Shown here: positions 1 through 64,000 of the stretch, piece by piece
Layout of the letters: the number at the start of each line of letters is the position of its first letter
Position numbering within the stretch: the stretch's first letter is position 1
NCBI GenBank assembly: GCA_018267315.1
Contig: JAFDYS010000021.1
Coordinates: 36,936 to 100,935, forward strand
From: Bacteroidota bacterium
GTDB taxonomy: Bacteria > Bacteroidota > Bacteroidia > Chitinophagales > UBA10324
Direction of reading: 5' to 3'
DNA length: 64,000 nt
Made by a program: the position numbers and the translations under genes
Notes under the pieces: generated by a model
What the model was told of the DNA's origin: nothing
The model's database searches: none
The model's input: only the letters and a program-made list of their open reading frames with translations

Positions 1-2
1 CC

Positions 3-2048
3 AGGAAGGAAAATGTGGTGGATGATTATTTCGGAACCAAAGTTTCTGATCCATACCGGTGGCTTGAAGATGATAACTCTGCCGAAACCAAAGCATGGGT
101 GCAGGAGCAAAACAAGGTGACGCAGCAATACATTTCACAGATTCCGTATCGCAACCAGATCAGAGACCGCATCCGTGAACTGTATAACTATCCGAGAGAG
201 AGTACACCATACAGAAACGGAGAGTACTACTTCTACACCCGCAATGAAGGGCTGCAGCCACGCAGCGTTTTCTATTACAAAAAAGGTATTAACGGAACTC
301 CGCAGGTTCTTGTTGATCCCAATGCGTTAAATGCTCAGGGAACGAGTGCGGTAAACCTGGCCGGTTTTTCCAATGACAAGAAATATGTGGCCTATACTGT
401 CTCCGAATCCGGCAGCGACTGGCAAAACATTTATGTGAAAGACCTTGCGCTGAATAAACAGTTGCCCGACAAACTGGAGTGGATCAAATTTTCAGGTGCC
501 GCGTGGTTTAAGGATGGATTTTTCTACGGCGGCTATGAAGCACCTGAAAAAGGAAAGGAATACACCACGCAAAATCAAAACATGAAACTCTACTATCACA
601 AACTGGGTGATCCGCAAACAGAGGACCGCGTCATCTGGTTTGATGACAGTCATCCGTTACGTTCGGTGCAGGCACAAACCACGCAGGATGAAAAATTCCT
701 GATTCTTTATTTGAGCGAAGGAACTTATGGAACTGAGATCTGGTACATGGATTTGCGCAATCCGCATGGTGGATTCAAACGCATCCTCGAAGGATTTGCT
801 TACAACTACAGCGTCATTGACAATGACGGAGAAAATCTGCTGGTGCAAACCAACCACGATGCAAAGAATTATCAACTCGTGATGATTGATCCGAAGCATC
901 CTGAAAAAGAGCATTGGAAAACAATTGTCCCCGAATCAGAAAACTTGCTGGATGCAGTGGAAGCATCTGCCGGAAAGTTGTTCTGCTTCTATCTGAAAAA
1001 TGCCACCTCACAGGTGATTCAGTTTGACCGAACCGGAAAGATGGAAAGAGAAATTACACTGCCCGTGATCGGAACGGTGGATGGCCTAAGCGGAGAAAAG
1101 ACTGACACCATGCTTTATTACTCCATCACTTCATTCACCACACCGGCTACCATTTATAAATACAGTGTCAGCGGCGGGCAGTCGACAGTTTATAAGAAGC
1201 CCGAAGTCAAATACAATCCGGATGACTACGTGACCAAACAGATTTTCTATCCTTCGAAAGATGGCACGATGATCCCCATGTTTATCGTGTATAAGAAAGG
1301 AACGAAGCTCAATGGAAAGAATCCGGCACTGCTCTATGGGTATGGTGGTTTCAACGTTGCGCGGCGCCCGGATTTTATTCCCTCAAGACTGGTGCTGCTG
1401 GAAAACGGAGGCGTGTTTGCTGTGGCGTGCATTCGCGGCGGAAGCGAGTACGGAGAAAAATGGCATCAGGCAGGTATGCTGTTCAACAAGCAAAATGTGT
1501 TTGATGATTTCATTGCCGGCGCAGAATATCTGATTGCTCAGAAATACACATCAAAGGACTACCTCGCCATCATGGGAAGATCCAATGGCGGACTTCTCGT
1601 GGGCGCGTGTGAAACACAGCGGCCTGATTTGTTTAAAGTGTGTATTCCGGTTGTGGGCGTTATGGACATGTTGCGGTATCAGAAGTTCACTATTGGCTGG
1701 GCATGGGCAGTTGAATATGGTTCCAGTGATTCCGCAAAGTACTTTAAGAACCTGTACAGCTACTCACCGCTGCACAACATCAAACCCGGAACAAATTATC
1801 CGGCTACCATTATTACCACCGGTGATCACGATGATCGTGTGGTGCCCTCACACTCGTTTAAGTATGCCGCAACACTTCAATCTGCTCAGGCCGGTGCCGC
1901 GCCAATTCTGATCCGCATCGACATCAATGCGGGGCATGCGCCCGGAGGAGACAAGCCGACGGCTAAATTGAATGAAGAAGAAGCTGACATCTATTCATTC
2001 CTCTTCTGGAATATGGGAATTACACATTTGCCTGCCTTCAAGAAGTAG
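3..2048 (+). CDS. prolyl oligopeptidase, S9A family (5' end outside window)
   Basis: Serine peptidase that cleaves short peptides after proline. The frame is open to the left edge (RKEN precedes VVDDYFGTKVSDPYRW), so the start codon and any signal peptide lie outside; 681 residues are visible, near full family length. The first two thirds is the beta-propeller gate and the last third the alpha/beta hydrolase. The nucleophile Ser lies in GRSNGG (codon 1581-1583; usual form GGSNGG), the acid in DHDDRVVP (1824-1847) and the His in NAGHAPGG (codon 1935-1937), so the triad looks complete. Bacteroidota members are usually periplasmic. GSEYGEKWHQAG near 1440-1475 is a further family signature. Assignment is firm; the physiological substrate cannot be read from sequence. 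Confidence 0.95.
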   Translation, partial: RKENVVDDYFGTKVSDPYRWLEDDNSAETKAWVQEQNKVTQQYISQIPYRNQIRDRIRELYNYPRESTPYRNGEYYFYTRNEGLQPRSVFYYKKGINGTPQVLVDPNALNAQGTSAVNLAGFSNDKKYVAYTVSESGSDWQNIYVKDLALNKQLPDKLEWIKFSGAAWFKDGFFYGGYEAPEKGKEYTTQNQNMKLYYHKLGDPQTEDRVIWFDDSHPLRSVQAQTTQDEKFLILYLSEGTYGTEIWYMDLRNPHGGFKRILEGFAYNYSVIDNDGENLLVQTNHDAKNYQLVMIDPKHPEKEHWKTIVPESENLLDAVEASAGKLFCFYLKNATSQVIQFDRTGKMEREITLPVIGTVDGLSGEKTDTMLYYSITSFTTPATIYKYSVSGGQSTVYKKPEVKYNPDDYVTKQIFYPSKDGTMIPMFIVYKKGTKLNGKNPALLYGYGGFNVARRPDFIPSRLVLLENGGVFAVACIRGGSEYGEKWHQAGMLFNKQNVFDDFIAGAEYLIAQKYTSKDYLAIMGRSNGGLLVGACETQRPDLFKVCIPVVGVMDMLRYQKFTIGWAWAVEYGSSDSAKYFKNLYSYSPLHNIKPGTNYPATIITTGDHDDRVVPSHSFKYAATLQSAQAGAAPILIRIDINAGHAPGGDKPTAKLNEEEADIYSFLFWNMGITHLPAFKK

Positions 2049-2183
2049 TCAAAGAGAAATGACCGAGTGCCGTAGCCGAGGCATGCGTTGTATATATTCA
2101 AAACTTAATTTGCGAATAAGCGGATTAAGCGCTTCTTTTGAGTAATTCTTAAAGACATCTTCTCACTGTAAACACTTCCTTTT

Positions 2184-5100
2184 ATGAATCGTTACTACTC
2201 GCTGTTTGTAATTGTGTTCTTACTCGGCATCACGGGTGCTAAATCGCAACAGAATAATACAGCACCAGTCAACAATGAATCCCGTAATCTGGATCACATC
2301 CGGCAGACTTTTTACAAGTCATTGGACCTTTCAGAAAAAGATATTGAAGAATACCGCCGTGAATCGGCAAGGGGAGGTGAAGAAAAAGAAAGCAAAACCG
2401 ACGGGCTGCTCGCTCAGTTTCACCGTTGGGAATGGCTGATGCGTTCACGGGTGGATGCGAATGGAAACTTGCCGGAACCCGGACTTGCGGCACGCGAATA
2501 TGTAAAATACAAAAATGCGCATCCACAATTTTTCAACAGTGGCGTTCGTGATATTACTTGGGAGACAGTTGGCACTGCTGAGGTTCCTTCAAATGGTGGC
2601 GGAGCAGGAAGAACGAACGTTATGGTTTTTGACCCTACGAACTCAGATGTTATGTACGTTGGTGCAGCGGGCGGAGGTGTATGGAAAACAACTGATGCGG
2701 GCACCACCTGGACTTGCCTTACGGATGCTTTCCCTGTAACAGGTGTGGCAGACATTGCCATTGATCCTACCAACTCCAATGTGATATATGTGGCAACAGG
2801 CGATGGGTACGGGTATGAAGCCACCTGGCAAAGTGATAATGATTTCTGGGGCGGTGTTTACAGCGCCGGATTGATGAAGTCCACTGATGGTGGTGCCACC
2901 TGGTTTGCAACAGGTATCAGCTATGAGCAGGCCAATAATGAAATCATTCAGCGCGTGGTGCTGAATCCCGATAACCCGTCCATTGTATTGATTGCAACTC
3001 GAAGCGGCATCTACCGATCGGAGGATGGCGGCACCGGTTTTACACAGGTGAGTTCCGTTCATTGCTATGACTTTGCATTTAAAGTGGATGATGCTAACAC
3101 GGTTTATACGGGTGGCGACAAAGACATTCTGATATCAACAGATGCCGGTGCAACATGGTCAGTATTGGGCGACAACATTATGGATGCCGGAAGAATTTCA
3201 ATTGAAACCACACCGGCCAATCCGTTGGTGATCTATGCATTCAGTGAAGGGGGAAAATTCAAAAAATCCATTGATGCCGGCGCTAGCTGGACCAATGCGA
3301 CAAAACCCTCCACCAAAACTTCCTTCTACGGTTATTATGATACCGACTTTGGTGTTTCTGACGTTGATGAAAACGCATTGATAGCAGGTGGACTGGAAGT
3401 GGTGGTTTCGTCAAATGGCGCGAGTTCATGGACTAAGGTTTCCACCTGGGATGGAATAGGTGATGATAATTATGTGCATGCTGATGGCAAGTGTTCCAAA
3501 TTTCTCCCCGGAAGCAACACCACAGTTTTCGCAACCAATGACGGTGGCATTTTCAAGTCAACGGATTTTGGCGAAACATGGAGTGATCTCAGCAACGGGT
3601 TGAGAATTGCTCAGGCATACCGGCTGGGAACATCTGTGACGGAACCCGGAAAAGTGATCTCCGGCTGGCAGGATAACGGATGCAATATGTGGGACGGAAC
3701 TTCATGGACACGGGTTTATGGTGCTGATGGAATGGAAGCCGCCATCGATCCGCTCAATGCTGACATTCTCTATGAAGAAACTCAATATGGAGGCCTTAAT
3801 AAATCAACGGATAACGGACAGAATTGGTCATATATTTCTCCGGGAGGAGGGGATTGGCTGACTCCTTATATAATTGATCCCACCAACAACAACATTCTGT
3901 ACTACGGCGGAGGTGGCAGTATTTCTAAGTCTACCAATGGCGGCAGCAGTTGGTCAAATGTCGGTGGTGCATTCAATGGCAACCTGTTCGCCCTCGCAGT
4001 GGCACCAAGCAATAATCAATACGTGTACGGTGCATCGCTCACACAAATAAAGGTTTCAAAAAACGGCGGGAGTTCATGGACCGATATCACTTCGGGTTTA
4101 CCAACTTCAGGAAACGGATTCAATTACATCGCTGTCGACAACACCGATCCGGAGCATGTATATGTGGCGTTGAGTGCTTACAACGAAGGAAATAAAGTTT
4201 ACGAATCTTCGAATGCCGGATCATCATGGACCAATATCTCCGGCACGCTTCCCAATGTTCCGGTTACATCTATCGTGTATCAACCCGACAGCCAGGATGG
4301 AATTTACATCAGTACGGATCTCGGTGTTTTCTACCGGGATAACACCATGAGTGACTGGATTCCTTTCATGGACGGGCTGCCGAATGTAATGGTGCATGAG
4401 TTGGAAATCAATCCGGGCGATAACAAGCTTTACGCAGCAACTTATGGCCGGGGCATCTGGCGCTCGGATTTGTATGGCTTTGTGCAATACACAAATGACA
4501 TTGGCATTACTCAAATCATCAGTCCCGCCGGACCGCAATGTGCTGATGAATTCACCCCGCTGGTGAAGGTGAAGAACTTCGGCAGCAACACCATTACATC
4601 GTTTGATGCGAATTATGCTATTGACGGAGGCAGCTACAGTATATTTTCATGGAACGGAACGCTGGATCCGCTTAGCACAATCAATGTTTCGCTTCCTGTG
4701 CTTTCGCCGGCCATTGGTGAACACACCTTTGTCGCTTACACCTCGGCACCCAATGGATTGTCAGATAACAACCAGGTAAATGATGCTGACACCTCAGGAT
4801 TCAATTTGCTGGCTGTGGGTGTTGCCCTGCCGCTCACTGAGGATTATGAATCGGGAAATCTGCCCGGCAACTGGACTTACAATGATCCCAATGCGGTATG
4901 GCTGATCAATGATGCAGCCGGCGGATATGGTCAATCCGTTTACAGCGCAAAAGCCAATTTCTTTGGCACCGGAAGCGGAGATGTGGGAGAGATGAATACA
5001 CCATATCTCGACCTGAGCAGCGCATTGCTTCCCATCACGCTGAAGTTTGATTATGCCCATGCGAATAAGAACAGTAATAAAGGTGATACACTCGCCATCA

Positions 5101-5612
5101 GCATCAGTACCGATTGCGGTGCCACATTCAGCAATGTGTTTTACAAAGGCGGTGCGGATCTGGAAACCGCGCCACTGCTGAGCGGAACAGAGTTCGTTCC
5201 CACGGCAGATCAGTGGACTTCTGAAACGGTTGATCTCAGCGACTACTCGGGTTTCAACAGGGTGCTGGTTAAGTTTACCGGGATTTCCAAGAAAGGAAAT
5301 TCACTCTATCTTGATAACATCAATCGGGCAGGCATTCCGTCGTCATCAGCTACATTATCTGAAATCACGGAGTTCTCCATATTCCCGAATCCATCATCCG
5401 GATTATTCACGTACAGAATTCCGTCTGCCATTCAAAACGGAAAATTGGTAGTGCAGAATGTGTTGGGACAAACAGTGTATGAAATCAGGAGCGATAAGTT
5501 AACCACAGAGGGAACTATCAATCTGGAATCACTGGCTCCGGGCATCTATCAACTGAGCGTGTACGATGGCGATGCGATCAGGTACCACGCGCCGCTCACG
5601 ATTCAGCGATAG
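2184..5612 (+). CDS. T9SS-exported BNR/sortilin-type repeat protein, 1142 aa
   Basis: Secreted multidomain protein. Residues 1-22 are a signal peptide ending at Gln (TGAKSQQ). From about residue 130 to 760 there are many BNR-like blades with the Asp-box pattern S-T-D-x-G-x-x-W (STDGGATW, KSTDFGETW, STDNGQNW), as in sortilin/VPS10 and photosynthesis-factor-like propellers. A CARDB/Ig-like stretch follows at about 770-880, then a jelly-roll resembling the choice-of-anchor J type at about 890-1060 (YESGNLPGNW). The last 75 residues are a type A T9SS sorting domain (FSIFPNPSSG, LAPGIYQLSV). It stands alone behind a 135-base gap and ends at a strong hairpin. Propeller proteins of this type are often enzymes or binding modules, but no catalytic set is recognisable, so substrate is unknown. 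Confidence 0.85.
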   Translation: MNRYYSLFVIVFLLGITGAKSQQNNTAPVNNESRNLDHIRQTFYKSLDLSEKDIEEYRRESARGGEEKESKTDGLLAQFHRWEWLMRSRVDANGNLPEPGLAAREYVKYKNAHPQFFNSGVRDITWETVGTAEVPSNGGGAGRTNVMVFDPTNSDVMYVGAAGGGVWKTTDAGTTWTCLTDAFPVTGVADIAIDPTNSNVIYVATGDGYGYEATWQSDNDFWGGVYSAGLMKSTDGGATWFATGISYEQANNEIIQRVVLNPDNPSIVLIATRSGIYRSEDGGTGFTQVSSVHCYDFAFKVDDANTVYTGGDKDILISTDAGATWSVLGDNIMDAGRISIETTPANPLVIYAFSEGGKFKKSIDAGASWTNATKPSTKTSFYGYYDTDFGVSDVDENALIAGGLEVVVSSNGASSWTKVSTWDGIGDDNYVHADGKCSKFLPGSNTTVFATNDGGIFKSTDFGETWSDLSNGLRIAQAYRLGTSVTEPGKVISGWQDNGCNMWDGTSWTRVYGADGMEAAIDPLNADILYEETQYGGLNKSTDNGQNWSYISPGGGDWLTPYIIDPTNNNILYYGGGGSISKSTNGGSSWSNVGGAFNGNLFALAVAPSNNQYVYGASLTQIKVSKNGGSSWTDITSGLPTSGNGFNYIAVDNTDPEHVYVALSAYNEGNKVYESSNAGSSWTNISGTLPNVPVTSIVYQPDSQDGIYISTDLGVFYRDNTMSDWIPFMDGLPNVMVHELEINPGDNKLYAATYGRGIWRSDLYGFVQYTNDIGITQIISPAGPQCADEFTPLVKVKNFGSNTITSFDANYAIDGGSYSIFSWNGTLDPLSTINVSLPVLSPAIGEHTFVAYTSAPNGLSDNNQVNDADTSGFNLLAVGVALPLTEDYESGNLPGNWTYNDPNAVWLINDAAGGYGQSVYSAKANFFGTGSGDVGEMNTPYLDLSSALLPITLKFDYAHANKNSNKGDTLAISISTDCGATFSNVFYKGGADLETAPLLSGTEFVPTADQWTSETVDLSDYSGFNRVLVKFTGISKKGNSLYLDNINRAGIPSSSATLSEITEFSIFPNPSSGLFTYRIPSAIQNGKLVVQNVLGQTVYEIRSDKLTTEGTINLESLAPGIYQLSVYDGDAIRYHAPLTIQR

Positions 5613-5640
5613 CACTTCAACGAAGGTGTTGATTAACCGG

Positions 5641-5665
5641 GAGGGTGGTAGTTTATACCACCCTC
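5641..5665. terminator. perfect hairpin between convergent genes
   Basis: GAGGGTGGTA (5641-5650) and TACCACCCTC (5656-5665) form a perfect 10-bp stem with a 5-base loop. It lies just after the BNR gene and includes the last codons and stop of the opposing SCP2 gene. There is no strong T-run on either side, so bidirectional termination is inferred from stem strength and position. Confidence 0.55.
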
Positions 5666-5979
5666 TCAAACATTTCTACAAACTTGAGCATAGATCCTAT
5701 GTTGCTCACTTTTATTTTACCGAACAGCACGGCCATTTGCGCATTGGTCCTCCCATATTCTGCATCTTCATAATCGCTGTCTTTGGCCTGGACCACACAT
5801 TTGGGTTCATCGGCTAAACCGGGTTCCACCGTACAAGCGCCATTTTTCACCCGCACGGTGAAATCGCCGCCATGTTCGCCGGCGATTCTGAAGTGATACA
5901 CGAAGTCAAGAGAAGGATCTATGCCCGGTTTCAAGCGGGATGGAAGGGATTGAATTAGTTCTGATGCGTTCATAGTCAT
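5653..5979 (-). CDS. SCP2 sterol-binding domain protein
   Basis: Small 108-residue protein made of a single SCP2-type lipid-carrier domain. Visible signatures are a central Phe/Val strand region (DFTVRVKNGACTVEPG), a conserved segment with alternating acidic residues (KDSDYEDAEYG) and the C-terminal helix rich in Met, Phe and Val (GKIKVSNIGSMLKFVEMF). Family members hold a hydrophobic ligand in a tunnel and are cytosolic; the bacterial ligand is usually unknown. It is the last gene of the minus-strand run methyltransferase-barrel-SCP2, separated from the barrel by 5 bases. The final five codons and the stop are built from one arm of the hairpin at 5641-5665. Confidence 0.8.
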   Translation of the reverse strand: MTMNASELIQSLPSRLKPGIDPSLDFVYHFRIAGEHGGDFTVRVKNGACTVEPGLADEPKCVVQAKDSDYEDAEYGRTNAQMAVLFGKIKVSNIGSMLKFVEMFERVV

Positions 5980-5984
5980 GCCGT

Positions 5985-6689
5985 TTAATTGTAGTAAATC
6001 ACATCGCGCTTTCCGCGAATGATGTTGTAACGAAGTGAACCGTAGAAATACTGGTTGCGTGATGAGAACGGCAGATCATTGTTCTTTGACAGGTTCACAC
6101 GACCATTGTAATATTCCAGTCCTGCCACTATGTTGTCTGCAACTTTGTACAGCACACCCGCTTTAATTCCGATATCAAAGTTTTCAAAATTGAGATCAAT
6201 ATCTGATTCCGTCGTGTTCGTAGCAGCGCCGTTAGTCGTAGTGGTTGATGTAAGATTTCCGGTTTCACTGAACTCAAAACCCGATTGTGCACCGAGTAGT
6301 AAGCTCACATCTTTCATGTAGTACTGGAAATAGACGGGGACGCTGAGATAGGAAACGTGTGCTTTGTACACATCATTTTGCGTAATGGAATTACCCAGCG
6401 CATCCGCATAGCTGAAATCATCTTTGAGTTTTCCGTTTTGCCACCAGTAGAGTAATTCAAGCCCCGCTCCGAAGCGATTTGCAAATTTGTATTCTGCATA
6501 GGCACCTGCCTGCAGCGAAAAATTAAGCCGGTTGGAAATTGAGTGATCCGGGATGGTATCCGTTTTAACAAAAATGATCTGGCTGATGCCGGCTTTTACC
6601 GAAGGGCCGAAGAAGAATTTCTGTGCATGGCATTGCAATGAAGCAATGACTGCTATAAAGGTCATCAGGAGAATGCTCGGTTTAGTCAT
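5985..6689 (-). CDS. outer-membrane beta-barrel protein (PorT-like family)
   Basis: A 234-residue exported protein: signal peptide to about residue 22 (IASLQCHAQ), then alternating amphipathic strands with aromatic girdles, typical of the small 8-stranded barrels common in Bacteroidota (AGAYAEYKFANRFGAGLELLYWW, split by turns). It ends in NIIRGKRDVIYYN rather than a terminal Phe. The start codon overlaps the stop of the upstream methyltransferase by four bases (ATGA, 6686-6689), so the two are probably translationally coupled. Specific function unknown. Confidence 0.75.
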   Translation of the reverse strand: MTKPSILLMTFIAVIASLQCHAQKFFFGPSVKAGISQIIFVKTDTIPDHSISNRLNFSLQAGAYAEYKFANRFGAGLELLYWWQNGKLKDDFSYADALGNSITQNDVYKAHVSYLSVPVYFQYYMKDVSLLLGAQSGFEFSETGNLTSTTTTNGAATNTTESDIDLNFENFDIGIKAGVLYKVADNIVAGLEYYNGRVNLSKNNDLPFSSRNQYFYGSLRYNIIRGKRDVIYYN

Positions 6690-7468
6690 GTACGTTGCGA
6701 AGGATGTCCTATAATGTAGTGAACAGGAATGCCTAATTTATTTTTCACACTCCCCACTTTCCAAATGTAATTATTGCCGGGTAGACCGGTAACAACGTCT
6801 TCCAGTTCGCGCCTGGTATAAAACCGGAGTACGGAAATACTGCCATCCCAGATAGTGCAAAGAATGATCAGGGGAATCATGTAGGTGTAGAACAACCGCG
6901 ACCAGCGAAAAGGTTTGAAGAAAGGAGTGAGCAACAAGAAAGTAATGGGTTCAAGGAGTACGACGCCAAAAATGTTCAGCACGCTGGTGGTTCCGGCATC
7001 AAAAAAAGCGACGGATTCATTCTTGCTCATGGCATCAGCAAGTAATGCCTTTACCTGCGGGGGTTTGAAATGATGCAGTGCTGAAAACATGGTGCGCACC
7101 CCGTTGCAATCCTCAGGCACGTTAAGCGCATTTATCGGTTCGGGATAAAATGAAATTTGTGATGATTGCTTTTCAAGCTCAGTCCATCTGTTTTTGTTGG
7201 GATAGAGATCGGTGAGCATGACAGATGGATGGCATTCCATGGTGGCGAGATACTGCAGCATTTTCGTGATGCCTCCTCCGCCACCGGCGCAAAGTTCCAC
7301 CAGGCGATTCGACCGGGAGGACAAAAGCACTTCTTTGATAATCGGTGCACACGGTTGGTAGAAATCAGTCCAGCCAATCATGTGCCGCAGGTAATCCATC
7401 ATGCCTTCGCGAATCACCTGAGGGAACCATTTAAGATCTTCAAATTCGAAAAGGAAGGCGCGCGGCAA
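6686..7468 (-). CDS. class I SAM-dependent methyltransferase-like protein
   Basis: 260 residues. VELCAGGGGG (about 57-66) is a glycine-rich SAM-binding loop after a beta strand, and TDLYPN (about 85-90) fits the acidic end of strand 2; MFSALHHFKPPQV (about 125-137) is the post-motif seen in many small-molecule and lipid methyltransferases. The C-terminal third has two hydrophobic helices (VVLLEPITFLLLTPF and YTYMIPLIILCTIW), suggesting membrane association. The only plausible start is a TTG at 7468, which lies 24 bases after the stop of the secreted hydrolase and in the same frame; a TGA bounds the frame directly upstream. Coupled by overlap to the barrel gene. Substrate unknown. Confidence 0.65.
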   Translation of the reverse strand: MPRAFLFEFEDLKWFPQVIREGMMDYLRHMIGWTDFYQPCAPIIKEVLLSSRSNRLVELCAGGGGGITKMLQYLATMECHPSVMLTDLYPNKNRWTELEKQSSQISFYPEPINALNVPEDCNGVRTMFSALHHFKPPQVKALLADAMSKNESVAFFDAGTTSVLNIFGVVLLEPITFLLLTPFFKPFRWSRLFYTYMIPLIILCTIWDGSISVLRFYTRRELEDVVTGLPGNNYIWKVGSVKNKLGIPVHYIIGHPSQRT

Positions 7469-7492
7469 CGGAAGGGATTTAGTGGGTAGCTT

Positions 7493-9676
7493 TCATGTCT
7501 TGATGAACTTGTAATAACGTGGTTCCCCTTTCGAAATCACTTTCAGAACATAAATGCCGGGAGCAAGTAATTCACTCTCATCAGTAGCAAAGATCAACTG
7601 ACAGTTTACTTCTTTTCCCGCTGCATTATACAAGTGCCATGAATTATCGGAACCGGTGAAACGATGGAAGTCATTTTGATCACCGGAGTAATGGAATGAG
7701 TTTTCATGGTGCTCATCTCGCAGCCCGGGCAGCAGCCCCGTGGGTTGAATGCTGTCACACCGCATGATCCGAAACAGGTTCCCGTCGGGATACACTTTGA
7801 CTTTCTTTATAGTCACGGGAACAGGTACGGTGTCTTCATACTGCTGCAATACGGTGCCCGATTGAATGAGTTTGCCGTGATAAAAATTCATCCAGCAAAG
7901 CGAGGTGCCTGCAGGAAAGTTCCGGAACTGCTGCGCTCTTCTTACGGTAATATCAGTCACTGCACTTTCAGGCAGCACGGCAGGAATTCGTGATCCGTCT
8001 TCGAGGATGTTTTGCAGTGTGTGAATTTGAACCTGCCATAGGTAACTGCTGTCAACCAGAGATGAATCAACCCAATCAACGGATCCGTGCAATGATCCCA
8101 CGTCATCACCATCATAATACGGCGGCGAAGTTACTGTGGCATCTCCCGGATTATTGTCAAGCGAGGTATTGCTGAATGCCGGGTAGGATACATGAATGGA
8201 AAACCGTTTCATCGAAGCCAGATTGAAAGAACCCCATAAAATGCCTTCGGTGCCGTTGTGTTTGCGCAGGTCCCATTCCCAAATGCCGCCGGCATTGGTG
8301 GTTTGCACGCTGTTGTAGAATGCAATTTTTTCCTGCCAGCAAGTGTAGTCGTCATTTTTCCCATTTACGGCCGACAGAAAAGGAAGGGAGATGTTCTTTC
8401 TCAACTGCAGGGTGTAATTGGAATTAGCGAGATCGTAAATTCTGAAGTAGTTGTTTCCGCCCGGCAGGATGGGGATATCCGTGTATAGATTGGTTATGTT
8501 TTCATCCCCGAAAAAAATTCGTGTTTGTTTTACAGCCGATCCTCCTTCATTGAATTTGCAATCCGGATTGGCATCTTCCGGCGCCGTGAGATCATACTTG
8601 GGAACGGTCATGTTTCCCGCAGCAAATTTCCATGGAGTGATCATGCTCAAAAGCAGAACGGCCGCACAACCTTGTGATGCGCCTACCAGGTACATACGGT
8701 TAGTATCAATGGTTAAGCCGCCGGGCGTATTCCATTTACTAAGTATCCAGTCCAGTTCCCAATTCACCCGGGCTAGTGTATAGCCGCGAACCACTCCGGA
8801 GACGGGCGGCAGTGATTGCCCATCTGCTTTGTAAATGTTCAATGATTCAACGTAACCTAACCAGCGCGTATTGGTTCCGCCGGGATCAATTCCGGTTGCC
8901 GGTATCCAGTCGTCAAACGAAATTTTCCATGACTGATCAACATGCGTGGCGATACTGTTATTGTAGAAGTCGCCGCCTCCGCCATGAAATTTCAGATAGC
9001 ACACATTGCTTCCGCCCACCGGGCCCGTCTTTACAATTCCGAAATGAAACGGCAGACAACCTTCATTCGTCATAGAAGGATAATCAGCTGTTGATGGTTT
9101 GCCCCCGTAATGAATGTAGATGTCCATCTTCTCACCTTCAGTCGAGCCGGGAAAGGCCACATTGGATGCCTGCAGATAGGCCTGTATGGGAGCTGATACT
9201 TCTTTCAGTTTATTGAGTGTGGTGTTGCCGCCCGGCGTCACCATCCAGTTCGGTCCGGTGTGGCCGTAATCGCAACGCACGGCGTAGTAAAATTTTGCGC
9301 CATCCAACTGTACATTCTGCACAAATAGATTTTCATCGCTTGCCAGCGGTGTGAGGTCATCTGTAACGAGATAATGGGTGGTGTTATCATTTAATACCGT
9401 GGTGAGCCGGGTATCCGTTCCAAAGTTGTAAGGAACTCTTCCGAGGTACTGCGCCGTTTTCAGCACATTGCTGTCAGATATTTCAACCGGACTTTTATAC
9501 ACATAGTAGAAACCTGAATCCACAGCGCCAATATTATTCCATCGTATAAAAACCTGTCCATGCTGAGAAATGGCGCCCAGATTTGTGACGGTTTGGCTAA
9601 TGCAGATTTGACTCAGGCAAAGAAAAAGGGCTGATAGCGTTGTGGCTTTCTTTAAGTGTAATGAGCGCCGGCGCAT
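7493..9676 (-). CDS. secreted alpha/beta-hydrolase-fold protein with probable T9SS tail
   Basis: 727 residues from the chosen start. MRRRSLHLKKATTLSALF then CLSQICISQ is a good signal peptide; an earlier in-frame Met at 9712 gives an implausibly long n-region, and a TACCTTTA box (9693-9700) lies between the two. After an FN3-like stretch comes a hydrolase core: a histidine-glycine oxyanion-type segment (LKFHGGGGDFYN) and a nucleophile elbow GASQG with Ser codon at 8675-8677. The last 75 residues (NSWHLYNAAGKEV, LLAPGIYVLKVISKG, KFIKT) resemble a T9SS sorting domain, though the usual PNP motif is missing. It may act on polysaccharide or polyester substrates; no subfamily is recognised. Confidence 0.7.
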   Translation of the reverse strand: MRRRSLHLKKATTLSALFLCLSQICISQTVTNLGAISQHGQVFIRWNNIGAVDSGFYYVYKSPVEISDSNVLKTAQYLGRVPYNFGTDTRLTTVLNDNTTHYLVTDDLTPLASDENLFVQNVQLDGAKFYYAVRCDYGHTGPNWMVTPGGNTTLNKLKEVSAPIQAYLQASNVAFPGSTEGEKMDIYIHYGGKPSTADYPSMTNEGCLPFHFGIVKTGPVGGSNVCYLKFHGGGGDFYNNSIATHVDQSWKISFDDWIPATGIDPGGTNTRWLGYVESLNIYKADGQSLPPVSGVVRGYTLARVNWELDWILSKWNTPGGLTIDTNRMYLVGASQGCAAVLLLSMITPWKFAAGNMTVPKYDLTAPEDANPDCKFNEGGSAVKQTRIFFGDENITNLYTDIPILPGGNNYFRIYDLANSNYTLQLRKNISLPFLSAVNGKNDDYTCWQEKIAFYNSVQTTNAGGIWEWDLRKHNGTEGILWGSFNLASMKRFSIHVSYPAFSNTSLDNNPGDATVTSPPYYDGDDVGSLHGSVDWVDSSLVDSSYLWQVQIHTLQNILEDGSRIPAVLPESAVTDITVRRAQQFRNFPAGTSLCWMNFYHGKLIQSGTVLQQYEDTVPVPVTIKKVKVYPDGNLFRIMRCDSIQPTGLLPGLRDEHHENSFHYSGDQNDFHRFTGSDNSWHLYNAAGKEVNCQLIFATDESELLAPGIYVLKVISKGEPRYYKFIKT

Positions 9677-9758
9677 AGATGATGCGATCAGGTAAAGGTA
9701 TCGAAATCTCAAGGATCGGTTGGAAGAGATGATTGTTGTTCCACCTCAAATCAAAGAC

Positions 9759-11045
9759 TCATGGTGACAGAACTGCCTGTTTCAAACTCTCCACTTTCAG
9801 CATGCATTCTTCATATTCTTTGAATGGATCGCTCGCGTATGTGATTGCGCTGCCGGCCTGAAAGGAGAGATAACGGTCATCGGCATTGTAGAGAATGCTC
9901 CGGATCACCACGTTGAAATCCAAATCACCTTCCGGTGAAATGAAACCAACGGAGCCGGAGAACAGCCCGCGTTTTACCGGTTCATATTCATCAATGAGTT
10001 GCATGGCCATCACTTTGGGTGCGCCGGTCATGGAACCCATTGGGAAAGCATTTCTAATGGCTTCGGTGAAATGAACATCATCGCGCAGCGTGGCTGACAC
10101 GGTGGATACCATTTGATGCACTCGCGGGAAGGTGTGAATGCCAAAAAGCTCATCTGCTTTAATTGTTCCGGGCACGGCACTTTTTGCCAGATCGTTCCGC
10201 ACCAGATCAACAATCATCACATTTTCGGCCCGCTCTTTCGGATCGTTCATCAGTTTCATCCGCAACCGGTCATCTTCAACCGGATCATGGCTTCTGCCTA
10301 TGGTACCTTTCATGGGCTGTGAGAAAATCCGTCTTCCTGTTTTTTGCATGAATCGCTCAGGGCTTGCGCAGAGAAGATAGCGATTCCTGTGCTTCACAAA
10401 ACAGGCAAACGGAGCAGGTGACATTTCATTCAGCAAGCAAAAGAGCGTGTGCGGATCAGCAGAAAAATTTTCCGCAAAGAATTCCTGGCAATAGTTCACC
10501 TCGTAAAGATCACCGGCTGCAATATGGTCTTTCAGTTCCTGTACGGCTTTTAAATAAGTTGCCTGACCGGTTCGTGATTGTATGAATGCGGGACTCTGAC
10601 GGCCAACTGCAAAGCCGGTGTTCATGATCGAGTCATAGATACGATAGGGATCGTCATTCGATTCAATGATCAATGTGTCATTCCGGATGGCGAGAAAAAT
10701 TTCCGGAATAAAAAAGAAGGAAGATGTGAAACCAATTCCATCGGGACGGAGATCTTTCCTCTTGAATACCGTGGGCTCGATTTCGTTTTTCAGATCATAG
10801 GATAAGAAGCCGAAGATCCATTCTTTCGATCTTTCACTGAATGACCGGAGCGTCCTGAATGTTTCCGTTCCGGTATCAGCCATTGCGGAAATGCCTGCCC
10901 CGGCAATGAAATCGTAGCCACTGTTTACAGAGAAATAGGCATTGCGATCGAAGCAGATACTGGCAGAAAAATTCCCTGCCCAGTAAATCAACTTCCGTTT
11001 AAGAAGTTGCTTGTCCCCGGCAGGGAATGAAGCGGTTTGGCGCAT
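9759..11045 (-). CDS. pabB: aminodeoxychorismate synthase component I
   Basis: 428-residue chorismate-binding enzyme; converts chorismate plus ammonia to 4-amino-4-deoxychorismate for folate synthesis. The C-terminal half carries the family motifs: ASPERF, PMKGTIGR, IVDLVRNDL, GSMTGAPKVMAM and GSVGFISPEGDLDF. The Lys in PMKGT (residue 246, codon 10308-10310) is the residue that separates PabB from anthranilate synthase (PIAGT), which favours pabB over trpE. The N-terminal tryptophan-binding domain of TrpE is reduced. No glutaminase (pabA) or lyase (pabC) gene is nearby. Its start lies 11 bases after the stop of the histone-H1-like gene, so the two probably share a transcript. Confidence 0.9.
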   Translation of the reverse strand: MRQTASFPAGDKQLLKRKLIYWAGNFSASICFDRNAYFSVNSGYDFIAGAGISAMADTGTETFRTLRSFSERSKEWIFGFLSYDLKNEIEPTVFKRKDLRPDGIGFTSSFFFIPEIFLAIRNDTLIIESNDDPYRIYDSIMNTGFAVGRQSPAFIQSRTGQATYLKAVQELKDHIAAGDLYEVNYCQEFFAENFSADPHTLFCLLNEMSPAPFACFVKHRNRYLLCASPERFMQKTGRRIFSQPMKGTIGRSHDPVEDDRLRMKLMNDPKERAENVMIVDLVRNDLAKSAVPGTIKADELFGIHTFPRVHQMVSTVSATLRDDVHFTEAIRNAFPMGSMTGAPKVMAMQLIDEYEPVKRGLFSGSVGFISPEGDLDFNVVIRSILYNADDRYLSFQAGSAITYASDPFKEYEECMLKVESLKQAVLSP

Positions 11046-11056
11046 GAGTTGCGCGG

Positions 11057-11614
11057 TTAAAAATCATCATCATCATCCGACATGTCGTTCATGTCCGATA
11101 CATCTTCTTCCACTTTGAAATCTTCATCCACTTTCATGTCGTCCATGTCATCCATATTTCCGCTGGGCTTGCGCGGAATCTTGAGTTCCTCTTCATCGCG
11201 CATGAATTCGCGGAGATCCTCGTCAATGGGTTCTGGTTTCTTCTCTTCCGCAGGCGGAGGTGTTACAACCGTCTTAGGTGCCGGCGCCGGTTTGGGTTTC
11301 GGAGGCGCGGCAATGGCTGTGGGCTTATTCACGAGCGGACGTGCAACGGGTTTCTTTTCAACAGATTTTTGTGCGGCCGGCTTTGCTGCTTTTCGGGCGG
11401 GCGCTTTTGCCGCTTTCTTTGCGGCCTTTTTTGCTGGTTTCTTCAGGGCTTTTTTGACTGGTTTCTTAGCTGCTTTCTTCGCTGCTTTTTTTGCGGACTT
11501 CTTTGCAGACTTTTTCGCGGCCTTTTTTGCCGGCTTGCCGGCTACTTTTTTCTTCGCCGGTTTCTTCGCAGATTTTTTTGAGGAAGATTTAGATGTTTTC
11601 TTTTTTGCTTTCAT
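11057..11614 (-). CDS. histone-H1-like Lys/Ala-rich protein with acidic tail
   Basis: 185 residues of strongly biased composition. Residues 1-95 are KAAKK/KKPAKK-type repeats nearly free of other residues, the pattern of bacterial H1-like nucleoid proteins such as Hc1/Hc2 and AlgR3-like tails. Residues 96-125 are Pro/Ala-rich (APPKPKPAPAPK), and the last 55 are acidic, ending MNDMSDDDDDF. A basic half followed by an acidic half suggests DNA or RNA compaction with a self-inhibitory or protein-binding tail; this is inference. A -7 box TAAATTTG with an ATTG upstream lies 50-80 bases before the start. Low sequence complexity makes homology calls unreliable. Confidence 0.75.
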   Translation of the reverse strand: MKAKKKTSKSSSKKSAKKPAKKKVAGKPAKKAAKKSAKKSAKKAAKKAAKKPVKKALKKPAKKAAKKAAKAPARKAAKPAAQKSVEKKPVARPLVNKPTAIAAPPKPKPAPAPKTVVTPPPAEEKKPEPIDEDLREFMRDEEELKIPRKPSGNMDDMDDMKVDEDFKVEEDVSDMNDMSDDDDDF

Positions 11615-11665
11615 GCGATGCGAATGTTTTGCGATGGTAAATTTTGAACGAAGTTACGAGATTCA

Positions 11666-11694
11666 CAAATTTAGCGACCGAAAAATAATTCAAT
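11666..11694 (-). promoter_or_regulatory. candidate Bacteroidota promoter of the H1-like gene
   Basis: On the minus strand ATTG (11694-11691), a 17-base spacer and TAAATTTG (11673-11666), matching the -33 TTTG / -7 TAnnTTTG pattern with one mismatch. It would give a leader of roughly 45 bases. Confidence 0.45.
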
Positions 11695-11756
11695 TAATAG
11701 GGAGGGTTCCTGAGAGAAATGGCGGCCTGACAGCGCCACTTAAAATGGTGCATCCT

Positions 11757-13016
11757 TTATAGCACCACCAGTTGATCACGGCCGGCGCCAATGGAAATCA
11801 TGGACACGGCCGTTTTAGTTTTTTCAGCGACGAACCTGACAAAGTCTGACAAAGAACCGGGCAAATCATCTGCGGATTTCATGCTGTGATTTGTCTTCCA
11901 TCCGGCCAATGGTTCATACTGCGGAATGATGGATGCGGTGTTGATGTCAAACGGTATCTGATGTGAATCTTCATGACCGGTTCGGTAACTGCTGCAAACT
12001 TTTACTTCTTCAAACACATTAAGTACATCGGCTTTCGTAATCACAATTTTTGTAACGCCGTTGAGCATGATGGTGTAATTCACCGCCACCAGGTCGAGCC
12101 ATCCGCATCGCCGCGGACGTCCGGTAGTGGCGCCAAATTCATGTCCTTCCTTGCGCATGAGTTCGCCGGTTTCGTCGGTTAATTCAGTAGGGAAGGGTCC
12201 TCCGCCCACGCGGGTGCAGTACGCTTTAATAATTCCGATCACTTCACGAATAGAAGTGGGGGGGATACCCAGTCCCGTGCAGGCAGCTGCTGTGATGGTA
12301 TTGCTGGACGTAACGAACGGATAGGTTCCGAAATCAATATCGAGCATGGAACCCTGTGCGCCCTCTGCCAGTACCTTTTTACCCTGGTGCAGTTGGGTAT
12401 TAATAAAGTATTCGCCCCGCACGCAGTTAAATGAACGTATTACCTCTATGCCTTGCCAAAATTCTTCTTCCATTTTTTGAAGATCAAAATCCTGCGGAGC
12501 GGAACCGAGCAATTCAAGATGCTTTTGCTTGAGTTGATCGTAACGATTCCTGAAGTTGTCAGAAAAAAGATCGCCTACCCGAATGCCGTTTCGCCCGGTC
12601 TTGTCCATATAAGCGGGTCCGATGCCTTTAAGCGTGGAGCCGATTTTACCGGCGCCTTTTGATTTCTCGCTGGCGGAATCAAGCATGCGGTGCGTAGGTA
12701 GAATCAGATGTGCTTTTTGTGAAATGAGCAGTTTCTTATTGAGATCAATGCCGGTTTGGGTGAGTTCGTCCACTTCTTTTTTGAATTCACACGGGTCAAT
12801 GACCACACCATTACCGATAAGATTGAGGGGACGGTCATGAAACACGCCGGAAGGGATGGTGTGAAGCACGATGCGCCGACCGTCAATATTCAGCGTGTGC
12901 CCGGCGTTGGGGCCGCCCTGGAATCGGGCCACTACGTCATAGTCCGGTGCGAGGTAGTCAACGATTTTTCCTTTGCCTTCATCGCCCCATTGCAATCCCA
13001 AAAGCACATCAACCAT
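11757..13016 (-). CDS. purA: adenylosuccinate synthetase
   Basis: 419 residues, full length. GTP-dependent condensation of IMP and aspartate, the first committed step to AMP. Phosphate loop GDEGKGK at 11-17 with catalytic Asp12, and GGPNAGH with catalytic His40. Other signatures are GIGPAYMDK, EGAQGSMLDIDFGTYPFV (IMP site) and TTGRPRRCGWLD. ATG at 13016. It lies about 80 bases downstream of the STAS gene; that gap holds a tandem ACATGCAT repeat. No other purine genes are in the window, as is usual for purA. Confidence 0.98.
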   Translation of the reverse strand: MVDVLLGLQWGDEGKGKIVDYLAPDYDVVARFQGGPNAGHTLNIDGRRIVLHTIPSGVFHDRPLNLIGNGVVIDPCEFKKEVDELTQTGIDLNKKLLISQKAHLILPTHRMLDSASEKSKGAGKIGSTLKGIGPAYMDKTGRNGIRVGDLFSDNFRNRYDQLKQKHLELLGSAPQDFDLQKMEEEFWQGIEVIRSFNCVRGEYFINTQLHQGKKVLAEGAQGSMLDIDFGTYPFVTSSNTITAAACTGLGIPPTSIREVIGIIKAYCTRVGGGPFPTELTDETGELMRKEGHEFGATTGRPRRCGWLDLVAVNYTIMLNGVTKIVITKADVLNVFEEVKVCSSYRTGHEDSHQIPFDINTASIIPQYEPLAGWKTNHSMKSADDLPGSLSDFVRFVAEKTKTAVSMISIGAGRDQLVVL

Positions 13017-13079
13017 GAATCTGAACTTTTATTAGAATGAAATGAATACAGGAAATTGAAAGGTGAGAAAACGAATCAT

Positions 13080-13097
13080 ACATGCATACATGCATGT
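13080..13097. repeat. tandem ACATGCAT pair upstream of purA
   Basis: Two adjacent copies of ACATGCAT (13080-13087 and 13088-13095), the second extended to the perfect palindrome ACATGCATGT (13088-13097). It sits at the STAS stop and about 65 bases before the purA start. It could be an operator or chance; no known regulator is matched. Confidence 0.35.
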
Positions 13098-13441
13098 TAC
13101 ACGGATCTGAGCATTTCAAGCGCATCGCCTGTTTTTGCTGCAGTGCTGAAGAAGGTTTCGAGTTTGGTTACCACCAGCAATTTCTTCAATTGATCCGGCA
13201 AGTTGCACAGCACCATATGTCCACCCTTAGACGAAACTATTCCTTTGGATGAAACCAGGAAATTGAGGCAGGCGCTGTTGACGAATTCAATTCCCTTCAG
13301 GTCAAATATGTATTTGCGCTGGTTATGTTCGAGCCCCTGAAGAATCTGATTTTTTATGCCGGAGGTTTCCTGCTCGGAGAGCAGTTTCCCTTCAATCATC
13401 AAAACCGTTACATCATCAACCTGCTGGGTTTTAAATTGCAT
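13097..13441 (-). CDS. STAS-domain protein (anti-sigma factor antagonist-like)
   Basis: 114 residues, a single STAS domain. The pattern VTVLMIEGKL, then LKGIEFVNSACLNFLVSS, then GGHMVLCNLPDQLKKLL matches SpoIIAA-type antagonists; the Ser of VNSACLNF is at the phosphorylation position (usually DSSG). Such proteins bind HPK-like anti-sigma kinases in partner-switching modules, but no RsbW-like kinase or PP2C phosphatase is nearby. It starts 18 bases after fur. Which sigma factor or other target it serves is unknown. Confidence 0.8.
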   Translation of the reverse strand: MQFKTQQVDDVTVLMIEGKLLSEQETSGIKNQILQGLEHNQRKYIFDLKGIEFVNSACLNFLVSSKGIVSSKGGHMVLCNLPDQLKKLLVVTKLETFFSTAAKTGDALEMLRSV

Positions 13442-13459
13442 GTGTTACTTTTTATTCAG

Positions 13460-13945
13460 CTAGCGTGAACCTTTCAATTGCTCCTTCACCTCACATCCGT
13501 TGCATTTTCCGTACAAAATTAAGGAATGGTGTGCAATGTTGAAGTGCAGCAACTCACCCATGCGTGTGGAAATCTGGTGAATTCTCGGATCGCAAAACTC
13601 GAGCACCTTGTTGCAGTCAATACAAATCAGGTGATCGTGCTGGCGGTATCCGAATGATTTTTCAAAGCGTGCGAGGTTATTACCAAATTGATGTTTGGTT
13701 ACCAGTTCACACTCCACGAGAAGTTCCAAGGTATTGTAAACCGTGGCACGGCTGATCTGGTGTTTCTTGCTTTTGAGTGCGGCATACAATCCCTCAGCAT
13801 CGAAATGGTCATCGCGTGAGTAGATTTCATCTAAGATGATGAACCGCTCTTTTGTTTTGCGTTGCTGGTGAATTTCGAGGTGTTCTTCAAACAATTTCTT
13901 AACCTGTTCCTTCAGATTTACTTGCTTCATTACGGATGCATTCAA
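13460..13945 (-). CDS. Fur-family transcriptional regulator
   Basis: 161 residues. N-terminal winged helix (KERFIILDEIYSRDDHFDAE, SRATVYNTLELL with recognition helix) and a C-terminal dimer domain. The metal sites are visible: HDHLICIDC with a CxxC pair and a second CxxC in GKCNGCEV for the structural zinc, plus the regulatory His/Glu cluster around FGYRQHDHL. This fits Fur or PerR (iron, peroxide or zinc sensing); the subfamily is not decidable by eye. First gene of the fur-STAS-purA run. A TAATTTTG -7 box lies just upstream. Confidence 0.88.
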   Translation of the reverse strand: MNASVMKQVNLKEQVKKLFEEHLEIHQQRKTKERFIILDEIYSRDDHFDAEGLYAALKSKKHQISRATVYNTLELLVECELVTKHQFGNNLARFEKSFGYRQHDHLICIDCNKVLEFCDPRIHQISTRMGELLHFNIAHHSLILYGKCNGCEVKEQLKGSR

Positions 13946-13952
13946 CTCACAG

Positions 13953-13960
13953 CAAAATTA
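13953..13960 (-). promoter_or_regulatory. candidate -7 box of fur
   Basis: TAATTTTG on the minus strand, a full match to TAnnTTTG, 8 bases before the fur start codon. No clear -33 TTTG is seen at 17-22 bases, and the leader would be very short, so this is tentative. Confidence 0.3.
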
Positions 13961-14024
13961 CGGAAGAAAGACCCGAGTTACCTTAAGAGTGACAGGCATC
14001 ATCTATTAGGATTTGATTCGTTGA

Positions 14025-15212
14025 TTGCTCAGGATGCATGATCCGGAAGACCGCACCGGTCTTGCTCCGGGCAGTTATACGGTAACGGTAACGGATGCCG
14101 GCGGCTGCACGGATGCAGCGGCCTTCACCATCACCGAACCGGATGCGCTGAACGTAACGGGCAATGTATTGGATGTCACGATCACCAACGGCAGCGATGG
14201 TTCTATTGATGTATCGGTAAGCGGCGGAACGGGTTCATACACTTATGACTGGGCTGATCTTCCGGGAAGCAACGATCCGGAAGACCGTACCAATCTGCCT
14301 GCCGGTGACTATACTGTAACAGTAACGGATGCCAATGGATGCACCCACGACAAAACCTTTACAGTTAATGAGCCGCAGTGTGTGTGCACTACTCCTGCTC
14401 ATGTTACCATCACCAACCTTGGCGGCGACATGATTCAGGTTTGCTGGGATGCTCAGGATTGCGCCACCGGTTATATAGTTCAATACCAGTGGAAAGGTCA
14501 TTCTGATTGGAATACCGTGGAGGTTTCAGCACCCGATCATTGTGCAACCATTGATTTGAAGAATCACCTTGTAGTTTATGTGAAAGTGGCTACCATTTGC
14601 AGCGATGGTTCTACCACCAATTATTCCACGGTGATTAAATACAAATATATTGAGCCATGCCTTGGCGGAAGCAACCTTTCGTCATCTGACGTAACGAGCA
14701 ACAGCGCTTAAGTGAGCTGGACGCCGGGTACAGTTAATGCAAGCCAGCGTGTTGTTTATTACGTGACCGGAACAACCACTCAATATTTTGTGGGTGTTTC
14801 TGCCACAGCTACTTCAGCTAATCTCACTTCGCTGCTATCTTCCACTTCTTACAGCTGGAAAGTGAAAGGAGCTTGTTGGTCAAACCTTGCTTCATTCACC
14901 ACGGGTGCTCAGAAGATGGGAGGTGAGTCACTCACGGAAGGTCAATTGGGCAATATCAGTGTATATCCCAATCCGGCTCATTCCAATCTATTCGTGAATA
15001 TTGTGATGAACGATGCACAGGATCATGATGTAACCATTCAACTCGTTAATATGATGGGACAGATTATGATGTCAACCAATGATGTAGTGACGAGTGGCAG
15101 TAATGTGAAGTCAATACAACTGGGCAGCAATATTCCTGACGGCATTTACCAACTGAGAGTTGTTTCAGGAAGCCAGACTTTGGAGAAGAAAGTAGTGATC
15201 AGCAATGATTGA
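14025..15212 (+). pseudogene. 3' remnant of a SprB-repeat/FN3 T9SS adhesin, with in-frame stop
   Basis: One open frame broken by a TAA at 14709-14711 and bounded upstream by TGA at 14022. It begins in the middle of a SprB repeat (DPEDRTGLAPGSYTVTVTDA), has a second copy 78 residues later (DPEDRTNLPAGDYTVTVTDA), then two FN3-like domains and an intact type A sorting domain (ISVYPNPAHSN, IPDGIYQLRVVSGSQ). There is no signal peptide and no plausible start with a leader. The stop falls where the motif expects Lys-Val-Ser-Trp (NSA-stop-VSW), so one AAA-to-TAA change would explain it. This looks like the decayed end of a much larger surface adhesin; a silent donor for recombination is possible but unsupported. 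Confidence 0.75.
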
Positions 15213-15242
15213 TCAAAGCTGAACTTCAATAACACCATGATG

Positions 15243-15278
15243 GAGGGATCCGATTTTCCGGATCCCTCTTTCTATTTT
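15243..15278 (+). terminator. rho-independent terminator
   Basis: Stem GAGGGATCCG (15243-15252) / CGGATCCCTC (15259-15268), 6-base loop, followed by TTTCTATTTT. It ends the adhesin remnant and lies against the 3' end of the opposing methyltransferase gene. Confidence 0.8.
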
Positions 15279-15808
15279 ATTAATCGGGGGTAGCGATCTG
15301 CGAGCATCCGCTGCCTGAATGTTTCATATAATGTGACAGCACAAGCCACGGACACGTTGAGACTGCGGATCATTCCCACTTGCGGAATCAGGAAATTCCC
15401 GTTACACAGGTTCGACATTTCAGGTGATACTCCGGAATGTTCATTTCCGAATACCAGTGCGATGGATTCGGTAAGATTCAGGTCGTACAATGAAACAGAT
15501 TCCTCAGTAAGTCGTGTCGAATATATTTTTGAATACCTGTGTCGCACTGCCTCAACACAATCCCTTAGATCAAAAAAATGATGGATGGTAATCCATTTGC
15601 TTGCGCTGGCAGATGATTTCTTTCCCAGGTTGGAATTGGTTTTAGTAGGTGATGAGAGGATATAAACCTCACCAATGCCCACTGCATCACAACTGCGCAG
15701 GCACGCAGAAATGTTATGTGGATCATCCAGGTTTTCGAAAATGACGGTTAGGTCGTTTTGCCTGTTCGCTTTCACATCATTGATCCGTCTTTCCCGCTCA
15801 GGCGTCAT
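15272..15808 (-). CDS. trmH: TrmH-family (SpoU) RNA 2'-O-methyltransferase
   Basis: 178 residues, SPOUT fold with a deep trefoil knot. Three family motifs are present: motif 1 NISACLRSCDAVG, motif 2 ALVFGNEHSGVS, motif 3 IPQVGMIRSLNVSVACAVTLYE. The short length without an N-terminal substrate-binding domain, and the start MTPERERRINDVKANRQNDL, match TrmH, which methylates G18 of tRNA, rather than RlmB. Single gene facing the gyrA promoter region. Confidence 0.85.
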   Translation of the reverse strand: MTPERERRINDVKANRQNDLTVIFENLDDPHNISACLRSCDAVGIGEVYILSSPTKTNSNLGKKSSASASKWITIHHFFDLRDCVEAVRHRYSKIYSTRLTEESVSLYDLNLTESIALVFGNEHSGVSPEMSNLCNGNFLIPQVGMIRSLNVSVACAVTLYETFRQRMLADRYPRLIK

Positions 15809-15925
15809 AGTTTTGGGGTATGTCGTGCAAAATAGTAAGATCCGTTTCAGGGTAGGGAGGGCTTACTTAACGGGATGTCGGCCGAGTAACTTATCAACAT
15901 GAGAAACCGGAAACGGGTGGCAAAC

Positions 15926-15958
15926 TTTAAGAAAACAGCCCTCTTTATCGTATCTTTG
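15926..15958 (+). promoter_or_regulatory. candidate Bacteroidota promoter of gyrA
   Basis: TTTA (15926-15929), 21-base spacer, TATCTTTG (15951-15958), close to TTTG / TAnnTTTG. It would give a leader of about 55 bases before the GTG start of gyrA. Confidence 0.5.
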
Positions 15959-16018
15959 TCTCTCTCAAATCGGAATCTCAAACCTCATTCTTTTCTCCTA
16001 AAAATCAACTGATCAAAA

Positions 16019-18541
16019 GTGGCAAGCGGTCAAAGAATAGTCCCCGTAAATATTGAAGAAGAAATGAAAACCGCCTACATCGATTATTCGATGTCGGTAA
16101 TTGTTTCTCGAGCCATACCTGATGCCCGCGATGGGTTAAAACCCGTTCAACGGCGCATCCTGCATGGAATGAATGAATTGGGCGTTCAGTATAACCGTCC
16201 CTACAAGAAATCAGCGAGAATCGTAGGGGAGGTGCTCGGTAAATATCACCCCCACGGCGATAGTGCGGTATATGAAGCCATGGTGCGCATGGCTCAAACC
16301 TGGAGTCTCCGGTATCCTTTGGTTGACGGACAGGGAAACTTCGGATCCATGGATGATGATCCGCCTGCGGCTATGAGGTACACTGAAGCCCGCCTCGCCC
16401 GGATTACCGAAGAAATGATGGGTGACATTGATAAGGATACGGTTGATTTCCAACTCAATTTTGATGACACGTTGAAGGAGCCGACGGTTCTTCCTGCCAA
16501 ACTCCCCAACTTGCTCGTGAACGGCGCCTCCGGCATTGCCGTAGGTATGGCGACTAACATCCTGCCACATAACCTTTCAGAAGTGATAGAGGGTATCTGC
16601 GCTTATATTGATAACCGCAGCATCACTGTGGAAGATTTGGTGAAGATCATCAAGGCGCCCGATTTCCCAACCGGTGGCATCATTTACGGATACGATTCGG
16701 TGCACCAGGGAATGATCACCGGCAAAGGAAAAGTTGTATTGCGTGCCCGACACAACATTGAACAACTGAAGAATGGCAAGGAACGGATCATCTTCACTGA
16801 AATGCCATATCAGGTTAATAAAGCAGCCATCCATGCCAAGATCATGGAATTTGTGGGAGAGAAGGTGATTGACGGAATCGCTGAATGCCGCGATGAGAGC
16901 GACCGCGAAGGTGTGCGGCTGGTGGTTGAACTGAAGCGCGATGCCATCCCCAATGTGGTTCTCAATCAACTTTTCAATTACACTCAGCTTCAGAATTCAT
17001 ACGGCATCAACAACATCGCACTGGTGAACGGAAGACCCAAGCAGATGAATCTGCTTCACATGGTTTCGGTGTTTGTTGATTTCCGTCATGAGGTGCTGGT
17101 GAGACGCACCAAGTTTGAACTCGCCGAGGCGGAAAAACGCGCTCACATCCTTGAAGGATTACTTATTGCGCTTGACCATCTGGATGAAGTGATTGCCCTC
17201 ATCCGCGCGGCAAAAACTCCCGAAGAAGCGCAGATCGGGTTGATGGATAAGTTCCAATTGAGTGAGATTCAGGCAAAGGCCATCCTCGAGATGCGACTGC
17301 AACGGCTCACCGGGCTGGAGCGCGATAAGATTCGCGCGGAGTACAAAGAAGTGAAAGAGAAAATCGAATATTATCACGATGTACTGAGCAATGAAAAACT
17401 GCGGTTTGAAATTCTGAAAGATGAAATGCTTGAGCTGAAACAAAAATTCGGTGATGAGCGCCGCACGGAAATCATTCACACTGCCGAAGACCTGAATATC
17501 GAGGACCTGATTGCCGATGAGGAAATGGTGATCACCATCAGTCGAATGGGCTACATCAAGCGCACGGAACTTTCCAGTTACCGCCGTCAAAACCGCGGCG
17601 GCAAGGGATCGGTTGCGAGTGGAGCGCGTGAAGAAGACTTTATCGAACACCTCTTTATTGCTTCCAATCACAATTACCTTCTTTTCTTCACCGAGAAAGG
17701 ACGATGCTACTGGCTCAAGGTGTATGAGATTCCTGAAGGTGGAAAAACGGTAAAGGGGCGAGCCGTACAAAACCTGATCAATCTGCCATCGGACGATAAG
17801 ATCAGGGCTGTGATTAATGTGAAGAAGCTGAACGATGAAAACTTCATCAAGAATAATTATCTCATCTTCTGTACGCGTAAAGGCATCATCAAAAAAACCA
17901 CACTGGAAGAATTCAGCCGGCCGCGCAGTAACGGAATTATTGCCCTCACTGTGAAAGACGGCGATCACCTTCTCGAAGTGAAGATGACTAATGGAAAAAA
18001 TGAAGTGCTGATTGCGGTGAAGTCCGGTAAGGCCATCCGCTTCAATGAAGAGAAGGTGAGAGCGATGGGCAGATCAGCCGCCGGTGTGCATGGAATTGAT
18101 GTGGATGAAAAGAAAGACGAGGTGATTGGCATGGTTTGCGTTGACAAAAAGGATAAAGAGCAAACGATCCTGGTTGTATCAGAAAAAGGATATGGTAAGC
18201 GGACTGATGTGGATGAATACCGCATCACCAATCGCGGAGGAAAAGGAGTGAAAACGCTGAACGTAACGCCCAAGACGGGCACGTTGGTAGCAATCAAGAA
18301 TGTGACGAATGACGATGACCTCATGATCATCAATAAATCAGGTGTGGCGATCAGGATGGCTGTTGCAGATATTAAAGTGATTGGCCGGGCCACGCAGGGT
18401 GTTCGCTTAATCAAGCTCAATGGTGATGATGAGATTGCCGGGGTAGCCAAGATCGAAATGGAGAAGGAAGAGCCGGAAAATTCAAAAGACGGAAAAGGCA
18501 AGGATGACAACCAGCAAGGAGAGATTTTCAGTAAAAACTAA
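16019..18541 (+). CDS. gyrA: DNA gyrase subunit A
   Basis: 840 residues; breakage-reunion subunit that introduces negative supercoils with GyrB. GTG start gives [20 protein letters not shown], matching the family N-terminus. Catalytic Tyr121 lies in [10 protein letters not shown]. The quinolone region reads [12 protein letters not shown] with Ser82 and Glu86, the sensitive-type Ser. The C-terminal six-bladed wrap domain is complete and has a GyrA box reading QNRGGKG (near 17590-17610; canonical QRRGGKG), which identifies gyrase rather than topoisomerase IV ParC. The tail is acidic/Lys-rich ([16 protein letters not shown]). A TPR gene follows after 18 bases. Confidence 0.97.
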
Positions 18542-18559
18542 TCAATAAAACCACCCACA

Positions 18560-19726
18560 ATGAGAAAGTATTTGGCCACAATAGCGCTGGTGATGGTTGC
18601 AATAAGCGCATCATACAGCCAAAGCGCTAAAGTAGTTTCAGCATTTAACTACCTGAAATCAGGCGATTTTGATTTGGCAAAGACAGCAATTAACGAGGCG
18701 ACGCAGGATCCCAAAACAGGAGTGCAGGCAAAAACCTGGTACTATCGCGGAGCCATTTATCAGGCCATTTATGGTGACAGCGCTTACCATAAGAAGAACC
18801 CTGATGCTTTGATTGAAGCCGTGAAGTCGTATGAGAAAGCGATGGAGCTTGATCCGAAAAATCAGTGGAAGGATGAAATCAAACTTGGACTGAGCGATTG
18901 TGCCAATTATGCTTACAACGAAGCTGTTGCACCTTTCAATCGGAAAGACTATCAATCAGCATATGATCATTTTGCGCTTGCGGCGAATACGTATGAATTC
19001 CTCAATAAGACCTACAACATGGGATTGATTGACACTTTCGCCACATTGTACGCCGGAAATTCAGCGCTCAAAATGAAAAACTACGATGCCGCTCAGGCCA
19101 TGTATCAAAAATTGCTTGACAAGAATATTTCATTGCCCGAGTTGTATGCAAGCATGGGCGATTTGTACATGCAAAAAGGAGATACAGCCAAAGCGAAAGA
19201 AATGATCGGTCAGGGAGTGAAAATGTATCCTAATGACAAGCAATTAATGGTGCAGGAACTAAACCTGTATCTGTTTTCAGGCGACAAAAAGGAAGCGATA
19301 CGGAAACTGGATGAAGCCATTGCCAAGGATCCCGGATTTACAGAATTGTACATTCAGCGTGGAAACTTGTATGACGACCTGGGCGACACCACCAATGCCC
19401 GCAAGTCATATGAAGAGGCCATTGCCAAAGACCCCAACAACTTCAATGCATTTTACCGGTTAGGAGCGAGTTATTACAACAGAGCCGTTGATCTGAATAA
19501 CCAGATGAATAAACTCGATTTGAATCAGCAGAAAGTTTATGATCAGCTGAAGGGACAGCGCGATTCGTACTTTAAGCAAGCATTGCCATACCTGGAGAAA
19601 GCATATAAGCTTGATCCGAAGGATGAAGACACATTAGGCGCACTTAAGGAATTGTATGCACGGCTTGGACAAATGGACAAGTCAAATCAAATGAAGAAGG
19701 AGCTTGAACAGCTCAAAGGACAATAA
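18560..19726 (+). CDS. periplasmic TPR-repeat protein
   Basis: 388 residues with a signal peptide (MRKYLATIALVMVAISASYSQ, cut after about residue 20) and five or more TPR units, for example around YEKAMELDPKNQWKDE, PELYASMGDLYMQKGDTAKA, TELYIQRGNLYDDLGDTTNA and ALPYLEKAYKLDPKDEDT. A protein-protein scaffold exported to the periplasm; partner unknown. The 18-base gap after gyrA and shared terminator suggest co-transcription with gyrA. Confidence 0.85.
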   Translation: MRKYLATIALVMVAISASYSQSAKVVSAFNYLKSGDFDLAKTAINEATQDPKTGVQAKTWYYRGAIYQAIYGDSAYHKKNPDALIEAVKSYEKAMELDPKNQWKDEIKLGLSDCANYAYNEAVAPFNRKDYQSAYDHFALAANTYEFLNKTYNMGLIDTFATLYAGNSALKMKNYDAAQAMYQKLLDKNISLPELYASMGDLYMQKGDTAKAKEMIGQGVKMYPNDKQLMVQELNLYLFSGDKKEAIRKLDEAIAKDPGFTELYIQRGNLYDDLGDTTNARKSYEEAIAKDPNNFNAFYRLGASYYNRAVDLNNQMNKLDLNQQKVYDQLKGQRDSYFKQALPYLEKAYKLDPKDEDTLGALKELYARLGQMDKSNQMKKELEQLKGQ

Positions 19727-19751
19727 GATTTTTCCAGCTTTCTTTTTTCAG

Positions 19752-19788
19752 ATCCCGGTTGACCGCGAAGTCGCCGGGATTTGTTTTT
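19752..19788 (+). terminator. rho-independent terminator of gyrA-TPR
   Basis: Stem ATCCCGG (19752-19758) / CCGGGAT (19774-19780) with an inner GAC/GTC pairing in the loop, followed by TTGTTTTT. Confidence 0.75.
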
Positions 19789-19975
19789 GCCGGTAACAGG
19801 CAGGAGGTGGCGGCCTGCGGCTACTTTACATAATATTAATTATCGGGCAAAAGAAGTTGTATTTCAGAGTGCGAAAAGCTCAAACTGCATAGATCAAATG
19901 TTTGAAATGCGAATTGCTGTGAACTGCATTCTTTATACCTTTCCCATCAGTTTCTGCAATTCATCAACGACCACC

Positions 19976-22366
19976 ATGAGAAAAATTTCTACTCTTCTTG
20001 CCCTTCTTATCATTCACACCGGATCACAAGCACAGAACTTCAACATGCAGTTCCGAAGCGAGATCGTTTATCCGTATTCATGCGCCAGCATTTGGGCCTA
20101 TGTCAAGGACGATCATGAATACGCTCTCGTGGGTACCTATGAAGGCGTCTCAGTGGTTGACGTTACCGATCCTGACGCGCCGGTTAACCTCTTTGATGTT
20201 GTTCACCAGGGCGCTGAAAGTGAATGGCGGGAAATCAAGACATACGATCACTATGCCTACGCCACCAATGAAACCGGCAAAGGAATTCTGATCATGGACC
20301 TACAATATCTGCCCGATAGTGTTCCGCAATATCAGTTCATCTACAATCCGCCGTCAGGTTCAAATCAAACCACAGGTCACACGTTGTGGATTGATGAAAA
20401 CGGACGCCTCTTCGTGTTTGGCGGTAATTACGCCCAGGGTTATGCTTGCTTTGATCTTACATCCGATCCGCTCAATCCGCCATACCTCGGCAAGTATTCA
20501 TCCAAATACATTCATGATGGATTTGTTCGCGGTGACACCTTGTGGGCCAGCGAAATATTTAACGGCAAACTGGAAGTGCTTGATGTTTCAAACCCCGCCA
20601 GTCCGGTAAGTCTCGCTTCGTTTTCCACGCCCAATAATTTCACCCACAACTCGTGGCCGACACATGATAACCGCTACCTGTTCACCACCGATGAAGTGAA
20701 TAATTCATATCTCACTTCTTATGATGTTTCTGATCTGGATAACATTACCGAACTGGACAAAGCGCAGTCCAATCCCGGCAGCCAGGTTATCATTCACAAT
20801 GTGCACCTGCTCAACGATCAATACGCTTACACGGCATACTATAAAGATGGCGTGGTCCTGTTTGATGTTTCACACCCTGATAACATCATTGAAGTGGCCA
20901 GCTATGATACTGATCCCGGCGAATCAGGCGGCGACTACGGCGGCACCTGGGGCGTATATCCTTATCTGCCATCGGGAAATATCATTTCATCTGATTTATA
21001 TGATGGCTGTGAAGGCACAGGAAAGCTTACCGTGCTCACTCCCACTTATGTATCCGCGTGCTGGCTTGAAGGTACCATCTCTGACAGCATAGCGGGTAAC
21101 CCGCTCAATAATGTGCAGGTGAAAGTGATAGGCACATCCAACTCCGACTTTTCAAATCTTTCGGGAGTATACAAAACCGGCAACGGCATTCCGGGTACCT
21201 ATGACATTCAGTTTTCAAAGGCCGGATATGCATCCAAGACTGTTTCTCTTTCTCTTAATTCCGGGGCGGTTACTTCATTCAATGTGCAACTGGTTCCCGT
21301 CACTTCATTCGCCTTCTCCGGACAGGTACTGGATGCCAACACAGGAAATCCTGTTGCCGGCGTAAACGTCCTGTTTGACGGCGATATCAACGGCGACTTT
21401 TCCGCCGTGACGGATGCCAGCGGAAATTTTTCTTTGAGTTCGATTTACTCCGGCTCTTACAATGTGTATGCGGGCAAATGGGGATACGTTACCAAGCAAC
21501 TCCCCAATGCCAGTCTCAATGAAAACACTTCACCGATCACCTTTCAACTTGATCGCGGCTACTATGATGATTTTGTGTTTGACTTCCTGTGGGTTTCTTC
21601 TGGCGGCAATTCCAACTCGGGTAAATGGATTCGTGATGAACCGATCGGCACTTATGGTTGCGATGGGCTTTACAATCCGGAATACGATGTGACCTCTGAT
21701 TACGGCGATCAATGTTATATGACCGGAAACGGCGGCGGCTCGGCCGGCACCAGTGATGTGGACAATACCGTGGTGAATCTCACATCGCCGGTATTCGATC
21801 TCAGCACTTACACTGATCCGGGCATTAGTTTCTACCTCTGGTGGGTGGATGCTGTGATCACCAATGCCGCCGACGATACACTGCATGTTAAACTTAGCAA
21901 TGGAAATACAACCGTGCCCCTGCTCGATTTATATGCCGGTGATTCAGATGACGAATGGAAGCCCTACTCATTCAAGGTTTCAGATTACATCACACCCACA
22001 TCCAACATGACGCTGAAACTTTCCACGGTTGATTATGACCAGGTGAATTCAAATTGGATTGAAGCGGCCATTGATCAGTTTGAAGTAAACGATTCCGTAG
22101 CTACGGTTACCTCCGGCATCAATCCCGATCATTCCATTGTGGCATTCCCGAATCCGTTTAATAGGGAAACAACCATTTACTGGAAAAATGAAGCCGGTGA
22201 TTGTCGCATTGAGGTTACTGATCTTTCAGGAAGAGTATTGGAAGATTACCAGGCAGCAGCTTCAGGTCATATCACGGTGGGGCGTTCACTTCCTGCAGGA
22301 CTTTATTTGGTGACATTCATTTCAGACGGAAAAGTGATTCACCAAAAAAAGCTGGTGAAGCAGTAA
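19976..22366 (+). CDS. choice-of-anchor B family T9SS protein
   Basis: 796 residues from ATG at 19976, chosen because it starts a clean signal peptide (MRKISTLLALLIIHTGSQAQ); the frame runs 65 codons further upstream without one. Residues 20-360 are LVIVD-type propeller repeats (GVSVVDVTDPDAPVNLFDV, KLEVLDVSNPASPVSL, GVVLFDVSHPDNIIEVASYD). Then two carboxypeptidase-regulatory-like Ig domains at about 365-540 (VKVIGTSNSDFSNLSGVYKT, NVLFDGDINGDFSAVTDASG), a jelly-roll at about 545-705, and a type A sorting domain at the end (VAFPNPFNRETTIYW, LPAGLYLVTF). Role in adhesion or polymer binding is plausible but not shown. Confidence 0.85.
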   Translation: MRKISTLLALLIIHTGSQAQNFNMQFRSEIVYPYSCASIWAYVKDDHEYALVGTYEGVSVVDVTDPDAPVNLFDVVHQGAESEWREIKTYDHYAYATNETGKGILIMDLQYLPDSVPQYQFIYNPPSGSNQTTGHTLWIDENGRLFVFGGNYAQGYACFDLTSDPLNPPYLGKYSSKYIHDGFVRGDTLWASEIFNGKLEVLDVSNPASPVSLASFSTPNNFTHNSWPTHDNRYLFTTDEVNNSYLTSYDVSDLDNITELDKAQSNPGSQVIIHNVHLLNDQYAYTAYYKDGVVLFDVSHPDNIIEVASYDTDPGESGGDYGGTWGVYPYLPSGNIISSDLYDGCEGTGKLTVLTPTYVSACWLEGTISDSIAGNPLNNVQVKVIGTSNSDFSNLSGVYKTGNGIPGTYDIQFSKAGYASKTVSLSLNSGAVTSFNVQLVPVTSFAFSGQVLDANTGNPVAGVNVLFDGDINGDFSAVTDASGNFSLSSIYSGSYNVYAGKWGYVTKQLPNASLNENTSPITFQLDRGYYDDFVFDFLWVSSGGNSNSGKWIRDEPIGTYGCDGLYNPEYDVTSDYGDQCYMTGNGGGSAGTSDVDNTVVNLTSPVFDLSTYTDPGISFYLWWVDAVITNAADDTLHVKLSNGNTTVPLLDLYAGDSDDEWKPYSFKVSDYITPTSNMTLKLSTVDYDQVNSNWIEAAIDQFEVNDSVATVTSGINPDHSIVAFPNPFNRETTIYWKNEAGDCRIEVTDLSGRVLEDYQAAASGHITVGRSLPAGLYLVTFISDGKVIHQKKLVKQ

Positions 22367-22551
22367 AGGCAGTCGGCTCTTTGTTCATTCACCGTTGTGA
22401 AATCTTCCTGCAGAATTCTGCATCATATTTTAAACAAGTTTGCAGAACGCGTCACTGCATTGTCAGCCACTCATGTTGTTGCTCATTCTTTGAACAATTT
22501 GATTCGGGCCATGTTCTACTGGCATTCTAAACGAATCAAAAACAAAACAAC

Positions 22552-23502
22552 ATGCGTAACAGATTTTTTCAGTTTTTTATGGTGATGGTGGCATCGGCCG
22601 TCCTCACTTCATGCTCTAAGGATGATGATACCACTCCATCAGAACAGAATATTTATCAAACGGCGAAAGCAAACCCGGATCTGAGCAGTCTTGTAGCTGC
22701 TATTGACAAAGCGGGATTGTCTGACGAACTCAGCAACAGCGCTGCATCATTCACCGTATTTGCTCCAACGAACGATGCATTCAGCGCATTCCTTTCTGCG
22801 AATGGTTTTAACAGTCTGAATGATGTGCCGGTGGATGTATTGACCTCCGTGCTACTAAATCACGTGGTGGATGGAAAGAAGATGGCCGCCGACCTTATCA
22901 CCGGCTATGTAAACACGCTCGCCACATTCGGTAGCACGACAAGTCATCTCAGCTTGTATGTGAATACCTCCGCCGGCGTGACGCTTAACGGATCTTCCAA
23001 AGTAACCGCAGCGGATGTGAAAGCATCTAATGGTGTAGTGCACGTGGTGGATCAGGTGATCGGATTGCCGACGGTAGTGACCTTTGCCATCTCAAATCCT
23101 GACTTCAGCACACTGGTGCAGGCGCTTACCCGCCCCGATCTTTCCACTGACTTCGTTTCCATTCTCAGCGGTGCCGGACCTTTCACCGTGTTTGCACCGA
23201 CCAATGCCGCTTTCAGCGCATTGCTCACTGAACTCGGTGCTTCTTCACTGAATGATATTGATGCAACCACGTTGGAAAAAGTTCTCACCTATCATGTGGT
23301 GAGCGGAAATATTCTGGCTGAAAGTCTCAGCAACAACCAGGTAGTTGGAACCCTGAATGGTGACAGCTTCACCATTCACCTGATGAGCGGCGCGCAAATT
23401 ATGGATGCGAATGACCGCACTTCAAACATCATTGCAACAGATGTGCAGGGATCTAACGGTGTGGTTCACGTGATTGACAAAGTGATCCTTCCCACCCTCT
23501 GA
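22552..23502 (+). CDS. fasciclin (FAS1) repeat lipoprotein
   Basis: 316 residues. Signal peptide with lipobox LTSC (Cys21) followed by acidic SKDDD, which in Bacteroidota can direct lipoproteins to the cell surface. Two FAS1 domains: H1 motifs FTVFAPTNDAFSAF and FTVFAPTNAAFSAL, and H2-like ends NGVVHVVDQVI and NGVVHVIDKVI. FAS1 proteins mediate adhesion. Monocistronic, closed by a perfect terminator at 23531. Confidence 0.92.
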   Translation: MRNRFFQFFMVMVASAVLTSCSKDDDTTPSEQNIYQTAKANPDLSSLVAAIDKAGLSDELSNSAASFTVFAPTNDAFSAFLSANGFNSLNDVPVDVLTSVLLNHVVDGKKMAADLITGYVNTLATFGSTTSHLSLYVNTSAGVTLNGSSKVTAADVKASNGVVHVVDQVIGLPTVVTFAISNPDFSTLVQALTRPDLSTDFVSILSGAGPFTVFAPTNAAFSALLTELGASSLNDIDATTLEKVLTYHVVSGNILAESLSNNQVVGTLNGDSFTIHLMSGAQIMDANDRTSNIIATDVQGSNGVVHVIDKVILPTL

Positions 23503-23530
23503 TTGAAAAAGTGAATTGGTTTGAGAACAA

Positions 23531-23567
23531 GTGCGCCGGCTCAAATGAGCCGGCGCACTTATTTTTT
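23531..23567 (+). terminator. strong rho-independent terminator
   Basis: Twelve-bp stem GTGCGCCGGCTC / GAGCCGGCGCAC (23531-23542 and 23547-23558) with a 4-base loop, followed by TTATTTTTT. It separates the fasciclin gene from the convergent rimK. Confidence 0.88.
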
Positions 23568-23591
23568 ACTTTTCGGCGAACAGGAATTTTT

Positions 23592-24497
23592 TCAGAAACC
23601 CACCTCATCCTTCACACGCTTCGTATGCGCATTCCGCTCAACGAATTCCACAATCTTTCCGGCAATGTCAATGCCGGTGGCTTCTTCAATGCCCTGCAGC
23701 CCCGGTGATGAATTCACTTCAAGAATGAGCGGTCCGCGTGTGGAGCGGATCATATCAACCCCGGCAACGGAAAGACCGAGAATCTGCGTGGCGCGTATGG
23801 CGGAAAGTTGTTCCGCCTCGGTGAGTTCAATCAGTTTCCCTTTTCCCCCGCGGTGAATGTTGGAGCGGAACTCGCCCGCCTTGCCCTGCCTTTCCATGGC
23901 GCCCACCACCTGCCCGTCAATAACGAAAGCGCGGATGTCCGCACCGTTGGCTTCTTTGATGAATTCCTGAACAAGGATGTAAATATCCTGCCCGAGAAAT
24001 GCTTCGATGATGGACTTGGCGCTCTGCACGGTTTCGGCCAGAATCACTCCGATGCCCTGTGTTCCTTCCAGCAACTTGATCACCACCGGCGCCCCGCCGA
24101 TCATGTCAACTAACTCCTGCGCATTCCTTGAGTGATCGGCAAACATGGTTTTAGGAATGCCCAATCCCGCACGCGAAAGCAACTGAAGACTTCTCAGTTT
24201 GTCCCGCGATCGCGTGATGGCCTGCGATTCATTCGCCGAGAAGATGCGCTGCATTTCGAATTGCCTGACTACCGCCGTTCCGAAAAAAGTGACTGATGCT
24301 CCGATGCGGGGGATCACGGCATCCACTCCCGTCACTTCTTTACCCTGGTGAAACACAGAAGGCGATCCCTGCTCAATGCGCATGGTGCATTTTGAATGAT
24401 CCAGTACCACGGCCTGATGACCGCGCTGCCTGATCGCTTCCACGATTCGGGCCGTGGAATAAATTTTCTGGCTTCTTGACAATACAACGATTCGCAT
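23592..24497 (-). CDS. rimK: RimK-family ATP-grasp alpha-L-glutamate ligase
   Basis: 301 residues from ATG at 24497, chosen because [18 protein letters not shown] matches the RimK N-terminus and an earlier Met at 24521 would overlap the upstream gene. ATP-grasp motifs: [36 protein letters not shown] (lid and Mg site) and [16 protein letters not shown] with the metal-binding Glu/Asn. RimK adds glutamates to the C-terminus of ribosomal protein S6. Its neighbour is the RimB-like protease, 16 bases upstream, as in the rimABK clusters of proteobacteria. Confidence 0.93.
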
Positions 24498-24513
24498 CGC
24501 AGTCAACAGTTTT

Positions 24514-24954
24514 TCATTCACTCAATTGTTTTTCGCGGCGCAGTTTTTCCCGGTGCGAAAGATTTTTTCTTGACACATCAATCACAAAGCGTTCGCCGAT
24601 GAGCTTACGGCCCAGCAGCACGGGGTATTTCATCCTCGAGCGGTTGGTGAGTGCCAATTCAATCAGGTAACTTTTTCCGAAAAGCACTACCGGTGTTTTG
24701 ATCGTGTAGCGGTATTCCGTTTCCCCGAATGAGCTGCGCACCTGCCGGCTGGCAAAAACTTTCGCTTCGCGCCTGAGTGCTTCCTCTCCGTTGTACAGGA
24801 GAAATGAAACCATGTGCTCGCCGTTCCTGTAATGGGCGTGAATTTCTTCGCAGTGGATGACGGAAGTGAAAGCGCCGCTGTCAATCTTGGCTTCAATGTT
24901 CTCCAGTCCCAGTTCCGGGAAGTCCACTTTATCGCTTCGGCCGATCACCTGCAT
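24514..24954 (-). CDS. rimB: RimB-like retropepsin-type protease (PF05618 family)
   Basis: 146 residues. [13 protein letters not shown] (about 22-34) is the aspartyl-protease-type D-S-G-A signature of the family once called ATP-dependent zinc proteases; [16 protein letters not shown] (about 112-127) is the conserved C-terminal segment. In Pseudomonas RimB trims the glutamate tails placed by RimK, so this pair forms a modify/reset module for S6; applying that here is inference from context. Divergent from yidC, with about 200 bases between the starts. Confidence 0.82.
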
Positions 24955-25107
24955 GCAGTAAAGTTATTTGAGAACCTGCAGAATGGTGATGATTATTTCA
25001 CCGCTTATCACACCGGGTGACAGACACCGATTCATGCAGGTTCTTCTGCTGCGGCAATCGGAGGCATCAGTGTTCACGCTCTTATGCGTGGAAAGCTTTG
25101 CGGCAAC

Positions 25108-25138
25108 TTGTTCCCTACCCGATCTTAAACTAAGTTTG
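25108..25138 (+). promoter_or_regulatory. candidate promoter of yidC
   Basis: TTG (25108-25110), 20-base spacer, TAAGTTTG (25131-25138), a full -7 match. It lies 18 bases before the ATG at 25157 and inside the longer open frame, supporting the shorter YidC start. Confidence 0.5.
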
Positions 25139-25156
25139 CGCCTCCTTAACTCGTTC

Positions 25157-27001
25157 ATGGACAGAAACACCATTATCGGATTTATTCTGATTGCCCTCCT
25201 GGTTATTGCGTATTCCATTTACAATACCCCATCCAAGGAACAACTGGCCCAAGAAAAACACGTGCGCGATTCCGTGGCGCTGGCAGAAAAGCAGAAGCGC
25301 ATCGCTGATTCACTGCAGGCGCTGCAGCAACAATCCGCAGCAGACACTTCCCGCGTCACAGCTACGATTCAGAATTCCTCCACAGCGCTCTTTAGTGATT
25401 CATCGGTTTCTGAACAAAGTTTCACCATTGAAAACGATTTGCTCAAACTCACCTTATCCAACCGTGGCGGCAGCATCACATCGGTGGAGCTGAAGAAATA
25501 CAAAACCTACAACCAAACGCCGCTCATTCTTTTCTCACCGGAAAACACTTCGTTCAATTACCTTTTTTACGTGGGCAATGAAGCCGTGGAAACCAATCAG
25601 ATTCTTTTCCGCCCCGAAGGAAAATCCTTCAGCGTGACCGGCGCCGATTCCAATTCCATTGCATTCCGTGCTTACATCTCTCCCACCCGCTATATTGAGC
25701 AGCGCTATTCCCTCAAAGGAAATTCGCTGAAGGTGGATTATCAGTTCAGCATGCAGGGCATGGACAGTGTGATCCGCAACACTAATTCCTACATCAACCT
25801 CGTGTGGGATACCAGGTTCAATCACACCGAACATGACCTGGCCAATGAGCGCAACTACTCTTCCGCTTACATGCGTTACACCAATGAAGATGTGGATGGC
25901 ATTTCTGAACATTCCACCGGCGACCTGCGTGCTGCAGGCAAAGTGCAATGGGTGAGTTGCAAAACACACTTCTTCAACGCCACCCTCATCACCTCGGCGG
26001 TACCGTTTGATCAGGGAACCATCAGTTCGCAGTTTGAAGAAAGCGGAACGTATGTGAAGCAACTGAAGGCCGATATGGTGCTGCCGTTCGAAAACAAGAG
26101 CAGCGTATCCTACCCGATGGAGTTTTACTTCGGTGCCAACAACTACCAGGACCTCAAAAAGCTCCGCATCGAACTGGAGAAAATCATTCCTCTTGGCGCG
26201 GGTTTGTTCGGCGCCATCTCTTCGCCGCTGAACAAGTATTTCTTCATCCCCATGTTCAACTGGCTGGATAATTACATCAGCAGCTATGGGTTGATCATTG
26301 TGATCATGACTTTCATGTTACGTATCGTGCTCTATCCGCTCACGTACCGCTCGTTTGTATCTGCGGCGAAGATGCGCGTGCTGAAACCCGAGATTGATGA
26401 GTTGCGTGCCAAGTATGCCGATGATCAGGCACGCTTCGGGCAGGAGCAGATGAAACTCTTTCGCCAGGCCGGCGTGAATCCGCTGGGCGGCTGCATTCCG
26501 CTGCTGCTGCAGCTTCCGATCCTCGCCGCCATGTACACCTTCTTCCCGCAGTCCATTGAGTTGCGGCAGCAGTGTTTGTGGTGGGTGAAGGATTTATCTA
26601 CCTACGACTCTGTGCTCAGTTTCAATTTCAACATTCCGTTCTACGGCAATCACGTGAGTTTATGGACGATCATCATGACGATTACGTCCATCGCTTTCGC
26701 CGTGTACAATAATCAGCTCAGCGGCGTGCAGGGGCAAATGAAATGGATGGCTTACATCATGCCCGTCATGCTGCTCGGCATATTCAATTCGCTGCCTGCC
26801 GCGCTCACTTACTACTATTCCGTTTCAAACGTGGCGGCTTTTCTCCAGCAGTATCTGATCAAGAATTTTGTGATTGATGAGGACAAGATTCACCGGCAGA
26901 TTCAGGAGAATAAAAAGAAGCCCGTGAAAAAATCAAAATGGCAGCAGCGGTTTGAAGATTTGCAGCGCCAGCAGACTGAACGGGGCAGGCCAAAGAAATA
27001 G
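25157..27001 (+). CDS. yidC: membrane protein insertase
   Basis: 614 residues from ATG at 25157; MDRNTIIGFILIALLVIAYS is the first membrane helix. A long periplasmic beta-domain (about 85-365) follows, then the conserved insertase core with helices at YISSYGLIIVIMTFMLRIVL, the cytoplasmic coiled hairpin (MRVLKPEIDELRAKYADDQ), GVNPLGGCIPLLLQLPILAA, WTIIMTITSIAFAV and YIMPVMLLGIFNSLPAALTY. The conserved positive residue of the groove is the Arg in FMLRIVLYPLTYRS. The tail is basic (KKKPVKKSKWQQR), which can help ribosome docking. Inserts inner-membrane proteins alone or with SecYEG. Confidence 0.96.
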   Translation: MDRNTIIGFILIALLVIAYSIYNTPSKEQLAQEKHVRDSVALAEKQKRIADSLQALQQQSAADTSRVTATIQNSSTALFSDSSVSEQSFTIENDLLKLTLSNRGGSITSVELKKYKTYNQTPLILFSPENTSFNYLFYVGNEAVETNQILFRPEGKSFSVTGADSNSIAFRAYISPTRYIEQRYSLKGNSLKVDYQFSMQGMDSVIRNTNSYINLVWDTRFNHTEHDLANERNYSSAYMRYTNEDVDGISEHSTGDLRAAGKVQWVSCKTHFFNATLITSAVPFDQGTISSQFEESGTYVKQLKADMVLPFENKSSVSYPMEFYFGANNYQDLKKLRIELEKIIPLGAGLFGAISSPLNKYFFIPMFNWLDNYISSYGLIIVIMTFMLRIVLYPLTYRSFVSAAKMRVLKPEIDELRAKYADDQARFGQEQMKLFRQAGVNPLGGCIPLLLQLPILAAMYTFFPQSIELRQQCLWWVKDLSTYDSVLSFNFNIPFYGNHVSLWTIIMTITSIAFAVYNNQLSGVQGQMKWMAYIMPVMLLGIFNSLPAALTYYYSVSNVAAFLQQYLIKNFVIDEDKIHRQIQENKKKPVKKSKWQQRFEDLQRQQTERGRPKK

Positions 27002-27104
27002 ACGGCATTCTCACAGTGCGCGGTGACAAAAAAATCTGAGTTTTTCTTTCGGGATAAGGTGTACTTACTTTAATATTGTGTGCACAAGCTATTTTTTCAA
27101 ACCA

Positions 27105-27134
27105 AAAACCAACCACAATCATGAGAAAATTTAC
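27105..27134 (+). repeat. 30-base leader/start block, copy 1
   Basis: The 16 bases before the ATG and the first 14 bases of the coding region are identical to 29198-29227 ahead of the next paralogue (core AAAACCAACCACAATC). This marks a recent duplication, or selection on the translation start. Confidence 0.8.
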
Positions 27135-29019
27135 TCTGCTTTTGGCGACGGTGTTTTTTGCCGTTGCTGCTTTCGCTCAGAGACCGGTGAGTGAAATTCA
27201 ACTGGCTCCTCGCGACAAAAATTTCAAATGGATCAAAGCTCCGAAACCGCTTCCGGTTTCAGATGATGCTTACGTTTCTGACAAAAGTCCGTCACAATCT
27301 ATTTCACTGCGTGAAGCGGAAACTATTATTGGTTCCACCAAATATGATCTGCAGACAAACCGTGCGATGAGTGAACGGCTGGTGCGAAATGCCGACGGCA
27401 CACTGAGTGCTGCCTGGACCACCCTTTGCACCGGGCAGAGCTCGGGGACCTACCGCGGATCGGGTTACAATTATTACAATGGCACATCCTGGCTCACGGC
27501 TGACTGTAATAAGATTGAACCGAATAGCCGCACCGGATTTACCAACATTGGAGTTACTGGTTCGGGAAAAGAATTTGTGCTTGGTCATTCATCCACAGTA
27601 GGTGGTATGTTGTTTACGGCCCGCGATACCAAAGGTAGCGGTGACTGGACCGAATACCCGGGTGCCATTGCACTGAATGGCGACGATACATGGGCGAAGA
27701 CCGCTGTTGGCGGCACGGATGGGAATACCATTCATGCCATTTGGAATGCAAGCGGTGTGGGTACCAATGTGTATTGCGATCAGGTGGGTGCTGTTGTTTA
27801 TTCCCGCTCCACGGATGGCGGTGCCACCTGGCCTGTAGTGCATTCATGTGTTGATCTCATTGGTGCAGATTATTATCTTGGATTCAGTGCCGATGATTAT
27901 TGCATTACTGCGCAGGGAAATAATGTTGCAATTCTTGTGGCCGATTGGACCACCGATCTGATTCTTCTCAAGTCAACTGATAACGGCGATACATGGACTA
28001 AGACAATCATCTGGCAATTCCCGATTCCATTCTATGATGAAACAACGATGGTGATTGATACGGACGCAGATGGTACTGCTGACATTATTCCGGTACCCAG
28101 CGGTGATGGACGCGTAGTATTTGATAACTCAGGTATGATGCATGTTGTTTTTTCCGAAACATTCATCACCGATGACGTGGAAGCTGATGGAGTCGGTTAT
28201 TATCCGGATGCCGATGGTGGCCTTTGGTATTGGAATGAATCAATGGGCAGCAATGCACCCGTTCTCATTGCAGCTGCTGAAGACCTCAATGGTGACGGTG
28301 AGCTCAACTACCCTGCCGGCCCCGGTGATGGCACCTACTACGGTTCAGGAACCTACGGAGGCGGATTGACACTTAAACCCTCCATCGGATTTGATGAGGC
28401 CAATCGAATTTATGTGAGCTACGCTACCTACGATGAATTAGCAGATACCACCGCTTACGGATGCGGGCACCGTCATACCTATGTGATTGCATCATATGAT
28501 GGCGGTGAATCCTGGTCACTTCCGTATGATGTTGTACCGAGTATTGAAGAAGGCGGTGATGGTGAGAATCAGGAAGCGGTATTTGGATTCATGGCGAGAA
28601 CGGTTGATGATTATGTTCATCTCATTTATCAGCGTGATCCAGCACCCGGTACCAGCCTGTCAAACCTGACCACGGAAGCTGGATGGAACAGCGCTGAGAG
28701 TGATATCGTGTATGTGAAGGTGCAATTGGGAGAACTTACAGGCATCACTGATGTCAAGCCAGATTTGTTCACGGTTTCCCAAAACACTCCCAATCCGTTT
28801 AGTGTACAGACCCAGTTTAACATTGCTTTGACGAAGGCATCAAATGTTACGCTGCGCATCACCAATATTCTCGGACAGGAAGTTTACAGCGAGAACATCA
28901 ATTATTCTGCCGGCAACCATGTTTACAATTTCACCAAGGGTGGATTGAGTTCCGGTATTTATAATTTCACGGTGATGGCTGAAGGCCAACAAGTGACAAA
29001 GAAGATTACAGTGGATTAA
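27121..29019 (+). CDS. T9SS-secreted BNR-type protein, tandem paralogue 1
   Basis: 632 residues from ATG at 27121 (MRKFTLLLATVFFAVAAFAQ signal peptide; 15 upstream codons are in frame but unlikely). The body carries sialidase-like Asp boxes (STDGGATW, STDNGDTWTKTI, SYDGGESW) and Asp-rich loops resembling Ca2+-binding turns (DTDADGTADI, EDLNGDGELNY). The C-terminus is a type A sorting domain (FTVSQNTPNPFSVQ, LSSGIYNFTVMAEGQ). Same family as the next two genes. No sialidase Arg triad can be assigned by eye, so catalytic activity is open. Confidence 0.8.
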   Translation: MRKFTLLLATVFFAVAAFAQRPVSEIQLAPRDKNFKWIKAPKPLPVSDDAYVSDKSPSQSISLREAETIIGSTKYDLQTNRAMSERLVRNADGTLSAAWTTLCTGQSSGTYRGSGYNYYNGTSWLTADCNKIEPNSRTGFTNIGVTGSGKEFVLGHSSTVGGMLFTARDTKGSGDWTEYPGAIALNGDDTWAKTAVGGTDGNTIHAIWNASGVGTNVYCDQVGAVVYSRSTDGGATWPVVHSCVDLIGADYYLGFSADDYCITAQGNNVAILVADWTTDLILLKSTDNGDTWTKTIIWQFPIPFYDETTMVIDTDADGTADIIPVPSGDGRVVFDNSGMMHVVFSETFITDDVEADGVGYYPDADGGLWYWNESMGSNAPVLIAAAEDLNGDGELNYPAGPGDGTYYGSGTYGGGLTLKPSIGFDEANRIYVSYATYDELADTTAYGCGHRHTYVIASYDGGESWSLPYDVVPSIEEGGDGENQEAVFGFMARTVDDYVHLIYQRDPAPGTSLSNLTTEAGWNSAESDIVYVKVQLGELTGITDVKPDLFTVSQNTPNPFSVQTQFNIALTKASNVTLRITNILGQEVYSENINYSAGNHVYNFTKGGLSSGIYNFTVMAEGQQVTKKITVD

Positions 29020-29042
29020 TTCGTGTAACGAATCAATGATGG

Positions 29043-29073
29043 AAAAGCCGCCCGAAACCGGGCGGCTTTTTTT
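29043..29073 (+). terminator. rho-independent terminator after paralogue 1
   Basis: AAAAGCCGCCCG / CGGGCGGCTTTT stem (29043-29054 and 29059-29070), 4-base loop, T-run through 29073. Paralogues 1 and 2 are therefore separate units. Confidence 0.9.
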
Positions 29074-29122
29074 CGTCAAGTAATTCGTTGAAATTTTTAT
29101 ATCGTGATTTTCTTGCACTGTA

Positions 29123-29152
29123 TTTGTGTCTGATTCCCATTCTTTATCTTTA
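29123..29152 (+). promoter_or_regulatory. candidate promoter of paralogue 2
   Basis: TTTG (29123-29126), 18-base spacer, TATCTTTA (29145-29152), one mismatch from TAnnTTTG; about 60 bases before the start codon. Confidence 0.5.
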
Positions 29153-29197
29153 CGTAATGAAATTGAATATGCTCAAGTAAAATTTCTATTCACCATT

Positions 29198-29227
29198 AAA
29201 ACCAACCACAATCATGAGAAAATTTAC
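29198..29227 (+). repeat. 30-base leader/start block, copy 2
   Basis: Identical to 27105-27134 and in the same position relative to the start codon at 29214. Confidence 0.8.
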
Positions 29228-31109
29228 ACTCTTGTTGAGTGCGTGCCTGATCGCTGCTGCCACGATGGCGCAGGTGGCTACGCACAAGGCAACCTTGCTG
29301 TTGCCCAATGATTTCAGCAAACTGAAAACGGCAAAGTTTCCAACGCCGGGTCAGGAAAATGATCTAACCAATCACACCTGGCTTCCGTCACCGGCAACGG
29401 GCCTGAGAGAAGCCGAAACGATTATCGGCAACACAGGGCACGACTTTCAAACCAACGGATCCATCAGTTCCCGGATGCTTAATAACGGAGATGGAACTTT
29501 AAGCGCCGGATGGATTACCATCTGCCAGGGTGCTTCCAGTTCCACGAGAGGCACCGGTTACAATTACTATGATGGAACGCAATGGACATTGCCTGCCGAT
29601 TGCCATCGCCTCGAGCCGGCTAACAGAACAGGATACACCGCCATGGGCGTCACCAGCACCGGTAAAGAATGTGTGCTGGGTCACTCCTCCACGGCCGGCG
29701 GAATGATTCTGGTTTCCCGCCCTGCAAAAGGCACCGGTGACTGGACTGAAGATGTAAGCTCTCTCGGCAATTTCGCCGATGACACATGGGCGAGAATGGC
29801 TGTTGGAGGAAGTGATGGCAAATCATTGCATGCCATCTGGAATCCGACCGGCCTAGGATCCACAGAACTTTGTGGTCAGGCAAGTGCCACCGTTTATTCA
29901 AGATCAACGGATCAAGGTGCTACATGGCCGGTATTGAGATCCTGTATTGATCTGATCGGTTCAGATTACTACCTCGGCTTCGGTGCTGAAGATTACGCGA
30001 TCGCTGCTCAGGGAAGCAATGTGGCCATCCTGATCTCTAATTCTGTTACGGATGTCGTTTTGCTTAAGTCAACGGATAATGGTGATACATGGACCAAGAC
30101 GATTGTCAAAGCGTTCCCCATTCCCTTCTTTGATCCCAACACGATGGTGATGGACACTGATGCTGACGGTTCGCAGGATATTTATCCGGCACCCGGAAGT
30201 GATGGCGTGGTGCAGTTTGATAACAGCGGCATGGTTCACGTGGCATTTAGCGAAACATTTGTCACCAGCGATGGAACAGGTCTCAGCTATTATCCTGATG
30301 CCGATGGCGGGCTGTGGTACTGGAATGAATCAATGGGAAGCAATGCTCCCGTTCTCATTGCTGCGGCGGAAGACCTTAACGGTAATGGTATACTTGATTA
30401 TCCTGTTGGCCCCGGCGATGGTTCCTACTACGGGTCAGGAACCTATGGCAATGGATTAACCATGCAACCAACCATTGGATTTGATGAGGCCAATAGAGTC
30501 TACGTCACCTATTGCACCTATGATGAATTGGCTGACACAACTGCCTACCTCTGCGGGCATCGTCACCCCTATGTAATCGCTTCTTACGATGGGGGTGAAA
30601 GCTGGACCGTTCCTTACGATGTGGTACCCTCCATTGAAGAAGGCGGTGATGGAGAGAACCAGGAAGGCGTTTATGCTGACATGGCCCGCGTGGTGGATGA
30701 CTATGCTCACATCATCTACCAGCGTGATCCCGCACCCGGCACAGCCATACTGGGCACTGCGGTTGAAGCAACCTGGAATACCTACCTCAATGATATTGTG
30801 TATGTGAAGGTGCAGCTGGGCGAGCTTACCGGAATAAAAGATGTGAAGCCCAACCTGTTCACGGTTTCACAGAATACCCCGAACCCGTTCAGCGATCAAA
30901 CTGAATTCAATATCGCACTGAACCGTGCTTCAGCAGTCACGCTTCAGGTAACCAATATTCTCGGCCAGGATGTGTACAACGAAAATCTGAACTACGCTTC
31001 AGGTAATCATGTGTACAGTTTCAATAAAGGCACACTCACTCCCGGCATCTACAACTTCACCGTTATGGCTGACGGAGAAAAGGTGACGAAGAAGATGATT
31101 ATCGAATAA
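29214..31109 (+). CDS. T9SS-secreted BNR-type protein, tandem paralogue 2
   Basis: 631 residues, closely related to paralogue 1 along the whole length; both contain WYWNESMGSNAPVLIAAAED, the RH-rich segment CGHRHPYVIASYDGGESW (Thr for Pro in copy 1) and the same tail QNTPNPFSDQ...TPGIYNFTVMADG. Signal peptide MRKFTLLLSACLIAAATMAQ. Ca2+-type loops DTDADGSQDI and DLNGNGILDY are kept. Divergence is concentrated in residues 20-60 and near 520. Has its own promoter-like box and terminator. Function unknown. Confidence 0.8.
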   Translation: MRKFTLLLSACLIAAATMAQVATHKATLLLPNDFSKLKTAKFPTPGQENDLTNHTWLPSPATGLREAETIIGNTGHDFQTNGSISSRMLNNGDGTLSAGWITICQGASSSTRGTGYNYYDGTQWTLPADCHRLEPANRTGYTAMGVTSTGKECVLGHSSTAGGMILVSRPAKGTGDWTEDVSSLGNFADDTWARMAVGGSDGKSLHAIWNPTGLGSTELCGQASATVYSRSTDQGATWPVLRSCIDLIGSDYYLGFGAEDYAIAAQGSNVAILISNSVTDVVLLKSTDNGDTWTKTIVKAFPIPFFDPNTMVMDTDADGSQDIYPAPGSDGVVQFDNSGMVHVAFSETFVTSDGTGLSYYPDADGGLWYWNESMGSNAPVLIAAAEDLNGNGILDYPVGPGDGSYYGSGTYGNGLTMQPTIGFDEANRVYVTYCTYDELADTTAYLCGHRHPYVIASYDGGESWTVPYDVVPSIEEGGDGENQEGVYADMARVVDDYAHIIYQRDPAPGTAILGTAVEATWNTYLNDIVYVKVQLGELTGIKDVKPNLFTVSQNTPNPFSDQTEFNIALNRASAVTLQVTNILGQDVYNENLNYASGNHVYSFNKGTLTPGIYNFTVMADGEKVTKKMIIE

Positions 31110-31131
31110 AGAATTTCAAGCTTTGATTTTA

Positions 31132-31166
31132 AGAAGGGCCGCATGCAATGCGGCCCTTCTCATTTT
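31132..31166 (+). terminator. terminator after paralogue 2
   Basis: Thirteen-bp stem AGAAGGGCCGCAT / ATGCGGCCCTTCT (31132-31144 and 31148-31160) with a 3-base loop, then CATTTT; the T-run is short but the stem is very strong. Confidence 0.8.
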
Positions 31167-31273
31167 AAAGCGGTAGTGTGCCGGCACCCTGCCCTTCATC
31201 AGGGTTTTGTCATTATATAATCGCACTTCGACGAAAATCAGGTTTTCAAAGAGCAAAAAACCGATGGTGCGCA

Positions 31274-31281
31274 TAAGTTTG
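31274..31281 (+). promoter_or_regulatory. candidate -7 box of paralogue 3
   Basis: TAAGTTTG, a full -7 match, 36 bases before the ATG at 31318. No TTTG at the usual -33 distance. Confidence 0.4.
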
Positions 31282-31317
31282 CTTGATGAATAATTTTTCA
31301 AACCAAAATTTTCTGAC

Positions 31318-33234
31318 ATGAAAAAACTCTTTACAATCATTCTGCTTGTGCCGTTGATCTCATTCGGGCAAAGCATCCAAACGGCCCCCAATCTGAAATT
31401 AGCGAAGCCAAAAAGTAACTGGAACAACCGGGCCCTGCCGTATTTCAAAACGGTCATGAGCGATGCAGAACCTGCCGCCGCAATTTCTTCTCCCGGCATT
31501 CGTCCGGTGCGTGAGGTTCAGCAAAGCGGTGTGCGCGACATCACGTCTACTGAGATCGGAATTTCCACTTACGATCTGCAGACTAACAATGCCATTTATC
31601 CACGCATTTTCAATAATGGCGATGGCACGTATTCGGCTTTATGGACCATGTCAAAGAATTCATCATGGAGCGACCGCGGCACCGGTTACAATTATTTTGA
31701 CGGGAATAGCTGGGGGGTAGAGCCCAGTCTCCGGCTGGAAGGGGAACGCTGCGGCTTCACCAACATTTGTTATGCCGCGAATGGAAATGAATTGGTGATG
31801 AGTCACACTGCTGTGGGCACGAATCCCAGCGGCATCTCATTGCTTCTTCGCAGCCCGAAAGGCACTGGTGCATGGACTGAAAGTACCACCACGCTCCCAT
31901 CACCAAGCCCCGGCGGTGTGCTTTGGTCAAGAATGGTGAGAGGCGGAACTGACAATAACACCATTCACATGATTGTGCTCACGCAACCCACAGCCAATCC
32001 TCCGGGCACCATTTACAAAGGACAGGATGGCGCATTGCTTTATTCGCGTTCACTCGATGGCGGAAATACCTGGGATAAGATCATGGTGGATTTGCCGGGC
32101 ATTGACAGCTCAGATTACAAACGTTTCGGTGGCGACACGTATGCTATTGATGCAAACGGCAGCACTGTGGCCATTGTAATCGGTGGCTTTGTGAACGACT
32201 GGATTCTTCTCAAGTCAACAGACAATGGTGATACGTGGACGAAGACCATCATCTGGGAGTTCCCGATCAAGTTTTACGAAAACGGTCAGCTTTCCGATTA
32301 CAACGAAGACGGTGTGCCGGATACCATTGAAACCAATGATGGTTCAGTAGCAGTATTGGTAGATGAAAACAGTGTGGTTCATGCTTGGGCAGGCTACAAC
32401 CGCATGTTTAATGATGGTACCGCAACCGGTTTCTATTACTTCCCCGGACTCAATGGTCTTATGTACTGGAATGAAGATATCGGAGGTGACCCGACTATTA
32501 TCACCGGCGCCACGGATCTTGATGGCAGCGGACAGCTTGAAATCACCAACCTCGCAAGTTCGTATGGCTGCGGACTCTGTTCATTCCCCAGTGCCGGCGA
32601 AGATCAGTACGGAAATATCTATCTAAGCTACTGGGCTATTGTAGAGAACACAGAAGACCCTTCCGGTAATGCACTCGGTCACTCCTACCTCATCTATACA
32701 CGTGATAAAGGTGAAACCTGGTCTTCATTTGACGGGCAAAGCGGACCGGTTGATTTCACCACTGATGATGGCGTAACGGAGGGTTGCTTCAGTTCCATCG
32801 TGCGCAACGTGGCGGATGATAACATCTACATCGTTTCCATGGAAGATGCCTGCGCCGGACAAGGTGTTACCACCGGCTCTGATGGCAATGTGCTGGATCC
32901 GTGCAACACGGGACAAACAAATATCATCGTTGTGAAGGCCATTGGCAACTTCATTACCGCCGTGCCATCCATTAATCACCCGGTGGCAGATGTGAAAGTG
33001 TATCCCGTGCCATCACAGGGAATATTCACGATCGAAGGAATTGACCGGTCTGCGGTGGATGTTACTGTGACCAACTCGCTGGGTCAGATCGTACATCGGA
33101 TAGCTCAGCATCGTGTAAACGGAGCACAATTGCAACTCGATCTCACAGCGCTTAGTGATGGATTTTACACTGTAACCCTCGAGAGTAACGGCGTAGCCAT
33201 TGCCACCCCGGTAACTGTATATAAGCAGAACTAA
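31318..33234 (+). CDS. T9SS-secreted BNR-type protein, tandem paralogue 3 (divergent)
   Basis: 638 residues, signal peptide MKKLFTIILLVPLISFGQ. It shares the same order of elements as the two preceding genes (STYDLQTNNAIYPRIFNNGD, DRGTGYNYFDGNSW, LLKSTDNGDTWTKTIIWEFP) but is clearly more distant: the Asp loops differ (DYNEDGVPDTIE, TDLDGSGQLEI), a Cys pair appears (YGCGLCSF), and the sorting domain is distinct (VKVYPVPSQGIFTIEG, LSDGFYTVTL). This copy looks like the oldest branch of the array, with copies 1 and 2 arising from a later duplication. Confidence 0.8.
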   Translation: MKKLFTIILLVPLISFGQSIQTAPNLKLAKPKSNWNNRALPYFKTVMSDAEPAAAISSPGIRPVREVQQSGVRDITSTEIGISTYDLQTNNAIYPRIFNNGDGTYSALWTMSKNSSWSDRGTGYNYFDGNSWGVEPSLRLEGERCGFTNICYAANGNELVMSHTAVGTNPSGISLLLRSPKGTGAWTESTTTLPSPSPGGVLWSRMVRGGTDNNTIHMIVLTQPTANPPGTIYKGQDGALLYSRSLDGGNTWDKIMVDLPGIDSSDYKRFGGDTYAIDANGSTVAIVIGGFVNDWILLKSTDNGDTWTKTIIWEFPIKFYENGQLSDYNEDGVPDTIETNDGSVAVLVDENSVVHAWAGYNRMFNDGTATGFYYFPGLNGLMYWNEDIGGDPTIITGATDLDGSGQLEITNLASSYGCGLCSFPSAGEDQYGNIYLSYWAIVENTEDPSGNALGHSYLIYTRDKGETWSSFDGQSGPVDFTTDDGVTEGCFSSIVRNVADDNIYIVSMEDACAGQGVTTGSDGNVLDPCNTGQTNIIVVKAIGNFITAVPSINHPVADVKVYPVPSQGIFTIEGIDRSAVDVTVTNSLGQIVHRIAQHRVNGAQLQLDLTALSDGFYTVTLESNGVAIATPVTVYKQN

Positions 33235-33256
33235 TTGAATTGGAATTTAGGTTAGC

Positions 33257-33394
33257 AAGAGCTGCCGGTAAAAGTCGCATGCGCTGTCATGCTGAGCGTA
33301 GTCGAAGCATTCATGTCTTTGTTTAAAGACTTCGACTTCGCTCAGTCTGAAATTTGATACACGCACTAAACTTTTTTGGCAGCTCTTTCTTTTC
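33257..33394 (+). terminator. terminator with its loop apparently interrupted by a REP-like element
   Basis: AAGAGCTGCC (33257-33266) and GGCAGCTCTT (33378-33387) are perfect complements, and the right arm is followed by TCTTTTC, as in a normal rho-independent terminator. The two arms are 111 bases apart, and that space holds the palindrome at 33292-33345. An insertion into the terminator loop explains the layout; this is inference. Confidence 0.55.
33292..33345. repeat. REP-like inverted repeat
   Basis: CTGAGCGTAGTCGAAG (33292-33307) pairs with CTTCGACTTCGCTCAG (33330-33345) with one mismatch; an inner GTCTTT/AAAGAC stem lies within (33315-33330). The core GTCATGCTGAGCG-AGTCGAAGC resembles a palindrome I recall as dispersed in many Bacteroidota genomes. 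Only one copy is present in this window. Confidence 0.65.
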
Positions 33395-33400
33395 TCAACC

Positions 33401-34345
33401 TCAGTCTTCCGAAATCTCCCCTACCAGTTTCTCTTCATTCATCTCAATGGACGCATTGAGTTCGAAGCCGATTAAGAGTCCCAGTGAGTTGTAGTAGATC
33501 CACAACTGCGCCACGAGGATGGTGCCAATGGAGCCATAAAGTTTATTGTACTGCCCGAAGTTGTTGATGAACCACGAAAACAGGATGGCCACGAGCAGTG
33601 CGAAAAATGTGGCGAGTGTGGAACCGGCCGAGAAAAACTGGAACCGCTTGTGTTTGGCCGGCGCATAATAATACAGCAATGATATGCAGAAGTAAAAAAT
33701 GAGAATGATGAACATCCACCGCAGCATCGTGAGCCAGAAGTAAATGTCAACCCGGTTTTCGACCTTCAGTATTTTCATTGACCAGTGTATAAGGAATTCA
33801 CCGCCGACAATTAGGGTGAGGCCGGTAAGCAGGAACAGTGACAACAGCGCAAGAATTTTAAACGATAATAATTTCTTCTCCCAAAAGGTGCGCTTGCGGA
33901 AAGTGGGCAATGTTTTATCGAATGAATTCATCAGCCCGATGATGCCGTTCGTGGAAAAATAGATGGACAAAATCAAGCTGAGAGAAAGCAGATCAAGGCG
34001 GTGTTGCAACACAATGTCTTCAATGGTTTCCCGCAGCATCTCATACACATTTTTGGGCATGATCTGCTGCATGCTGTTCAACAGTGTTTCCTGAAATGCA
34101 GGATACGGAATAAAAGGAATGAGGTTGAAGGCCACCAGCAAGGCGGGAAAGAACGAAAGAAAAAGTGAAAAGGAAACATAAGCCGCCCGTATGTTGATGG
34201 CATCGCGGCTCATTTCCATGAAGAGAAATGACAGTACCTCATATACCGAAATATTCCGGTGCCCCGGGAACCGCCATACCTTCGCCACCTCCACAAGCGT
34301 ATCCCAACCGCTGTACTTTCTGATAAACGCGAATATGCTTTTCAC
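33401..34345 (-). CDS. YihY/BrkB family inner-membrane protein
   Basis: 314 residues with six predicted membrane helices. Family features are the N-terminal RDAINIRAAYVSFSLFLSFFPALL segment, NSFDKTLPTFRKRTFWEKKLLS, YYYAPAKHKRFQFFSAGSTLATF and the final GSIGTILVAQLWIYYNSLGLLIGFELNA. Once annotated as ribonuclease BN or a virulence factor; transport or envelope roles are suspected. It is the last gene of a packed mltG-thioesterase-yihY run with 0-1 base gaps. Confidence 0.88.
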   Translation of the reverse strand: MKSIFAFIRKYSGWDTLVEVAKVWRFPGHRNISVYEVLSFLFMEMSRDAINIRAAYVSFSLFLSFFPALLVAFNLIPFIPYPAFQETLLNSMQQIMPKNVYEMLRETIEDIVLQHRLDLLSLSLILSIYFSTNGIIGLMNSFDKTLPTFRKRTFWEKKLLSFKILALLSLFLLTGLTLIVGGEFLIHWSMKILKVENRVDIYFWLTMLRWMFIILIFYFCISLLYYYAPAKHKRFQFFSAGSTLATFFALLVAILFSWFINNFGQYNKLYGSIGTILVAQLWIYYNSLGLLIGFELNASIEMNEEKLVGEISED

Positions 34346-34346
34346 T

Positions 34347-34826
34347 TCAGTGTTCGAGATAAGGTCGCAATAATTCTTTCACAAACTCGGGGCAATCCAC
34401 CGGCTTGCGTGATTCCTTGTCAAGATAAACGAGCGTGGTTTCAGCCGCATTGATCAGCTCCCCTTTCGAGTTAAACATCTCATAGCTGAAGTCATGCCGC
34501 ACGGATGGCATCTTCTTAATCATGGTTTTGATGCGCACCACGTCATCGTAAAAAGCGGGCTTGATGAATTTGATGTGCAGGTCGCGCACAGGAAGCAGGT
34601 AGCCGAGTTCTTCCATGCGTTTGTACGGAATGCCGAGTGAACGCATCGTTTCAACCCGCGCCTGCTCGTAGTAAAATGAATAGTAGCCGTAATAGAGATA
34701 GCCCATCATATCTACTTCTCCGTAGCGGACTCGTATTTCAATTTCGTGGGTGTACAATGAGCGGTTACTGGTTTGGGAAAATGAATGGGTGATGGTTTCG
34801 CTTGATGATGTTACGCCGGGAGTCAT
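34347..34826 (-). CDS. hotdog-fold acyl-CoA thioesterase (YbgC/4HBT type)
   Basis: 159 residues. RVRYGEVDMMGYLYYGYYSFYYEQAR holds the catalytic Asp of the 4-hydroxybenzoyl-CoA thioesterase family; the nearby His of YbgC (VYHANY) is Tyr here (LYYGYY). A downstream strand with ETTLVYLDKESRKPVDCPE completes the fold. Probably hydrolyses short or hydroxyaromatic acyl-CoAs. Its start directly abuts the mltG stop. Confidence 0.85.
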   Translation of the reverse strand: MTPGVTSSSETITHSFSQTSNRSLYTHEIEIRVRYGEVDMMGYLYYGYYSFYYEQARVETMRSLGIPYKRMEELGYLLPVRDLHIKFIKPAFYDDVVRIKTMIKKMPSVRHDFSYEMFNSKGELINAAETTLVYLDKESRKPVDCPEFVKELLRPYLEH

Positions 34827-35891
34827 TTACAGCTGCTGTTGATTCAACCACTGCTGATACCGTTTTGCATTGAGCAGATGCTGTCTTAAATCCCTTGCGA
34901 ACACATGCGTTCCCGGCTTGTCCGGATCGGCGCAAAAGTAGTAATAATCGTTGCGCTCTGCCTGAAGCACGGCATCAATGGACGCGATGGACGGCGTGCA
35001 GATGGGTCCCGGCGGCAGCCCCTTCACCCGGTAGGTATTGTAAGGTGAAACATAATCAAGATGCACTTTGAGAATTCGCTTCAGCATGAAGTTCTTCAAT
35101 GCAAACTTTACGGTGGGATCGGCTTGCAATGGCATTCCTTTCCTCAGGCGATTGAGGTACACGCCTGCGATGCGGTTCTTCTCCGCATTGTAGTTGGTTT
35201 CTTCTTCCACAATGGAGGCCAGGGTGATCACTTCGGTTTGAGTGAGTTTCAGATTGGTGGCCTGCTGTTTTCGGTTGGCTGTCCAGAAACGGTCGTACTC
35301 CTTTTTCATACGGGTGAGAAACTGACCGGCATCGCTGTTCCAATAAATGAGATAGGTATTGGGAATGATGAGGCACATGGCTTCTTCTGATTTCACCGAA
35401 AACCTTTTGAGGTAGGCCGAATCGTTGAGGGCGGTAATGAGGGTTAGCGAATCTGTCTCCAGTTTTTGTGAGATGAATGCGGCGAGATCTTCTTTGAGGC
35501 GGAATTTGTTTAAGACCAATTTCACCGGTTCCTGCTTTCCGCTTCGGAGCAATGAAACAAGGGCGTAGTTGCTCATCCCGTTTTCGAGCCGGTATTTACC
35601 GGGATGGATGTTGTTAGGAAGATTCATTTTACGGGCGACCCGGTCAAAACTCGTGACGGATCGTACTGTGTTTTCCTGTTGAAGTGATGCGAGCAGGTCA
35701 TTGTAATTTGATCGGGAATGAATGTAGATATAAGGATCATCGGGTTTGATGGTAACCGATGGGGCATAGATGTTCAGATAGAAGTAATAAGCTGTTGCGA
35801 AGGCGGCAAGCAATGCAACGCCCGCTAACCACAAAAAGATTTTGCTAAGAAATGTTGCGCGGGTTTGCCTTTCTTTCTGCTTCTTTCCCAT
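34827..35891 (-). CDS. mltG: endolytic murein transglycosylase
   Basis: 354 residues from ATG at 35891 (MGKKQKERQTRATFLSKIFLW then a membrane anchor); an in-frame Met 15 codons earlier is less likely. Periplasmic LysM-like segment, then the YceG/MltG catalytic domain: LASIVEEETNYNAEKNRIAGV with the catalytic Glu, VYLNRLRKGMPLQADPTVKF and SPYNTYRVKGLPPGPICTPS, and the end YYYFCADPDKPGTHVFA. Cleaves nascent glycan strands and sets their length. Confidence 0.94.
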   Translation of the reverse strand: MGKKQKERQTRATFLSKIFLWLAGVALLAAFATAYYFYLNIYAPSVTIKPDDPYIYIHSRSNYNDLLASLQQENTVRSVTSFDRVARKMNLPNNIHPGKYRLENGMSNYALVSLLRSGKQEPVKLVLNKFRLKEDLAAFISQKLETDSLTLITALNDSAYLKRFSVKSEEAMCLIIPNTYLIYWNSDAGQFLTRMKKEYDRFWTANRKQQATNLKLTQTEVITLASIVEEETNYNAEKNRIAGVYLNRLRKGMPLQADPTVKFALKNFMLKRILKVHLDYVSPYNTYRVKGLPPGPICTPSIASIDAVLQAERNDYYYFCADPDKPGTHVFARDLRQHLLNAKRYQQWLNQQQL

Positions 35892-35952
35892 GGAATATAG
35901 GTACAAAGAACGCGAAATAATTATGTAGCTTTTCACTCACAATTAACCTCCA

Positions 35953-37182
35953 ATGAAAAACACATTACTGCTTTTTGCTTTGTTTTTCTCCGGCTACATA
36001 AATGCCCAGGTTTGCATTCCCAATACCAGCTCTCTCAAGTTTAACGGCAACAGCGATTATGTTCAGATCAATTCAGATAGTAATCTGGAACTGGACAGCG
36101 CGGTAACCGTTGAGGCCTGGATTAAGCCGAGTGGTTTCGGATATGATTATTGGGACAACTCCATTTTCTGTAAACACTCCTGGTCAACCGGCGAGCAGGG
36201 ATATGTATTGCGCTGCGGAGGAAACGGGAAACTCTCATTCAACTTCGCCGGCTATGCCAATGGCGCACCTACGAGTTGGAAAGATATTTACAGCGATGAC
36301 AGCGCGCTACAGCTTAATGTGTGGCAACACGTGGCAGGCAGTTATGATGGGTACCGCATGCGCCTGTTCGTGAATGGCGAGGAGGTAGCGGATTCATTGT
36401 TCGTGGGAAGCATGGTGCCCGGAACGGATTACAATCCCACGATCGGGCGCCTCTGCGATGCCGGGCAATTTGAGGGAAGATATTTTAAGGGAAAGATTGA
36501 CGAAGTTCGGGTATGGAACCGCGCATTGTCGCAGTATGAAATTCAACAGCACATGTCAGTACATCTGGATCCTGCCCAGCAAACCGGATTGGTGGGATAC
36601 TGGCGGTTGAATGATTCAACAGGTAGTGCCATTGCTGACCTCAGCGGCAGCGGAAATAACGGAAACAAATACGGACCTGCCTGGCAACTTGATGATGTGC
36701 CATTCAACAATGCAGCAACGGTTCCCACTATTTCACAAAGTGGTGATCTTTTGATTTCCTCCCCTTCATCACAGTATCAGTGGTACAAGGATCTTGCGGA
36801 AATCAATGGCGCCACAGAACAGATGTTTCTCGTCACACAGCCGGGCTCGTATTTCGTTCGCATCACGGATTCCATCGGTTGCTCAGCCGTGTCAGATACG
36901 GTTGATATTATTCCCACATCGGTTGAATCAGTACAGGATATGTTCATTGACGTTCTCTCCAACCCGATAACTGATGCCATCACCCTCAGGTGGTTCGCAC
37001 CGGCTTCAGATAATGAATTGCAATTGTTCAGTCCGCTGGGAATTCTTGTCAGGGAAAGGAAACTGAGCGCTGATCGCGGGCAAATGGCCATGGAAGTTTC
37101 AGATTTACCTGCGGGCAATTACCTTCTGCTGCTTCGAAGCGGTAGCGGTCTGAGAACACAACAGGTATTGATTCAGCGATGA
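35953..37182 (+). CDS. LamG-domain T9SS protein
   Basis: 409 residues. Signal peptide MKNTLLLFALFFSGYINAQ, then a concanavalin A-like LamG domain at about 25-230 (SLKFNGNSDYVQINSD, VTVEAWIKPSGF, WQHVAGSYDGYRMRLFVNGEE, KIDEVRVWNRALSQYEIQ, GLVGYWRLNDSTG). An Ig-like SprB-related segment (YQWYKDLAEINGATEQMF) precedes the sorting domain (IDVLSNPITDAITLRW, LPAGNYLLLLRSG). Probably a secreted carbohydrate-binding protein. Its stop lies one base from the stop of the convergent potassium channel gene, with no terminator between. Confidence 0.82.
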   Translation: MKNTLLLFALFFSGYINAQVCIPNTSSLKFNGNSDYVQINSDSNLELDSAVTVEAWIKPSGFGYDYWDNSIFCKHSWSTGEQGYVLRCGGNGKLSFNFAGYANGAPTSWKDIYSDDSALQLNVWQHVAGSYDGYRMRLFVNGEEVADSLFVGSMVPGTDYNPTIGRLCDAGQFEGRYFKGKIDEVRVWNRALSQYEIQQHMSVHLDPAQQTGLVGYWRLNDSTGSAIADLSGSGNNGNKYGPAWQLDDVPFNNAATVPTISQSGDLLISSPSSQYQWYKDLAEINGATEQMFLVTQPGSYFVRITDSIGCSAVSDTVDIIPTSVESVQDMFIDVLSNPITDAITLRWFAPASDNELQLFSPLGILVRERKLSADRGQMAMEVSDLPAGNYLLLLRSGSGLRTQQVLIQR

Positions 37183-37183
37183 A

Positions 37184-38149
37184 TCACTCCGGCAACTCTG
37201 CCGGTCCGCAGTCACTGATCTTCGTGAGATCATGCAACGTGGGTTTCCCTATTTCCTCAAAGAAGTTGGGAAGGAATTTCGCACCGTATATCAATTCGGT
37301 GAATTTGTATGAAACTCGTGCATGCACGCTGTTTGAAAAGGTTTCATCATACCCGGAAAAATAAACGAGCAGCTCAAAATCTTCCTTGTCGAAATCCTCC
37401 GCTTTTTTCCCATAGAGCGGACTGTCATGATTGATCGGGTGAATCACCGTCCATGTGAGCGGAAACATGTTCATGTGTGCATTTTCAATATGCAGCGGAA
37501 AGAAGTGCCGCACTTCTCTACCGTCTTCCATCGCATTACGCTTATAGGTGACCTTCACTTCCACGCTTACCAGTTGCGACTTGCGCTGGTTGGCGATGCG
37601 GAACATGAGCGCCTTGCCGCCTTTGTATGGAGCAATGATCACATTACGGCTGTGAATGAGTTTTGCGTTTGGCCGGGAGAAACGTCCGTAGAGCAAACCG
37701 GTGGCGAGCGCAAAACTCATTAGCCCCACAAGCGATTCAAAGGCCGCTACGGCGCTGGCCAGCGTACTGTGTGGGGCTACTCTTCCATAACCGACGGTGG
37801 TGAGCGACTGGGAACTGAAGAAGAAGGCATCCAGGAAACGATGCCAGGCATTGCCTGCAATTGTGTTAGTGAGGTGCTCTGTTCCGATGAGAAAATAGAT
37901 CAGCGCGAATATTGAATTAAGAACAATGTAAGCAGCCACCACGATCAAATTGAATTTCATCCACGACATCTGGATGAGGTTCTGGTAGATTTCAGACGGG
38001 CGAAACCACGGAAGTCCTCGCACTTCCACATTGAAAGTGCCGTCGGGTTTCAGCAGGCGGTGGTGATGATACGGATTGGAGCCGTGTTTCTCGTGGTGGT
38101 GTTCTGCGTGTGTCCGGGAATCCTTGTTCACTGCAATGGGATAATTCAA
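37184..38149 (-). CDS. inward-rectifier potassium channel (KirBac type)
   Basis: 321 residues. Two membrane helices (FNLIVVAAYIVLNSIFALIY and AFESLVGLMSFALATGLLYG) flank a pore helix and selectivity filter LTTVGYGR (TVGYG). The slide-helix region before the first helix is SEIYQNLIQMSWMK. The C-terminal 160 residues are the cytoplasmic immunoglobulin-like Kir domain (IIAPYKGGKALMFRIANQRKSQL, DETFSNSVHARVSY). The N-terminus is His-rich (HAEHHHEKHG). Closely follows the cytochrome gene (44 bases). Confidence 0.95.
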   Translation of the reverse strand: MNYPIAVNKDSRTHAEHHHEKHGSNPYHHHRLLKPDGTFNVEVRGLPWFRPSEIYQNLIQMSWMKFNLIVVAAYIVLNSIFALIYFLIGTEHLTNTIAGNAWHRFLDAFFFSSQSLTTVGYGRVAPHSTLASAVAAFESLVGLMSFALATGLLYGRFSRPNAKLIHSRNVIIAPYKGGKALMFRIANQRKSQLVSVEVKVTYKRNAMEDGREVRHFFPLHIENAHMNMFPLTWTVIHPINHDSPLYGKKAEDFDKEDFELLVYFSGYDETFSNSVHARVSYKFTELIYGAKFLPNFFEEIGKPTLHDLTKISDCGPAELPE

Positions 38150-38193
38150 TCCGGAAAATTAGGAAAGCATCAGCATTCATTTCCTGATTTGTA

Positions 38194-40104
38194 CTAACCG
38201 GCTTCAAGGCGGCTCAGTGCCGCCGCGGCTTTTTCATTCTGAGGTTCGAGCTGAAGCACCCGCTTCAAAATTTTTTCCGCTTCCGGTTTTTGATTCTTAA
38301 GCAAAAGCCATTGTGCTTTATTCATCAGGGCCGATACATAATCCGGATCGAGTGCCACTGCCTGTTCGAAAAGAATGCCGCTGCGGGTCATATCATTTTT
38401 GAGCAGGTAAACATATCCGAGGTTATTCAATGCGGGAGCATATTTGGGATTTTCCACCATACACTTAACGAATATCTTTTCGGCAGAATCCAATTCCCCG
38501 GCAGTGAGATAAGACGTCCCGAGTTTGTTCATGAATTCAGGGTTAAGGTTTTCTCCGCTCACGGCGTATTTGAAATACTTCAAGGCGCCGCTGCTATTTC
38601 CCGTTTGTAAGCACGATTCACCGATGCGGTAATTGGTCCACGCATCATAGGCGGTTTCATTCCCGTTCGCCTGTGCCAGAGCCACCACCGTGGCGTAATC
38701 TTTTTTCAGGAATGCCCACCGGATTTTTGCCTGCGTTGCCCCTGAAGAATTTTTATGGATGAGCAACAGATATTTCTCCGCTGAGTCGAGCAGGAATGGC
38801 TGAGGTGAGTATGCTTCATAAGTCTGAAGATAACCCTGAGCCATCAAGAGTGCCGGTGGATTTTTCTCCGTCATGCATTCCAATCCCACAAATTTCAGAA
38901 TGGAATCCTGCTTTGATTTGGCCACCGGAATCTGAATGCGGTGATCATGAACGGTAACGTGAGGGATGTCAAGTGTTCCGGAAACCGGCATGTGACATTG
39001 GTAGCAGTGGTCGTTTGCCTTTTCCCGTTCAACCAGGGGCCGTGTGCAGCTTTTTCCACCACGTTCTTCATTGTGGCAGGAACGGCATGCGTTGTTGAAT
39101 TTTTCAGGCGGTGTGACCTTTACACTCACATGCGGATTATGGCACGTGAGACAAGTCATGTTTGAATTGAGGTAGCACCTGCTTTGCTTCATCCGGTCAG
39201 CATGCGATGCCATGATGAATTTGTCCGGGTTGCCTTCATAGCGCGGCATAAACACATTCATCACTTCATTCAGTTTCATGCCGGGCTTGAAATCGAAAAA
39301 TGTTTTGCCTTCATTTAAAACAGAAATACCCTGCAGATGACAGCGCTGGCAGAGTTCCACCTGCAGGTCGCGCGGCAAATCACGCGGGTTCACGATCGAG
39401 TAATCTATTTCTTTAGAAGTATCCACGATCATGCCCGCCATTTTTTCTCTGATGTGGATGCTGCCCGGCCCGTGGCAGCGCTCGCATTCGATTCCGCTCT
39501 TCGCACTGATGAATTTATTTTCCGAAGCGCTTTCAAATTGCGGGTACATGTTGTGGCAGTTCATGCACTCCACGCTGATGATGCGGCTCCAGCGCGAATT
39601 CTGTCCTTCATCAAAACCGGGTGGTAAATCCCAGACCCCTTTTTGTGTATAAAAAGTCAGTGGCGCCTGGTACAGAAAACCGTTTACCTGCCAGATGTGT
39701 GAGTTGGTGTGTTGCCCTGATCCCACAATGAATGAGATAAGCTCGGTCCGCGAATAAACCGTGTCATTGCCATCAAGCCGGAATTCCCTGATGTAAAGTG
39801 AACTGTCTTTCCAGAACGGGTGATACCAGAAATTCTTAATTGAGTCATACACATATGCGTGCTCATCAAATCTTGCCGAGGACTTTTGCATGGTGGCCTG
39901 GTCCCAACTCTTGCCCATACCGGTTTGCATGAACGAATTGTAAACATTGGGATGGCAGGTGATGCATTGAGCCATCCCAACATACCGCGCACTGTCGGCA
40001 AGATTGGTATATGGCAGCGAGGATTTTTGTCCGGGTCTGTTACAGAAAACAAGGAGCGCTCCAGCAAGCGCTGAGATGATTACGGCTAGAAGTTTACGCG
40101 GCAT
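38194..40104 (-). CDS. heptaheme cytochrome c with C-terminal TPR domain
   Basis: 636 residues from ATG at 40104 (MPRKLLAVIISALAGALLVF; an earlier Met at 40161 is possible). Seven CxxCH haem motifs in order: CITCH, CMNCH, CERCH, CQRCH, CLTCH, CRSCH, CYQCH. The last 210 residues are TPR-like repeats (EFMNKLGTSYLTAGELDSA, PALNNLGYVYLLKNDMTRS, VSALMNKAQWLLLKNQKPEA). The layout resembles cytochrome c-554/NrfB-like electron carriers joined to TPR. Exported; Cys after LLVF could be a lipidation site but Phe at -1 is atypical. Redox partner unknown. Confidence 0.88.
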   Translation of the reverse strand: MPRKLLAVIISALAGALLVFCNRPGQKSSLPYTNLADSARYVGMAQCITCHPNVYNSFMQTGMGKSWDQATMQKSSARFDEHAYVYDSIKNFWYHPFWKDSSLYIREFRLDGNDTVYSRTELISFIVGSGQHTNSHIWQVNGFLYQAPLTFYTQKGVWDLPPGFDEGQNSRWSRIISVECMNCHNMYPQFESASENKFISAKSGIECERCHGPGSIHIREKMAGMIVDTSKEIDYSIVNPRDLPRDLQVELCQRCHLQGISVLNEGKTFFDFKPGMKLNEVMNVFMPRYEGNPDKFIMASHADRMKQSRCYLNSNMTCLTCHNPHVSVKVTPPEKFNNACRSCHNEERGGKSCTRPLVEREKANDHCYQCHMPVSGTLDIPHVTVHDHRIQIPVAKSKQDSILKFVGLECMTEKNPPALLMAQGYLQTYEAYSPQPFLLDSAEKYLLLIHKNSSGATQAKIRWAFLKKDYATVVALAQANGNETAYDAWTNYRIGESCLQTGNSSGALKYFKYAVSGENLNPEFMNKLGTSYLTAGELDSAEKIFVKCMVENPKYAPALNNLGYVYLLKNDMTRSGILFEQAVALDPDYVSALMNKAQWLLLKNQKPEAEKILKRVLQLEPQNEKAAAALSRLEAG

Positions 40105-40221
40105 CCAAGCCAAAAATAATTTCTTATTGAAGAATGAAATGTATAGAAGCGGCAGCAGCAATTGGCGTGATCCGCTGATGCAGCGAATCAGGTTAGAATG
40201 ACCATAGTCTGACCCATGTGA

Positions 40222-40662
40222 TCATAGAAATTTTGAACGCATTTCCGGTGTGGGAATCATGCAACGGTCACGGCGTCCGAACAGTTTATAGCGGTGCTCA
40301 CTGATGAAGTTGTATACAGGGTCGCGGATGAATTTGGGAATGATGATGAAGGCATAACCAAGCGAGTAGATACCTGAAAGATGTTTTGCAAGTTTGATTG
40401 CTGCCGTGGAATAGCCATATATTTTGCCATCCGTATCCTCCATATAAAACGTTTCCAGCTTATCGGTGGGATGATGGTGCTTTCGCAAAAATTCCTGACC
40501 GCGATCTGACTGCAGGGAAACAAAACGGAAGTAATCCTTTTTGTCATGTTTGATAATGAAGTTCACCACTCCATTGCAAAAGTTGCAGACACCGTCAAAA
40601 TAAACTATGGCGTGATCCAAGGTACAGTATGGAGTTATCGTGAATGATGGATGCGCTTCCAT
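40222..40662 (-). CDS. DCC-family thiol-disulfide oxidoreductase (DUF393)
   Basis: 146 residues. IVYFDGVCNFCNGVVNFI is the family signature with a CxxC pair, followed by RFVSLQSDRGQEFLRKH and the C-terminal YKLFGRRDRCMIPTPEMR. The start overlaps the upstream rhodanese gene by 28 bases; a TTG at about 40617 just before the signature is an alternative. Redox role inferred from the CxxC; physiological partner unknown. Confidence 0.85.
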   Translation of the reverse strand: MEAHPSFTITPYCTLDHAIVYFDGVCNFCNGVVNFIIKHDKKDYFRFVSLQSDRGQEFLRKHHHPTDKLETFYMEDTDGKIYGYSTAAIKLAKHLSGIYSLGYAFIIIPKFIRDPVYNFISEHRYKLFGRRDRCMIPTPEMRSKFL

Positions 40663-40943
40663 TCTTCCATCCCTCCTACCACATTCTTCACATTATGGAA
40701 ACCCATCTGCTCCAGGATCAACCCGGCCTGCAAACTGCGGCCGCCCATTTTGCAATGCACGATTACTTCTTCATCGCGATACTCACTCAGTTCTTCCAGT
40801 TTAGTCATGAAAATGGAAAGCGGAATGTTGATGGCACCGATGTTAAACTCCTGGTGTTCCCATTCTTCGCGCACGTCAATCACGATCAGTCGTTCTCCTT
40901 TATCCAATCGTTCTTTGAGTTCATGAACGGAAATTTCCTTCAT
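40635..40943 (-). CDS. rhodanese-domain protein
   Basis: 102 residues, one rhodanese fold. VIDVREEWEHQEFNIGAINIP is the conserved N-terminal motif, and the active loop reads VHCKMGGRS with catalytic Cys. Single-domain cytosolic sulfur carrier (GlpE/PspE-like). It sits between a T9SS gene (2-base gap) and the DCC oxidoreductase. Confidence 0.92.
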   Translation of the reverse strand: MKEISVHELKERLDKGERLIVIDVREEWEHQEFNIGAINIPLSIFMTKLEELSEYRDEEVIVHCKMGGRSLQAGLILEQMGFHNVKNVVGGMEEWKRIHHSR

Positions 40944-40945
40944 CG

Positions 40946-42817
40946 TCAGGATGCTTTTATGAATTTATGTAAAGAAGTTCTACCGGTTTTTTCATCTGTT
41001 ACCCGCAGGAAATAAAATCCGGAAGACAGTCTGCTAATGTCCACAGAGGATTGATGTGCTACCGAAATAAGCGGCTTGCCGGAATAATCAGTCACTTCAA
41101 GCCGCAGGAATTTGTCCGATCCATTCACATAAATCACATCGGCAGCCGGATTAGGGTAGATGCTGATCTGATCATTGGCATTCACCGGTTCAACGCCTGT
41201 TTGGAATGCAATTTCTTTACCGAGCACCGGGCGGATCATCACGGCACCCTGCAACCCGCTCGGCTCCCAGGATCCTCCCACATTAAAAAAGAGATGCTGG
41301 TTGGCCGTGTCATTTTTATCGAAGCCAATATCAATCTTCATGTCTGTTTGCAGCGATACCTGCAGCCAGCCGATGTAGAAGGTGTCTTCAACCGGCACCG
41401 GACGTGATAGACGGTAAAAGATGAATCCGTTTCGCTCTTCGCTGTAATCAGGCAGCAGGAATTCATCGCGCAGGAGCGTGTCGTTATCTGTTTCAAGCGA
41501 TTTCCAAACGATCAGGTTAAATAGATTCACGGACATGTTCACATCCGTGTGCTGGAATTGAATTTTGATGGCCCGAAGTGTATCCGGTGTATTCACATGA
41601 TATCGCAACGCAATCGATGCCGGTGATCCCAGCAGACGGTAAATGGCTTCCGGCGTGCCGTCATCATAACTCATCTCATTGGAAAATACCTGATAGCGGG
41701 TTACCGAATCATTTGTCGCGACTCCCGATCCACCCGTGGCGCTGATCGCATACGAGGTGGCAATCACAATGCTGTCGCCGTTGAAGTTGGGAATGTTAAA
41801 ACTGTTGAATGCAAGAATCTTTGATTCATCCGGATCGAAGTTATCACTCGAGATACCGGAATCAAACAGATCCGTGTTGGTTGTGATTTCCTTCGCCGTC
41901 ATTTGCTTTGACACGTTTTTTCCGATGTTGAAGTTGTTCTGTACGGTAAGGGCCATGGTGCTTGCTTTCTCCAGCGGCTGAAAATTCTGGAATTGATTCC
42001 AGGGCATGCGCTCGTAGTTAGAGAGAATGGAGGTTGGCAAATACTGAATCGCCACATCAGAGAGCACGGTGTCAGTGGGTGTTCTGCCCGCGCCAAGTTT
42101 CACGTAGTCAATATTCCAGCAATCATACTGTCCGATGCGGGTGCCGAGGTTACGGAAGCGAAACTGGAAATCGTCGTGGAAGAAAGAAGCATCATTCACT
42201 TTGAAGATCACCTGGTAAAAGCGGTTGCTTTGGAGCCCTTCATTACCGGGAAGACCATCGGTGGCCCACACATGCTTCCAGTCACCATTCACATCTTTAA
42301 ACTCAACGATCAATGAGTCACCGAATTCCTTTTGATAATTAAAGGAGTTGAACAGTGAATCATTGGGCTTGTCGCCCCGTCCGCCGGGTTGAAAGAAGTA
42401 ACTCAGATACACATTGCTTGCCGGCGTTAAACCACCCATCAGAATGGGTTGTGATGTAAGAGTGTCAGCGCCGCCGATGGAGCTCATGCTATAGGAAGTG
42501 GAATCGTACGGGTTGCCATATTCATTCAATCCATCGAGGGTGGCCACCCCAATGGAAGGAGGATTAATCGGGAAAGTGGTATTCACGAAGGCCTGCCGGT
42601 TCACCCACCATTCCGGATTGGGTTCTGGAGTGAAGTATGAAAAGTCATCAATGAAAGGAAGTGAAATCGCATTGCGCAAAGTGGGTGCGGGTGAATGATT
42701 CTTTGTCGCGGCCGGATTGTATGTGAGAGGCAGCAGTTGTTCCTGCGCGGAAACGAGCTGTACACCGAAGAGCCATAAAAGGAAGAGTGCGGCTTTACCG
42801 CTGCATGCATATTTCAT
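40946..42817 (-). CDS. T9SS type A sorting-domain protein of unknown function
   Basis: 623 residues. Signal peptide MKYACSGKAALFLLWLFGVQ to SAQ. The body is beta-rich, with FIDDFSYFTPEPNPEWWVNR near the N-terminus as in jelly-roll or MAM-like adhesion modules, and a WRDEFLLPDYSEERN-like stretch near residue 460. The C-terminus is a sorting domain (ISIYPNPAADVIYVNGSD, LSSGFYFLRVTD). No catalytic motif seen. The start overlaps the PASTA gene stop by four bases, so it is coupled to the ddl-PASTA unit. Confidence 0.8.
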   Translation of the reverse strand: MKYACSGKAALFLLWLFGVQLVSAQEQLLPLTYNPAATKNHSPAPTLRNAISLPFIDDFSYFTPEPNPEWWVNRQAFVNTTFPINPPSIGVATLDGLNEYGNPYDSTSYSMSSIGGADTLTSQPILMGGLTPASNVYLSYFFQPGGRGDKPNDSLFNSFNYQKEFGDSLIVEFKDVNGDWKHVWATDGLPGNEGLQSNRFYQVIFKVNDASFFHDDFQFRFRNLGTRIGQYDCWNIDYVKLGAGRTPTDTVLSDVAIQYLPTSILSNYERMPWNQFQNFQPLEKASTMALTVQNNFNIGKNVSKQMTAKEITTNTDLFDSGISSDNFDPDESKILAFNSFNIPNFNGDSIVIATSYAISATGGSGVATNDSVTRYQVFSNEMSYDDGTPEAIYRLLGSPASIALRYHVNTPDTLRAIKIQFQHTDVNMSVNLFNLIVWKSLETDNDTLLRDEFLLPDYSEERNGFIFYRLSRPVPVEDTFYIGWLQVSLQTDMKIDIGFDKNDTANQHLFFNVGGSWEPSGLQGAVMIRPVLGKEIAFQTGVEPVNANDQISIYPNPAADVIYVNGSDKFLRLEVTDYSGKPLISVAHQSSVDISRLSSGFYFLRVTDEKTGRTSLHKFIKAS

Positions 42818-43677
42818 TCTGCTTCGTCATCGTTGTTTTTAGAATCGTAATCCTGAGGTGACGTGAGAAAAACATCCACGCCCTCTCCTGCATTCATCAG
42901 GGGTGTTGGTATGGCATTCGGGTCGGGCGCCTGCCGGTAGATCACGGCATCCAGTGTATCGCCTTTCACCGAATTATCAGGCACGGTGGCGCCCAGGTTA
43001 AGTGATGATCCGTCAAGCAGCACTTTCGCTTCACGCAGCGTAAGCCCGATCAGGTTGGGCACTTCCACCATGGTTTGTCCCAGTCCGTCACCCAGTACCA
43101 GATCAATGCGGCTTCCTTTTTTCACGGCAGTCCCGGCAGCCAGCGTCTTGCCTTCGCTCAACATGCCCAGCACCACATCTTTGGCGAGATCCGGCTTATA
43201 AGTGAGTTTGCCCACCTTCAGTCCATAGCTCTGCAATATGAGTGAGGCCTGCTTGAGTGAAACATCATTCAGATCCGGCATTTTTATTTCAGGTGCTGTT
43301 TGCGCATTCACAGTCAAATAAATCGTGCGGTCTGTTTTCACCTGCGACCCGGCCACCGGATTCTGATCCAGTACAGAAAGCCCCGGCTTACTGTCATCAA
43401 ACATGGAATCGGAAATTTCCGCACTCAGGTGCGCTGCCTGCAATTTCTTCTTGGCTTCATCAAAACTCAATCCCTGCACTTCGGGCACTTTTACACTGTC
43501 ACCATGATCGGTGTACCATCTTACAAACAAAGCAAACAGCACAATGAAACTCAAATAAAACGCAACCGCTCCCAGAACATTGTAAAGGAAGCGACGGCTT
43601 TTAAGGAAATTCCAGAGTGAATCAGTGCGCGGCACGCTGTGATTGTTTACGGAAGCTAAAGTCCAAAATTTTGTCAA
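42814..43677 (-). CDS. membrane-anchored PASTA-domain protein without kinase
   Basis: 287 residues. One membrane helix (VLGAVAFYLSFIVLFALFVRW) then three PASTA domains (KVPEVQGLSFDEAKKKLQ; KMPDLNDVSLKQASLILQSYG; EVPNLIGLTLREAKVLLDGS). PASTA domains bind peptidoglycan stem peptides. There is no Ser/Thr kinase or PBP domain. The longest frame overlaps the ddl 3' end by 56 bases; a GTG at 43635 would reduce this to 14. Adjacent to the double Ddl, so a cell-wall role is likely. Confidence 0.85.
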   Translation of the reverse strand: MTKFWTLASVNNHSVPRTDSLWNFLKSRRFLYNVLGAVAFYLSFIVLFALFVRWYTDHGDSVKVPEVQGLSFDEAKKKLQAAHLSAEISDSMFDDSKPGLSVLDQNPVAGSQVKTDRTIYLTVNAQTAPEIKMPDLNDVSLKQASLILQSYGLKVGKLTYKPDLAKDVVLGMLSEGKTLAAGTAVKKGSRIDLVLGDGLGQTMVEVPNLIGLTLREAKVLLDGSSLNLGATVPDNSVKGDTLDAVIYRQAPDPNAIPTPLMNAGEGVDVFLTSPQDYDSKNNDDEAE

Positions 43678-46345
43678 TAAAGTCGATCGGCTTGTAATGG
43701 TTAAGGGCCGCCTGGTGAAAGATGCACGTTGCCGGCGTCATGCCGGGAAGTGAGTTCACTTCAATGATCACCGTTTCCACTTTTCCGTTTTCATAAACCC
43801 GAACGAAGGCATCAATGCGGCAATAACCTTCCACGCCCAGTATCCTCGCCACTTTTTCCAATTCACCTTTAACGATGCCCGAGATGCGATGGTATTCACT
43901 CTCGTTGTCGGCAAAACGGGCCGGCGTAATGTTCTGCCCTTCTCCGGCGAGAAATTTCTCTTCCAGTGAAAGCACCTCATTGCTGCTGAGTGCCTCGCTT
44001 GGCTCAAACACTTCAAACCGCAGTTCTCCCGTGCCATTCAATTTAGTGAGCATGCCACCCGTGATTTCCAAAAAGTGTTTGGCCCCGTTGGGTGAAATCA
44101 GTTCTTCAATAAAAACCTCCTTCTTGCGGGGAAACTCTTCATTGGGTTTCAGATGAAGTTTTACAGCATATTCATGCGGCTTCACTTCTTCATCCCGGAA
44201 AATGATGTGGCAAAAAGCATCCAGTTCCTCCCGGTTGTGAATCTTCTTTACGGCGGAGCTGCATCCGTCATCCACGGGTTTACAGATGAAAGGAAATTTC
44301 ATCACTCCAAGAATGCGGGTGTAAAACGCATCGTGATCTTTCAACCAGTCTTCCTGCTTCATCAGCAGATGATTGGCCACCAGCACGCCGTTGCGCTTCA
44401 GTATTTCATTGGTTTCATACTTGTTGATGGTGATGCGTGAAGATGAAACTCCTGACCCGTTATAGGGTATCCCGAATTTCTCAAGATCGCTTTGCAGGCG
44501 GCCGTCTTCACCCGGCCGCCCGTGCAGGGCAATGAATACTCCCTGCACCATGTTTTTCAATTCATCGGGTGAAATCTTCACCGGCTCGGTAACGGATGAA
44601 GCCGAGGTGTACAGGTCATGAATATCCCGGGTTTGCTTTTTGATTTTTTCCACTACAGGATGCCGCTTGAAGTGAAGAATCTTGTCGCGAATGTCATCGG
44701 CATTATCCTTCAGTAAAAAATTGATGGGGATGCGGAAGAGTTCGTAGTGGTTTTCGTCGCCTATAAGAAATACCGGAATGGGATCATACTTCACCGAGGA
44801 AGAAAGTTTCTCATAAACATTCCTTCCGCTTTCAACGGAAATGTGCCGCTCGGATGAATAGCCACCAAGAATCACTGCGATTTTTATTTTGTCGGATGCG
44901 GCATTCTTCTGCGAAGCAATATCATCTTCCAGCTTCTTCAGCAGCATGTGATAGGAAGCGGTGTTTGTCTGCGATTCAATGCGCTCTGTAATGGAACTGC
45001 GGATGATGTAAGTGAGAAACTGTGATGGGTTCAACCCGATCTCGGCTGCCTGGTGAAAGAAGAAGGATGACGGCAGCATGCCCGATGTGGTGTTTGGATC
45101 GTTAAGGAAAATCTTCTCGTCCTTTTTGCGCAGGAACCCGTCAATACGCGCATACACATGAAATCCGAAGAAGGAATACAACTCTTCACACGCTTTGCGG
45201 ATGCGTTGAATTTCTTTATCCGGCAAATCAATCGGTGTAACCTTTCGGCTCATGCCGGCGAGATACTTGGAACGGTAATCATAAAACTCTCCCGGCTTTT
45301 TAATCTCAGTGGGAGGAAGCGCTACGGGATTTCCGTCTTCGTTACGGATCACGATGCAACTGAACTCAATGCCTTCGATGAATTCTTCAATGAGCACTTC
45401 CTGTTCTTCATAAACGCTTCTCAGCCGGATTTCATCCGGCGAGTTCTTGAAGTGATCGTTGATGAAGTCGAGCAATTCCTGCGGATGAACGATTTTCTTT
45501 TCACCAATCATAAACGGAATGCCGATGCCGTCTTTTATCTCGGATGCACTTCTCACCCACCCTGCTTTTTCTTCTTCAGTAAATCCTTCCCAATCTTTTT
45601 TATGCAGGGTGACGGTGAAGAACGCCGCATCCATCGCACGCCGGAAGTTTTCAAAATCTTTCTTCACGATAATCGAAACACCGATGGATGAACCCTGATT
45701 CGCGGGGCGAATCACCATGGGCAGTTTGATCTTCTTCACGGCTTCTTTGTAAATGGATTTCTGATTTCCCCCTTCAAACCACTCCCTGCGTTTTACGACC
45801 ACACTCTTCGCCACATCAAATGATGCTTGCTTCATCACCCGTTTCTGAAATGCCTTGTTCATGCCAATGGAGGAAGGCAGAATACCCGATCCGCTGTAGG
45901 GGATGTTAAGCCATTCGAGAATGCCCTGTATGGTGCCGTCTTCGCCATAAGCTCCGTGGAGTGACAGAAAAGCGAAATCAATTTTTCCTGCCTGTCCTTC
46001 AGGCGGAGATTTCAGTTCTTCTATCGAAAGTTTCCTGCCAACCGAGCGGATGATCTCGTCCTGCTTTTCTATGCTGAGTTCGCCGAGCGATTCTACATAA
46101 ACCTGAAACGGATGGGTGGTATGAGGATGGAACTTCACCGGAGGATAGAAATCGCGGATCGTTCCTTTATAGAGATATTCCCAATTGAGTTCAATGAAGT
46201 TTCCCATTGAATCCACAAAAATGGGAACGGGCTCGAAGAGGTTCTTGTCGAGGTTGTCATACACCGTTCTGCCTCCTGCAAATGAAATTTCGCGCTCCCG
46301 CGAAGCGCCGCCGAAGAAAATTCCCACCCGAATCATGGGGTGCAA
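43622..46345 (-). CDS. tandem double-module D-alanine-D-alanine ligase
   Basis: 907 residues, about 2.5 times the usual Ddl length of 300-370: two complete ligase-like modules in one frame. Module 1 (5-455): FFGGASREREIS, LHGAYGEDGTIQG, VIRPANQGSSIGVS, GEFYDYRSKY, YARIDGF, LNDPNTTSGM. Module 2 (487-899): ILGGYSSERHIS, LHGRPGEDGRLQ, FICKPVDDGCSSAV, YCRIDAFV, EVNSLPGMTP. Module 1 keeps the Ser/Gly loop and Tyr motif but has Arg213 for the ATP-binding Lys and DPNTTSG for the E-x-N metal motif. Module 2 keeps the Lys (689) and E862/N864 but has a degenerate loop (GCSSAV) and no FYDY. Makes the D-Ala-D-Ala dipeptide for peptidoglycan if active. First gene of a seven-gene minus-strand cluster. Confidence 0.85.
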   Translation of the reverse strand: MHPMIRVGIFFGGASREREISFAGGRTVYDNLDKNLFEPVPIFVDSMGNFIELNWEYLYKGTIRDFYPPVKFHPHTTHPFQVYVESLGELSIEKQDEIIRSVGRKLSIEELKSPPEGQAGKIDFAFLSLHGAYGEDGTIQGILEWLNIPYSGSGILPSSIGMNKAFQKRVMKQASFDVAKSVVVKRREWFEGGNQKSIYKEAVKKIKLPMVIRPANQGSSIGVSIIVKKDFENFRRAMDAAFFTVTLHKKDWEGFTEEEKAGWVRSASEIKDGIGIPFMIGEKKIVHPQELLDFINDHFKNSPDEIRLRSVYEEQEVLIEEFIEGIEFSCIVIRNEDGNPVALPPTEIKKPGEFYDYRSKYLAGMSRKVTPIDLPDKEIQRIRKACEELYSFFGFHVYARIDGFLRKKDEKIFLNDPNTTSGMLPSSFFFHQAAEIGLNPSQFLTYIIRSSITERIESQTNTASYHMLLKKLEDDIASQKNAASDKIKIAVILGGYSSERHISVESGRNVYEKLSSSVKYDPIPVFLIGDENHYELFRIPINFLLKDNADDIRDKILHFKRHPVVEKIKKQTRDIHDLYTSASSVTEPVKISPDELKNMVQGVFIALHGRPGEDGRLQSDLEKFGIPYNGSGVSSSRITINKYETNEILKRNGVLVANHLLMKQEDWLKDHDAFYTRILGVMKFPFICKPVDDGCSSAVKKIHNREELDAFCHIIFRDEEVKPHEYAVKLHLKPNEEFPRKKEVFIEELISPNGAKHFLEITGGMLTKLNGTGELRFEVFEPSEALSSNEVLSLEEKFLAGEGQNITPARFADNESEYHRISGIVKGELEKVARILGVEGYCRIDAFVRVYENGKVETVIIEVNSLPGMTPATCIFHQAALNHYKPIDFIDKILDFSFRKQSQRAAH

Positions 46346-46398
46346 AGGTAACCGATAAAGGGAGGATGAAAATTATGATGCCAACACCGGAATCTGCA

Positions 46399-47226
46399 TC
46401 AGACCACTTCAAAATACAGCAGGCAATGATCAGAAACCTTGTCCACGTAATCCCTCCGCTCCTGACCGCTCAGTTGCTGCCATCCATACACCCGCACGAA
46501 GTAATCGTTGCCATCGCTTCGCTTACCGAGTTTCTTCAGGGGTGCATTACCGTTATGCCAAACGTGATCGAGGTTGCTCGTGAGTGTGAGCCCGTTTGAA
46601 ATCCAGGTGGCGTCAAACTCTTTTGGCGCCAGAGCTATCGTATTTTTATTCAACAGTTTTCCCATGCCGGAAATTTCATCGGTGTCTTTCACCCGCCGGT
46701 TGCTTTTGGTATCAGTGGGGAAACTCATGCCCATGGTATTCAGGTCGCCGGTGATGATGATACCACTGTCGGGCATCCCTTTCGTAATCGCCTCGGACAT
46801 CTTCTGAATTTTGGTGAGCATTTCAAAACGGTTACCAAAAGCAGAGGCATCGGTGCCGGAATCCGTGTGAAGGAAAAGCAGGTTGTACCATTTCCCTTTT
46901 TGCTGAACGGAAAGCAAAGCGCCGGGTCTCAGCGCCGGGTTGTTCACTTTGAATTCTCTTTTTTGCGTGAACACTTTTTGATCGAATACCCCGCGCCGGC
47001 ATCCTACGAGAATTTCCTGCAGCTCAGGGCCGTCGGTAATGAAGTAATCATAATCAGGAAAGTGTGTTTGCATCAATTGTAAAATGGATACCTCCTCCGT
47101 TTCGTAAATGGCGAAAATGTCGGGCTTGAATGGTTTCATGAAGGCGGCGATGCGGGTGGTGCGACCATCCTTCTCCCGGAAGTGCTCCACGTTCCAACTG
47201 ATTACGGAGAATTTTTTCTTTGCCAT
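46399..47226 (-). CDS. endonuclease/exonuclease/phosphatase (EEP) family protein
   Basis: 275 residues, four-layer EEP fold. Motifs: SVISWNVEHF (N-terminal metal-site strand), LLFLHTDSGTD, IIITGDLNTMGMSF, TSNLDHVWHNG and KVSDHCLLYFEV with the terminal catalytic Asp-His. The first metal-binding Glu position reads IYETEEV. Family members act on DNA, RNA, phosphoinositides or sphingomyelin; no signal peptide is seen, so it is probably cytosolic. Substrate unknown. Divergent from the tRNA methyltransferase gene. Confidence 0.85.
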   Translation of the reverse strand: MAKKKFSVISWNVEHFREKDGRTTRIAAFMKPFKPDIFAIYETEEVSILQLMQTHFPDYDYFITDGPELQEILVGCRRGVFDQKVFTQKREFKVNNPALRPGALLSVQQKGKWYNLLFLHTDSGTDASAFGNRFEMLTKIQKMSEAITKGMPDSGIIITGDLNTMGMSFPTDTKSNRRVKDTDEISGMGKLLNKNTIALAPKEFDATWISNGLTLTSNLDHVWHNGNAPLKKLGKRSDGNDYFVRVYGWQQLSGQERRDYVDKVSDHCLLYFEVV

Positions 47227-47286
47227 AACGAAAGGTTTGTTCGAAGATACGGGAAATGTTCATCGCATAATTTCGTAGCGGGCAAC

Positions 47287-47994
47287 ATGTCTAACTCCTA
47301 TTTTGAATTCAAACAATTCCGCATCGGGCAGGATCGCTGCGCCATGAAGGTTACTACCGATGCCTGTATCCTCGGTGCCTATGCCCCGGCGCCGGATGAA
47401 GGAACCATTCTCGACATCGGTTCAGGAACGGGGTTGCTGGCTCTCATGCTGGCGCAACGAACGCAGGCAATCATTGACGCGGTGGAACTGGATGCATCCG
47501 CTTTTTTGCAACTGGAGGAAAATATTGAAACGAGTAAATGGAAGCACCGCGTTCAAGCTATCCATGCTGACATCAAAAATTACGAGTCTCAAAAGAAATA
47601 CGACCTCATTATCTGCAATCCTCCGTTCTTCAGCAAACAACTTCAATCGCCAACAGCCGAAAAAAATAGGGCACGACATGATGTTTCACTCGATGCCGAT
47701 GTATTGCTTCATTCGGTGCAGCGGCTTTTGGCGCCGCAGGGTAAATTCTCTGTGCTCATCCCCTACGATCGGTTGAATGATTTTACAAGGAAAGCGAAAC
47801 TGCATCAGCTTCAGCTTTCAAAACAACTGCTTATTCGTACCCGACCGGATAAGCCCTTCATTCGTGCAATCCTTGTTTTTGAAGATGAAGAAGTGATGAA
47901 AATTGAAACCGAAATCCTTTCCGTGAAAAATGAAAGCAGTGAATACAGTGATTTCTTCCATCGCTTGTTGCGTGATTTTTACCTGTATTTGTAA
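47287..47994 (+). CDS. trmN6: tRNA1(Val) (adenine37-N6)-methyltransferase
   Basis: 235 residues from ATG at 47287, chosen because MSNSYFEFKQFRIGQDRCAMK matches the YfiC/TrmN6 N-terminus; an open frame runs 35 codons further upstream. Motif I LDIGSGTGLLALMLAQ, VELDASAF, and the N6-adenine catalytic motif IICNPPFF (NPPF) are present. Methylates N6 of A37 in tRNA-Val. Monocistronic. Confidence 0.93.
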   Translation: MSNSYFEFKQFRIGQDRCAMKVTTDACILGAYAPAPDEGTILDIGSGTGLLALMLAQRTQAIIDAVELDASAFLQLEENIETSKWKHRVQAIHADIKNYESQKKYDLIICNPPFFSKQLQSPTAEKNRARHDVSLDADVLLHSVQRLLAPQGKFSVLIPYDRLNDFTRKAKLHQLQLSKQLLIRTRPDKPFIRAILVFEDEEVMKIETEILSVKNESSEYSDFFHRLLRDFYLYL

Positions 47995-48050
47995 CGGCTC
48001 CGATCTTGTACCAAATCATCTACAACGTCTTTCTTCCCTGTTGAATAACC

Positions 48051-48084
48051 TTTCGTCTGACGCCTGTTGAATCGGATATATTTG
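48051..48084 (+). promoter_or_regulatory. candidate promoter of exbB-exbD-tonB
   Basis: TTTC (48051-48054), 22-base spacer, TATATTTG (48077-48084), a full -7 match, 55 bases before the start. Confidence 0.5.
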
Positions 48085-48139
48085 TCCGAATCACGAAATA
48101 TTCAAATCACCCGGGCGTTTTGAAAACGCATCAAATACT

Positions 48140-48844
48140 ATGAGTTTACTCCTTCAAATTACCCAGGCGGCCATTGACAGCGCCACACAATCAACAAACA
48201 CATTTCAAAATGCCGAGCCCGTGCAGGAACCGCTTACATTCCTGAGTCTGCTGATGAAAGGCGGATGGATCATGATTCCCATTGCCATCCTCTCGGTGTT
48301 TGCCGTGTTCTTCGCAGTGGAAAGATTTTTAGTGATCAATCGCGCCCGCCGCATTGATCAGAGTTTTATGATGAACATCCGCGACCACCTGCTCAGCGGA
48401 AAAATGGATTCAGCCCTCTCCCTCTGCCGTAACACCAATACGCCGATTGCCCGATTGCTGCTGAAAGGCATCAAGCGCATCGGCAAACCGATCAAGGAAG
48501 TGGAATCGGCTGTAGAGAGTGAAGGACGGCTGGAGATCTACAAGCTCGAGCGCAACATGAATTTTCTTGCCATCATCGCCGGCATTGCTCCCATGATGGG
48601 TTTTGTAGGAACCATCAGCGGTGTAATCAAAATCTTCTACAACATCTCCGTTGAGAAAAACATCAGCATTGATGTGATCGCCGGCGGACTTTATGAAAAG
48701 ATGATCACCTCGGCGGCGGGCTTACTGGTTGGCATTTTTGCATTCATCTGTTTTAATATTTTGAACAGCATGATTGACCGGGTGAGTTACATGCTGGAGC
48801 AGAATGCGGTAGACTTTATTGACCTTATCCAGGAACCGGCATGA
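48140..48844 (+). CDS. exbB: MotA/TolQ/ExbB proton-channel protein
   Basis: 234 residues, three membrane helices: GGWIMIPIAILSVFAVFFAVERF, MNFLAIIAGIAPMMGFVGTISG and MITSAAGLLVGIFAFICFNIL. The conserved APMMGFVGTISGVI pore segment and GLYEKMITSAAGL are present. Forms the inner-membrane proton channel with ExbD to power TonB. The stop overlaps the exbD start by four bases. Confidence 0.93.
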   Translation: MSLLLQITQAAIDSATQSTNTFQNAEPVQEPLTFLSLLMKGGWIMIPIAILSVFAVFFAVERFLVINRARRIDQSFMMNIRDHLLSGKMDSALSLCRNTNTPIARLLLKGIKRIGKPIKEVESAVESEGRLEIYKLERNMNFLAIIAGIAPMMGFVGTISGVIKIFYNISVEKNISIDVIAGGLYEKMITSAAGLLVGIFAFICFNILNSMIDRVSYMLEQNAVDFIDLIQEPA

Positions 48845-49245
48845 GATTCAGAAAAAGAAATGAAAGGACAAGAGCCGAGGTTAGCACCTCGTCGCTGAAC
48901 GACATCATGTTCATGCTGTTGTTGTTCTTCCTCATTATCTCCACCATGGTGAATCCGTCAGTGATCAAGCTTACACTGCCCAAGTCCACCAGCAGTGAAC
49001 AAACTGTTGCAAAAAAAATGGTGACGGTTTCCGTTGATAAGAACCTGAACTATGCCGTAGATGATCAACCTGTCGCTTTCCCTGACCTGGAAAGTGTGCT
49101 GGCGCAGAAACTGGCTGCTCTCAATGAACCCACTGTGGTGCTGAGAGTGGATAACCTGCTTACGATACAGGATGTGGTAGATGTGATTGACATTGGCACC
49201 AAACTGCATGCGAAAATGGTTCTCTCCACCCAAGCCAAGAAGTGA
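48841..49245 (+). CDS. exbD: ExbD/TolR biopolymer transport protein
   Basis: 134 residues, one N-terminal membrane helix. TSSLNDIMFMLLLFFLIIS carries the essential membrane Asp; TLPKSTSSEQ follows, then the periplasmic domain with VSVDKNLNYAVDD and VVLRVDNLLTIQDVVDVID. Works with ExbB. Confidence 0.92.
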   Translation: MRFRKRNERTRAEVSTSSLNDIMFMLLLFFLIISTMVNPSVIKLTLPKSTSSEQTVAKKMVTVSVDKNLNYAVDDQPVAFPDLESVLAQKLAALNEPTVVLRVDNLLTIQDVVDVIDIGTKLHAKMVLSTQAKK

Positions 49246-49276
49246 TTCATTTTAAATCTGAAACGGAATACTCAAC

Positions 49277-50176
49277 TTGTTCTCTCTTAATTCAAATAAT
49301 TTCCTCAAGCACGAAGTGGATGTGAACCCCGGATTCGATTTCGAGAACATGCGGCGTGAACGGAATGCGAAGCTGAACAGTTTGTGGATCACGATTGCGT
49401 TTCACGGTTTGCTCGTGTTGCTCTTCCTCTACATTTTTCTCAAGCCGCCCTTCCCTCCGCTCAGTGATTCCGGTGTATTTCTGAACCTGGGTATTATGGA
49501 TGAAGGAATGGGATTGGTTCAACCCGAAGGCACTGCAAAGGAGTTGCAGGCGCCGTCGCCGGAAGCATCGTCTCCCGCTGCACAGAAAAGTGAAGAAAAA
49601 ATTGTTACGCAGGACATTGATGAAAATGTTCCTGCTGTGGTAAATAAAGAGGATAACAAAAAGAGTACACAGGCAGTTAAGAATAATCAGAAGGCCGTTT
49701 CGCAAAACAATAAGAATAATCCCCCGATTGAAGCGCCGCCAAAGCCGAAAGCACTTTATCCCGGCAGCCAATCCACCACCAGCACCAGTGAAGGAACCGG
49801 AAATACGCTAGGTGACCAGGGAAAACCCAATGGCGATCCCAGGGGAACGGATTACAGCGGGAACCCCGGACTGGGTGGACCCGGTAAAGGAGGAACAGGC
49901 GGGTCGCCGCAATTAGGCATGAGCGGAAGAAAAATAATTTACTTCCCTCCCATCATTGACAACTCGCAAAAGTTCGGTCGTGTGGTGGTAAACATTAAGG
50001 TTGATAAGGACGGTACTGTGGTATTTGCAAAAGCCACTCAAAAAGGAAGTACCACCACTGATGCCTATCTCTACAGCTTGGCAGAACAAGCCGCATTAAA
50101 AACCAAGGTGAATTCCGATGCTGATGCCGCAGAAGAACAATTCGGTACCATTACCTACACCTTCAAGCCGGAATAG
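49277..50176 (+). CDS. tonB: TonB-like energy transducer
   Basis: 299 residues from a TTG at 49277; an ATG at 49349 (MRRERNAKLNS, just before the helix) is the main alternative. Short cytoplasmic part, membrane helix LWITIAFHGLLVLLFLYIFL, then a long Pro/Ala/Lys/Asn and Gly-rich linker (PAAQKSEEKIVTQDIDENV, NPGLGGPGKGGTGGSPQLG) that spans the periplasm, and a C-terminal TonB-type domain (YFPPIIDNSQKFGRVVVNIK, GTVVFAKATQKGSTT, FGTITYTFKPE). Third gene of the exb unit. Confidence 0.82.
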   Translation: MFSLNSNNFLKHEVDVNPGFDFENMRRERNAKLNSLWITIAFHGLLVLLFLYIFLKPPFPPLSDSGVFLNLGIMDEGMGLVQPEGTAKELQAPSPEASSPAAQKSEEKIVTQDIDENVPAVVNKEDNKKSTQAVKNNQKAVSQNNKNNPPIEAPPKPKALYPGSQSTTSTSEGTGNTLGDQGKPNGDPRGTDYSGNPGLGGPGKGGTGGSPQLGMSGRKIIYFPPIIDNSQKFGRVVVNIKVDKDGTVVFAKATQKGSTTTDAYLYSLAEQAALKTKVNSDADAAEEQFGTITYTFKPE

Positions 50177-50190
50177 GCAGATCCGTAAAT

Positions 50191-50331
50191 TCAGCTATGA
50201 GAAGCAGATGTTTGCTCGGCCTTTGTAATGGAACCGGGACAGCCCATCTTCTGGCTTCCGCACGAGGTAACCGAAAGCATGACGCCGGCGATAAGAACGA
50301 TGAAGAGGGAAATTTTGATGAATGATTTCAT
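50191..50331 (-). CDS. 46-residue lipoprotein
   Basis: Short ORF in what looks like an intergenic gap: ATG at 50331, TGA at 50193-50191. Basic start MKSFIKIS, hydrophobic core LFIVLIAGVMLS, lipobox SVTSC with Cys24, and a mature part of 23 residues (CGSQKMGCPG then SITKAEQTSASHS). A -7 box TAAGTTTG lies 45 bases upstream. Tiny lipoproteins with SC-x3-K-x-GCP tails recur in Bacteroidota; function unknown. Convergent with tonB (14-base gap) and divergent from mpl. Confidence 0.72.
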   Translation of the reverse strand: MKSFIKISLFIVLIAGVMLSVTSCGSQKMGCPGSITKAEQTSASHS

Positions 50332-50375
50332 AATCTGTGGCGATTTGATCTTTTGTTTGTTGGTTTGCGCCTCTG

Positions 50376-50383
50376 CAAACTTA
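50376..50383 (-). promoter_or_regulatory. candidate -7 box of the small lipoprotein gene
   Basis: TAAGTTTG on the minus strand, full match to TAnnTTTG, 45 bases before the ATG at 50331. No TTTG at standard -33 spacing. Confidence 0.4.
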
Positions 50384-50422
50384 CTTGAAAATCTGTTTGT
50401 TTATCACCGGCAAATCTAACGC

Positions 50423-51787
50423 ATGAGGGTACATTTTATTGCCATCGGGGGAAGTGTTATGCACAATCTGGCCATTGCCTTGAAGCTAAAGGGCTATCAT
50501 GTCACAGGTTCTGATGATGAAATTTTTGAACCGGCAAAATCCCACCTTGCTCAATACAACCTCCTTCCTCCTTCCAACGGATGGGACCCATCGCGGGTTA
50601 CGTCAGATATCAACGCGATTGTGCTGGGCATGCATGCGAAGCCCGATAATCCTGAATTGCTGAAAGCCCAGGATCTGAACCTGAGGATTTTTTCTTTTCC
50701 AGAATTTGTGTACCAGCAATCCAAGAATAAGACCAGGGTGGTGATTGCCGGCAGTCATGGTAAAACCACCATCACTGCCATGATCATGCACCTACTCAGG
50801 AAAGCCGACAAGAAATTTGATTACATGGTGGGTTCATCGGTAAAGGGCTTTGACATTAATGTGCGACTCAGCGATGATGCGCCAGTAATCATCCTCGAAG
50901 GAGATGAATATCCTGATTCGGCGATCAACAAGATTCCGAAATTCCACGTGTATCAGCCGAACCTGGCACTCATCAGTGGGGTGGCATGGGATCACATCAA
51001 CATGTTCCCCACGTTTGAAATCTATGTGGATCAGTTCAGGAAGTTTGTCCAGTTAATCCCCTTTGACGGCGCCCTGGTTTATAATTCTGAAGACCGCGAC
51101 CTGAAAGTGATCGTGAAGAATTGTAATCCCGACATCCGGAAGATTCCTTATCACTTGCCTCCTTATGAAATTGCCGATGGAGTAACCTGTCTCACACGCA
51201 ACAATAAAAAGGTCCCGCTCAGGATTTTTGGCCGGCACAATTTGCAAAACCTGATGGGCGCAGTGGAGATTTGCAAACTGCTCGGCTTGTCTGAAGAGTT
51301 TTGTTTTGAATCCATGAGCGATTTTGTTGGCGCCTCGCGGCGGCTGGAAAAAATTGCATCGAGTGAGCTGGCAACGGTGTTCCGCGATTTTGCCCACGCT
51401 CCTTCCAAGCTCAGGGCAACTATTGCCGCCGTGAGAGAGCAATTCCCGGATCGAAAACTCGTGGCTTGTTTTGAACTGCATACCTACAGCAGTCTGGATA
51501 AGGATTTTCTCGGCGAATATTTCGATACCATGAAACAAGCTGATGTGAAGGTGGTGTTCTACAATGCGCACACCTTCGAGTTGAAGAGAAAGGAAATGAT
51601 TGAACCGGAATTTATTTACGAAGCATTCGGTGACCGGCATATTCACGTGATTACCGATGCCCCATCATTGGAGAAGTTTCTCAAAGCGCGTACGTGGAAG
51701 AAGACAAACCTGCTTATGATGAGTTCTGGCAGTTTCGGCGGAATTGATATAAATGCATTGGCTACATTTGTTACATCGCACCGCTGA
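50423..51787 (+). CDS. mpl: Mpl-like UDP-N-acetylmuramate:tripeptide ligase
   Basis: 454 residues, Mur ligase fold. VHFIAIGGSVMHNLAIAL is the N-terminal Rossmann motif, VVIAGSHGKTTITAMI the ATP P-loop, ILEGDEYPDSAINK the metal motif and LISGVAWDHINMFP the central His motif; DFAHAPSKLRATI and FELHTYSSL lie in the C-terminal domain. Sequence and length fit Mpl, which reattaches recycled L-Ala-D-Glu-DAP tripeptide to UDP-MurNAc, rather than MurC. The next gene starts directly after its stop. Confidence 0.9.
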   Translation: MRVHFIAIGGSVMHNLAIALKLKGYHVTGSDDEIFEPAKSHLAQYNLLPPSNGWDPSRVTSDINAIVLGMHAKPDNPELLKAQDLNLRIFSFPEFVYQQSKNKTRVVIAGSHGKTTITAMIMHLLRKADKKFDYMVGSSVKGFDINVRLSDDAPVIILEGDEYPDSAINKIPKFHVYQPNLALISGVAWDHINMFPTFEIYVDQFRKFVQLIPFDGALVYNSEDRDLKVIVKNCNPDIRKIPYHLPPYEIADGVTCLTRNNKKVPLRIFGRHNLQNLMGAVEICKLLGLSEEFCFESMSDFVGASRRLEKIASSELATVFRDFAHAPSKLRATIAAVREQFPDRKLVACFELHTYSSLDKDFLGEYFDTMKQADVKVVFYNAHTFELKRKEMIEPEFIYEAFGDRHIHVITDAPSLEKFLKARTWKKTNLLMMSSGSFGGIDINALATFVTSHR

Positions 51788-52561
51788 ATGGAACTGAAAC
51801 TCACCCGGCCGCTCGCCATTCTCGACCTGGAAACAACCGGCACCAATCTGGCCAAAGACCGAATTGTTGAAATTGCCGTGCTCAAGGTGATGCCCGATGG
51901 AAATATGCATGAGAAAGAATCCATCATCAATCCGCAAATGCCCATTCCCGCTCAGGTTTCGGCCATCCATGGCATCACCGATAATGATGTGAAGGATGCA
52001 CCAACTTTTGATCAGGTGGCCAAAGCGTTTTATCTCTTTCTCAATGATTGTGATTTGGCCGGTTTTAATTCCATTCGTTTTGATTTACCAATTCTTATGG
52101 AAGAATTTCACCGGGCCGGTGTCACTTTTGATTTGTCGAATCGCAGGTTGGTGGATGTGCAACGCATCTTTCATTTAATGGAGCCGCGCAATTTGTCAGC
52201 AGCATATAAATTCTACTGTGCGAAAGATCTCGAAGATGCCCATTCAGCTATGGTTGATGTGAAAGCCACTTACGAAGTGCTGAAATCGCAACTCGACCGG
52301 TATGCGGGATCACTTAAAAACGATATTGACTTCCTGCATGAGTTTACCAAAGACGGTGACTATGTTGATCTGGGGAAGCGCATGTACTATGAAAACGGAG
52401 TGGAAGTTTTCAACTTTGGAAAACACAAGGGTAAAGTAGTGACGGATGTTTTTAAAACCGAACCGAGTTATTATGACTGGATCATGAAGAGTGAATTCCC
52501 AACGGACTTCAAAGAGAAGATCAAAGGCATTAAAGAACGGTTCAGGAAGCAAACTACCTGA
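51788..52561 (+). CDS. DnaQ-like DEDDh 3'-5' exonuclease
   Basis: 257 residues. Exonuclease motifs: ExoI AILDLETTGTN (Asp/Glu), ExoII FNSIRFDLPIL, and ExoIII DAHSAMVDVKA with His and Asp (DEDDh). The C-terminal 60 residues (FNFGKHKGKVVTDVF, SYYDWIMKSEFP) form a small module found on similar Bacteroidota exonucleases. Possibly a proofreading or RNA-trimming enzyme; not the replicative epsilon by context. Starts at the first base after the mpl stop. Confidence 0.88.
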   Translation: MELKLTRPLAILDLETTGTNLAKDRIVEIAVLKVMPDGNMHEKESIINPQMPIPAQVSAIHGITDNDVKDAPTFDQVAKAFYLFLNDCDLAGFNSIRFDLPILMEEFHRAGVTFDLSNRRLVDVQRIFHLMEPRNLSAAYKFYCAKDLEDAHSAMVDVKATYEVLKSQLDRYAGSLKNDIDFLHEFTKDGDYVDLGKRMYYENGVEVFNFGKHKGKVVTDVFKTEPSYYDWIMKSEFPTDFKEKIKGIKERFRKQTT

Positions 52562-52597
52562 GCCGGCTGAAATGAACGCTAACCTTCCTGCATACCC

Positions 52598-53359
52598 TTG
52601 GCCATTTTAAATTCTCTCATCGTCATTCCCACTTTTAACGAGGTGGATAATATCGGGAAACTTATTCCGGAGATATTTTCATTGCAGCCGGAAGCGCATG
52701 TGCTGATTGTGGATGACGACTCTCCTGACGGCACAGCGAATCTCGTCATAGAAATGCAGAAGCAGTTTGCGGGAAAACTCTTCCTCGAGCAGCGTACCGG
52801 CAAACAAGGATTGGGTACGGCCTACATCTTTGGTTTCACATGGGCATTGCAGCGGCATTACCAGTTCATCTTTGAAATGGATGCTGATTTTTCTCACTCG
52901 CCCAAAGCCCTGCAGTCGCTTTACGACGCCTGTGCGGTCAAAGGATACGATATGTCCATCGGTTCACGGTATGTAAAAGGCGGCCGCGTTTTGAATTGGC
53001 CGGCCGATCGCGTACTGATGTCTTACTATGCTTCCGTTTATGTGAGATTGATTACCTGGATGCCTGTTCAGGATACCACTGCTGGATTCGTTTGTTACAA
53101 GCGTTCGGTGCTTGAGACGATAGACCTTGACAAAATCAAATTCATTGGTTATGCGTTTCAGATTGAAATGAAGTATGCAGCTCACACACTCGGTTTTAAA
53201 ATAAAAGAAGTGCCCATCACTTTCGTTGACCGGGTGGAAGGAAGTTCAAAAATGAGCCGTGGCATTTTCAAAGAAGCCGTTATCGGGGTACTCAAGATGC
53301 GCTGGAGCAGTTTCTCCAGCAGCTACCGAAAATCCGCTCCTGCGCATACCGCAGCATAA
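52598..53359 (+). CDS. polyprenol-phosphate mannose synthase-like glycosyltransferase
   Basis: 253 residues, GT2 family. TTG start at 52598. IVIPTFNEVDNIGKLIPEI is the N-terminal GT-A motif, VDDDSPDGTA the nucleotide site, FEMDADFSHSP the metal-binding DAD, and GSRYVKGG, DTTAGFVCYKR and VPITFVDRVEGSSKMS complete the DPM1-like signature. It lacks a C-terminal membrane domain, as in soluble-type DPM synthases. Probably charges a lipid carrier with mannose for envelope glycan or protein glycosylation. Confidence 0.9.
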   Translation: MAILNSLIVIPTFNEVDNIGKLIPEIFSLQPEAHVLIVDDDSPDGTANLVIEMQKQFAGKLFLEQRTGKQGLGTAYIFGFTWALQRHYQFIFEMDADFSHSPKALQSLYDACAVKGYDMSIGSRYVKGGRVLNWPADRVLMSYYASVYVRLITWMPVQDTTAGFVCYKRSVLETIDLDKIKFIGYAFQIEMKYAAHTLGFKIKEVPITFVDRVEGSSKMSRGIFKEAVIGVLKMRWSSFSSSYRKSAPAHTAA

Positions 53360-53506
53360 GGAGTTCGGAATTCCTGTACCGCTTTGGTCAAAATTAACGG
53401 ACAGCATACACCTTGGCGGTTCATAACTTCAGGTCTGCAAATTATCTTTTGCTGTAAGTTCAGATTATTTTTTCGTCACATAAGTTCACTTACAAATCTC
53501 CTCGTT

Positions 53507-54127
53507 ATGAAAACTACACGTTTGCTCCTGCTCATGCTGGGAATCGTTTCTTCAGCTCGCGCGCAATTGGAACCGGGATCGTGGTACACCGGTGCCTGTT
53601 TTCGCGTCGCCATGAACTCCAGTAATAGTGGCGACAATCATTCAACGAATTTCATCATCAACCCGGGAACCTTCTATACCATTAATGACCACTGGGGTGC
53701 CGGCGGAATGCTCTCTTACCAAACTGAAATTGACAAGACCGGTGATGATCAGAAAAACACAACATCCAGTTACAGCGTTTTGCCGGGTGTGAGGTACTAC
53801 GGTCAAATTTCTGAACGGGTTAATTGTTATTTGCAGGGTCTGTTGGGAATTGGAGGCGGAACCACCAAATATGAATATGATGGAAATGAAAGCAAGACAA
53901 ACAACTTTTCGTGGGGCGCGGGAATTAAACCGGGAATCATGTGGAATATCAGGGACCGCACTTATCTTGATTTCAGCTATGGAAACCTCAGTTATAACCA
54001 TACGACATACAAAAATCCGGATACAGATGACAAGTCGACCAGCAGCGATTTCTTGCTTGATTTGAATACGTGGTCGTTGAGTTTGGGACTCTACTATGCC
54101 TTTGGCGGAAAGAAGGGAGAATATTGA
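53507..54127 (+). CDS. outer-membrane beta-barrel protein
   Basis: 206 residues from ATG at 53507 (signal peptide MKTTRLLLLMLGIVSSARAQ); the frame is open 41 codons upstream without a leader. The body alternates polar and aromatic residues in barrel strands (GAGGMLSYQTEID, SVLPGVRYYGQIS, INCYLQGLLGIGGG-like, FSWGAGIKPGIMWNI, LSLGLYYAFGGKK). OmpW/porin-like family. The stretch 53360-53506 before it shows no convincing promoter. Specific function unknown. Confidence 0.78.
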   Translation: MKTTRLLLLMLGIVSSARAQLEPGSWYTGACFRVAMNSSNSGDNHSTNFIINPGTFYTINDHWGAGGMLSYQTEIDKTGDDQKNTTSSYSVLPGVRYYGQISERVNCYLQGLLGIGGGTTKYEYDGNESKTNNFSWGAGIKPGIMWNIRDRTYLDFSYGNLSYNHTTYKNPDTDDKSTSSDFLLDLNTWSLSLGLYYAFGGKKGEY

Positions 54128-54143
54128 GATGAAATCAAGTTAG

Positions 54144-54227
54144 TGCCCCAGGAGGGACTCGAACCCCCACGATGTTGCCATCACCAGATTTTGAGTCTAG
54201 CGCGTCTACCAGTTCCGCCACTAGGGC
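54144..54227 (-). tRNA. tRNA-Leu(CAA)
   Basis: 84-base class II tRNA on the minus strand. Acceptor arm GCCCTAG / CTGGGGC plus discriminator A, anticodon stem CTAGA / TCTGG around loop CTCAAAA (anticodon CAA), a long variable arm and T-loop GGTTCGAGTCC. The 3' CCA is not encoded. It lies 39 bases downstream of hscB on the same strand. Confidence 0.96.
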
Positions 54228-54266
54228 TCTTGATTTCAATACCGGACTAAATTTCCGGATAGCGTT

Positions 54267-54794
54267 TTATTGCGAGTCGCCAAAAGTATCCAAACTCTCT
54301 TTGATCCGCAACAGGTATTTCTTCTTGTAATAGTAGTCTTTGATTTTTGCGAGTACCTCCGGTGCAGAAACATTGTCATTGTAGTCCCAGAGTACGGGTG
54401 CGATCTCACGGTTCATTGTGTCAAGCGTGGCGTTGATTTGCGATTCCACTTCAGCAATCCTTGACATATCCGGAGCCATCTTTATTTCCATCAGGGCTTC
54501 ATTAATTTCCATCATGTCCATCAGAAAACTTTGTGGGAGCGAATACCTTTCTCCTTCATGGATGAGGTTTTTTATCTCAAGAATGTATTTCATCCGCCGG
54601 TCGAAATCAGAAAGCGTTTGAAATGCTTTCGTATTTAAAGTGGATAACTGAAGTACTTCCTGCTGCTTCCCTTCCGTTTCCGAGGCAAAAAAATCCGGAT
54701 GATATTTCCTGCTTAGCTCAATATATTTTTCACGCACCTCGTCTTCATTTACCAAAAACGAAACAGGCATTCCGTAAAACTCAAAGTAGTTCAT
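54267..54794 (-). CDS. hscB: Fe-S cluster co-chaperone HscB (J-domain)
   Basis: 175 residues. J-domain with YHPDFF (HPD at 32-34), then the C-terminal three-helix IscU-binding domain. LPQSFLMDMMEINEALMEIK matches the conserved helix pair. It stimulates the HscA ATPase for Fe-S cluster transfer; hscA, iscU and fdx are not in this window. Third gene of a dxr-rseP-hscB run. Confidence 0.88.
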   Translation of the reverse strand: MNYFEFYGMPVSFLVNEDEVREKYIELSRKYHPDFFASETEGKQQEVLQLSTLNTKAFQTLSDFDRRMKYILEIKNLIHEGERYSLPQSFLMDMMEINEALMEIKMAPDMSRIAEVESQINATLDTMNREIAPVLWDYNDNVSAPEVLAKIKDYYYKKKYLLRIKESLDTFGDSQ

Positions 54795-54818
54795 GAGAAG
54801 CAGTGGAGTCGCTTACGC

Positions 54819-56147
54819 TCAGCGAAACAGATGCAGTATGTCGTTGCCGTTTGCATAAACAATGAGCGCCAGCAGAATCATCATGCCGGCCACCTGAGCA
54901 TACTCCAGGAATTTCTCACTTGGTTTTCTCCTCGTCAGCATCTCAACCAGTGTGAAGAGCACGTGCCCGCCGTCCAGCGCAGGAATAGGCAACAGGTTCA
55001 TGAAGGCCAGTGCGATGGACAGAAATCCGGTGAAAGCCCAAAAGGCACCCCAGTCCCAGGTGGGATCAAAGGCATTGGCAATGCTGATGAACCCTCCCAC
55101 ATGTTTGTAACCCTGCACGGTGGGAGAAAAGATGAGTGCAAATTGCTTGACATATCCGCTCAGGGTTTGCCACGCTTTGTTAAGTCCTGCGGGAAATGAA
55201 GAGAGCAGCGAGTATTTGATTTCTTTAGTGGTTATGAATTTATCAGGCGGAACAATCTTCACCCCCAACAAACCATCGCTGGCTAATTTGGTAGTGGAAG
55301 TAAAAGCGTGATGGTCGCGCCAAACAGTGATTGAAACGTCCTGTCCCTTATACTTTTGAAGTTTCTCTCTCACCTCCTGGTAATACATGGCCGGCTCATT
55401 ATTCACAGCAATTACAATGTCATGTTGCTGCAGTTTCAAATCCTTGGCTGTACTGCCCGGCATCACCTCATTCACCATGAAGGGGAACCGGATCGAAATG
55501 AAGTCGGTACCTGAACGGCTGTCTATCACTTTTTTCAGATCGGCGTCATCTATGGGAATGTTCACCTCATTGCCATCGCGTAGCACCGTCACATTCTTCG
55601 CCATGTCAATGATGATGGCAGCCGGAATCTTGTTAAAATTTTCAATGGATGATCCGTCCACGGACACGATTTGGTCGCCATCCCGGAATCCGATTTCCCG
55701 GCCTACATCATTGGTGGATATGCCGTATTTTAGATTTTGTGTCGGGAAATATTGCTCACCTGATGCATAAAGAATCATCCAGTAAATGAAAATGCCGAGC
55801 AACACGTTCATAATAATGCCGCCCAGCATAATGATGAGCCGCTGCCAGGCCGGCTTGGTTCTGAATTCCCAGGGCTGTGGCGGAAGTTTCATCTGCTCCT
55901 TATCCATGCTTTCATCAATCATGCCCGAGATCTTCACATAACCACCAAGCGGCAGCCATCCCAGTCCGTATTCGGTTTCTCCCCTTCTGATCTTAAAGAG
56001 CGTGAACCATGGATTGAAAAAGAGATAGAACTTTTCTACCCTCACTTTAAACATGCGGGCGGCAATAAAATGCCCCATTTCATGCAGCAGAATCAGAATG
56101 GAAAGCGACAACAGAAGTTGTCCGCCTTTAATCAACACTTCATTCAT
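54819..56147 (-). CDS. rseP: RseP-type site-2 metalloprotease
   Basis: 442 residues. HEMGH at 22-26 (zinc His, Glu) in the first membrane helix, two periplasmic PDZ-like regions (YGISTNDVGREIGFRDGDQI; LKLQQHDIVIAVNNEPA) and LDGGH with the third zinc ligand near residue 395 (NLLPIPALDGGHVLF). Regulated intramembrane proteolysis. The family's usual dxr neighbour is present 20 bases upstream. Confidence 0.95.
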   Translation of the reverse strand: MNEVLIKGGQLLLSLSILILLHEMGHFIAARMFKVRVEKFYLFFNPWFTLFKIRRGETEYGLGWLPLGGYVKISGMIDESMDKEQMKLPPQPWEFRTKPAWQRLIIMLGGIIMNVLLGIFIYWMILYASGEQYFPTQNLKYGISTNDVGREIGFRDGDQIVSVDGSSIENFNKIPAAIIIDMAKNVTVLRDGNEVNIPIDDADLKKVIDSRSGTDFISIRFPFMVNEVMPGSTAKDLKLQQHDIVIAVNNEPAMYYQEVREKLQKYKGQDVSITVWRDHHAFTSTTKLASDGLLGVKIVPPDKFITTKEIKYSLLSSFPAGLNKAWQTLSGYVKQFALIFSPTVQGYKHVGGFISIANAFDPTWDWGAFWAFTGFLSIALAFMNLLPIPALDGGHVLFTLVEMLTRRKPSEKFLEYAQVAGMMILLALIVYANGNDILHLFR

Positions 56148-56167
56148 GAGTATGGTATTCGGAAATC

Positions 56168-57346
56168 TTAACGGTTAATCATGGTTGTAGCAAAGCGCCG
56201 TGTTTCTTTGTCAGTCATCACGTAATCCTCCAGATTCGGATTAGGGATGTAGGAAATGCCCAGCATACTTTTTTCAATCACTTCTGAAATCATCGTGAAA
56301 GCAATTTGTTCATTGAGAAACGCTTCAACGGCGATTTCGTTCGCGGCATTAATGATACATGGCACATTCCCTCCCCGGTTTATCGCTTCGTATGCAAGAG
56401 CAAGGTTACGAAATGTTTCGGTATCGGGTTTTTCGAAAGTAAGCTGCGGATACGTGTCAAAATTAAATCGCGCAAAAGATGTCTTACGTCGCTCAGGATA
56501 ACACAATGCGTACTGGATTGGCAGCCGCATGTCTGGCAGTCCCATTTGCGCTTTCATGCTGCCGTCTTCAAACTGCACTATGGAATGAATGATGGATTGA
56601 GGGTGAATAATGACATCTACCTGATCAACATGCAGCCCAAACAACCATTTGGCTTCAATCACTTCAAGTCCCTTGTTCATCAGCGTGGCTGAATCAATCG
56701 TCACCTTCGCACCCATGTTCCAGTTCGGGTGTCGCAATGCTTCGGCCCTGGTCACATTTCTCAATTCCCCGAGTTTACGGCCCCGGAACGGCCCACCGGA
56801 TGCGGTGAGGTAAATTTTTTCGATGGGATTTTGCCACTCACCGGCCATGCACTGGAAAATGGCGGAGTGCTCACTGTCAACGGGGTAAATATTCACCCCT
56901 TTTTCACGAGCGATGCCTGTAATCAGTTCGCCCGCTACTACAAGCGTTTCCTTATTCGCCAGTGCAATGTTTTTCCCCGCTTCAATAGCCGACACCGTTG
57001 GTTTGAGTCCTGCATAACCCACCATGGCGGTTAACACGATATCCACGTTATCCATCTGCACCACTTGAGAGATAGCTGCACTGCCCGCATACACCCGGAT
57101 ATCTACGTCTTTCAGAGCTTCCTTTAAATACGACCATTTGGATTCATCAGCTATTACCACACTATGTGGCTGAAACTTTCTCGCCTGCTCAATGAGCAGA
57201 TCGGCGTTGCTGTTGGCCACCAGCACTTCTGCCTGCAGAAACGAATGTTGTTCTGCAATAACTTCAAGTGCCTGACGACCGATAGAACCGGTGGAGCCAA
57301 GTATGGCAACGCGACGTTTTTCTGATGATCCGAAAGATGAATTCAA
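56168..57346 (-). CDS. dxr: 1-deoxy-D-xylulose 5-phosphate reductoisomerase
   Basis: 392 residues, full length. NADPH motif LGSTGSIG at 16-23, LANKETLVVAG, metal-binding VDSEHSAIFQ, SGGPFRG and the flexible-loop region WNMGAKVTIDSATLMNKGLE with catalytic residues. Second step of the MEP isoprenoid pathway. Upstream of rseP, a widespread gene order. Confidence 0.97.
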   Translation of the reverse strand: MNSSFGSSEKRRVAILGSTGSIGRQALEVIAEQHSFLQAEVLVANSNADLLIEQARKFQPHSVVIADESKWSYLKEALKDVDIRVYAGSAAISQVVQMDNVDIVLTAMVGYAGLKPTVSAIEAGKNIALANKETLVVAGELITGIAREKGVNIYPVDSEHSAIFQCMAGEWQNPIEKIYLTASGGPFRGRKLGELRNVTRAEALRHPNWNMGAKVTIDSATLMNKGLEVIEAKWLFGLHVDQVDVIIHPQSIIHSIVQFEDGSMKAQMGLPDMRLPIQYALCYPERRKTSFARFNFDTYPQLTFEKPDTETFRNLALAYEAINRGGNVPCIINAANEIAVEAFLNEQIAFTMISEVIEKSMLGISYIPNPNLEDYVMTDKETRRFATTMINR

Positions 57347-57387
57347 CTCTGATTAGTGATGGCGCGAAGTTACTCAGGGCCGGCGTA

Positions 57388-57819
57388 TCATGGAACGCGC
57401 TGCCAGTATTCCGTTCTGCCGATGAGAGAAATGCCGATGTATCCGCGTAGCTTCAGCTTATTGTTATCCACAAGCTTCATGTACCCGCTGTAGGTATTGC
57501 CGCTTTTGGGATCATACACGGTTCCTGAATTCCATTCCTCATCCTCTTCATCCCAAACGAAATCCTTCACGAGCACCATACCAATAACCGGATCATTCCG
57601 ATGAGCAGGATCATCATTGTTTTTGTCAACGCGGGGCCTGCCATCCTCAGTGGGTATTTGCAACGAGATGATCTTGCCATAATACTTTCCCCCGCTTTTA
57701 TAAATGGAAACTTTGGCGGCGTCATCGCCGGCTGTAAGCCAGGTGCCTACTACATCATCCTGCCTAATCGGTGCATGGATGGCAGGAAGAAGTAACGAAA
57801 AAAGGAGGAGATAATGCAT
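57388..57819 (-). CDS. DUF2147 family exported protein
   Basis: 143 residues. Short signal peptide MHYLLLFSLLLPAIHAP, then the DUF2147 pattern: VVGTWLTAGDDAAKVSIYKS, YYGKIISLQ, GMVLVKDFVWDEEDEEWNSG, GTVYDPKSGNTYSGYMKLVD and LRGYIGISLIGRTEYW. Beta-rich periplasmic or secreted protein of unknown function, sometimes calycin-like. Between a lipase-like gene and dxr. Confidence 0.85.
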   Translation of the reverse strand: MHYLLLFSLLLPAIHAPIRQDDVVGTWLTAGDDAAKVSIYKSGGKYYGKIISLQIPTEDGRPRVDKNNDDPAHRNDPVIGMVLVKDFVWDEEDEEWNSGTVYDPKSGNTYSGYMKLVDNNKLKLRGYIGISLIGRTEYWQRVP

Positions 57820-57847
57820 GGATACAGAGAAGGGTTACAATAAATTT

Positions 57848-59485
57848 TTATTGCATCACAACCATTTTCAGGAATGGAAGCCCGTCGTCTTTCTTCAATT
57901 TCAAGAGATACACGCCGGCATTTAAATTTTTTCTCAGCAGGATGTATTCACTTCCGCGGAACCGGTCATGCCAGATGCTTCTGCCTGTTGCGTCAAAAAT
58001 ATCGAGAGTGTAATCACCATCCACGGGAAATTGAATGGTAGCAACAGAAGTAACCGGGTTTGGAAGAATGCGGGTTTGCTGTGCCATCACTTCATCAATG
58101 CCCACCTGCACGCTCAGGTACTGCGATGAACTGGCCTGGCAACCGGTGGCATCGGTTACGGTGAGGGAATAAAATCCGGCGGGAATATTTTCATTGACAG
58201 AATCAGTGGCTCCGTTGCTCCATGCGTAGGTATACGGCGGGAAACCGCTCGCAACATGCGCAACCAGTGAACCATCCGATGCGGTGGCAGATGAGGCGGG
58301 ATGCGTTTCAAATGCAATCTTGAGTACATCGAGACGCAGTGAATCAAAAAATCCTTTTGCAGCGAGCAACGAAGGAAAGACACACCCCGCATGGTCATAA
58401 TTAGCACCGTTGCTTTGCTTCACAATATTTGTGGCTCCGTTAGCGATGAAGTGATCATAGGCCGTAAAAGCATTCAGATAATTCACGTCTTTATCTCCTT
58501 CACAATAATACATGCGCACCGGACTCTGGGGTGTCCAGTTGTATGTATCATTCAACTGCAGATAATGATATAACCGAAAGTCAGGATCATTTTGAAACGA
58601 ATCCAAAACGGCAGGCACCAGGATTTGGTTTGGTGTATCGGGCATCAGACTGTTCACTTCTCCTAAATCGTGGGTGCCATCAAACAGGGGCGGAAGAATG
58701 GAATCGTATGGACTAATCATAAAATCGGATACTGACGGATAGATGTGATAGACGCTATTGTAAGCAAGAAACATATACGGGATGTAGCCGGGGTTGGGAT
58801 ACGTATTGTTGGAAGTGATTACTTGCGATTGCACGCCGGAAAGGTCGTACGGCCCCGACATGGGAACCGATGCCGTAACGGAAAAATAGTTTCCATACTG
58901 TTCCTGAATTAGCTGGTGAGCCGCCATGGTGGCATGCCCGCCCTGGCTGTACCCGAAAAGAAAGAGTTGACCGTTACGCATGACACCAAGCTCATCACAA
59001 ATCTGTTCCGTAACCACCAACAAATCGGCGGTGGCACGGGCCTCTGTATAGGCATGCACGTAGGGATGCAGCCCGGGGCTGTCACCCAAGCCGATGTAGT
59101 CAGGCATCGCCACTACGGCGCCGTCGGAAGCCGATGTCTCACCAATGATCACTTCCAGCGCCTGCAGTGTGGAGGGTACATCTGTTTTCACTGAAACCGT
59201 GCCGTGCTGGTAGCTCATGACCGGTACGCGGCATTGCGGATTTTTGGGAATGAATAAGGCGCCCGATGCCACGATGGGCAGTGTATCCGCATCTGCGGTA
59301 TTGTAAACCACTTTGTAAACATCTACATCATACGTGCTCGGGAGAATGATGCCGGGAATGCCATTGGCTGCCAGTATGGAATCAATCTGAGTCGTGGTGT
59401 ATGTGCGGATGAGGTTGTATGAAACGAGCGTTTGAGCGTGAGCAAATGCTGACACAAGTAGTAAGCAGAGTAATATTTTTTTCAT
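57848..59485 (-). CDS. T9SS-exported alpha/beta hydrolase (secretory lipase-like) with SprB repeat
   Basis: 545 residues from ATG at 59485 (MKKILLCLLLVSAFAHAQ); the frame extends 20 codons upstream with no leader. Hydrolase region about 60-385: PVMSYQHGTVS, VAMPDYIGLGDSPGLHPYVH, nucleophile elbow GYSQGGHATMAAH, and MYYCEGDKDVNYLNAFTAYD with the probable Asp and NGANYDHAGC with the His. Then one SprB repeat (SGFPPYTYAWSNGATDSV, GFYSLTVTDATGCQ) and a sorting domain (ILPNPVTSVATIQF, LNAGVYLLKLKKDD). Probably a cell-surface esterase or lipase. Confidence 0.85.
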   Translation of the reverse strand: MKKILLCLLLVSAFAHAQTLVSYNLIRTYTTTQIDSILAANGIPGIILPSTYDVDVYKVVYNTADADTLPIVASGALFIPKNPQCRVPVMSYQHGTVSVKTDVPSTLQALEVIIGETSASDGAVVAMPDYIGLGDSPGLHPYVHAYTEARATADLLVVTEQICDELGVMRNGQLFLFGYSQGGHATMAAHQLIQEQYGNYFSVTASVPMSGPYDLSGVQSQVITSNNTYPNPGYIPYMFLAYNSVYHIYPSVSDFMISPYDSILPPLFDGTHDLGEVNSLMPDTPNQILVPAVLDSFQNDPDFRLYHYLQLNDTYNWTPQSPVRMYYCEGDKDVNYLNAFTAYDHFIANGATNIVKQSNGANYDHAGCVFPSLLAAKGFFDSLRLDVLKIAFETHPASSATASDGSLVAHVASGFPPYTYAWSNGATDSVNENIPAGFYSLTVTDATGCQASSSQYLSVQVGIDEVMAQQTRILPNPVTSVATIQFPVDGDYTLDIFDATGRSIWHDRFRGSEYILLRKNLNAGVYLLKLKKDDGLPFLKMVVMQ

Positions 59486-59579
59486 GTGTAAGTGTGATTG
59501 CCCAAAACTAAATTGAAAAACCGAATGCCTGAACGCGTTTAGCATCCCGCATTCGTAGATCAGTAGTTACATTCGCTTT

Positions 59580-60452
59580 GTGCAGCGCATCGGTTACTAC
59601 CTTTCATTGCCTTTCATTTATCTGATTTCCATCTTGCCATTTCCGGTTTTGTATTTCATTTCCGATGCGGTTTATGTACTCATTTACCGACTCATGGGTT
59701 ACCGGAAGAAAATAGTGCGTGAAAATCTGCAGCGATCTTTTCCGGATCATTCGCAGCAAGATTTGTTAGTGATCGAAAAGAAGTTTTATCATCACTTCTG
59801 CGACTTGTTTATAGAAACAGCCAAGTGTCTCACACTTCCTCAAACTGCGCTGATAAAACGGTCGCGCTTTACGCCGGGATCCATGGAAGTGTTTAACCGG
59901 CTGCATGAGCAGGGAAAGCACTGCATGGCCCTGATGGGGCATAGCGGCAATTGGGAAATGGCCGGACTGAGCATGAGCGCGCAAGCAGCTTACCTGCTAA
60001 AGGTGATTTACCGTCCGCTGCGAAACAAATTCTTTGACCGCTTCACTTACCGGCTGCGCAGCCGCTTCGGGGCATTGCCTGTTGCGATGAATGATGTTGC
60101 CAGAGACCTCATGAAGAACAGATCGCCTCTGGCCTGCACGGTTTTCATCGCCGATCAAACTCCTTTTCCGGAAGATGCGATTTGGTTGAATTTTTTGAAC
60201 CAGGACACACCCTTCTTCCGCGGAGCCGATACCCTTTCACGCCGCTTGAATTACCCGGTGGTGTTTGCTTCTGTACGAAAAGTGAAACGTGGCTACTACG
60301 ACATTCACATCGAATTACTGTGTGAAGAATCCGGCGCAATGAATGAAGGAGAAATCACCTCGCTGTTTGTTAAAAAACTGGAAGAAGAAATCCGCATGCA
60401 ACCGGAAAACTGGTTGTGGAGTCACCGCAGATGGAAGTATAAACGTAAATAG
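59580..60452 (+). CDS. LpxL/HtrB-family lipid A acyltransferase
   Basis: 290 residues from GTG at 59580. N-terminal membrane segment (YYLSLPFIYLISILPFPVLY), then the acyltransferase motif MGHSGNWEMAGL (HX4E), VIYRPLRNKFFDRF and FIADQTPFPEDAIWLNFL, ending MQPENWLWSHRRWKYKRK, a family hallmark. Transfers secondary acyl chains to lipid A or ornithine/serine lipids on the inner membrane. Confidence 0.93.
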   Translation: MQRIGYYLSLPFIYLISILPFPVLYFISDAVYVLIYRLMGYRKKIVRENLQRSFPDHSQQDLLVIEKKFYHHFCDLFIETAKCLTLPQTALIKRSRFTPGSMEVFNRLHEQGKHCMALMGHSGNWEMAGLSMSAQAAYLLKVIYRPLRNKFFDRFTYRLRSRFGALPVAMNDVARDLMKNRSPLACTVFIADQTPFPEDAIWLNFLNQDTPFFRGADTLSRRLNYPVVFASVRKVKRGYYDIHIELLCEESGAMNEGEITSLFVKKLEEEIRMQPENWLWSHRRWKYKRK

Positions 60453-60492
60453 TGTGCTACATGTGAACGATGTTGCCAGGGAAATCCGGGTT

Positions 60493-60900
60493 TCACCTGT
60501 TGCCCAACTCTACAACTTTATCGTACTCCGCTTCCGTCACCGGCTGCACTGAAAGCCGGGAAATCTTCAGCAGGACCATGTTCTTCAAATCTTTCTCTGT
60601 TTTGATCGCACTGAGTGGCACAGCTTTTTTCAGTGCTTTCACCGGGGCGAATTCAATGGCAATCCATGCATCCTCATCCGTTGTGGGATCCTGAAATGCC
60701 TCACGCGTCACCTTTGCGATACCAACTACCGCCGATTCTTTGCCGCTGTGATAGAACAGTATCTCATCCCCTTTCTTCATGGCTCTCATATGGTTCCTCG
60801 CGGCGTAATTGCGCACACCGGTCCAGTTTGTCTTCTTGTCCTTCACCAATTCAGCCCAATCATATTCTTCCGGATCACTCTTGCAAAGCCAGTAGTTCAT
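60493..60900 (-). CDS. EVE-domain protein
   Basis: 135 residues, single EVE domain of the PUA-like fold. MNYWLCKSDPEEYDWAEL, the DWTGVRNYAARNHMRAMKKGDEILFYHSG stretch (TNWTGVRN here) and GIAKVTREAFQDPTTDEDAW are the signature, as in THYN1. The domain binds modified cytosine or adenine bases in DNA or RNA. No restriction gene is nearby. Convergent with the acyltransferase gene (40 bases between stops). Confidence 0.93.
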   Translation of the reverse strand: MNYWLCKSDPEEYDWAELVKDKKTNWTGVRNYAARNHMRAMKKGDEILFYHSGKESAVVGIAKVTREAFQDPTTDEDAWIAIEFAPVKALKKAVPLSAIKTEKDLKNMVLLKISRLSVQPVTEAEYDKVVELGNR

Positions 60901-60920
60901 GACTGATGTTGTTTTTGTGA

Positions 60921-60954
60921 AAATAATAAAGCCGCAGCTCGATGCTGCGGCTTT
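60921..60954 (-). terminator. rho-independent terminator of the BNR gene
   Basis: On the minus strand AAAGCCGCAG / CTGCGGCTTT (60945-60954 and 60928-60937) with a 7-base loop, then ATTATTT. It ends the propeller gene and sits upstream of the EVE gene start. Confidence 0.85.
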
Positions 60955-60967
60955 GTGCCTGATATCG

Positions 60968-63900
60968 TTAGTTCTTATTGAATTCTTCCTTCGACTTCAA
61001 TGTCAGTTGCTGCTGATTTCGTTTCTTCAGCTCTGCATTGATCTTATCCAGATACTTGTCCATAATCTTCTGGTATGTATCAGATGCTTCATTCATTTCA
61101 GTCTGCAAGGTGCCGATGCGGTCTAGGGTGGAGTTGTTTGGTCGTCCTTCATAGCTGATGATGGTACCGTAGTTGTCTGACAGATCCTCACGCAACCGGT
61201 TCGCATTTTCTGACATGATGGCTCCTTCCTTGGTATTCACCAAATGTTCGTGCAGTGTATCCAGATCATGTGCGAGCTGATCGAATTGCTTTTTCAGTTT
61301 GTCATTCGGTTGGAGCGATGATGAAACGGATTGCGCCTGATCACGAATGCTGGTGATTCCGTCAACGGTAAAGGCAAAGTCATTGAGCATTCCGTACATC
61401 TTCATTAATGCATCCTGCCGCACTTTACGGTCTTCGGCTGTATAAGGTGAATTCTTGTCCTGCCTGATGGTGATCCTCGTCATCACAGTATCCTTGCCGC
61501 GGATAATTCGCACATCATAGGTTCCTTCAGCAAGTGCTGGGCCCTGCGTTGCACCACCCGCAATGCGCGGAGCGGGCGGAACTTTCGGCGGTTTGCGATT
61601 GATGGGAATGGCGGCAATGTTGATGCCCTTGTGTTTTCCTATCGGTGCTGAATTGACCACGCTTCCATCGTGATCAAGCACTTCCACTTTGAGTTCACCG
61701 ATCAGCTGCCGCTCCTTGAGGTAGTATGCCACCACCGGATCGCTGTTGGGGTTGGCTCCGGTGAATTCATCATCGCTGCCAAAGCTGAAGTCAAAGCCAC
61801 CGAGGGGAATCACGTAGTCACGCGTTTTGAAGAGGGTGAATTTTGAAGTCATTACATCGGGAGTGAGCTGGCGCAGAATGCTGAGCCCAAGTTCATCAAT
61901 GATCATAAGAGCACGCCCGTGCGTAGCCAGAATCACTTCATTATCGCGCGGGTGAATCTGAATGTCGCGGATGGCAACGTTGGGCACGTTATTGTTGTAG
62001 TTCATCTGCGCCCATTGTTTTCCGCCGTCCAGTGAAATAAACAAACCGAATTCACTTCCAACAAAAAGCAGGTTTTGATTCTTCAAATCCTCGCGCACCA
62101 CGTGGCAATATCCTTTGATGGAATCATTACTGATCTTATTCCATGTTTGTCCGAAGTCAGTGGTTTTGTAAACATAGGCACCCATGTTTCCCCAGTTGTG
62201 GTAATCCAGCGTGACGAATGAAGTACCCTTATCATAGCGGCTGGGTTCAATGCATGAGATCCACGGTTCCCTGGGCGCATCTTTGAGATTCGCGGCGAGG
62301 TTAGTCCAGGTTTTTCCACCGTCTTTGGTAAGTTGAATATTTCCGTCATCAGTTCCTGCCCAAATCACGTTGCTGTCAAGCGGCGACTCTGCGATGTAGT
62401 AAACCGTGCAGTGATTTTCTGCTGCTGAGTTATCAGCGGTAATACCTCCTGAACTTTCCTGTTGTTGATATTTGGGATTGTTGGTGGTGAGATCGGGTGA
62501 GATCTTTTTCCAGCTTTCTCCCTGGTCATACGAAACGAAGACATATTGCCCGCCGAGAAACAGCTTGTGTGGATTGTGAACACTTGCCGTGAACGGCGAA
62601 TTCCAGTTGAAGCGGTACTTGGGTTCATTCACACCGGGATGAGGCGATAGCTCCTTCAGGATTTTTCTTTCCTTATCGTAACGGATCAACACGCCACCCT
62701 GAATTTCGGTATAAGCGGTGTTCTTATCAGCCGGATCAGGGAATGTCCAGAATCCATCGCCGAATGACATGGGATCCCACAGCTTGGAACCGATGCCACC
62801 GGTATTAGTTTTTGATGGACCATACCATGATAAGTTGTCCTGCATTCCGCCGTAAACATTGTACGGATCATCCATGTCATACATCACATGGTAGAACTGG
62901 CCAACGGGAAGACTTCTGCATAGATAATAAGTACCACCCTGGTTGCTGGAGATATAAAGTCCGCCATCGGTGCAGAGCAAAAGGTTGTTGGTGTTGTTGG
63001 GATTGATCCAGAGATCATGGTGATCTCCATGCGACCCGCCTCCCGCATTGCTGAATGACTTACCGCCATCACGGCTAATGACAATACCGAGGCCGCAGCG
63101 ATACACGGTATTAGTGTCCTTTGGGTCGGCAATCACCCGGGCGAAATAAAACGGCCGTTCGATGATGGAAAATGTGGTTCCGGTGCGTGTCCAGTGTTCA
63201 CCTTTGTCGCTTGATTTGAACATCGCGCTTTTTTCGTATTCGATAGTTGCATACATCACATTCGGATTTGCCGGAGAAACCGCAATGGCGATTCTTCCCA
63301 TTTCAGTTGTGGGTAATCCGCTGCTCAGTTTCTTCCAGGTTTTACCTCCGTCCACACTTTTGTAAAGAGCGCTACCCGGTCCGCCGGAAGAAAAACTGTA
63401 AGGCGTTCTTCTGAATTGCCACATGGCAGCATAAATGATATCGGGATTCTGCGGATCAATAGCCAGGTCGGCGCAACCGGTTTTCTCATCCACATACAGA
63501 ATCTTGCTCCATGTTTTTCCGCCGTCAGTGGTTTTGTAAACGCCACGGTTCTTGCTGTCGCTCCACAATGGCCCGGGAGAAGCCACATATACCACATTGG
63601 GATCTTTGGAACTGAGTGCAATGCGCGCGATGCGTTCGGTGCTGTCCAAACCAAGTTTCGTCCAGTTCAGACCGCCATCCTTAGTTCTGTAAATTCCGTT
63701 TCCGACAGATACAGAATTTCTCACCCAGCACTCCCCTGTTCCCACCCAAATCGTTTTGGGATTTTTCTGGTCAATGGCGATGGCGCCAATGGACTGATTG
63801 TATTTATCAAACATGGGCTTGAATGAGATTCCGAAATCCTCTGACTTCCACACACCACCGCTGGCACTTCCCACCCACACTGTTTTAGGATCATTATTGA

Positions 63901-64000
63901 CTGCATCAACGCAGGAAATGCGTCCGCTCATCACGGCGGGACCGATCCAGCGCGCCTTGATGTCACCGAAAATTCGCGAGTCGTAAGTTTGAGCGAACAG
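60968..64000 (-). CDS. BNR/sortilin-type propeller protein (5' end outside window)
   Basis: 1010 residues visible; the frame is open to the right edge and begins LFAQTYDSRIFGDIKARWIG, so only most of a signal peptide is missing. About 700 residues of propeller blades follow with Asp boxes (KSEDFGISF, TKDGGLNWT, KTTDGGKTW, KSVDGGKTW, SRDGGKSF, TKDGGKTW, TTDFGQTW), as in VPS10 and photosynthesis-stability HCF136-like families. After an Ig-like part the last 150 residues are helical and coiled-coil-like, ending LKSKEEFNKN; no T9SS sorting domain is present, unlike the other BNR protein at 2.2-5.6 kb. Periplasmic or surface; function unknown. Confidence 0.85.
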   Translation of the reverse strand: MFAQTYDSRIFGDIKARWIGPAVMSGRISCVDAVNNDPKTVWVGSASGGVWKSEDFGISFKPMFDKYNQSIGAIAIDQKNPKTIWVGTGECWVRNSVSVGNGIYRTKDGGLNWTKLGLDSTERIARIALSSKDPNVVYVASPGPLWSDSKNRGVYKTTDGGKTWSKILYVDEKTGCADLAIDPQNPDIIYAAMWQFRRTPYSFSSGGPGSALYKSVDGGKTWKKLSSGLPTTEMGRIAIAVSPANPNVMYATIEYEKSAMFKSSDKGEHWTRTGTTFSIIERPFYFARVIADPKDTNTVYRCGLGIVISRDGGKSFSNAGGGSHGDHHDLWINPNNTNNLLLCTDGGLYISSNQGGTYYLCRSLPVGQFYHVMYDMDDPYNVYGGMQDNLSWYGPSKTNTGGIGSKLWDPMSFGDGFWTFPDPADKNTAYTEIQGGVLIRYDKERKILKELSPHPGVNEPKYRFNWNSPFTASVHNPHKLFLGGQYVFVSYDQGESWKKISPDLTTNNPKYQQQESSGGITADNSAAENHCTVYYIAESPLDSNVIWAGTDDGNIQLTKDGGKTWTNLAANLKDAPREPWISCIEPSRYDKGTSFVTLDYHNWGNMGAYVYKTTDFGQTWNKISNDSIKGYCHVVREDLKNQNLLFVGSEFGLFISLDGGKQWAQMNYNNNVPNVAIRDIQIHPRDNEVILATHGRALMIIDELGLSILRQLTPDVMTSKFTLFKTRDYVIPLGGFDFSFGSDDEFTGANPNSDPVVAYYLKERQLIGELKVEVLDHDGSVVNSAPIGKHKGINIAAIPINRKPPKVPPAPRIAGGATQGPALAEGTYDVRIIRGKDTVMTRITIRQDKNSPYTAEDRKVRQDALMKMYGMLNDFAFTVDGITSIRDQAQSVSSSLQPNDKLKKQFDQLAHDLDTLHEHLVNTKEGAIMSENANRLREDLSDNYGTIISYEGRPNNSTLDRIGTLQTEMNEASDTYQKIMDKYLDKINAELKKRNQQQLTLKSKEEFNKN

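Follow-up and report, generated by a model that had tools for sequence, protein, structure and literature searches.

D-Ala-D-Ala ligase (Ddl) carries out an essential, drug-targeted step and is usually regarded as one small homodimer. The ordinary form of the enzyme, exemplified by E. coli DdlB and by the solved structures 1iow, 3r23 and 3i12, has a single module of 300-370 residues per chain. The protein described here, encoded within a 64,000-nucleotide stretch of Bacteroidota DNA (the window), departs from this form in having 904 residues, two modules per chain and longer inserts, although the fold and domain order of ordinary Ddls are common to each of its halves. The literature searched, with most subscription journals outside its scope, contains no description of a tandem Ddl, of a Ddl-PASTA link or of a Ddl pseudoenzyme.

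The tandem ligase gene (window positions 43622-46336, minus strand) is a single uninterrupted frame, and both modules within it match Ddl families with Pfam E-values of 1e-49 to 1e-52, far beyond chance, in agreement with the original prediction of two fused ligase modules. The first count of 907 residues for the fused frame took in a TTG. Translation probably begins at the ATG at 46336 (stop at 43622-43624), which gives 904 residues and the N terminus MIRVGIFFGG, so that residue numbers here are three lower than before (e.g. R213 becomes R210 and K689 becomes K686). The source genome is only a draft of 72 contigs, and a frameshift, an assembly join or an annotation artefact might be thought to lie behind the fusion, which was recognised at the outset as standing or falling on this point. 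Such an origin has a negligible chance of being correct and can be set aside, in that the same full-length frame recurs in many isolates and in one single-contig genome. The full length is kept in 110 distinct proteins, and these intact homologues, several of them from isolates (including Pontibacter, Hymenobacter and Rufibacter), argue against an assembly join. Just upstream of the ATG is a Bacteroidota -7-like element, TACCTTTG (46343-46350, minus strand), similarly spaced in several relatives, from which it can be inferred that this is the candidate promoter of the tandem ligase and that the transcript would be nearly leaderless.

Module 1 (residues 1-455; 44972-46336, minus strand) contains both PF01820 and PF07478, i.e. 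the Ddl N domain and the Ddl ATP-grasp C domain, and its PDB fold matches are Ddls. The residue map shows that it has the D-Ala triad of DdlB (Glu15, Ser150 and Tyr216 in E. coli numbering) and also keeps the acceptor residues Arg255, Gly276 and Ser281, a substrate-site set that is complete and that is invariant in 41 proteins and in 30 of 30 proteins of a Cytophagales-like family, f30, in which module 1 is the sole complete module. The sequence motifs picked out originally are all present as described. Among those of module 1, the serine loop GSSIGVS (residues 215-221; 45674-45694, minus strand) supplies Ser216 at the DdlB Ser150 position, and DYRSKY (residues 353-358; 45263-45280, minus strand) supplies K357 and Y358, equivalent to DdlB K215 and Y216.

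Two apparent defects of module 1 were compared across homologues. Arg210 (45707-45709, minus strand) occupies the position of the ATP-binding Lys144 and had been taken as a missing lysine; it does not represent a lost ATP residue, since the position is Arg or Lys by lineage (Arg in 32 and Lys in nine of the 41 first-round homologues, with Lys in the Cytophagales rows of the residue map). The metal motif NDPNTTSGM (residues 412-420; 45077-45103, minus strand), initially read as broken, does have Asp413 in place of Glu270, but it retains the ligand Asn415, equivalent to Asn272, and the equivalent of Asp257 is kept, as are the other canonical site residues of the module. The conservative change of Glu to Asp is found in every non-degenerate homologue and in 30 of 30 single-module relatives. 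By its residue set and by the existence of the single-module family, module 1 is likely to be a working ligase.

The f30 family is informative with respect to the proposal that the two modules have suffered complementary losses. In 80 of 81 genomes of this family there is only module 1 plus the N-terminal lobe of module 2, at one locus each, and module 1 is therefore probably sufficient alone. The module 1 catalytic residues are kept in 30 of 30 f30 proteins, and in the three f30 genomes tested neither the module 2 ATP-grasp lobe nor an ordinary Ddl of normal score was found. It might still be argued that neither site of the tandem is complete and that D-Ala-D-Ala is made at a composite or two-step site across both modules, given that the Glu-to-Asp change of the first module and the altered Ser and Tyr positions of the second bear on different functions. 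This is improbable, however; the substrate residues lie all together within module 1, Arg210 is Lys in many relatives, and the single-module relatives, whose module 1 has the same Asp, retain this gene and no other Ddl was found in them. Complementing half-sites were thus rejected once f30 was identified, and complementation probably need not be invoked. Of the first interpretation, the fusion of two modules, one of them specialised, beside a PASTA protein is upheld; the complementary losses are not supported, module 1 having complete sites for substrate and ATP and f30 living on module 1 with no other Ddl of ordinary score found.

The distribution of ordinary Ddl is in keeping with a catalytic role for the tandem. 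PF07478 and TIGR01205 also match other ATP-grasp enzymes, in frames of about 430-520, 940 and 1150-1180 residues (presumably biotin carboxylase, PurD, CarB and pyruvate carboxylase), and these were excluded by frame length and score. A second, ordinary ddl, which the original prediction had proposed to look for, does not accompany the intact tandem in any of 18 tandem genomes, isolates included. Among 150 Saprospiraceae-like genomes, an intact tandem without an ordinary Ddl occurs in 65, an ordinary Ddl without a tandem in 66, and a decayed tandem in 11, in every case (11 of 11) together with an ordinary Ddl. MurF was found in all eight tandem genomes tested, so that module 2 cannot be regarded as a stand-in for an absent MurF, and the tandem is the only source of D-Ala-D-Ala found in cells that have MurF.

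Module 2 (residues 484-904; 43625-44887, minus strand) is assigned by Pfam and profile matches and by the DdlB residue map as a predicted ATP-competent Ddl-like module with an altered substrate site. It keeps all the ATP/Mg residues, i.e. the equivalents of Lys97, Lys144, Glu180, Asp257, Glu270 and Asn272, the last two within its canonical metal motif EVNSLPGMTPAT (residues 859-870; 43727-43762, minus strand). The equivalents of Glu15, Lys215 and Arg255 are also present, and the whole is more than a purely structural module would require. By contrast, its D-Ala triad is incomplete, in that the Glu is kept but Ser150 is replaced by Cys692, in KPVDDGCSSAV (residues 686-696; 44249-44281, minus strand), and Tyr216 by Phe795, in LSLEEKFLAG (residues 789-798; 43943-43972, minus strand), both changes being invariant. 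There is further Ala at Gly153, LSL for YDY and Thr at Ser281, invariant or nearly so across homologues, which confirms the altered loop and the missing FYDY reported for this module.

Module 2 may itself catalyse ligation, as a second enzyme using another acceptor or donor (giving D-Ala-D-X, an ester or another dipeptide), the protein then being bifunctional. The invariance of all its ATP/Mg residues is consistent with such activity, as is Phe at the Tyr216 position, a replacement that does not preclude catalysis; among PDB sequences, the one matched best by the module 2 profile belongs to 1iow, the structure of the DdlB Y216F mutant with ADP and a phosphorylated inhibitor. Nevertheless, the Tyr216 change is accompanied by Cys at Ser150 and Ala at Gly153, models for D-Lac or D-Ser ligases are not preferred over general Ddl models in scoring, module 2 was not found on its own in any locus examined, and one whole family is without its ATP-grasp lobe; a bifunctional protein is thus possible, if rather unlikely. 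Module 2 can be inferred to be, most likely, a ligand-binding, regulatory or assembly domain and not a second D-Ala-D-Ala ligase.

That module 2 is instead a decaying, functionless duplicate is very improbable. The loss of the Ddl catalytic triad and the shedding of most of the module by one family could be seen in this light, but real decay elsewhere is obvious and accompanies an ordinary Ddl. The two modules are 32% identical to each other and can be considered equally conserved, because over 110 distinct non-degenerate proteins their mean pairwise identities are 58.8% (module 1) and 60.7% (module 2), correlating at 0.91; invariant columns number 102 and 87, respectively, placing module 2 on a par with module 1. 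Module 1, module 2 and ordinary Ddl form three clades, and the trees of the two modules are concordant in outline. The tandem probably arose when a Ddl was duplicated long ago and the copies were fused in frame, a history that forms part of an overall explanation favoured with moderate confidence. Between loss of most of module 2 in f30 and earlier branching, the tree does not discriminate (59/92; AU value of 0.57). The f30 stub corresponds to the module 2 N-terminal lobe (residues 484-577; 44606-44887, minus strand), to which it is matched with profile probability 98.3 and E 2e-13, and it is the highest-confidence region of the f30 structure model; its presence argues for loss over earlier branching.

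In the AlphaFold model of the tandem (pLDDT 86.6, pTM 0.87), a helix spans residues 460-482 of the linker (residues 456-483; 44888-44971, minus strand). Packing of the two modules as a pseudo-dimer is plausible. The explanation that accounts best for these observations, and which is judged somewhat probable, is that module 1 is the catalyst and that module 2, tied to a PASTA sensor, is an in-cis partner whose site is predicted to be ATP-competent but re-purposed. In this view the lineage would have no D-Ala-D-Ala ligase other than the tandem; module 1 would phosphorylate one D-Ala by ATP, couple a second D-Ala and supply MurF, as its residues and the single-module family suggest. Module 2 would be an obligate in-cis partner. 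Its N-terminal lobe would pack on module 1 where an ordinary dimer has its second subunit; the ATP-grasp lobe would retain a nucleotide and metal site, with the D-Ala site changed.

The PASTA protein (a TM helix plus PASTA repeats; 42814-43677, minus strand, start codon uncertain) adjoins the ligase gene, as originally noted, and overlaps its 3' end by up to 56 bases. The link is stronger than was guessed, because many relatives fuse TM-PASTA to the tandem (ligase-ligase-TM-PASTA), a form that persists even where both modules have lost catalytic residues. It is not obligatory, since f30 and some of the tandem genomes carry PASTA at a place not linked to the ligase gene; the idea that module 2 is a receiver without which PASTA is useless fails, as PASTA is not gone from f30 but merely unlinked. 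Gene order and the natural fusions suggest that the adjacent or fused TM-PASTA could link the ligase with both the membrane and the peptidoglycan state. More tentatively, and with considerable doubt, PASTA may sense outside the cell with module 2 as receiver setting the rate of D-Ala-D-Ala formation by module 1, the decayed Saprospiraceae-like tripartite form beside an ordinary Ddl being a non-catalytic cell-wall sensor or scaffold.

A large part of the Bacteroidota (Hymenobacteraceae and many Saprospiraceae and Chitinophagales lineages) thus appears to depend on a double Ddl with one unconventional half. Nature has provided controls in the form of the intact tandem, the family lacking most of module 2, the PASTA-fused tandem and the decayed tandem beside ordinary Ddl, and these variants therefore make testable both wall-state regulation of D-Ala-D-Ala supply and the route from enzyme to pseudoenzyme.

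With respect to known systems, the tandem resembles ordinary Ddl, in that module 1 carries the DdlB catalytic residues and the tandem is the only Ddl found in the cell, and in that the Ddl of ordinary-Ddl relatives (loci L159, L160 and L162) likewise adjoins a PASTA gene; it differs in having Asp for Glu270 in module 1 and Cys/Phe for Ser150/Tyr216 in module 2. MurC-Ddl fusions (NF011171) also place a Ddl within a larger fused protein, but the tandem scores 183 bits against a cut-off of 1015, its fusion partner being a second Ddl-type module and not a MurC or other Mur ligase domain. The D-Ala-D-Lac and D-Ser ligases (VanA/VanB/VanC types and Leuconostoc Ddl) share the ATP-grasp superfamily with it; however, the whole protein scores far below all Van-type cut-offs (D_ala_D_lac, 195 bits against 550; D_ala_D_ser, 211 against 520), and there is no resistance-cluster context. 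The Leuconostoc D-Ala-D-lactate ligase carries Phe at the Tyr216 position, and the DdlB Y216F mutant gains depsipeptide activity; module 2 shares this Phe, a single residue that does not establish membership. The large subunit of carbamoyl phosphate synthetase likewise has two diverged ATP-grasp halves arranged in tandem on a single chain, but its reaction is unrelated, and there is no evidence of channelled two-step chemistry in the tandem ligase. As with the PASTA kinases (PknB, PrkC), the fused relatives combine a cytoplasmic enzyme, one TM helix and extracytoplasmic PASTA repeats, the enzyme here being a double ligase with no kinase domain, which places it outside that group; the PASTA region of PknB binds muropeptides (PMC3145798).

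The tandem D-Ala-D-Ala ligase (Ddl) gene lies in the predicted open frame at 43622-46345, on the minus strand, and the predicted 907 residues become 904 when counted, as throughout here, from the likely start, the ATG at 46336. A Bacteroidota -7-like element, TTACCTTTGC, stands shortly before this ATG, so the message, given this putative promoter, may be almost leaderless. Ddl N- and C-domains are found by Pfam in each half of the protein (module 1, residues 1-455; module 2, residues 484-904), and the modules are 32% identical. The whole protein exceeds the NCBIfam Ddl cut-off (TIGR01205, 372 bits versus 246), whereas neither half passes the NCBIfam cut-offs when scored singly. An assembly join or frameshift, either of which would make the fusion spurious, is contradicted by the full-length proteins, at 35-67% identity, recovered from about 69 of the 199 genomes searched in this order, roughly one in three; these homologues, with the Pfam domains, bear out the predicted fusion.

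The tandem is real, old and conserved, with a module 2 that is altered but constrained. It is carried by Pontibacter, Rufibacter, Hymenobacter, Adhaeribacter and Rhodocytophaga, among others, as well as by many assemblies of Saprospiraceae and Chitinophagales. When genomes were drawn evenly across the phylum, a tandem-type protein was found in only 8 of 395 at E 1e-60, three of the eight being of a single-module form, and it is therefore restricted to particular lineages. Among 110 distinct non-degenerate tandems, mean pairwise identity is 58.8% for module 1 and 60.7% for module 2, the two correlating at 0.91; invariant columns number 102 and 87, respectively. The tree places ordinary Ddl and the two modules in three separate groups, the module subtrees being concordant in outline; this is consistent with a single ancient duplication and fusion passed on as a unit, with the exact root left unsure by long branches.

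Both modules were aligned with Escherichia coli DdlB (whose numbering is used for active site positions) and with 20 ordinary Ddl proteins of the bacterial order to which the window belongs. Module 1 retains equivalents of Glu15, His63, Lys97, Ser150, Ser151, Tyr212, Lys215, Tyr216, Arg255, Asp257, Asn272, Gly276 and Ser281; Asp occupies the Glu270 place in all non-degenerate homologues, and the Lys144 place varies by lineage (Arg in 32 and Lys in nine of the first 41 proteins). Module 2 retains the full nucleotide and metal set (Lys97, Lys144, Glu180, Lys215, Asp257, Glu270 and Asn272 equivalents), together with Glu15, His63 and Arg255; its substitutions, Ser150 to Cys, Tyr216 to Phe, Gly153 to Ala, Tyr212 to Leu and Ser281 to Thr, are invariant over 41 proteins. 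The original motif readings therefore stand, but not the proposed deficiency of module 1, the site of which appears, by its residue set, essentially complete; the changed substrate site is confined to module 2. Among solved structures, module 2 is closest by sequence profile to 1iow (DdlB with the Y216F mutation), determined with ADP and a phosphorylated inhibitor, so Phe at this place does not alone preclude a phosphoryl-transfer state.

The tandem appears to serve its genomes alone. MurF is present in 8 of 8 tandem genomes tested, so D-Ala-D-Ala is required in the usual way; the second, ordinary ddl raised with the original prediction was found neither in the window's own genome (85% complete) nor, by TIGR01205 and other ATP-grasp enzymes aside, in 18 tandem genomes. 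In f18, one of three families (f18, f29 and f30) that probably correspond to Saprospiraceae, Hymenobacteraceae and Spirosomaceae, 150 genomes were searched with a tandem-PASTA profile and for ordinary Ddl, and the results cross-counted. An intact tandem occurs in 65, never together with an ordinary Ddl; 66 carry the ordinary enzyme but lack a tandem; the 11 with a degenerate tandem all have an ordinary Ddl as well; and eight show neither. All 11 degenerates were checked residue by residue; score and frame alone decided the class of most intact tandems, and those that were read proved intact. At the sensitivity used, the intact tandem is the sole Ddl of its genomes and excludes the ordinary enzyme (p = 1.7e-13, shared descent ignored). 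Since G112 (intact tandem, no ordinary Ddl) and G196 (degenerate tandem, ordinary Ddl) belong to the same genus, the switch probably occurred more than once. Genomes G147, G080 and G112 also have 347-354-residue frames with weak Ddl C-domain matches, those of G080 and G112 falling below the f18 threshold of the ordinary Ddl model; these may be other peptide ligases. G632 possibly has two tandem copies (L191, L194), the second broken off at a contig end.

A natural deletion bears on the role of module 2. In f30, of the same class, a protein of ~550 residues matching module 1 over its full length occurs in 80 of 81 genomes (open frames roughly 550-680 residues; G784 split, G733 a fragment), and no second locus was found in these genomes. 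In three closely examined f30 genomes, searches for the module 2 ATP-grasp lobe elsewhere and for an ordinary Ddl of normal score were both negative; G389 gave one weak 328-residue frame (86 bits) in the ordinary Ddl search. The module 1 residues are kept in 30 of 30 f30 sequences; Asp stands for Glu270, and position 144 is Lys. In profile comparison the C-terminal ~86 residues match the module 2 N-terminal lobe (probability 98.3, E 2e-13) and fail to match its module 1 counterpart (probability 0.1), and this stub is folded in the AlphaFold model with pLDDT >90. Most simply, though the tree by itself is no proof of a loss, an ancestral tandem shed the module 2 ATP-grasp lobe and retained the N lobe; on this reading catalysis needs no more than module 1, and the role of the N lobe is structural. 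The proposal of complementary losses, each site lacking what the other supplies, is thus not supported, with module 1 essentially complete, the substrate change confined to module 2 and f30 managing without the module 2 ATP-grasp lobe.

The predicted clustering with a PASTA protein is confirmed. In the window a TM protein with PASTA repeats lies downstream of the ligase, overlapping its gene by up to 56 bases, and in most relatives with a readable flank the tandem has this neighbour too. Because it also follows ordinary Ddl in three f21 genomes (L159, L160, L162), the pairing probably predates the tandem. In the window (40635-46336), L160, L162 and L174, Ddl is followed, wholly or in part, by the set PASTA protein, ~620-residue Por-tail secreted protein and rhodanese; as this order recurs in both tandem and ordinary-Ddl lineages, the locus, too, probably arose before the tandem. 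The link is not obligatory, since PASTA is unlinked to the ligase in f30 and some tandem genomes. Seven tandem loci (L093, L095, L097, L117, L126, L129, L130) have no adjacent PASTA gene, with ABC-2 permease, CoaE-like or other genes downstream; the L093, L126 and L130 genomes have PASTA proteins of ~200-220 residues elsewhere.

Natural fusions also exist: many f18 genomes encode a single protein of 1220-1340 residues in the order module 1, module 2, TM, PASTA. The tripartite chain persists in degenerate cases (e.g. L040, L041, L178, L179) in which both modules are without catalytic residues, suggesting that even without catalysis the ligase part is, or can become, of value. Either module can decay first: in the partly decayed tandem L177 (G604) module 1 is more decayed than module 2, and in L042 (G196) the opposite holds. 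L182 (G629) is an 803-residue protein with one dead Ddl-like module fused straight to TM-PASTA, an ordinary Ddl being elsewhere. The 645-residue L195 protein (G058), which couples an N-terminal methyltransferase-like part to a Ddl-like ATP-grasp part with intact metal motif, does not belong to this family.

The AlphaFold model of the window tandem (mean pLDDT 86.6, pTM 0.87) predicts both modules and their relative placement with fair confidence, and every one of its best PDB matches is a Ddl that spans roughly one module (TM-score by target, about 0.8). We infer that the catalyst is module 1, with module 2 as its partner in cis and the PASTA protein as a sensor. For comparison, ordinary Ddl have a recurrent dimer arrangement (PMC6899670), and the PASTA region of PknB binds muropeptides (PMC3145798).
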